Of a stretch of DNA of 32,021 nt, positions 1 to 32,021 are shown piece by piece (the stretch's first letter is position 1; each line of letters starts with the position of its first letter). Made by a program: the position numbers and the translations under genes. Source of the DNA: Nitrospirota bacterium (lineage in GTDB: Bacteria; Patescibacteriota; Gracilibacteria; UBA1369; LOWO2-01-FULL-3). The stretch is taken from assembly GCA_030598325.1 (NCBI GenBank), contig JAUVQE010000005.1, forward strand, positions 1 through 32,021, given 5' to 3'. The notes beneath the pieces were generated by a model. That model saw nothing but the letters and a program-made list of their open reading frames with translations, was not told the DNA's origin and searched no databases.

Positions 1-56
1 GAAGGGAATACTGTTTTTCATGATGAGATTTCAAAAAAGAAGTAGCCCCAACAGCA

Positions 57-85
57 TTGCTGAAAGCTGTTTTTAGTGGTATAAT
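57..85 (+). promoter_or_regulatory. Candidate sigma70-like promoter (TTGCTG-17-TATAAT)
   Basis: TTGCTG at 57-62, 17-nt spacer, perfect TATAAT at 80-85; overlaps an AACAGC/GCTGTT hairpin that may end the upstream gene. Confidence 0.45.
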
Positions 86-113
86 ATTTAGGAATAAAAT
101 AAAAAATAAAACC

Positions 114-3017
114 ATGATTTTAAAGCTATTTCGTTCTTTGTTTGCTATTGGGCTTTTTGCCCTTCTTTCACTGACGGCTTTTGCGGAAGGTGATGTTGTT
201 TGTAGCGGTATGGTGATGGGGACTACTGTGTTGTCAAATCCGAATGTGGGGCAGATATATTTTGATTCGCATGGAGCTCCGGCTGGTGGGATACCTGAGG
301 GGTTTGAGAGTAGATATGAACAGGTTGTGGATGTCTCTATTATTGGAGGAACTTTGGGTCTTGCTCCGGCCAGGCGGGCGGACGCGGCTTGTGTGAGTGA
401 ATCGATAGGGGTTTTTGATTGGGATGGTGTCACTTTGCCTTATGAATATAGGGTGGAAGGCTATGCGTGGAGTGATAATCTTGGATTTATTGATTTTCTT
501 GGAACAGAGGATTTTGGAGTAAAAATCGGGGAGGCTGATGGGCTTGAAAATAGAGATCTTATGGGATATGCGTGGAACGGTTCTGGTGCCAGCGCTGTCT
601 TCGGATATATCCAGTTTAAGGGAGTCGGAGATAACGGAGGAGTTCCTTTTGACTATGGAGTTACTATGGACGCGGCTGGGAATTTGAGTGGATTTGCGTG
701 GACCGAGGTCGGAATCTGGATAGATTTTACGGGGGTTCAGATTTCATTGCCGGGAGAGGAACCTGAACTTCCTCTGGAGGGTTTTTGCGGGGGTGAATCG
801 TATATGTGTGTTGATGTTTCTTTGAGTGCGGGGGTTGATGATTATTGGTATGATCTCGATGTGTATTTAATGGAAGACGATGGTGTTACTCCGCTTGATC
901 TTGCGATATATGATCTTGAGGCGGAGTTTGTTTGGGAGGATACGGTTAAATTAAATCAATTGGCTTTTTTCAGCGGGGATTTTAGTAATGATGAGCTTCC
1001 GATAAATAGCGGAGGGGGAATACTGCAGAAGCCTTTGCGTGTGGTGGACAGCAAAGCTTTTCTGCATTTATTTGTGGAGGTTGAGGGAGAGCCCGGTCAT
1101 TTTAAGTTAAAAGAAAAAATTCGATCAGTCGCGCCGACTTCGGATTCTAATACTTCTCTTACAACCAGTACTTTGCCGCCATTGCCGTTTAATAATGAGT
1201 TTTTTGTTGATGAGTTGTCTGTTGAAGGGGGTGCCTGGACCGGTAGTATTGAGCCGAACGACCTTGTGTTGGAGAGAATTGATTATGAAATAACGGAAGG
1301 TGTGGACGTGATTACCGGTGGTATTGTTTATCCGGGAGGCAGAGGGACTGGTTATAAGCTTGAATTTGATCCGATTGTGGAGGTCGATACTTTATACGTC
1401 GCCGATCATCAGGATGAAATAATCGGGTACAGAAATATTCCTGTAACTTTTACAATAGGGGCAAGTGGTGGGCAACAGTTTGAGTATTCCGGGGCGGAGG
1501 TTTATGTGGTTCTTGATTATGATGAATTTGGTACTGTTGATGAATGTTCAGAGGGCACTGTTGTGAATTTTGATTACCGTTTTGTGGTGGAGGGTGTTGT
1601 GAATGCGGTTGAAGTTTTGTTTGGAGGGGGCGTCTGGAGTTTTAAACCTGCAAAATTGGTTTCTTCCGTGCACGCTATTAGTTATTCGCTTTCCGAGCTG
1701 GGAGGTGAGATTTTACTGAGCGCGGTGGCCGAGCTTCCGTTGTTTGATCCTGAGGATCCGGAAGCAGGTTTGCCTTGTGATGTAATGCAGGGGTCGACTT
1801 TGTATACGGTGGTGAAATATAATATTGAGACCACAAGCGGAACCCAGACTGTTTATTATTACAGCAACAAACTTCCTCGATTATTGACCGCGGCTTATAA
1901 TCCCGCGGCTGTGATTCACGGAAATGTTTATGCTCCAAAGGCTTTCAGCCCGACTGCGAGTCATACAACTCAGGAGATCGGGAATCTTGCGATTGATGTT
2001 ATCCGAAATACCATTAATGAAAATTTGAATAAATATTTAGGTGAGATTGAGTTAAGTGGTGGGGATCCTTGTACTATTACAAAAGTGAGTAATGGTGGTG
2101 TTGCCAGCGATTGTGACGGTAGTTTTGAGCAATTTGAAGTAGGCGATGAGTATGTTTTGTATTTCAACGGGACAGATGTTCATTTGGATATGGGTAATCC
2201 GGAGGGTAATAGTGATTTATATGGAGAGTGGGTTTTAATTGTTAAGGACGCGAGTATTTACATAGATAGTGATATTTATCACGAGAATATGGAGGATGGA
2301 AAATTGGTTATTGTTGGTTTGAGGTCATATGAGGGGGAATGTGAAGACAGTAATATTTATATTCACGCCGACGTGAAGAATATTGACGCGAATATAATTA
2401 CGGATTGTTCGCTTTTCTCATATCATCCTGAAGTGGCGCCGATTGATCCGGTTACTGGATTTCCGGATTGGGATTACGAGGGGCTGATTCAGAATTTGAA
2501 CAAACAAAAATTTTTCAGGGGAAGTATAGCTTCGAGGAATACTATCGGGGGAGCGGATCTGGATGCGGAAGGTTTGGAATATTTACTGCTTGGGACCGGA
2601 GAGGTTCTGGAATTGCCGGTTAGTCCGGAGGAAAGACTTCTGGCGCAGTTACAGGACTTGAATTATCTGGCGTTCTTTAGGTTGAGTGTGGAGTTGGCGG
2701 CGAATGGTTTGCCGATTGACCAGAGATGCGACAAAGCTTTGACTATTGAGGATATGGTTCAGATTCAGGAATATTTTGCGGGTCTTGGTGATCCTGTTTA
2801 TGGAGAAAGAGATGGAGGGACGGCAATTTGTGATGGTATTGATCTGAAAGCTTATGATCCCGATGATTGGAGTGGAGATCTTGTTGTCGCGGGTGATGAT
2901 GTGCTGAATCTGGCGAGAGGGCTTCCCGAAGGATCTTTCAATCCGGTTTATATTCACGCCGTGAGTTCCGGTTCATTTATTTTTGAGAAGGCCGGAGAAG
3001 TTACCAGTTGGAATTAG
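114..3017 (+). CDS. Secreted/surface protein with signal peptide and GYAW...GFIDF-type repeats
   Basis: ORF 57..3017; in-frame ATG at 114 gives a classic signal peptide (MILKLFRSLFAIGLFALLSLTAFAEG). Internal motifs GYAWSDNLGFIDF, GYAWNGSGASAVFGYIQF and GFAWTEVGIWIDF. Confidence 0.8.
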   Translation: MILKLFRSLFAIGLFALLSLTAFAEGDVVCSGMVMGTTVLSNPNVGQIYFDSHGAPAGGIPEGFESRYEQVVDVSIIGGTLGLAPARRADAACVSESIGVFDWDGVTLPYEYRVEGYAWSDNLGFIDFLGTEDFGVKIGEADGLENRDLMGYAWNGSGASAVFGYIQFKGVGDNGGVPFDYGVTMDAAGNLSGFAWTEVGIWIDFTGVQISLPGEEPELPLEGFCGGESYMCVDVSLSAGVDDYWYDLDVYLMEDDGVTPLDLAIYDLEAEFVWEDTVKLNQLAFFSGDFSNDELPINSGGGILQKPLRVVDSKAFLHLFVEVEGEPGHFKLKEKIRSVAPTSDSNTSLTTSTLPPLPFNNEFFVDELSVEGGAWTGSIEPNDLVLERIDYEITEGVDVITGGIVYPGGRGTGYKLEFDPIVEVDTLYVADHQDEIIGYRNIPVTFTIGASGGQQFEYSGAEVYVVLDYDEFGTVDECSEGTVVNFDYRFVVEGVVNAVEVLFGGGVWSFKPAKLVSSVHAISYSLSELGGEILLSAVAELPLFDPEDPEAGLPCDVMQGSTLYTVVKYNIETTSGTQTVYYYSNKLPRLLTAAYNPAAVIHGNVYAPKAFSPTASHTTQEIGNLAIDVIRNTINENLNKYLGEIELSGGDPCTITKVSNGGVASDCDGSFEQFEVGDEYVLYFNGTDVHLDMGNPEGNSDLYGEWVLIVKDASIYIDSDIYHENMEDGKLVIVGLRSYEGECEDSNIYIHADVKNIDANIITDCSLFSYHPEVAPIDPVTGFPDWDYEGLIQNLNKQKFFRGSIASRNTIGGADLDAEGLEYLLLGTGEVLELPVSPEERLLAQLQDLNYLAFFRLSVELAANGLPIDQRCDKALTIEDMVQIQEYFAGLGDPVYGERDGGTAICDGIDLKAYDPDDWSGDLVVAGDDVLNLARGLPEGSFNPVYIHAVSSGSFIFEKAGEVTSWN

Positions 3018-4426
3018 GGTCGGTACCAATCGGGGCTGATTTCGGGATAAGCGCGAAGTTGTTCGGTCATTATTTTTTGAATTTCGTCCAGTCTTTCTTT
3101 TGTATTGGATTCGAAGCGGAGGGTTAGGTTTGGGCTTGTGTTTGAGGCCCTTACTGCTCCCCAAGAGTTTTTGTCGAAATTTATTCGGACTCCGTCGATT
3201 GTTATGCAGTCGTAGTGTTTGGTGAAATAATCGACGAGGTTTTTTACTATTTCGAATTTTTTATCGTCCGGGCAGGGGACTTTGAGTTCCGGAGTCGTGA
3301 ATGTGTGTGGCAGGTCGTCAAACATTTGGGAGAGTGGTTGTGTTTCGTTTGCGAGAATTTCGATAATTTTTCCCGCCGCGAGCAGAGCGTCATCAAATCC
3401 ATAATAATTTTCGGCAAAGAAAAGATGTCCGGATACTTCTCCCGCCAGCGGCGCGCCGATTTCTTTCATTTTTTTCTCAATAAAGCTGTGCCCGGTTTTC
3501 CACATAACCGGTTCCGCGCCCAGTTCTTTCATTTTGTTTATTATTGTTTGCGAAACTTTTATATCGAATACTATTTTTGGGTTCTTAACGCGGGTCAGTA
3601 GGTCTTTGGTGAGGAGGAGGAGCATGAAATCCGATGAATAGAGGTGTCCTTTTTCGTCGACTATTCCGACTCTGTCGCCGTCGCCGTCGAAGCCGATTCC
3701 CAGGTCCGCGTTTTCTTCTTTTACTTTTGCGATCAGGTCCAGCATGTTTTTCAGCTCTTCGGGATTTGCTTCGTGGTTCGGGAAAGTTCCGTCCAGTTCG
3801 CAGTAGAGAGGCACGACTTCACATCCTATTTTTGTCAGGAATTCCGGCGCGAAAGCTCCGGCTGTTCCGTTTCCCGTGTCGACAACCACTTTTAGTTTTC
3901 TTTTGATTGAGATTCTTTTGGTGAGGTCGTTGAGGTATTGAGGCCAGATGTCTTGTTGGTTGTGTTTGCCGGGGTTTTCTGCGGTTGTGAATTGTTCGTT
4001 TTCGATGATGTGGAGAATTTCCTGAAGTTCGTCGCCGCAGATGGGATGCGCTTCTTTGGTGACGGTTTTGATTCCATTATATTCTTTTGGGTTGTGGCTC
4101 GCGGTGATATTTGTGGCGGAGTCAAAATTCATGGCGCACGATGCCCAGTAGATCATGGGGGAGATTGCGAGGCCGACATCTGTTGTGTCGATTCCTGTTT
4201 CGTTTAAGCCTTTTACGAATGCTGCTTTAAGTTTTTCTCCGGTCAGGCGGTTGTCACAGCCGACAGCCATGTTCGCGGTGTTGTATTTTTGGCGTAGATA
4301 AGTTCCGGTTCCTTTCCCGATCAGATAAACCGTTTCTTCGGTAAGGTCCGCCGGTTTGTCGTCTGTCGGGTCGGCGATTCCGCGGATGTCGTATGCTCTG
4401 AAAATGAGTGGATTGACTTTGGTCAT
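3014..4426 (-). CDS. Phosphomannomutase/phosphoglucomutase family protein
   Basis: MTKVNPLIFRAYDIRG start, active-site TASHNPKEYNGIK, metal-binding GFDGDGDRVG, sugar-binding GEVSGH. ATGA overlap with the upstream gene. Confidence 0.93.
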   Translation of the reverse strand: MTKVNPLIFRAYDIRGIADPTDDKPADLTEETVYLIGKGTGTYLRQKYNTANMAVGCDNRLTGEKLKAAFVKGLNETGIDTTDVGLAISPMIYWASCAMNFDSATNITASHNPKEYNGIKTVTKEAHPICGDELQEILHIIENEQFTTAENPGKHNQQDIWPQYLNDLTKRISIKRKLKVVVDTGNGTAGAFAPEFLTKIGCEVVPLYCELDGTFPNHEANPEELKNMLDLIAKVKEENADLGIGFDGDGDRVGIVDEKGHLYSSDFMLLLLTKDLLTRVKNPKIVFDIKVSQTIINKMKELGAEPVMWKTGHSFIEKKMKEIGAPLAGEVSGHLFFAENYYGFDDALLAAGKIIEILANETQPLSQMFDDLPHTFTTPELKVPCPDDKKFEIVKNLVDYFTKHYDCITIDGVRINFDKNSWGAVRASNTSPNLTLRFESNTKERLDEIQKIMTEQLRAYPEISPDWYRP

Positions 4427-4938
4427 TTTATTATTTTTAGGCGAGTGGGGATTTCCCATTTCTTCAGTAATTTTGTGGCGGCGGGTGGAATCATTTTTTC
4501 CCAGCCTTTGTTTTTTAATATTGCTTCTCGGATTTTTGTGGAGCTTAGGTTTAGGATTCTTTTTAGTTGAACGATTTTAGGACCTTTGGGCTTTTGATAT
4601 TTTCCTTCGTAGCAGGCTTTTACGATTTTGGAGCCGGTGTAGAGTTTGTCGTATGGGGGAACGTATATGTTGATGTGGTTTACCCAAAGCGCGTAATTAT
4701 TTACGTTTCGGACCGGAATTATGCAGTATTTTTCTGCCGGAATTTTAGCTTCTTTTAGCGATTCTTCGATAAGTTGGAATCTTTCGGAAGCTGTCAGTGG
4801 GTTTGAGCTGATGTAGTTTTTTTCCGCGCTTCCGATTACGATGATTATCCTTTTATTTTCTTTAAGAATTTTTTTTATCATTTCCAGGTGGCCGTTGTGG
4901 AATGGTTGGAAGCGACCGATGAATAATGCGGATTGCAT
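4423..4938 (-). CDS. nadM: Nicotinamide-nucleotide adenylyltransferase (NadM-type nucleotidyltransferase)
   Basis: N-terminal ALFIGRFQPFHNGHLEMIKKIL and SSTKIREAI motif; 171 aa; adjacent to nadE. Confidence 0.85.
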   Translation of the reverse strand: MQSALFIGRFQPFHNGHLEMIKKILKENKRIIIVIGSAEKNYISSNPLTASERFQLIEESLKEAKIPAEKYCIIPVRNVNNYALWVNHINIYVPPYDKLYTGSKIVKACYEGKYQKPKGPKIVQLKRILNLSSTKIREAILKNKGWEKMIPPAATKLLKKWEIPTRLKIIK

Positions 4939-4942
4939 AGGG

Positions 4943-4976
4943 TTTATTTATACTGTTTACAAACAGTATAAATAAA
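4943..4976. promoter_or_regulatory. Perfect inverted repeat TTTATTTATACTGTTT-AC-AAACAGTATAAATAAA, candidate operator
   Basis: 16-bp arms, 2-nt centre, directly upstream of nadM and downstream of nadE. Confidence 0.6.
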
Positions 4977-4993
4977 TATATGAATTTCGCAAT

Positions 4994-5770
4994 TTATGAA
5001 GTTGCTTTTATTATTGGGGTGGGGTTGAGTTTGTGTTTGTTTATTTCCCTTAAGCGGAAGACTTTGTGAACGGCGTGGGGATTTAGGCCTTTGTCTATGA
5101 GGTCGTCTTTTGTTAATCCGTTCTCGGTGTGTTTTAGGATTGTGTCGATTTCTTTGTAAGTCATCCCGAGTTCCTCTTCATCTGTTTGGCCGGAATACAG
5201 TTCCGCGGAAGGAATTTTTTTGAGGAATTCGTCAGGTAGGCCGACATGTTCAGCTAATTTATATATATCTTCTTTGAGTAAATCTCCGATTATTTCCAGA
5301 TCTGAAGCGAAGTCGCCGTGTTTTGTTCCGTAACCGAGCGTGAGTTCCGTTTTGTTTGATGTTCCGATAACCAGGGAGTTTCTTGTGTTCGCAAAATTGT
5401 ATAAAACAATCATTCTGACTCTGGCTTTGGTGTTGATTTGTCCCAGATCGCTTGGTTTCCAGGGTAAAGAAAGGAAATCCGTCAGGAATTTGTTAATTGG
5501 GACACTGAAAAATTCGACTTTTAAAAATTGGCAAAGTGTTTTTGATTGTAGAAAATTTTCGTCCAAAGAAACACCTTTTTCCGGCATTAAGATCGCGGTG
5601 ACATTGTCGGGACCCAAGGCGTCCGCTGTTAGCTTTAGGCAGAGGGCGGAGTCAATTCCGCCGCTGACTCCGATGACGGCTTTGTCAAAACTGTTTTCTT
5701 TGAAATATTTGTGAATTCCGGCGACTATTTTTGTATAAGTATTATGCATATGTTTTCGATTCGCTACCAT
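4994..5770 (-). CDS. nadE: NAD+ synthase
   Basis: SGGIDSALCLKL P-loop, IGTSNKTELTLGYGTKHGDFASDLEIIGDLLKEDIYKLA, PSAELYSGQTDEEELG. Confidence 0.95.
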   Translation of the reverse strand: MVANRKHMHNTYTKIVAGIHKYFKENSFDKAVIGVSGGIDSALCLKLTADALGPDNVTAILMPEKGVSLDENFLQSKTLCQFLKVEFFSVPINKFLTDFLSLPWKPSDLGQINTKARVRMIVLYNFANTRNSLVIGTSNKTELTLGYGTKHGDFASDLEIIGDLLKEDIYKLAEHVGLPDEFLKKIPSAELYSGQTDEEELGMTYKEIDTILKHTENGLTKDDLIDKGLNPHAVHKVFRLREINKHKLNPTPIIKATS

Positions 5771-5817
5771 GATAGGATTTCAATTATAAAACTTTTCAGG
5801 AATATTGGAAGGGCAAT

Positions 5818-6264
5818 TTACTGAAATCTTTTCAATTGTTTTTTGATTTCCATTTCCTGGGAGCGTTTTTTTAGGATTTCGCGTTTGTCGTAGAGCTTTC
5901 TGCCCCGGCAGATGCCGATGCGGATTTTTATCAGGCCTTTTTTGCCGTAGAGCTCGATTGGGATCGCGGTTGTTCCTTTTTGGGAAATCGCCTGGTCAAT
6001 TTTTGCGATTTCTTTTTTGTGGAGAATGAGTTTTCGTTTTCTTGTAGGTTCAAACTGGGCTCTGGCTGAATGTTTGTAACGGGAAATGTGGACTTCATTT
6101 AAATAAGCTTCGTTTTTTTCCACATCTACGAATCCTCCTTTCAGATTTGCCTGATTTGCTTTTATCGACTTTACTTCGTCACCATTCAAAACTATGCCTG
6201 CTTCATAGTCTTCTAAAACTTCATAGTCGTGGAGGGCCTTTTTGTTTTTTGCGTAGGAAGGCAT
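5818..6264 (-). CDS. smpB: SsrA-binding protein SmpB
   Basis: KNKKALHDYEVLEDYEAGIVLNGDEVKSI...DKREILKKRSQEMEIKK. Confidence 0.95.
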   Translation of the reverse strand: MPSYAKNKKALHDYEVLEDYEAGIVLNGDEVKSIKANQANLKGGFVDVEKNEAYLNEVHISRYKHSARAQFEPTRKRKLILHKKEIAKIDQAISQKGTTAIPIELYGKKGLIKIRIGICRGRKLYDKREILKKRSQEMEIKKQLKRFQ

Positions 6265-6265
6265 T

Positions 6266-7723
6266 TTAGAGCATTTTCAGAGTATATTGGTCGACCGGGG
6301 CAAAGTCGTCTGTGAGAATCGGGACGTCCGCCGGAATTTCGTTTTCCCATAAATGTTTTAGGTAGTCATTTAGTTCTTCGTTTTCATTTTCAAGAATTTT
6401 TTGTGATTTTGTGGCGACGAGCATGACATTTTGTCTGATGTTGCCGGTTTCGGGAAATTGGACAGGGAAAAGGTGGACAACCGGAAAAACTTCTTTGTAT
6501 GTGTGGTACTCAGCCCGTAAAAATTTTCCACCTTCTCCTTCTATTTCAGATATGATGTTCATAATTACAACTCCGTCGTCGTTTAACGCTCTTTCGAGAT
6601 TTTCGACATTTTCCAGGGTTGTCAGGTGGTAGGGGACCGCGAGTGATGAGGAAAACGCGTCGATCATGATTGCGTCGTAGAGGTTTTCTGTGCGGTTTAG
6701 GAATGTTCTGCCGTCTTCGTGGTAGATGGTGAGGCGGGGGTCGTCTTTCAGTTCGAAGTGTTCTTTGGCGAGTTGGGTGAGTTCCGCGTCAATTTCAACA
6801 ACGTCCAGAGTGGCTTTGGGGTGGGAGGCGAGGAAATCTTTTGGGTATGAATAGGCGCCGCCTCCGATCATTAGAGCTGTTTTGAGGTTGGGCGCGAAGT
6901 GGTCGATTAGGCGGTAGTATTTTGTGTATTCAAAAACCAGTTCCGGGCTGTCCAGATACATTGCGGAGTGGAAATTGTTATTGATTTTCATGATTTTTAC
7001 TTCTTTTGAATTGAGAATGCCGTCGTAGATTTTGATGTAGCTGTAGGTTGTATTTAGTTCGATTGCTTCAGTAGTTTCTCCGGTCTGGAGCGCGAATCCG
7101 ACTATTCCGATTACGGTTATTGCCGTTATTATCGCTTTTAATTTAATATTTGAAGTCGCGAGAAGAGAGGTCAAAACCAGAGTCGTGGCCAGAATTAGAA
7201 GAAGGTTGGTATTTCCGAAAAAAGTTATTAACACAAATCCCGCTAAAAATGTTCCCACGATGCTTCCGATCGTGGAGATCGCGTATAGATTTCCGACTGT
7301 GCGGCCCGTTGAAGAAAGGTTTTTTAATTTTAGTTTTATCGCATAAGGCGCGATCATTCCGAGTACGACGCTCGCGGGGGTGAAAAGAATTATTGTGGAG
7401 AGAATAGAGGCTGTGCGCAGGTCAAAAACATAAGCTCCTACGAAGGTCAGGATTGGATTTTTAATTATCGCTGTGAGTGTAATCAGGATTGCGGCTGAAA
7501 AAATTATGAACGCCAGGATGCGGTGAGCGGCTTTGCGATCCGCGATTTTACCACCGAGGTAGTAGCCGAGGCTCAGGCTTCCCAGAATTATTCCGATTAA
7601 ACTTGTCCATACGATAATAGATGTGCCGACATGCGGGGCGAGGATTCTGGAGCCGGCAAGTTCCAGGATCATTACTGTCGCGCCGCCGATAAAGACGATG
7701 ATTTCGAGAATGTATTTTTTCAT
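6266..7723 (-). CDS. Multi-TM protein with C-terminal spermidine-synthase-like methyltransferase-fold domain
   Basis: N-terminal hydrophobic helices; MIGGGAYSYPKDFLASHPKATLDVVEIDAELTQLAKEHF...DGRTFL...YDAIMIDAFSSSLAVPYHLTT. Confidence 0.85.
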   Translation of the reverse strand: MKKYILEIIVFIGGATVMILELAGSRILAPHVGTSIIVWTSLIGIILGSLSLGYYLGGKIADRKAAHRILAFIIFSAAILITLTAIIKNPILTFVGAYVFDLRTASILSTIILFTPASVVLGMIAPYAIKLKLKNLSSTGRTVGNLYAISTIGSIVGTFLAGFVLITFFGNTNLLLILATTLVLTSLLATSNIKLKAIITAITVIGIVGFALQTGETTEAIELNTTYSYIKIYDGILNSKEVKIMKINNNFHSAMYLDSPELVFEYTKYYRLIDHFAPNLKTALMIGGGAYSYPKDFLASHPKATLDVVEIDAELTQLAKEHFELKDDPRLTIYHEDGRTFLNRTENLYDAIMIDAFSSSLAVPYHLTTLENVENLERALNDDGVVIMNIISEIEGEGGKFLRAEYHTYKEVFPVVHLFPVQFPETGNIRQNVMLVATKSQKILENENEELNDYLKHLWENEIPADVPILTDDFAPVDQYTLKML

Positions 7724-7775
7724 TGGGGCTATTATACACGTTTGAGTGTTACAGGGGTTTTTTTGAGAAAAGCCC

Positions 7776-7804
7776 TTGACAATAAAGCGAAATAGTGTGA
7801 TACT
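7776..7804 (+). promoter_or_regulatory. Candidate promoter TTGACA-17-GATACT
   Basis: Consensus -35 at 7776-7781, 17-nt spacer, GATACT at 7799-7804; upstream of CDS 7846. Confidence 0.6.
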
Positions 7805-7845
7805 TCGGTCTTAAAAATATTATAGTTATTGACTAATAAATTATT

Positions 7846-9795
7846 ATGGCTCCTGACGATTTTGAAACAGAGGATACTGAACCGCAGATACGTCCCATAA
7901 GAGACACACAAACGGGCTTGGAATCGCCGGATCTTGGTGTGGCATCGGGAGAAATTGATGTATCCGGTGTGCTTGAAGAAAAACATGAAGAGCCTGTTGA
8001 AGTTTCTGAAGATTCTACAGTTGAAAGCGAAATACCTGTTGAACATGTAACGGATGGCAGTTTATCAGGGAAGGTTGAAGAAGCTGAAGAAGCTGAAGAA
8101 GCTGAAGAAGAGGAGAATGAGTTTGATGATGGAGCAGAGGGATGGAAACCGGTATCGAGTACTGCTCCTGCACCTGTAATACTAGAATCCTCAGAGGAAT
8201 TTTTGGAAGAACTTTCAGAAGAATTCTCGGAGGAAGATCTAGAGAAAGCTTCTCAACAAGGGGAAATTCCTAAAGGGGTCATGGAAGAAGAGCCGAAAAT
8301 TTCTTTTCCATACTCTCAATTACTGATGGAAAAAAAAGATTATGGAACTCCAGGAAATCCTGTTGTTTATAGTCATTTGGAAATAGGGGAAAAGGGGGAA
8401 AAGGTGGAAGAAGAGCTAAGAGAAGCGCTAAGAAAAGTGCCGGAAAAAAAGCCGGAAACTCCTTCAAAAATAATGGATTGGCTAAGAAGGCGTAGCTTGG
8501 TTGTAAGTTTAATAACGGTTGGTGTAGTAGCGACCTCTGCTATTGGATATGGGACTTATAAAGACTGCGGTGCAGATGACGGTAAAAGTAAGAAACCAAC
8601 TGCCGGGGAAAAGCTTGCGCATAAAAAAGGCGCTGATGCAGGTGTACGAACATTTCAGGATATTGAAGAGGCTCTTGATGCAGGTATAGCTGTAAAAATG
8701 GATGCCGCATCGAAAGATATTCAGGATGCAAGGCCCATTCCGGATGCAAAAACTGTTCCGGATGCAAGCGTTACAAAGCAACCGATAAAAGTTGCAGTAA
8801 AAAGCCCTCCAAAATCTCCTAAAAAAGTACCGAGTTTGAAGGTGAAATCAGCAGCTAAACAGGAAGCTGGATTAATGAATATTGATTCAGGGTCTTTGGA
8901 TGATCTTCCTGAAGGTAAATTTAAACGAATGTTTAATGGCGAACCGGTTCCGGTTGAAGATATGCCAGGAGGAATCATTTCTCGTTACATGGAAGAGAAT
9001 TTGTTAGAAGGGGCGTCACGTGCTGAAAAGAGAGCATATAAAAAACACTTAAAAAAATTAGAAAAAGGATGGCTCATGTATATGAAACATATTGAGTCAA
9101 AAGTTGAAAGGAAATTATCAAGTGGAAAACATGTGTCTGAAAAAGATATGGCTGAATATGAGTGGTTCAAAAATGTATATTCAAAATCCAATAAAAAAAG
9201 ATACAGGCAGGCGGGGTGGATGTTCGACAAATATCAAAAATTGAAAGATAAGAAATCCACTAAAGCAAAATGGTATAAAAAAGTTTTCAAAATGGGTAAA
9301 GGCTTTATGCAGGGATTGCATAAGCTAAATCCACATATTAAGAGTTTTAATGCTGTGGAACCGGGAACAAAGGTGTCTCTTTCTAAAAAGACGGGAAAGG
9401 TCATGCAGGTGTTGGGAACAATTGTGAATTGGGCTAAATCGATGGGCAAGAAAACTCCTAAAGAGGCAGTTATTACAGGAGAAATTCAGGTTGATAGTCC
9501 TAATGTTATGTTTGCGGCTAATCAAAGTATTCCCGAGGTTGTTCAAGACACCAGGAGTGTGATTGTTGAAGATATTGAAGCGGACGAAGAGACGGCTGAA
9601 TCACTGGTACAAGGGATAATAAAGGATGTTAAGGAGAAATCGGATGTTGATAATTACTACGCTGAATATGAGGTGAAAAAGCCGGAAGACGAATCAGATG
9701 TTGGTAATTATTATGCAGAATATGAGGTTGAAGAAGAAGATTATTACGCTGAATATGAGGTGAAAAAGCCGATTATTATGCTGAATACGAAGTGA
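7846..9795 (+). CDS. Hypothetical single-TM protein, acidic N-terminus, C-terminal YAEYEV repeats; annotated stop is caused by a shift to another frame
   Basis: 649-aa ORF; TM segment LVVSLITVGVVATSAIGYGTY; repeats NYYAEYEV / DYYAEYEV; repeat-coding sequence continues in the -1 frame to 9854. Confidence 0.75.
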   Translation: MAPDDFETEDTEPQIRPIRDTQTGLESPDLGVASGEIDVSGVLEEKHEEPVEVSEDSTVESEIPVEHVTDGSLSGKVEEAEEAEEAEEEENEFDDGAEGWKPVSSTAPAPVILESSEEFLEELSEEFSEEDLEKASQQGEIPKGVMEEEPKISFPYSQLLMEKKDYGTPGNPVVYSHLEIGEKGEKVEEELREALRKVPEKKPETPSKIMDWLRRRSLVVSLITVGVVATSAIGYGTYKDCGADDGKSKKPTAGEKLAHKKGADAGVRTFQDIEEALDAGIAVKMDAASKDIQDARPIPDAKTVPDASVTKQPIKVAVKSPPKSPKKVPSLKVKSAAKQEAGLMNIDSGSLDDLPEGKFKRMFNGEPVPVEDMPGGIISRYMEENLLEGASRAEKRAYKKHLKKLEKGWLMYMKHIESKVERKLSSGKHVSEKDMAEYEWFKNVYSKSNKKRYRQAGWMFDKYQKLKDKKSTKAKWYKKVFKMGKGFMQGLHKLNPHIKSFNAVEPGTKVSLSKKTGKVMQVLGTIVNWAKSMGKKTPKEAVITGEIQVDSPNVMFAANQSIPEVVQDTRSVIVEDIEADEETAESLVQGIIKDVKEKSDVDNYYAEYEVKKPEDESDVGNYYAEYEVEEEDYYAEYEVKKPIIMLNTK

Positions 9796-9914
9796 TAAAG
9801 CCGGGGGATGAGTCGGATGTTGATGATTTCTATGCTGAGTATGAAGTTGGATAAGAGGGGAACGCTGAATTCGCGTTCCTTCCGCTAAAACGGATCGCGA
9901 AACTCGCTATTGCG

Positions 9915-10004
9915 TGGCGGAGAGAGGGGGATTCGAACCCCCGGTGACATTGCTGCCACACACGCTTTCCGGGCGTGCGCCTTCGACCGCTCGGCCATCT
10001 CTCC
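9915..10004 (-). tRNA. tRNA-Ser (GGA), CCA encoded
   Basis: Reverse complement GGAGAGATGGCCGAGCGGTCGAAGGCGCACGCCCGGAAAGCGTGTG...GGGGGTTCGAATCCCCCTCTCTCCGCCA; long variable arm; anticodon loop CCGGAAA. Confidence 0.95.
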
Positions 10005-10086
10005 CTGAAAATTTACCCTGTTATTCTAGCAAGAATAGGGTATGTGTGGTATCTTTTGTTGCAAGTGTCATATAATTTTCAAAGCC

Positions 10087-10464
10087 ATGAATTTACAAGA
10101 AGAAAGAATAGAAGTAGTCGAGCCTGATGAATTAAGGAAAGACCAGGTTGCTTTTTTAAATGACATTTGCGAAAGATTTGTTTTGGATCGTTTTGGACCG
10201 AAAATCGATAAACAGGAGTGTATGGATTCTTCTGAAGCGGAACGAATAGTGGCGTTGGAGCTTCCCGGTTATTTGCAGACTGTTTGTGAGTCTTCGAAAT
10301 CTCCCACGAAGATGGTTTATCCTGTTCTTGATGCTATGAGACTTATTGCGGATAAGCGTTTGCATGTTGTGTCCATTTTTATGGAAGCTTATCGTGGGGC
10401 AGAGATTGGGACGATGAGGGACGTTACGAGTGGCCAAATTGGATCGGAGGCTCCTTTAAATTAA
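10087..10464 (+). CDS. Hypothetical protein
   Basis: ORF 10042..10464; likely ATG at 10087 (MNLQEERIEVVEPDELRKDQ). Confidence 0.6.
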   Translation: MNLQEERIEVVEPDELRKDQVAFLNDICERFVLDRFGPKIDKQECMDSSEAERIVALELPGYLQTVCESSKSPTKMVYPVLDAMRLIADKRLHVVSIFMEAYRGAEIGTMRDVTSGQIGSEAPLN

Positions 10465-10490
10465 TTTTTTTGGCGGTTTAAGAATTATTC

Positions 10491-11123
10491 ATGGATGTTG
10501 TTGGATTTTTATATTTTCTGGTCGCGCTCATCGTGACTTTGACTGTGCATGAGGCGTCGCATGCTTTGGTGGCTTATTACCTTGGGGATCCTACCGCGAA
10601 GATGAGGGGTAGACTGACGCTGAACCCCATTGCTCATCTTGATCTTATGGGGAGTCTTGTTTTTATTTTGACTCAGAGAATCGGGTGGGGGAAGCCGGTT
10701 CCCATTAATCCGGCGAATTTTAAAAATCCGGTGAGGGATAGTGCTTTGACCGCTTTGGCGGGGCCGATGTCGAATTTTATTCTGGCTTTTATTGTTGTTT
10801 TGCCGTGGAAATATGTGGGCGATTACATGCCGAGGTTTTTATTGACCGAGTTGCAGTATATTTTTCATATAAGTATTTTTCTGGGGATTTTTAATCTTTT
10901 TCCTTTTCCTCCGCTGGATGGATCGAAGATTTTGGGATTGATTATTCCGCGTGGGTGGCATCGTGGATATCAGAGATACTTGTATGGTGGAATGAAATAT
11001 TTCGTTGCGATAATATTGATTGATGTTTTTATTTTGGCGGACTTTGTTGGATTCTCGATTTTCAGTAGAGTGATGACGTTTTTGCACGATATTGTCAGCG
11101 CGGTGCTTTGGCTTGGCACATGA
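10491..11123 (+). CDS. Site-2-protease-family (M50) membrane zinc metalloprotease
   Basis: HEASHALVAYYLGDPTAK (HExxH) and NLFPFPPLDGSKIL motif; multiple hydrophobic segments. Confidence 0.92.
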   Translation: MDVVGFLYFLVALIVTLTVHEASHALVAYYLGDPTAKMRGRLTLNPIAHLDLMGSLVFILTQRIGWGKPVPINPANFKNPVRDSALTALAGPMSNFILAFIVVLPWKYVGDYMPRFLLTELQYIFHISIFLGIFNLFPFPPLDGSKILGLIIPRGWHRGYQRYLYGGMKYFVAIILIDVFILADFVGFSIFSRVMTFLHDIVSAVLWLGT

Positions 11124-11196
11124 TGTAGGGGAAGGCGGGAGAAATTTATACTTTATATTGTATTTCGAATTTTTGCAAATGGCTTATTTGGGTGCT

Positions 11197-11226
11197 TTAC
11201 ATCGGTTTTTCTTTTAGGTAGAATGG
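11197..11226 (+). promoter_or_regulatory. Near-consensus promoter TTTACA-17-TAGAAT
   Basis: Seen directly, approximate coordinates; no convincing ORF follows on this strand for several hundred bp. Confidence 0.55.
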
Positions 11227-11229
11227 GGT

Positions 11230-11395
11230 TGCTCTGCTTTGTACGTCAGGGTTCTGAGATAATTTTCTCTCTAAATTGTGTTAAGGGAGTCTAACATTTC
11301 TTTCTCGCCGTGGCGGGATGGCTGAGGACACCCACTTGGTTTCCAGGGAGCACAATTGCCAGGACTGCAACGGCACGGTGGAGACAAAAAATTTC
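11230..11395 (+). ncRNA. Candidate structured non-coding RNA of unknown family
   Basis: Follows a good promoter and lacks a plausible ORF. Contains pairing-capable elements TGTTA/TAACA, AAATTGTG/CACAATT, CCGTG/CACGG and CTTGG-TTT-CCAGG. Boundaries uncertain. Confidence 0.3.
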
Positions 11396-11403
11396 TTTTA
11401 ATA

Positions 11404-11595
11404 TTAGTTTTTGTTCCAGAGCCTTTTTAGCCTGTTTTTTAATTTTCCAAAAACTTTTTTTCCGTGCTTTGGACTGAAGAGGACAAGAGCTCCAAGCAGG
11501 AAAGGCCAACCTGGGAGGATTGGTATCAGAAAGCCAATAATCGCGATTATTAGGGCAAAAAAACTTAGTATAATGCGGAAGAATTTTTTTATCAG
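11404..11595 (-). CDS. Small PGPGW-like transmembrane protein with non-ATG start
   Basis: Reverse-strand translation from CTG: (M)IKKFFRIILSFFALIIAIIGFLIPILPGWPFLLGALVLFSPKHGKKVFGKLKNRLKRLWNKN*. No ATG/GTG/TTG in frame, so absent from the ORF track. Confidence 0.6.
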   Translation of the reverse strand: MIKKFFRIILSFFALIIAIIGFLIPILPGWPFLLGALVLFSPKHGKKVFGKLKNRLKRLWNKN

Positions 11596-11687
11596 TGTGG
11601 TGGTTTATTAGAGAAATATGAATTTTCCCTCTTGATTTTATCATAATATGCTATACTGCGTTCAGTTTATTATTTAATCTTAATTTT

Positions 11688-11834
11688 ATGGAAGGTTATT
11701 GCGTAAAATGTAAGGCTAAAAGGGAAATGGCAGACGCCGAAGAAGTTACTATGAAGAACGGACGATCTGCGATGAAAGGAAAATGTTCCAAGTGTGGAAC
11801 CGGAATGTACAGAATTCTTGGAATGAAGAAGTAG
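11688..11834 (+). CDS. Small zinc-ribbon protein (DUF5679-like)
   Basis: Translation MEGYCVKCKAKREMADAEEVTMKNGRSAMKGKCSKCGTGMYRILGMKK*; two CxxC pairs; below ORF-track cutoff. Confidence 0.8.
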   Translation: MEGYCVKCKAKREMADAEEVTMKNGRSAMKGKCSKCGTGMYRILGMKK

Positions 11835-11982
11835 GACGGATCGAGAAGACCTGCTAACGAACACTATTTAGATGGCAATGGGGGGATAAGCCATTCTTCT
11901 TTTTGTAAATGCGGTTTCGGCTTCGTTACGGATCGCTAAATTCGCGTTCCTTCCGTTATGGATCGCTTTTCTCGCTATTGTC

Positions 11983-12057
11983 TGGAGCCGCGAGGGGGAT
12001 TTGAACCCCCGACCCCCTGCTTACCATGCAGATGCTCTACCCCTGAGCTATCGCGGC
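11983..12057 (-). tRNA. tRNA-Thr (GGT), CCA encoded
   Basis: GCCGCGATAGCTCAGGGGTAGAGCATCTGCATGGTAAGCAGGGGGTCGGGGGTTCAAATCCCCCTCGCGGCTCCA; anticodon loop ATGGTAA. Confidence 0.95.
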
Positions 12058-12150
12058 GTGATTGCTGGATTAGAATAGGGGGGATTTTTCGTGGATGCAA
12101 GATAAAAATATGTAATTTTAGAACGGTTTTGTTTCGTTGTTGTGGTAGGG

Positions 12151-12182
12151 GTCCCGCGCGCAATGTTTTTTGCGCGCGGGAC
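12151..12182. terminator. GC-rich hairpin GTCCCGCGCGCAA...TTGCGCGCGGGAC
   Basis: Perfect 13-bp arms, short T-rich loop; just past the stop of CDS 12194-12466; lies between two minus-strand genes. Confidence 0.45.
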
Positions 12183-12193
12183 AGAGTGACCGG

Positions 12194-12466
12194 CTATTTG
12201 CTGAACATATAGAGGAGGCCTCGCACGACGGTGATGGCCAGAGCGGCTATGGCTACGCCTTTTTCCCTGAATATCACAAACCCTGTGATTGCCATTGCCC
12301 AGAACAGGAGTGCGAAGTAGACACTTCCCAGCTCTGTTTCTTTGTCGCTTAGGAAGTCGCGAAGTGTAACCACGGTCAGAACGACCCATATAGTGGCTAC
12401 CCCCAGCCCGATGAAGGTTAATGCGTAAGGCATGCTGTCAACGAGACGTTTGAGATCTTCCATCAT
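12194..12466 (-). CDS. Small multi-TM membrane protein
   Basis: MMEDLKRLVDSMPYALTFIGLGVATIWVVLTVVTL...; AAGGAGAA Shine-Dalgarno immediately before ATGATG. Confidence 0.75.
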   Translation of the reverse strand: MMEDLKRLVDSMPYALTFIGLGVATIWVVLTVVTLRDFLSDKETELGSVYFALLFWAMAITGFVIFREKGVAIAALAITVVRGLLYMFSK

Positions 12467-12655
12467 TGTTCTCCTTTTTTCCAAATAGCAAGTCCCTTTA
12501 TTCGTTAAGGGCCTGCATTGATTAATTTGCGGCTCCAGAACACACAAAAGGAACTGATTATATATTAATTAAAATTATTATTGCAAGTATTTTTTCATTT
12601 CCATTGACTTTGACCTTATTTTCGCTAATATTCCTTTGCTCTAAACACAAAAGTT

Positions 12656-12835
12656 ATGGCGAAAGGGAAAAGTCAGTATGCAACTTGGTTTTGCGGAGAT
12701 TGTAATCGCGGGAATTACTTAAGTTATTATCCTAGGAATCGGGGTGACGAGATTGTTAAGGGTTTGAAAAAGTTTTGTCCTCAGTGCAGGAAGCACATTG
12801 TTCATAAAAGGAAAGATACGAAGAAGGGGAATTAA
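12656..12835 (+). CDS. rpmG: 50S ribosomal protein L33
   Basis: Translation MAKGKSQYATWFCGDCNRGNYLSYYPRNRGDEIVKGLKKFCPQCRKHIVHKRKDTKKGN*; CxxC pairs and KKFCPQCRKHxxH signature; below ORF-track cutoff. Confidence 0.85.
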   Translation: MAKGKSQYATWFCGDCNRGNYLSYYPRNRGDEIVKGLKKFCPQCRKHIVHKRKDTKKGN

Positions 12836-12864
12836 GGCGGATAGGGTGAACTTTTGTAAAATGG

Positions 12865-12894
12865 TTGGCAATGGTTTTGGGCTTTTGTTATAGT
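12865..12894 (+). promoter_or_regulatory. Promoter of tRNA-Trp (TTGGCA-18-TATAGT)
   Basis: Near-consensus boxes ending 16 nt before the tRNA 5' end. Confidence 0.55.
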
Positions 12895-12910
12895 TTGGTG
12901 TGTGAAATAA

Positions 12911-12985
12911 AGGCCCATAGTGTTAACGGTAGCACGTTGGTTTCCAAAACCAAAAGTAGGGGTTCAAATCCTCTTGGGCCTGCCA
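12911..12985 (+). tRNA. tRNA-Trp (CCA anticodon), 3' CCA encoded
   Basis: AGGCCCATAGTGTTAACGGTAGCACGTTGGTTTCCAAAACCAAAAGTAGGGGTTCAAATCCTCTTGGGCCTGCCA; loop TTCCAAA. Confidence 0.93.
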
Positions 12986-12991
12986 GTGAGA

Positions 12992-13045
12992 GTTGATTTC
13001 CAACCCGGCAGAGTGCCGGGCAAATCCTCTTGGGCCTGCCAGTGA
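12992..13045 (+). repeat. Tandem duplication of the 3' half of tRNA-Trp (period 56 bp)
   Basis: 12936-12989 vs 12992-13045: 11/12 matches at the start, divergent middle of equal length, then 25/25 identity (CAAATCCTCTTGGGCCTGCCAGTGA). Confidence 0.9.
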
Positions 13046-13053
13046 TTTAATTT

Positions 13054-14196
13054 TTATAATTCATCCGGAGTTGGCAAAAGGAATGTTTTTGAAAATCGCA
13101 ATTCTCCCAAAATTATTAACTGTGGTCCTATGATTTTGTACCATATCGTTAAAATAGCGCCTCGTAACTCTTTTGATTTGGCTTTCTGCGCAAGTTCCAT
13201 AAGAGTGACATAGTGCTTTTTACATAGTTGTTCAAATGCTTCTTTGTCCAAGGATTCAAGATCATGAGGAATAATTTGTAAATTTTGAGTTTTTTCCAGT
13301 AAACCCAGCGCTTCTTGAACGACGAGTTGCGGCTCTTCATTACATTTCGCAAGAAATTCATATACTTTTACTTCTGATTCCGGATATGAAAAATTAAACG
13401 CTTCGGGTGTATGGAATTTTTTCTGGGGAGCAAAACTTTTGTTCCGGAAAGTAAATGCGGCAAGAGTGTCATCCGATACTTCAAAATCCAAATCCCCTTC
13501 AGGGCCAGTCAGTGAATTTATCATGCTTAAAATAAAAGCATTGGAAATATGGAGTTTTTGCTCTTCACTCTCTGTTTTATTGATATAATTTTTAATAAGA
13601 TTTACAAGAGAAATTCTTAGGCTGGGTGAAATAATCTTATTCCAACAGGATCTTAAATGACCTCCAATTGCCAATAAGTCATCATCATTTTGATATCTTT
13701 CCATTAATTGTTTAACAGTCTCTTTAATTATCTCTTTAAGACAGATAATGTTAATATCCCACATTTTCTCTTGGACATTGATCTTCGTTGTTTTCTCCAT
13801 TTCGCCATGTAAAGCGTTGTATATATCTTGTGCGGAAGCATTTGAATTAATAAGCGGATCTAACTTGGTTATTACTTGTTCTGCAAGCACATCATCCGCA
13901 ATATTTCTTTCCTGAAGAACCTGTCTGCTTTTTTCCGCAAAATAAATCATCAATGTGCGTGGAGTAGGTCTTGTAACGGCCTTGTCAGCATCTTCATCAT
14001 CTTGAAATCGGTCTGAACCACCATCCAAATCTATTTTTTCCTGGCTTTTGGCAAGTAGACGAAAAACCTCAAGCTCTTCTTCATCCATAATAGGAGTGTG
14101 GACATTTTGATAATCAAATTCTTCAAATTCTTCATGTCCTTCATGCTCTTTATGTTCTTCAAATTCTCCATTATCTCCATTATTTTCAGTAGCCAT
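13054..14196 (-). CDS. Hypothetical acidic protein
   Basis: 380-aa ORF, MATENNGDNGEFEEHKEHEGHEEFEEF start; no recognised domain. Confidence 0.75.
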   Translation of the reverse strand: MATENNGDNGEFEEHKEHEGHEEFEEFDYQNVHTPIMDEEELEVFRLLAKSQEKIDLDGGSDRFQDDEDADKAVTRPTPRTLMIYFAEKSRQVLQERNIADDVLAEQVITKLDPLINSNASAQDIYNALHGEMEKTTKINVQEKMWDINIICLKEIIKETVKQLMERYQNDDDLLAIGGHLRSCWNKIISPSLRISLVNLIKNYINKTESEEQKLHISNAFILSMINSLTGPEGDLDFEVSDDTLAAFTFRNKSFAPQKKFHTPEAFNFSYPESEVKVYEFLAKCNEEPQLVVQEALGLLEKTQNLQIIPHDLESLDKEAFEQLCKKHYVTLMELAQKAKSKELRGAILTIWYKIIGPQLIILGELRFSKTFLLPTPDEL

Positions 14197-14324
14197 GGCG
14201 TTAATCGTTAATTATATTAAGGTTGCAAAATATACTAATCGTGTTTATTTGTCAATTTATGACGCGGTGTATACGAAAAAAGTTTGTGCGGTTTATCCAG
14301 CTTACTCAGTTTATGTGGAGCTTT

Positions 14325-15518
14325 TTATGTGGAGCTTTCGCTTTCGTTGGTGGAAGCGGCTGTTCCGACGTCAGGGTTTTTTGAAAGGCTTTCCTTTACC
14401 ATTATGGCGTAATTGTAGAGACTGGTTTTTGATTCTGCTCCGGCTTCGGATTTGTAATCGAAATAGTGGGCGGGGTTAAAGTTTTTTTGAACGGAGAAGT
14501 TTGCCGAGTTTGCGGCTACAAGCGCTTTTTTGTAAAAAGGGCTTTTTTTGAGCATTAAAAAATATTTTGCCCTCGCAAATCCTTTTGGTTTTAGCTTTAA
14601 ATATGCTGTAAGCGCTTCGTCGATTTTTATTTTGTTGCTGTACCGGTAGCCGATTACCGCAATTTTTTTGTAAACTTTCTCTAATTCGGCTTTGTTTTTC
14701 TCTATTGCTAACATTTTGTCCGTATTGGCTGAACGCACTTTATTGATGAGTTCCTTGTAAACAGAGCTATTTTTCATTGCTGCTTTTACTTCTTCCAATT
14801 TGTTGCTGTTGATTTTTTTGGCTTCGTTTTCCGCATAGTCGGTTTTCAAATATGATAAAAGCTCCTGACGTTTATTTTCCGCCCTCACGATATTTCCGAT
14901 TTTTTTGTCCAGCGGAGCAAAAATACTTTTGTCTTTAATAAAACGGATTATTTCACTGACTGAGGCTGTCTTGATTTTTTTTCCCGCCTGTCTAAATTCG
15001 TACGTTTTTTTAATGAGCTTTACAACGTCTTTGTGCATACCAATGGTTTCCGGATTGAGTTTACCCGCGCTCTCGACTTCGACTTTTTTGAGAAGTGCGT
15101 TTTGTAAAATCAGCCGTTTTCCTTCACCCCTTACTGCTTTATCGAGATTCCTGTGGGTTGCGCGCCATTCTTCCAAAGTTTCTTTCATTTCGGCACTAAA
15201 CCTGATGAGTTTTTCTCTTACCCCCCTCAGGTTTGTTTTTCTTATTTCGGTTCCGCTTGCTCTCATGAGGGCGGCAAGTCCATCTGTCGTCAGTGTTTGG
15301 ATTTTATCGAGGAGCGAGTTGTATTTCGGGTCTTTTCTCAATAAGTCTAATGTTTCTGTGTCGGTGCCTAGCGATTCTGCGATTTTCTCGGGTGATGAGT
15401 GGGCCTGTTGGATCCTCAGGAAGAATTGTTGATATACCCTTATCGTAGAAGATTTTTGGTTTCTTAATGCGTCTACACTTGTTCTTTTTCTTGTTTTTTC
15501 AAGTGATTTTTTTTTCAT
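14325..15518 (-). CDS. Hypothetical lysine-rich, probably helical protein
   Basis: 397-aa ORF, MKKKSLEKTRKRTSVDALRNQ start. Confidence 0.75.
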   Translation of the reverse strand: MKKKSLEKTRKRTSVDALRNQKSSTIRVYQQFFLRIQQAHSSPEKIAESLGTDTETLDLLRKDPKYNSLLDKIQTLTTDGLAALMRASGTEIRKTNLRGVREKLIRFSAEMKETLEEWRATHRNLDKAVRGEGKRLILQNALLKKVEVESAGKLNPETIGMHKDVVKLIKKTYEFRQAGKKIKTASVSEIIRFIKDKSIFAPLDKKIGNIVRAENKRQELLSYLKTDYAENEAKKINSNKLEEVKAAMKNSSVYKELINKVRSANTDKMLAIEKNKAELEKVYKKIAVIGYRYSNKIKIDEALTAYLKLKPKGFARAKYFLMLKKSPFYKKALVAANSANFSVQKNFNPAHYFDYKSEAGAESKTSLYNYAIMVKESLSKNPDVGTAASTNESESST

Positions 15519-15530
15519 GTTTATGTTTTT

Positions 15531-15941
15531 TTAAATTTTATTGAATAATTTTTCCATCTTTTTTTCGTCGATGGTTACGCTTTGTTTTTCTTTTTCGTGG
15601 AGAACTCCTTTTTTGAGTTCTGTGACGGCTTGTTTTGTCTCATCGTATTCTTGTTTCATGATCGCATCTTGCTGTTTTTGTTCTTCGGGAGTTAAAGTTT
15701 CTGTGTTGTTGAAGGCGTTTTTTGTTTTTGTTTTGTCTTCTTGGAAAATAGCAATCAATTCCTGTTCGGCTTGTGGACTTTTGTGAATAATGCTTGCGCG
15801 CGTCAATAAATCCATTTTTCCTTTATCGTTTAGGAGTGAGAATGTGTGCGATCCGCTGATGAGCGTTTTCAGTTTTTTGTTTTGAATACGGTCAAAAAAG
15901 AATTGCTGATCTCTGGAAAATTTGATTGATTGAGTTTTCAT
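15531..15941 (-). CDS. Hypothetical small helical protein
   Basis: 136-aa ORF, ends 12 bp from the downstream ORF; likely co-transcribed. Confidence 0.7.
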   Translation of the reverse strand: MKTQSIKFSRDQQFFFDRIQNKKLKTLISGSHTFSLLNDKGKMDLLTRASIIHKSPQAEQELIAIFQEDKTKTKNAFNNTETLTPEEQKQQDAIMKQEYDETKQAVTELKKGVLHEKEKQSVTIDEKKMEKLFNKI

Positions 15942-16021
15942 AAATAATATAATATTTATCTTAGTATTATAGCCTAAATGTGCGTTTTTTTCAATAGTGT
16001 TTTGTGGAAATTGGTTGTATT

Positions 16022-17680
16022 ATGGACGATGTAGTGAAATCGTATTTATCGTATCCTACACATCCTATGAAATTTTCGAATTTTATTAAAATAGTTCTCA
16101 GTGCTTCTAAGATAGCGACCGGTGTTTTTTTGATTTTTACTTTTGTTCTTCTACAAACTGCTTTCGCTATTTCTTCGAGCACAAATTTTAAAATATACGG
16201 GCAGGTGAATTCGATTGTGGGATCACCGACTTCTGTCCAATATATGCTTGATGTTGGCGCACAGCCTATTGCCGGTGAAAGTTCCAGTGTTAGTTATGAT
16301 GTTCAGCAGGGGTCGATATTTGGTAGGGAGGAAGGAATCGCGGCTCCTGTTCCCACTGGTTCGCCATTGCCATTGCCTACAACGCCGGGTACCGGTTCAC
16401 CACTGCCTGCTGTGGGTGGCGCCGAGCCGGCTCCCGAGATAGAGATTCTGAATCTGGAATTTACGGAAGTCACTCCCGATAGGGTAAAAGTCGTTTTTGA
16501 TACGGATGATTTGGCGGTTGCGCATTTTCAATACGGGGAGGAGGATACTTTGTTGGAATCTCTTCTTGAATCCGCCCTTAAATTGAGGCACGAATTTATA
16601 CTGGAGGGCTTGACTCCGGGTACTACTTATAAATTTATTATTAAATTGAGGGACGTTTATCTGAATCTTACCGAGGCGGGCGAATTTATTTTTACGACGC
16701 CCAGTCTGAATTATAAATATTTTATTGATGTTCAGGACGATCAGTGGTTTGCGCCGTATGTGAATGCTTTGGTGACCGCGGGTTGTTTGAGTACTGAAGG
16801 TGGCTACTATTATCCCGCTGATGATTTGACCAGGGCGCACGCGGTGAAACTGCTTGTGTGTGCCGGAGGTTTGGAGGCGGGTGTTCCCGGGCATCCGACA
16901 TTTACGGATGTTTCTTTGGGGCATTGGGCTTATCCATATGTTGAAATAGCGTATACGCATGGTGTTATAGATGGTTATTCCGGTGATCAAACCGGATATT
17001 TTGGGCCTGATGATCCTATTACCCGTGAGCAGTTCGCGAAGATGGTTACGGAAACGTTCAATCTACCTATAATGACTGTTTGTAATATGTTTGGCGATTC
17101 GAATGCTATTGGTGATTGGGCTTGTGAATTTGTGGGGACGGCTTACGCGTGGAGTATTGTGGATGGTTATCCGGATGGAACTTATGGTCCGGGTAGACAT
17201 ATAAATAGAGCCGAGGGTGCAAAAATGATCGCGAATGGTGCTAATCCGGTTCTTCGTGCGGGTATAGATATTACTGAAACTGAAGGTGGAGCGATTGGAG
17301 AGGGAATTGATATTGATGTGGAAGCTGAAGCGGTCGAGGGTGTAATTGGGGAAGGAATTGTTGGTGAGGAAATCGTGGAAGGTGAAGAAGAGGGAGTAAT
17401 AGGAGAGGGAATTGTTGGTGATGAAATAGTGGAAGGTGAAGAAGATGGGGTAATTGGAGAAGGACTCGATGTTGGTGACGTGCCTGTGGATATTACACCT
17501 ACGCCTGCACCTACACCGCCTGTGTCTGATGAGGAAATAATTGAGATTGAAATTGAAATCGGTCCTGGTGGCGATCTGGATTATGGTTTGACCGATGGTT
17601 CTATTGGAGACTCCGATGACTTGTCTGATGTTATGGAGTATCTGCTTGACGCTCTTCAGAAGGCTCTTGAGGGGCAGTAG
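16022..17680 (+). CDS. Surface protein with FN3-like region and three S-layer homology (SLH) domains
   Basis: YFIDVQDDQWFAPYVNALVTAGCL..., TFTDVSLGHWAYPYVEIAYTHGVIDGYSG...ITREQFAKM, FGDSNAIGDWACEFVGTAYAWSIVDGYPDGTYGPGRHINRAEGAKMI; signal-like N-terminus. Confidence 0.85.
   Translation: MDDVVKSYLSYPTHPMKFSNFIKIVLSASKIATGVFLIFTFVLLQTAFAISSSTNFKIYGQVNSIVGSPTSVQYMLDVGAQPIAGESSSVSYDVQQGSIFGREEGIAAPVPTGSPLPLPTTPGTGSPLPAVGGAEPAPEIEILNLEFTEVTPDRVKVVFDTDDLAVAHFQYGEEDTLLESLLESALKLRHEFILEGLTPGTTYKFIIKLRDVYLNLTEAGEFIFTTPSLNYKYFIDVQDDQWFAPYVNALVTAGCLSTEGGYYYPADDLTRAHAVKLLVCAGGLEAGVPGHPTFTDVSLGHWAYPYVEIAYTHGVIDGYSGDQTGYFGPDDPITREQFAKMVTETFNLPIMTVCNMFGDSNAIGDWACEFVGTAYAWSIVDGYPDGTYGPGRHINRAEGAKMIANGANPVLRAGIDITETEGGAIGEGIDIDVEAEAVEGVIGEGIVGEEIVEGEEEGVIGEGIVGDEIVEGEEDGVIGEGLDVGDVPVDITPTPAPTPPVSDEEIIEIEIEIGPGGDLDYGLTDGSIGDSDDLSDVMEYLLDALQKALEGQ
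17336..17470 (+). repeat. In-gene tandem repeat, period 54 bp (EGVIGEGIVGEEIVEGEE)
   Basis: Successive units start near 17336, 17390 and 17444 (the last partial). Confidence 0.75.
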
Positions 17681-17939
17681 CACAACAAACATTTTATCCC
17701 ACAGGGCTGATAATAGCTGTGTAGTCGCATAGTCTGTCCGGTCGCCAGGTGGGAGCAATGGTCGCTGAGTTCTTAGCGGGAGATTTTTTGTGATTGCTTC
17801 AATGATTGCAATTTCTTTTCGGAGAGTTTGAAAATTTTCTTTGCTCGCTTTGCTGGTTCTGATTTTTCCCCGGGGATTTTTGTCGGTTTCCGCGCTTGTC
17901 TCGGCGATTTTTGACTTTTGGCGATTAAACCTCAGACGA

Positions 17940-18920
17940 TTAAATTTCCGAGTAGCTGTGTTGCAAAGCTTTTTGCCGGTATTCTCTGTATTTGTGATCA
18001 GCGAGATGTATTGGCTCGGAGATGCCATTGTGGGCAAATTCGTGATGTTGTTTGCAGAGGGGTTTCAGGTTTTCATGATTGTGGTACTGCGAAAAACGAT
18101 CTGTGTGGTGAATGATTTCCGTGGGTCGATGACAGCCCGGGTGGCTGCAATGGTCGCTGAGTTTTCTTTTTAGGTGAACGTGAATGTAGCGGGTGATTTT
18201 TTCCTCGGGGATTTTGGCCGGTTTCTCGGCTTGTCTCTGCGCTTTTAGTTTTTCGTCCGCGGTCTGCGGTCGCTTCTGCGCTTGCCTGCCCCGCCGTAGC
18301 GGTGGTCTCCGCGGTCCTCCCTGCGACCCTGATTTTTTCTGCATTTTTTCGAGGATTTTTCGCAAACATTCCTTATTACTCAAATTCTTCCCCAACTTTT
18401 TCTTTAATTTCAAAAACATAAACATCATCTGGCCGTCCAGCTCCACCTGCCAGCTGGTCGTTATTTTTCCCCTTACTTCCTTGCTATATTCCTGCAGGGC
18501 CGGTTTACTCATGTGCTCGACCTTTTCCGCCAACGCCCTCTCATTTTCCTTAGTCGCCAAACCCGCGACAATCCCAACTTTGTTTATCCCTTGCGTTTCA
18601 ATCGCTTTTTGCAGATGCGGCATGTCCTGTAATTTTTCCTTAATTTTCAAAACTTTCGTAACGACTCCCGAGCCTAATCCCGCGATCTTTGCGGCATAAT
18701 CGTAAATATTCGCATAGCCCTCCTGTTCGTAGATTTTCAGGTTATTGATTTTCGGCAGCAAAGCCAGTAATTTATAAGTTATTTGATTTCTTTCCCGCCC
18801 GAGTCGGATAAATTCTTTGTGTAGATTTTTCATAGGTTTGGGGGTTAATATTGTTTTCGCTTTGCTCAGCTTTGCACTCATCTGCGCGTTCACTTTGCTA
18901 CCGCGTATTGTCGATTTCAT
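17940..18920 (-). CDS. HNH endonuclease domain protein
   Basis: C-terminal CSHPGCHRPTEIIHHTDRFSQYHNHENLKPLCKQHHEFAHNG; low-complexity linker GGPRRPPLRRGRQAQKRPQ. Confidence 0.85.
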   Translation of the reverse strand: MKSTIRGSKVNAQMSAKLSKAKTILTPKPMKNLHKEFIRLGRERNQITYKLLALLPKINNLKIYEQEGYANIYDYAAKIAGLGSGVVTKVLKIKEKLQDMPHLQKAIETQGINKVGIVAGLATKENERALAEKVEHMSKPALQEYSKEVRGKITTSWQVELDGQMMFMFLKLKKKLGKNLSNKECLRKILEKMQKKSGSQGGPRRPPLRRGRQAQKRPQTADEKLKAQRQAEKPAKIPEEKITRYIHVHLKRKLSDHCSHPGCHRPTEIIHHTDRFSQYHNHENLKPLCKQHHEFAHNGISEPIHLADHKYREYRQKALQHSYSEI

Positions 18921-19158
18921 TGTATCAATCGTGCGAGTGGGTGCAAGGTGTTTTTGGCTTGTTTATGCGGTTATACAATGATTTTTAGGGGTGAAGAATG
19001 GTGATGGGAAATTATCGCGAATGTGGGTGAGTGTGTGCTCACCTTGTCGGTTGTTTTAATAATTTTGATTTTGAATTAGTGATGATGAAGAATAATTTGT
19101 TAGAAGGGAAGTATTGAATAATTTTATTTTCCCGATTTTTCCGTCAAGGGGAAAAAAT

Positions 19159-19300
19159 CCCCGGGGATTTTCGTCGGTTCTGTGGATGCGCTTTTTCCCC
19201 GGGGATTTTTGTCGGTTTTGTGGATGTGCTTTTTCCCCGGGGATTTTCGTCGGTTCTGTGGATGCGCTTTTTCCCCGGGGATTTTCGTCGGTTCCTGCGC
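19159..19300. repeat. Tandem array, 4 copies, period 38 bp, unit CCCCGGGGATTTTYGTCGGTTYTGTGGATGYGCTTTTT
   Basis: CCCCGGGG at 19159, 19197, 19235 and 19273, exact 38-bp spacing; last copy diverges after GTCGGTTC. Confidence 0.92.
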
Positions 19301-19407
19301 TTGTCTCTGCGATTTCGGTTTAAACCGAAAATTTCCAAAAAAACTTTAAGAAAATTTAATAAAAATTTAATGTTTGTTTGCTACGGTCGGTACAGCTAGT
19401 CGGGAAT

Positions 19408-19478
19408 GGGGGCAGCCTGGAGCGGGTCAGGACTTGTCAATCCTAGCCGCAGGGGTTCGACTCCCCTTGCCTCCACCA
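19408..19478 (+). ncRNA. tRNA-like element with T-arm and encoded CCA but no standard D-arm or anticodon arm; possible tmRNA-like domain or aberrant tRNA
   Basis: Acceptor GGGGGCA/TGCCTCC + A + CCA; T-arm AGGGG-TTCGACT-CCCCT; central hairpin GGTCAGGA-CTTGTCAA-TCCTAGCC (one mismatch); outer GCTAGTCGG/CCGACTAGC flanks. Confidence 0.65.
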
Positions 19479-19496
19479 CCGACTAGCATATATAAT
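19467..19496 (+). promoter_or_regulatory. Promoter TTGCCT-18-TATAAT overlapping the tRNA-like 3' end
   Basis: -35 TTGCCT 19467-19472, -10 TATAAT 19491-19496. Confidence 0.55.
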
Positions 19497-19502
19497 AGAC
19501 AT

Positions 19503-19563
19503 GACAAGTCCTTACCGCACTAGCTGCAGAAGAAAGTCCATCTTAAGTAGGTGGGCTTTTTTT
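19503..19563 (+). ncRNA. Candidate ~60-nt small RNA complementary to the tRNA-like element
   Basis: Starts just after the predicted promoter. TGACAAGTCCT (19502-19512) is the perfect complement of AGGACTTGTCA (19429-19439). Ends with AGTCCATC-TTAAGTA-GGTGGGCT-TTTTTT. Confidence 0.45.
19535..19563 (+). terminator. Intrinsic terminator 1
   Basis: 8-bp stem AGTCCATC/GGTGGGCT (includes G-T pairs), loop TTAAGTA, followed by a T-run. Confidence 0.7.
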
Positions 19564-19581
19564 AATATCGACGAAGTGCAA

Positions 19582-19612
19582 AAGACCCCGCTTTCTCAAC
19601 GGGGTCTTTTTG
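19582..19612 (+). terminator. Intrinsic terminator 2
   Basis: AGACCCCG-CTTTCTCAA-CGGGGTCT-TTTT. Confidence 0.85.
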
Positions 19613-19800
19613 GTAGGTTGCGTGAATTACCTGAGAATACTTATATTATATCGAAAATGTGTGTTTATTTCAAGAATACGCTTGCCTCCACCATCTAGAC
19701 ACAATAGAACCCCAAAATCTGTCAATCTTTTATTGTTTACGGAATAGAATTGAGTTTAGTCCTATGGTATAATGAAAGAAGTTTTTTAAGAATAAAAAAA

Positions 19801-22800
19801 ATGTTCAAGGTCGTAAAAAACTCATTCATTTTATTTCTATCAGTTGCTGTCTTGCTGACCGCGAGTCTCACCCCCGCCCCTACCGCTAGCGCGGCTGTTC
19901 CCCAATATCTTGGGTATGAAGGGTATTTGACGACCGTCGCTGATGACGCTGTTACCGATACTCTGAACATGACTTTCCGGATTTATGACGCTTTGGCGGC
20001 CGGTAGTTTGTTGTGGACCGAGGCACATCCTGCTGTTTCTATTACAGACGGTTATTTTTCGGTTCAATTAGGAAGTGTTACGGCATTGAATTTGGATTTT
20101 GAAATTCCGTATTGGATTTCTTTTCAGGTGAGTGCTGATCCGGAAATGACGCCTCGCCAGCCTATAAATTCGGTGGGTTATTCATATTTTTCTGATAATA
20201 CTTATGCTGTGACCGACGCGGATTTGGATACTACTATTGATGCCACTACCGATGATCAGATAGATATCGCGATTGCGGGGGCTGATGATTTTCAGTTTGT
20301 AGCGAATATTTTGAAAATACTTGTCGGAAGTTCCATCGAGGTGGATACGATTAGTGAAACGACCGTGGGGGCAGGTGTTACCATTGACAGTATTACATTG
20401 ATAGACGGTGGAGCGACTGTTTTTACCGGAGGAACAAATACTTTTAATATTACGAACGGCACGTCTTCTTTGGATGTAGCGTCCGGTTCGGCTTTAGATG
20501 TGAATGCGAATTTGACTGTTGAATCAGCTTCGTTTGTGAATCAGGATCTTACGACTGACGCGAGCGTGACTTTTACGGGTTTGAGTAATACGAACGCGAA
20601 TATCACCGCTGTTGGGGATATCGCTTTGGACAGTATCTCAAGCGCCGCTTCGCATATTTCGATCGCGGCAACGAATGCTACGGATATGTTGCAGATAGGA
20701 GATGGAACTTATAGTTGGGGGCATTCACCGATGGTGGGAATAGAGGGAATTTTGGAGGTGGATGGGATTGCGTATTTTGATGCGGGATTTAGTTCGGCTG
20801 GTGATTTGGATATGGCTGGGAATGATATTTTGAATGTGGATCAGATTACAGGAAATTCAACATATATTACAATTGGTGATGTTGGTGCGGCTACCACGCA
20901 TACTTTGAATACGAATGATGATTTACTTGTGGGAGGGAGGTTGGAGGTGGATGGAACCACTTTTTTTGATGGAAGTCTTGTAATGGGAGGTGCTCAGTAT
21001 ATTTATTCTAGTACGACGAAGGGAGTGATATTGCTAGCAGATACTTACCAAGGACCTGATGCAATGACCTTTTTTACAGGTTCAGATAGTAACAATTTAC
21101 TTGTTGCTGAATTTGGTGATGTCGGTTACGATTTTGCCCACGCTCAGCAAACAAACCCAACTTTATTCATACAATCAACGAATCAAACCGCAGATGAATG
21201 GATTTCATTTTCGCACAATCAGACGGATGGTGTGATTGATGTGGGAACGGGGGCGGTGAATTTTCTTGATAATGTTCAGGTGGGGGATGGAACATTCGCT
21301 TGGGGACACACTCCGCAGGTGGGGATAGAGGGAATTTTGGAGGTGGATGGTGCGGCTTATTTTGATGCTTCTGCGACTTTTGCCGCTGGTGTAACCTATA
21401 GAGATAATGCACAGCTTAAATTTGGTGACGGTGATGATGCTATTATGAATTGGGAAACGGCGGATGCGGATGCTCACTATTTGAATTTGATTCTTGCACA
21501 GGCTTCAAGGAATTTTATTATTTCCGAGGATGTCAATATCGATTGGGGTCATGCGGCTTCGACTGATCCGACTTTATTTATTCATAGTTCAGATGGGACT
21601 GATACGACAGATTGGATTTCGCTTACCCACAACCAAACCGATGGTGTGATCGACGTTGGGACGGGTGCTGTGAATTTCCTTGATAATGTTCAGGTGGGGG
21701 ATGGAACATTCGCTTGGGGACATGCTCCGCAGGTGGGGATAGAGGGAGCGCTGGAGGTGGACGGTCTTGCTTATTTTGACGGAAGTGCTGTTATTTCTCA
21801 TGGAACTAAAATGTGGCTTGGTGGTACAACTTCAAATGATGCGTATTTTAAACCTATGTCTTTGGCGCAGAATCAGCTTTTACTGGCATTAGGTGCGAAT
21901 GTTGGAAGGCAGTTAGTTCTGACAAATGGGGTCAGTACAGATAGAGATCACGATTTAGCTGTACAAACCGATCCAACCCTCGTTGTATATTCTGCTCTCG
22001 ATCCAGACACAGACAATGGTGAGTATCTTGGTTTGAGTTATCTCGGGCTTACGGCAGGAACGCTCGAAACAGACAGACCGAAATTCGACATGACTTTCAC
22101 TTCTGTTTCGCCTTTCGCAACAGCGGGTGGCACGAACAGAGATGGTGCGGATATTATATTTGATGCTTCCTCGCCGACAAATTCGGGTACTATTTACGGA
22201 ATTACAAGTGTTGGTGCGAATACAAACAGCCATAACATTGATACTGCTAAGGATAGTTTGTTTGTTGACGGACAATTGGAGGTGGATGGGACTGCTTATT
22301 TTGATGGTATAACTTATTTTGATTCGGTAGTACAGCTGAACGATGACAAAGTTTTACAATTAGGTTCATCATCAGATGCTAAATTTACTTGGGAAACAGC
22401 CGATGCGGATGCGCATTACTTAAATTTGGCACTTACTGGTGTTTCGAGGAATTTTATTATTTCGGAGGATGTTGATATTGATTGGGGTCATGTGGCTTCT
22501 ACCGACCCAACCTTATTCGTCCAATCCTCGGATTCTACGACAGTTGCTGATTGGATTAGCCTTTCACACGACCAAACAGACGGTCGAATTAGTGTGGGGA
22601 CGGGGCAACTTATACTTGATGCGCCTGGTGGAGTCGCTTTGCAGGATGGTGGTGTTACGGCGTTGTCTATTACTAATGATGGAACAATGACGACTTTGCT
22701 GCCACCATCAGGTGATTATTTGAGGATTGGTGATGCGGTGGCGGGACATGATAAGTTAGTAACGCCAACCGATGACGACTTGTTTATAACCGGGAAGTTG

Positions 22801-24936
22801 GAGGTGGATGGGATAGCTTATTTTGATAGTAGTGTTTATTTGGCTGAAAGTGTGGTTATAGGCGGGGGAAAACAAATATCTAGTAATGCCTCACTTTATG
22901 GTTCTTTATTACTTGATAGTACATTACAAACAAATAGGACGATGGCTTTTTTAACTGGTAGCACGGCTAATAGTATATTAATAAATGAATATGACGATAG
23001 GGATTTCAATTTCGCTCATACACAGCAAACTAACCCAACCATATTTATCCATTCTGCGAATCAGTCGACAGACGAATGGCTTTCGTTCACCCACAATGGA
23101 ACAAACGGAGTAATTGACGTTGGCACGGGAGCGATAGTTTTTAATGATCAAGTTGCATTTACTTCAAGCAGTACGGTTTATTATGATGATGTACAAGCTC
23201 GTTTTGGTAATGGTTCTGATGTCAGATTGGGTTGGGAAACAGCCGATGCGGATGCTCATTATTTGAATTTGGCACTTACCGGTGTTTCGAGAAATTTTGT
23301 TATTTCGGAGGATGTTGATATCGACTGGGGCCATGCGGCTTCGACTGACCCAACAATGTTCATCCAATCTGCGGACGCAACATCTTTGTCCGAATGGCTT
23401 TCATTCTCATATAGTTCATTCAATGATCGTGCTGAGATCGAGGCGGGGGCGGGGAACATTCATTTTAACTCTTCGATTGAGACGGGGGCTTATGAGTTTT
23501 CCGAAGACGCGGGGTTTGTGTCGGCGATGGATATGAGCGTTTCGGCGACGCCGGCGGCGGGGACTCAGCAATCTTATACTTTTAAAATTGACGGACAATC
23601 GTTCCTGAAGATGTACGCTGAGGCGGACAGTTCGGGTGGAATTCAGAATGAGGAAATCAGATTTTATGAAACTTTGGCGGGGGAATGGTTTACGGATGAA
23701 ACAAGTTCTTTGGTGAGCGTGAAGCAGACGCCGAGTACCTCAACTGTGAATACTATTATGATCCTACATGCGGATGGTACGAACTGGGCGGCGAATTCAC
23801 ATGTTTTGGAGATTATTACAGACGATGACGATGCGTTGCCATTTGCTATTAATAATGGTTCATCAGATATAGTCACTTTTAGTAGATCTGGAAGTCTTAA
23901 TTTAGCTGGCAATATTTATTTAACATCTGGCGGGAGCATAAATACATCTGCAAATGGTGATTTAACATTAATTCCAAACGGCACCGGAATCACGGTAGTC
24001 GGGGATGCGGGTGCGCAGAATAAAATGGGAACTCCGCTTAACGATGATTTGTTTGTGAGTGGAAGGTTGGAGGTGGATGGGAAAGTATATATGGATAATA
24101 CGACTAATTTTTACAATACGGTAACAGTAGCGGATGACGTGAGTTTGGGATTTGGTATTTCTCAAGATGCTATATTTCAATATGATCTAATGCACGGGCC
24201 GGATACTTTGTTTCTTGGCTTGAGTGCAGATAGTAGGGGTTTTATTATTTCTGAAAAAGCAGACCTGAATATAGATTTCGGCCATGCTCTCCAAGACAAT
24301 CCAACAGTATTCATCCACAGCGCGGACGCAACATCGGTTGATCAATGGCTCTCCCTCGCCCACGACCAAACAAACGCGGTCATCGAATCCGGCGCGGGAA
24401 ACATTCACTTCAATTCTTCAATCGAAACGGGGGCTTACGAATACACCGAAGACGGTGGATTCCTATCGGCGATGGATATGAGCGTGTCGGCAACACCGGT
24501 GGCGGGAACACAAGAATCTTATGCATTCAAAATAGACGGACAATCGTTCATAAAAATATACAGTGAGGCGGATAGCGCGGGCAGTATTCAGAATGAGTCG
24601 ATCAAATTTTACAAGCCTATCGCGTATTTGCCTTCGGCTGATCAGTCGGTAGCGGATGACGCGGCGGTGACTTGTACCGATACGATCACCAGAGTTGTTG
24701 GTGCGGATGTGGATGCCGTGCTTGATACGGAGCCGGCTATAAATGATGGTACGGAGGATGGGCAATACTGTATTCTTCAGGGGACGGCTGATGGGAATTT
24801 GGTTACGGTTCATGATGCTGTGAATACGCAGTTGAACGGAGGTGGAGCGTTTAGTCTTGGTATAGGGGACACCTTGGTTGTGATATGGGATGCCGGAGAG
24901 AGTTTGTGGATAGAGGTGAGTCGTTCTGATAACTAA
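19801..24936 (+). CDS. Giant secreted repeat protein (tail-fibre/adhesin-like)
   Basis: Signal peptide at MFKVVKNSFILFLSVAVLLTASLTPAPTASA; repeated modules VDGxxYFD, ISEDVDIDWGHAASTDPTLFIxS, WISLxHNQTDGVIDVGTGAVNFLDNVQVGDGTFAWGH. Confidence 0.85.
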   Translation: MFKVVKNSFILFLSVAVLLTASLTPAPTASAAVPQYLGYEGYLTTVADDAVTDTLNMTFRIYDALAAGSLLWTEAHPAVSITDGYFSVQLGSVTALNLDFEIPYWISFQVSADPEMTPRQPINSVGYSYFSDNTYAVTDADLDTTIDATTDDQIDIAIAGADDFQFVANILKILVGSSIEVDTISETTVGAGVTIDSITLIDGGATVFTGGTNTFNITNGTSSLDVASGSALDVNANLTVESASFVNQDLTTDASVTFTGLSNTNANITAVGDIALDSISSAASHISIAATNATDMLQIGDGTYSWGHSPMVGIEGILEVDGIAYFDAGFSSAGDLDMAGNDILNVDQITGNSTYITIGDVGAATTHTLNTNDDLLVGGRLEVDGTTFFDGSLVMGGAQYIYSSTTKGVILLADTYQGPDAMTFFTGSDSNNLLVAEFGDVGYDFAHAQQTNPTLFIQSTNQTADEWISFSHNQTDGVIDVGTGAVNFLDNVQVGDGTFAWGHTPQVGIEGILEVDGAAYFDASATFAAGVTYRDNAQLKFGDGDDAIMNWETADADAHYLNLILAQASRNFIISEDVNIDWGHAASTDPTLFIHSSDGTDTTDWISLTHNQTDGVIDVGTGAVNFLDNVQVGDGTFAWGHAPQVGIEGALEVDGLAYFDGSAVISHGTKMWLGGTTSNDAYFKPMSLAQNQLLLALGANVGRQLVLTNGVSTDRDHDLAVQTDPTLVVYSALDPDTDNGEYLGLSYLGLTAGTLETDRPKFDMTFTSVSPFATAGGTNRDGADIIFDASSPTNSGTIYGITSVGANTNSHNIDTAKDSLFVDGQLEVDGTAYFDGITYFDSVVQLNDDKVLQLGSSSDAKFTWETADADAHYLNLALTGVSRNFIISEDVDIDWGHVASTDPTLFVQSSDSTTVADWISLSHDQTDGRISVGTGQLILDAPGGVALQDGGVTALSITNDGTMTTLLPPSGDYLRIGDAVAGHDKLVTPTDDDLFITGKLEVDGIAYFDSSVYLAESVVIGGGKQISSNASLYGSLLLDSTLQTNRTMAFLTGSTANSILINEYDDRDFNFAHTQQTNPTIFIHSANQSTDEWLSFTHNGTNGVIDVGTGAIVFNDQVAFTSSSTVYYDDVQARFGNGSDVRLGWETADADAHYLNLALTGVSRNFVISEDVDIDWGHAASTDPTMFIQSADATSLSEWLSFSYSSFNDRAEIEAGAGNIHFNSSIETGAYEFSEDAGFVSAMDMSVSATPAAGTQQSYTFKIDGQSFLKMYAEADSSGGIQNEEIRFYETLAGEWFTDETSSLVSVKQTPSTSTVNTIMILHADGTNWAANSHVLEIITDDDDALPFAINNGSSDIVTFSRSGSLNLAGNIYLTSGGSINTSANGDLTLIPNGTGITVVGDAGAQNKMGTPLNDDLFVSGRLEVDGKVYMDNTTNFYNTVTVADDVSLGFGISQDAIFQYDLMHGPDTLFLGLSADSRGFIISEKADLNIDFGHALQDNPTVFIHSADATSVDQWLSLAHDQTNAVIESGAGNIHFNSSIETGAYEYTEDGGFLSAMDMSVSATPVAGTQESYAFKIDGQSFIKIYSEADSAGSIQNESIKFYKPIAYLPSADQSVADDAAVTCTDTITRVVGADVDAVLDTEPAINDGTEDGQYCILQGTADGNLVTVHDAVNTQLNGGGAFSLGIGDTLVVIWDAGESLWIEVSRSDN

Positions 24937-25030
24937 TACGTGGCAGGTGAGGTCTATGATTAAATCCAAGACTTTTTCAGGCTTGATTCAAAAACGGCGA
25001 AAATTAGGAGCCAAAAACTAGCAAATAGGC

Positions 25031-25059
25031 TTGACACCTTATGGCATCTTAGTTATACT
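25031..25059 (+). promoter_or_regulatory. Promoter TTGACA-17-TATACT
   Basis: Consensus -35, 17-nt spacer, 5/6 -10, 29 nt before the antitoxin ATG. Confidence 0.7.
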
Positions 25060-25088
25060 AAATATAGTTTTAATATAACCCATGCATC

Positions 25089-25325
25089 ATGACTACTCAA
25101 ATAGTTTTCAAAGCGGATAAGACTTTAAAGGACCAGGCAATGGAGAAAGCCCAATCTGAAGGAGTAACTTTGAAGGCTGTATTGTATAATGCTTTAAAAT
25201 TATACATCGAAGGTAAATTAAATTTTGGTTTGCAGATTAGCGAGCCTGAAATTGAAATTCTTGATGTTACACCGAATATTCAAAAGAAAATGGATAAAAT
25301 AGGTAGTCTTTTAGAAAAAATATAG
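25089..25325 (+). CDS. RelB/DinJ-type antitoxin
   Basis: MTTQIVFKADKTLKDQAMEKAQSEGVTLKAVLYNALKLYIEGKL, ribbon-helix-helix-like; abuts the next ORF. Confidence 0.75.
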   Translation: MTTQIVFKADKTLKDQAMEKAQSEGVTLKAVLYNALKLYIEGKLNFGLQISEPEIEILDVTPNIQKKMDKIGSLLEKI

Positions 25326-25697
25326 ATGAGAATTATTTTATGTCATTCAATATTAAAGAAAGAAATTAATCCTTTAATAAAATATTTTTCAAAAGGAGAT
25401 ATTAAAAAGTATGTCGAAAAAGCTGAAAAAGGATTGGCAACAGAACTCAAAGGCTCGTTTATTGCTGGCACCAAACTTGTTAAAGTTTACATGACTGGGA
25501 AAAGTGGAGCAGGAAGAATGATTGTCTTAATTTATGTCAAAAAAGACTTTTATATGCCGGTTTTAATAAGATTGAAAAAGGATAAAATTGTGGGAATGAA
25601 TTTAAGTAAAGGAAATAAAGATTTTCAGAATTTGTTAAAGAAAAATTTAAGCCTGGTTATGAAAGATTTGAATGATGGAGGCTTTGATGAATTATAA
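25326..25697 (+). CDS. Putative type II toxin (RelE/HigB-like)
   Basis: 123 aa, immediately downstream of the antitoxin; basic, GxxRMIVLIYVKKDFYMPVLI beta-strand pattern. Confidence 0.6.
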   Translation: MRIILCHSILKKEINPLIKYFSKGDIKKYVEKAEKGLATELKGSFIAGTKLVKVYMTGKSGAGRMIVLIYVKKDFYMPVLIRLKKDKIVGMNLSKGNKDFQNLLKKNLSLVMKDLNDGGFDEL

Positions 25698-25775
25698 TTC
25701 TGGTAAGGTCAAGCCCGAGGATGACAGTGTTTTTTCTGGTGAAATATAGACTTTTGTAGTAGAATATACGAAGTA

Positions 25776-25791
25776 GCTCTGTCCGCAGAGC
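25776..25791 (+). promoter_or_regulatory. 5'-UTR hairpin GCTCTG-TCCG-CAGAGC
   Basis: Perfect 6-bp stem 24 nt before CDS 25816. Confidence 0.4.
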
Positions 25792-25815
25792 AAAAACCTT
25801 ATCCTAATAATAATA

Positions 25816-28578
25816 ATGAAAATCCTGCGCTATATATCGGTTGGAGTGGTAGTTTTGCTTGTTGGTGGTTTTGTGATCGCGGATACGGTGAATCAGGAGG
25901 TGGAAATTTTGGTGGATGGGGATATGGAGAATGCGGGGGTTGGGGATTGGAATGTGGGAAATGTTGCGACATTGACAAAAGAAACAGGTGCGGTTGATGA
26001 TGGAACACAAGTTTTAAGGGTAGCCTATAACAGCTCAAATACTCCTTATGCCTATCAGATTCTTTTCACGCCAGGAAAAACATATAGAGTTACAGGTTGG
26101 GCGAGAGGTGACGGCACTTACGCGCCATTTATGCAAGATGGGGCTGTTTCGCTTCAATGGGTAGGAACAAACTCAACATCGTGGCAGTATTTCGATGTAA
26201 CAGGGACAGCAGGACACGCATGGTTTCAATTATTATCAACAGCTACTGGTGCGGGCTTTGCAGAATTCGACGACATCATGGTCACCCTCTACACCCCCCC
26301 GATTGTGAATATGGAGGCGACAGTTGCAAATTTTGATGATGGGGATATGGAAAAGGCGGGAGTTGCGGATTGGACTGCGGGTGGCGGTGCGACTGTATCA
26401 AAAGAAACTACTAATCCACACGGAGGTAGTCGGGTTTTAAGAGTTCGAGGGGCTCAATATTCTCTTGTAATGCAAAATATTTTTACGCCTGGTAATATTA
26501 TTTACCGAGTAACAGGTTGGGTTAGAGGAGATGGAGGAACAGGGCAGGCAACAGTGGGTGGTTTAAGTACTGCTTTTTACGGTACTACTTCAACAGATTG
26601 GCAGTATTTTGATATAACAGATACAGCATCAGACGCAAACATATTATTATATCAATATGGTAACGGAGGGAATGATTACGCCGAATTCGACGACGTTTTC
26701 ATCACCGAATACACGCCACCGATGGTGAATGATAATGTGCAGCTGATTGATGATGGGGATATGGAGGACGCGGATGGTTCGCCTGTGAGTGAGTGGGATG
26801 TGTTTCAGAGTACAATACTAACGAAAGAAACAGGTTGGGTTGATGATGGCTCGCAAGTTTTAAGAATTACTTATGATGGAGGTACTTCAGGTGGAGCGTT
26901 ACAACCAGTACTTGAAGTCGGAAAAAGTTATAGATTTACAGGCTGGGCAAGAGGTGATGACACTAATACCCCTAAAATTCAAGATGGAATGGGTGATATT
27001 ATATGGACTGGCGACTCTGCTGCAACTTGGCAACACTTTGATGTTTCAGGAACGGCAGGTCATGCTAATGTATATTTACAACTCCACAATGGTGTTGCTG
27101 GTTACGTCGAATTCGACGACGTTTTCGTCACCGAAACCGCCCCGCAGTACAACAACTACGGGCAGTTGCTTGTGGATGGGGATATGGAGGTCGCGGAGAC
27201 GTTGGGGGCTGAGTTGTTGGTGGATAATGATATGGAGGAAGATGGGACGGATATATTCTTTTCAAACAAATTTGATTTGACGCAGGCGGTGAATATCGCG
27301 GCTGACAGCGGTTCCATAACCGGGGCGCTTACATATGCTTGTGAGGGCGCGGAGTTCGACGGAACGAATGATTATGTTACTTATACGGTGCCGAGTACGT
27401 TATTTTCGGAGAAGTCTAGTGTAAGTATCGTCGCGGAATTTACGCCGGATTTTGCTTATGATGAAGACACATTCCTAACAATACTTGATTCCACCCTAAG
27501 CAATAGATATTTAATTTATAAAGGAGATAATGCTGGTGGGAATACATTAGTTGTGTATTTAGGAGATACAACAATAGCTCTTATTCCATCGGCAACATAT
27601 TCAGCTTATTGGAAACAAAACGAAAGAAATGTATTAGTGATAAGTGGCACAACAGGAGCGACTAATGCTTGGCTTAATGGTACTCAAATATTAACAAATG
27701 CCACAAATCCGTGGAGTCCAGCGGCGCCAACTGAATTACATGTAGGAAGCAACAGATTAGGTACAGCTTTATTCGACGGGGAAATCCACGCGGTTTCGAT
27801 TTACGATGGGCTTTTGGATGGGACTGACGCGCAGAATATTTATGACTCGGTGGATACGGATGACTGGACGGTAGGGAATAACGCTTGTTTGACCAAACAG
27901 CTGGGTGCGGCTGAGAGTGGAAGTCAGGTAATCAGGGTTGCTTATGATGGTACGGGAACTCCTAATGCCACTCAAACTATTCTTACTGCATCTACAAGAT
28001 ACAGGGTTACTGGTTGGTTCAAACCAACTGGCGGAGCAATGAGAGCTTTTCTAAGACATGGGACTACGGTAATAACGTATTCAACAACTACAGAAGAATG
28101 GCAAAGTTTTGATGAAACATTTACTGCTGGAGCTACAACATTGCAGTTAGCAATGGAGGGGGCACAAGATTCAGCAGAATTCGACGATGTCACGGTAAAA
28201 GAGATCACGAACGATGGGGCTGATGCGTGGACGCCGGTAAATAATGCGATTTTATCAAAAGAGTCGACCAATCCACATAGTGGAAGTTTAAGTATGAGGA
28301 TTGCTTATGACGATACTGGAAGCCCTCTTGCAAGACAAAGTGGAATTTTCACAATAGGTCAAGAATACAGAGTTACAGGCTGGGCAAGGGGAGATGGGAC
28401 ATTTTACCCTTGGTTGGCTGATGGAGCTTCAGAGATTTGGACAGGAGCGATCAGCACGGCTTGGCAAGCTTTCGACGTCACCTTCACAGCAGGAGGAACA
28501 ACATTTAACGCGAGGTCCAACGCAACCAGCGCAGGCTACGTAGAATTTGACGGCGTAGTTGTTACCAGGACCGATTAA
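25816..28578 (+). CDS. Membrane-anchored repeat protein with CBM-like and LamG-like domains (paralog 1)
   Basis: N-terminal TM (LRYISVGVVVLLVGGFVIADTVNQE); repeats DGDMExxGVxDW...YRVTGWARGDG...TSWQYFDVTGTAGHAW...AEFDDxxVT; one concanavalin-like segment EGAEFDGTNDYVTY...FDGEIHAVSIYDGLLDGTDAQNIYDSVD. Confidence 0.85.
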   Translation: MKILRYISVGVVVLLVGGFVIADTVNQEVEILVDGDMENAGVGDWNVGNVATLTKETGAVDDGTQVLRVAYNSSNTPYAYQILFTPGKTYRVTGWARGDGTYAPFMQDGAVSLQWVGTNSTSWQYFDVTGTAGHAWFQLLSTATGAGFAEFDDIMVTLYTPPIVNMEATVANFDDGDMEKAGVADWTAGGGATVSKETTNPHGGSRVLRVRGAQYSLVMQNIFTPGNIIYRVTGWVRGDGGTGQATVGGLSTAFYGTTSTDWQYFDITDTASDANILLYQYGNGGNDYAEFDDVFITEYTPPMVNDNVQLIDDGDMEDADGSPVSEWDVFQSTILTKETGWVDDGSQVLRITYDGGTSGGALQPVLEVGKSYRFTGWARGDDTNTPKIQDGMGDIIWTGDSAATWQHFDVSGTAGHANVYLQLHNGVAGYVEFDDVFVTETAPQYNNYGQLLVDGDMEVAETLGAELLVDNDMEEDGTDIFFSNKFDLTQAVNIAADSGSITGALTYACEGAEFDGTNDYVTYTVPSTLFSEKSSVSIVAEFTPDFAYDEDTFLTILDSTLSNRYLIYKGDNAGGNTLVVYLGDTTIALIPSATYSAYWKQNERNVLVISGTTGATNAWLNGTQILTNATNPWSPAAPTELHVGSNRLGTALFDGEIHAVSIYDGLLDGTDAQNIYDSVDTDDWTVGNNACLTKQLGAAESGSQVIRVAYDGTGTPNATQTILTASTRYRVTGWFKPTGGAMRAFLRHGTTVITYSTTTEEWQSFDETFTAGATTLQLAMEGAQDSAEFDDVTVKEITNDGADAWTPVNNAILSKESTNPHSGSLSMRIAYDDTGSPLARQSGIFTIGQEYRVTGWARGDGTFYPWLADGASEIWTGAISTAWQAFDVTFTAGGTTFNARSNATSAGYVEFDGVVVTRTD

Positions 28579-28592
28579 TTATTAAAAAAATT

Positions 28593-31556
28593 ATGAAAAA
28601 AAGTTTGCGATATATAGTGGCTGGGATAGTGGTTTTGTTGGTTGGTGGTTTTGTGATCGCGGATACGGTGAATCAGGAGAAGCAGTTGCTGGTGGATGGG
28701 GATATGGAGGATACTGGGGTGATAACGGATATTTGGACGGCGGCATCAGGCGCAACATTAACAAAGGAAAGCGGGGCAGTCAATGATGGCTCACAGGTTT
28801 TAAGAGTTCGTGGGGGGGCATGGTGTGTGGGATACCAAACTGTTTTGACATCTGGTAATACTTACCGAGTAACAGGTTGGGTCAGAGGAGATGGAGGAAC
28901 AGGGAGGGGAACAGTGGGCGGTATATCTCCAGATTTTAACGGAACAACCGCTAATGTATGGCAGTATATTGATGTGGTAGGCGAGGCATCAGCAACACAA
29001 ATATTTCTATATCAGGCTGGTGCTGGAGGGAATGATTACGTCGAATTCGACGACATTCTCGTCACCGAATATACCCCACCGATCGTAAACAACGAGGAGG
29101 AGCTTTTGGTGGATGGGGATATGGAGGAGGATGGGACGGATATTCCATTCATAAAGAAATTCGATCTGACGCAGGCGGTGAATATTACGGCGGACAGCGG
29201 TGCTATAACCGGGGCTCTTACGTATGCCTGTGCGGGGGCGGAATTTGATGGAACGAATGATTATGTGACTTATACGATTCCGACTACGTTATTTTCGACG
29301 AGTCCGAAGATAAGTATAGTCGCGGAATTTACACCGGATTTTGATTGGGACGAGGATGTGCAACGAGTTATTATGGACTCTGTTGCGGGCAATGGATATT
29401 TGATTTACAAAACAGTCAATGCATCAGGCAATGTTCTCAACATAACATTAGGAGATACTGCTCTTGCTTCAATTACATCAGCAACTTATTCGGCTTATTG
29501 GAATCAAAACGCAAGAAATGTGTTAGTTGTTAGTGGAACGTCAGGAGCAACTAATGCCTGGCTTAATGGTACTCAAATAAAGACAAACGACGCAACTGCT
29601 TGGAGTCCAATAGGTCCTACAAGTTTTTGCGTAGGTGCGTTATGCGCAGGTACTTTTAAATTCGACGGCGAAATACACGCCATTTCAATCTATAGCGGCC
29701 TTCTGGACGGCACCGACGCCACAAATTTGTACAATTCGGTGGATACGAGCGATTGGAATGTGTCAGCCAGTGCTTGTTTAACCAAACAGCTGGGGGGGGT
29801 TGAAGATGAAGGTCAGGTTTTGCGTGTAGCTTATGGTGGTGAAAATAATCCAGCAGCTAGGTACAATATAGCAGGTGCAAGACCGTATAGGGTTACTGGC
29901 TGGATGAGAGGTGATGGAACTGTTGCGCCTCAAATTTATATTGGCGGTTTATTGGTAAAAGCTGGTACAAATTCAACTTCATGGCAGTATTTTGATACAG
30001 CCGTTGATGTTATAGCTGGTGGCACAACTCTTGCTATGTTTGCTATGGCTACGGGCGCGGGTGAATATGCAGAATTCGATGATGTTCTTGTCACCGAATA
30101 TACGCCACCGATGGTGAATGATTATGATCAGTTGGTGGTGGGTGGAGACATGGAGGAAGCAGGAGTGGCGAGTTGGTCGGTTGGAGCAAGTGCGACTTTG
30201 ACTAAGCCAACAGGAGAGGGGGCTGAGGATGGGACACAAATTTTAAAAGTAGCAAGAAATAGTGCAGCCAATCCTTTTGCTTATCAAACTATTTTTACAA
30301 TAGGGGATCAATACAGAATAACAGGTTGGACCAGAAGTGACGGAAACGCTACGCCTAGCGTATTTCAAGACGATGGCTTGGATTGGAATGGTACGACTTC
30401 TACAAGTTGGCAATATTTTGATGAAGTTTTCACCTGTGGTGCTGGTGATATGCACATTAGATTGAGGGCGGTCACCGACACAGGAACAGAATATGTCGAA
30501 TTCGACGATGTTTTCGTCACCCTAGTCGAACCACAATACAATCACTACGGGCAGATATTAGTAGATGGGGATATGGAGGAGGATGGGACGGATATATTCT
30601 TTTCAAACAAATTTGATCTGACGCAGGCGGCAAACATTACGGCGGATAGCGGTTCCATAACCGGAGCTCTTACGTATACCTGCGAAGGGGCGGAATTTGA
30701 TGGAACGAATGATTATGTGACTTATACGATTGCGGGTACGTTATTTTCAACGAAGTCCAGTATAAGTATCGTGGTAGAATTTACGCCGGATTTTGATTGG
30801 GATGATGATAATAATACTTATTTATTTGATTCAACATCAACAGAAAGATATTATATTTTTAAACGAGATAATGGAGATAATAATACTTTAAAGTTAGTGT
30901 TAGGTGGTGCAGTTATTGGAGAAGTAGCATCTGCAACTTATTCAGGTGATTGGAATGTTGACGCAAGGAATGTTTTAGTGATAAGTGGAACAAGTGGCGA
31001 TACTAATATTTGGTTAAATGGTACTCAGATAATGACTAACAATGCTATTGCGTGGACACCTGCCGAGCCTATAATTCTTACTGTAGGTAGCAATTTTGCG
31101 GGAGGTAATAAATTCGATGGGGAAATCCATGCCGTTTCAATTTACAGCGGACTTTTGGATGGGACTGACGCGCAAAATTTGTATGATTCAGTGGATACGG
31201 ATGATTGGACGGTGGTGAATAATGCTTGTTTGACCAAACAGTTGGGTGCGAGTGGGGGAGGAAGTCAGATAATTAGGGTGGCTTATGATGACGCAGACGT
31301 TCCCTATATTTATCAAGACATTTTAACAGTAGGACAAGAATATAGATTTACGGGTTGGGCGCGTGGAGATGGTACTCATCTCCCAAGAGTAGCATCGGGT
31401 AGCGCAGGTATACTATGGGATGGCACAACGTCAACAAGTTGGCAATATTTCGATGTTAATGGAACGTCAAATCATACGTGGTTTTATCTACAATCGCAGA
31501 ATAATGGTGTTGGTTACGTAGAATTCGACGATGTAGTCGTCACGCGGAGCGATTAA
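28593..31556 (+). CDS. Membrane-anchored repeat protein with CBM-like and LamG-like domains (paralog 2)
   Basis: Same N-terminus (VVLLVGGFVIADTVNQE) and module types as the preceding ORF, with two LamG-like segments. Confidence 0.85.
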   Translation: MKKSLRYIVAGIVVLLVGGFVIADTVNQEKQLLVDGDMEDTGVITDIWTAASGATLTKESGAVNDGSQVLRVRGGAWCVGYQTVLTSGNTYRVTGWVRGDGGTGRGTVGGISPDFNGTTANVWQYIDVVGEASATQIFLYQAGAGGNDYVEFDDILVTEYTPPIVNNEEELLVDGDMEEDGTDIPFIKKFDLTQAVNITADSGAITGALTYACAGAEFDGTNDYVTYTIPTTLFSTSPKISIVAEFTPDFDWDEDVQRVIMDSVAGNGYLIYKTVNASGNVLNITLGDTALASITSATYSAYWNQNARNVLVVSGTSGATNAWLNGTQIKTNDATAWSPIGPTSFCVGALCAGTFKFDGEIHAISIYSGLLDGTDATNLYNSVDTSDWNVSASACLTKQLGGVEDEGQVLRVAYGGENNPAARYNIAGARPYRVTGWMRGDGTVAPQIYIGGLLVKAGTNSTSWQYFDTAVDVIAGGTTLAMFAMATGAGEYAEFDDVLVTEYTPPMVNDYDQLVVGGDMEEAGVASWSVGASATLTKPTGEGAEDGTQILKVARNSAANPFAYQTIFTIGDQYRITGWTRSDGNATPSVFQDDGLDWNGTTSTSWQYFDEVFTCGAGDMHIRLRAVTDTGTEYVEFDDVFVTLVEPQYNHYGQILVDGDMEEDGTDIFFSNKFDLTQAANITADSGSITGALTYTCEGAEFDGTNDYVTYTIAGTLFSTKSSISIVVEFTPDFDWDDDNNTYLFDSTSTERYYIFKRDNGDNNTLKLVLGGAVIGEVASATYSGDWNVDARNVLVISGTSGDTNIWLNGTQIMTNNAIAWTPAEPIILTVGSNFAGGNKFDGEIHAVSIYSGLLDGTDAQNLYDSVDTDDWTVVNNACLTKQLGASGGGSQIIRVAYDDADVPYIYQDILTVGQEYRFTGWARGDGTHLPRVASGSAGILWDGTTSTSWQYFDVNGTSNHTWFYLQSQNNGVGYVEFDDVVVTRSD

Positions 31557-31620
31557 GGCTCGTGAGAGTCAGAGTCGGCTTTGTCTTTCCCGTGGAAGCG
31601 GGAATCTGTCGAGATACTCT

Positions 31621-31641
31621 GGTCGAGCCCGAGGATGACAG
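31621..31641. repeat. Dispersed repeat GGTCRAGCCCGAGGATGACAG (second copy at 25707-25727)
   Basis: 20/21 identity between the two copies. Confidence 0.85.
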
Positions 31642-31684
31642 CAGGGAAAAATTGAAACCGTTTATATAAGCCAAAAATCGGGAA

Positions 31685-31706
31685 AATGTTTGACCGGTCA
31701 AACATT
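31685..31706. repeat. 22-bp perfect palindrome AATGTTTGACCGGTCAAACATT
   Basis: Direct reading. Confidence 0.9.
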
Positions 31707-31755
31707 GCCAAAAGAGTAGAAAAGTGGTGAAATTGCAAAGCCGAAAATCAAGCAC

Positions 31756-31781
31756 AAAAAGTGTCCCCGGGGACACTTTTT
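31756..31781. terminator. 26-bp perfect palindrome AAAAAGTGTCCCCGGGGACACTTTTT, possible bidirectional terminator
   Basis: Direct reading; GC-rich core flanked by A5/T5. Confidence 0.6.
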
Positions 31782-32021
31782 ATCTCGAACCATACCTCCG
31801 CACCCACACCACCCGAACCGAGAGGATTGGCAGAAACAAGCCTCGGAACCGCCCGAAATCCCCGGGGATTTTTTGAAAAACCCCCCCCCATCTCCCACAA
31901 AGAAACTTGCTTTTTCCCCTCATTTTGCTATCATGTACGCGAAAAAGGCTTTCGGCCGAGGTTTATAAGCCTCAAACTGGCGGAAGGTTTTTTTCTTTTA
32001 TTTTCCATACGGAAATACTGA

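Follow-up and report, generated by a model that had tools for sequence, protein, structure and literature searches.

The locus examined here raises the question of what is encoded by a tRNA-like element that is followed by a short sequence exactly complementary to its central hairpin. It lies within a 32,021-nt stretch of DNA that was analyzed as a whole and is called the window in the following. A preliminary description, made from the sequence of the window, had reported an acceptor stem, a discriminator A, an encoded CCA and a T-arm, with 36 nt between the acceptor and the T-arm, a TTGCCT-18-TATAAT element downstream and two terminators. All of these are present where they had been placed, and both terminators fold (Table 1); a simple terminator scan listed neither of the two hairpins. 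No open reading frame of at least 80 aa was found across the module within the window. A module of this type occurs once in its own genome assembly, which is 74% complete.

Table 1. Coordinates of the tRNA-like RNA (TLD), the antisense small RNA (sRNA) and their signals in the window.
Feature	Position	Strand	Basis or remark
Three direct repeats TTTAAG / TTTAAT / TTTAATG (starts 19345, 19355, 19366)	19345..19372	+	competence-type promoter box, TLD gene
Putative -10 TACGGT of TLD gene; predicted start ~19393-19395	19382..19387	+	placed relative to repeats and leader
Leader-trailer helix, 5' strand GCTAGTCGG	19395..19403	+	pairs with 19479-19487
tRNA-like RNA (TLD), 71 nt	19408..19478	+	covariance model and 90-sequence covariation
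TLD acceptor GGGGGCA / TGCCTCC	19408-19414 / 19468-19474	+	sequence
TLD segment GCAGC, TLD side of helix B	19412..19416	+	helix B permutation test, z=12.6
TLD segment GGTCAGGACTTGTCA (P2 5' strand and loop), partner of sRNA 5' end in helix A	19425..19439	+	complementarity
TLD T-arm AGGGG-TTCGACT-CCCCT	19451-19467	+	sequence
TLD discriminator A	19475	+	sequence
TLD encoded CCA	19476-19478	+	sequence
Leader-trailer helix, 3' strand CCGACTAGC	19479..19487	+	pairs with 19395-19403
Antisense sRNA -10 TATAAT	19491..19496	+	motif; spacing as in homologous modules
Antisense sRNA, ~65 nt, ends ~19565-19567 (5' antisense, linker, terminator)	19502..19567	+	complementarity and fold
sRNA linker GCTGC, pairs with TLD nt 5-9 (helix B)	19523..19527	+	comparison with homologs
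Intrinsic terminator of sRNA and of TLD read-through	19532..19567	+	fold -14.4 kcal/mol, then T-run
Second terminator-like hairpin	19577..19613	+	fold -16.5 kcal/mol

Two other repeats lie close to the module. Tandem 38-bp repeats with a CCCCGGGG palindrome (window 19158-19293) stand directly 5' of the TLD promoter, and the last 13 nt of the TLD (CTTGCCTCCACCA) recur as an orphan at 19682-19694. This copy is absent from the other loci (67 tested), and the idea that it marks an attachment site was rejected, as it was seen at 1 of 67 loci.

A check of the locus with ARAGORN and Rfam, as had been proposed in the preliminary description, found no known family at threshold. Specifically, ARAGORN called no tRNA or tmRNA at the locus, the TLD was not detected as a tRNA by RF00005, and no Rfam 15 family matched it at threshold, the best match being to the two ends of tmRNA only, with 33.3 bits against a gathering score of 47. 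Since a true tmRNA is moreover located on another contig of the genome (G000:C7), we rejected the reading as an ordinary tRNA or tmRNA. Of the properties that define tmRNA, the TLD has the alanine identity and the A73-CCA end; it scores below the Rfam gathering threshold and has no mRNA-like tag region, with only 36 nt from acceptor to T-arm.

Using blastn on 60 related genomes, we found diverged relatives in which changes in the central hairpin were accompanied by changes in its downstream complement. A covariance model (R1) built from ten blastn relatives has matches in 86 of the 90 genomes of the order, a tally that includes ordinary tRNAs; matches of 68-73 nt were taken as TLDs. By the covariance model the module is present in most genomes of the order and often multicopy, with at least five TLDs in several genomes and a maximum of about ten orthogonal copies in one genome. 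The family extends to other lineages of the class and phylum, and a pattern search gave matches in Candidatus Peregrinibacteria and Patescibacteria. Three Acidimicrobiia matches of this search were rejected as members, as they look like tRNA-Pyl-type genes. Acidimicrobiia MAGs (L166, L169, L173) hold tRNA-Pyl-like genes with the loop CTCTAAA, near copies with CTGTAAA and then degenerate tRNA-like repeats. At locus L136 (genome G146), two genes of 75-76 nt (814-888 and 1123-1198) are called tRNA-Leu(UAA) by ARAGORN and each has a 15-nt perfect complement directly upstream; these are probably misannotated full-size members of the TLD family. Neither a conserved neighbour protein, which might have pointed to a target of the effector, nor a conserved linked transferase was found beside the TLDs. 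Large treble-clef zinc-finger genes adjoin 5 of 67 TLDs (L010, L012, L058, L104, L111) compared with 0 of 26 tRNA controls, a weak association. A phage or virus origin was rejected, with no match in phage records or a viral collection.

The TLD consists of a 7-bp acceptor with G3-U70, a small D-like region with GG, a P2 hairpin with a U-turn-type loop, a T-arm, A73 and an encoded CCA. Covariation over 90 sequences was 0.732, compared with 0.196 for shuffled and at most 0.13 for slid controls, with 93.7% of cells pairing; because the alignment of the 90 TLDs was fitted to the covariance model, these figures lean towards structure. A degenerate tRNA or pseudogene was rejected on covariation and distribution. 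Pair 3 is G-U in all 90 TLDs, and G3-U70 is the alanine identity element of AlaRS substrates and tmRNA. By end-based indexing A73 is present in 86 of 90, and the full CCA is encoded in 71 of 90. In the model P2 has 9 bp and a loop of 7-8 nt, and not the 5 bp and 7-nt loop of an elongator anticodon arm. The loop has a U-N-R core in the first ten TLDs; the U-turn motif is a feature of antisense target loops. Leader-trailer helices are stronger than swapped controls (median 7.0 vs 4.3), and 38 of 66 exceed the 95th percentile.

As the preliminary description had noted, TGACAAGTCCT (19502-19512) is exactly complementary to AGGACTTGTCA (19429-19439); the antisense stretch reaches 19516 if one mismatch is allowed. 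Taken alone, this 11-nt pair is borderline, with a score of 12.0 against a 99th percentile of 12.2 for TLDs matched to the flanks of other TLDs. The match is judged to be far above chance because homologs keep complementarity at equivalent places with differing sequences. The window's pair is carried by its position and layout, both of which match those of tandem relatives. For each of 90 TLDs, the flanking 300 nt were searched for the sequence that best complements the middle of the TLD, with another TLD's flanks as the control. Median scores were 15.0 for cognate and 8.4 for swapped flanks; for 75 of the 90 TLDs a private antisense scores higher than the 99th percentile of the swapped control, and 15 have no significant partner within 300 nt. 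Loss of complementarity in homologs had been named beforehand as the result that would speak against the pairing, and the opposite was found. Two of the suggested explanations, a minimal tRNA-like regulator and an anti-tRNA small RNA, gain support from the complementarity that homologs keep.

The first 16 nt of helix A, in which the sRNA 5' end pairs with the TLD, are 96% paired compared with 41% for swapped partners, with four to six pair types per position; this 96% is partly selected for, since placements were chosen as best matches, and the unbiased test is the swapped-flank search (75 of 90). Helix B, formed by TLD nt 4-12 and the sRNA linker (in the window GCAGC and GCTGC), covaries as well, with a mean of 5.13 vs 3.64 (z=12.6, 0 of 20000 permutations). 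Cofolding gave a median ddG of -16.6 kcal/mol for cognate and -2.0 for swapped partners, and 53 of 55 pairs fell beyond the 1st percentile. In the individual cofolds inspected, the acceptor, D and P2 helices are predicted to come apart and the T-arm to persist. Paralogous pairs are insulated within genomes (cognate 14.6 vs non-cognate 6.0, non-cognate maximum 13.4). At L105 and L106, orthologous loci in two genomes of one genus, the antisense follows the change in the TLD. We consider the predicted RNA pairing to be well supported computationally, and we know of no other tRNA-shaped RNA that has an antisense RNA of its own with covariation over the whole length of the pairing. A coding function of the sRNA was rejected, as its reading frame was inconsistent by inspection.

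A third suggested explanation was an RNA switch acting in cis, in which a single transcript would adopt either of two nested folds. As a general mechanism this is not supported, as 53 of the 75 significant pairs are convergent, 11 divergent and only 11 tandem like the window. In the convergent and divergent pairs the partner is encoded as a separate unit on the opposite strand. For the switch it had been proposed that leader CAGCTAGT may pair instead with ACTAGCTG. The window allows this pairing, but the homologs inspected do not keep it; the second helix that is conserved joins TLD nt 4-12 to the sRNA linker. In the predicted minimum-energy fold of the window's read-through transcript the TLD is left intact.

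The two genes have different promoters. Upstream of 67 TLDs, the motif T[TG]T[ACT]A recurs with a periodicity of 11, 22 and 33 bp (z=29, 20 and 9). Direct repeats are present in 42 of 67 TLD promoters compared with 4 of 237 random windows, and in 0 of 58 sRNA promoters over the 45 nt examined. In these 58 modules the antisense mostly starts 5-7 nt after a TATAAT-like -10. In each of three related genomes, 23-29 sites match a strict form of the repeat, compared with about one for a reversed control. In genome G014 the repeats lie upstream of the ComFC, SSB, RecA, DprA and ComEC genes in addition to TLDs, and also upstream of HicA, HicB, RelB, Phd/YefM, DUF4258, KilA-N and PSP1 genes. The window's genome (G000) has them upstream of comM and dprA, with a similar repeat before comEC, and lineage-specific variants are found before ssb or comEC in G058, G061, G053 and G087; comM, the G000 dprA and the G058 ssb are genes that we take to be such by eye, not by profile search. 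Within the other families, such variants upstream of ssb or comEC look like the family's own TLD promoter. Judged by these repeats, the TLD promoter shares a cis-element with competence genes within this order only. No promoter repeats were seen among the TLDs examined outside the order, so that the link to competence may be an addition confined to it. A Pho regulon, which the 11-bp repeats had prompted us to consider, was rejected: a search of 12 genomes gave no match to the pstS-type profile TIGR02136, and it is competence genes that follow the sites. Natural competence is a conserved trait of these bacteria that has been shown experimentally in Saccharibacteria, and ComEC, DprA and ComFC are conserved throughout the phyla concerned (PMC10633639).

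Three further promoter patterns were observed. The toxin-antitoxin genes of G014 (RelB, DUF4258, Phd/YefM, HicB, HicA; L227, L233, L238, L240, L245) have promoter repeats common to recA, dprA and comEC. At L229 and L240 of the same genome, the same hairpin, CGCGTCATAGGAAATACGC, stands behind two competence-type promoters and may be a further RNA element. TLDs L128-L131, of a family in the class (f19), have a different common upstream pattern around TACACT...ATGTCAA...TTGTTA.

Collectively, the module, its pairing, covariation and orthogonality and the shared promoter repeats are supported by comparative evidence of the sequence kind. We propose, at a probability of roughly 0.55, that the module produces a competence-induced, alanine-acceptor-like RNA effector that is neutralized by an independently made antisense RNA, resembling an all-RNA toxin-antitoxin pair. 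We infer the charging, target, toxicity and induction of the TLD and the direction of control as follows. The first gene would yield a tRNA-shaped RNA of ~71 nt with G3-U70, A73 and usually an encoded CCA, in which the P2 hairpin replaces the anticodon arm; its transcription from the competence-type repeat promoter would, in this order, be induced with competence. The second gene, with a TATAAT-type promoter, would yield a ~65-nt sRNA, presumably constitutively. The 5' end of this sRNA would meet the TLD loop and extend down the P2 5' strand (helix A), and its linker would dock on TLD nt 4-12 (helix B); in the predicted complex the acceptor, D and P2 folds are lost and the T-arm is left. The TLD would be an RNA effector, probably alanylated, that acts on translation and may be toxic or growth-slowing if unopposed, and the independently made sRNA would neutralize it. 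That the sRNA is an antagonist is the simplest reading because it has a separate promoter, changes in step with the TLD and is predicted to unfold it. A toxin-like effector on translation is favoured because of the alanine identity without an anticodon, the several orthogonal copies and the promoter element shared with toxin-antitoxin genes. We put forward more tentatively that this is a competence-gated addiction module made of RNA throughout, in which alanine-accepting tRNA-shaped toxins jam translation, a private antisense unfolds each of them, and transformants that replace the locus are penalized.

Several other readings share part of this evidence. The TLD may be a mini-tmRNA that works with SmpB in ribosome rescue without tagging, tuned by the antisense and not a toxin. 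This agrees with the tmRNA tRNA-like domain as the sole RNA family matched, with the tmRNA-like G3-U70 and missing anticodon arm, and with an ORF at 5818-6264 of the window that we take, by eye, to be smpB-like. We regard it as rather unlikely, as the genome already has a full tmRNA and up to about ten orthogonal copies with private antisense RNAs would be unusual for a housekeeping rescue factor. A related proposal, that the sRNA brings the mRNA-like part of a two-piece trans-translation system by base pairing to the TLD, would suit the antiparallel two-helix docking and locus L010, which can be read as ATG...GCT GCA TAA. By inspection, however, there is no conserved frame, linkers vary in length and frame and several run directly into the terminator, and GCTGC is accounted for by its pairing with GCAGC, which makes this proposal highly improbable.

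Another reading makes the TLD a sponge, a stable tRNA-like decoy that titrates an sRNA whose real targets are mRNAs. The TLD seems to be the regulated partner and the sRNA the constitutive one, and a tRNA-like fold would give a stable decoy. The sRNA guide nevertheless varies between copies, even in sister species, and still complements its TLD, which fixed mRNA targets would forbid, and a conserved G3-U70, A73 and T-arm would be superfluous for a decoy; we consider the sponge unlikely. Alternatively, the TLD may donate alanine outside the ribosome, for example for envelope chemistry during competence, under antisense regulation. Alanine identity without a decoding anticodon and the competence-type promoter would fit such a donor, but no conserved linked transferase was found and orthogonal multicopy pairs would be unneeded, so we hold this to be quite improbable. 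The proposed effector with its neutralizing antisense RNA is the reading that we favour.

Taken together, this is a previously unlisted two-gene RNA module in ultra-small bacteria of the Peregrinibacteria group. In a literature search that was mostly of open-access papers, with subscription journals and preprints little covered, we found no description of the TLD/antisense module. The RNA family occurs in multiple copies in a large phylum whose members are mostly uncultured, and ARAGORN overlooks the family except for one related full-size form called tRNA-Leu. The shared promoter repeats connect the module to natural competence and bring to light an apparent competence regulon with toxin-antitoxin genes among its members.

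Among known systems, the tRNA-like domain of tmRNA (RF00023) is similar in its GGGG... acceptor with G3-U70, small D-loop with GG, P2 directly onto the T-arm and CCACCA end. Unlike tmRNA, the TLD has no mRNA-like region, tag or pseudoknots, is 71 nt long and multicopy, and has its own antisense RNA. The permuted two-piece tmRNA (RF04321) likewise consists of two RNA pieces with one tRNA-like part, whereas both TLD acceptor strands are in one molecule, and the match is 17 bits against a cutoff of 47. Type VIII toxin-antitoxin systems such as CreTA (PMC9458426) share the two neighbouring RNA genes, effector and antagonist, and orthogonal copies, and in our set 75 of 90 TLDs are paired with an adjacent RNA gene within 300 nt. 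CreA acts via a CRISPR effector (PMC9458426), whereas the effector of the present module is tRNA-shaped, would be toxic only by our reading, and is paired with directly by its antagonist. In U-turn-loop antisense systems, such as plasmid copy control and type I toxin-antitoxin pairs, an antisense 5' end likewise meets a UNR loop and a long duplex results, and here too extended complementarity is kept through compensatory change. The module differs from these in that the target is not an mRNA, a second docking helix is present, and the predicted effect is the unfolding of a tRNA-like molecule.
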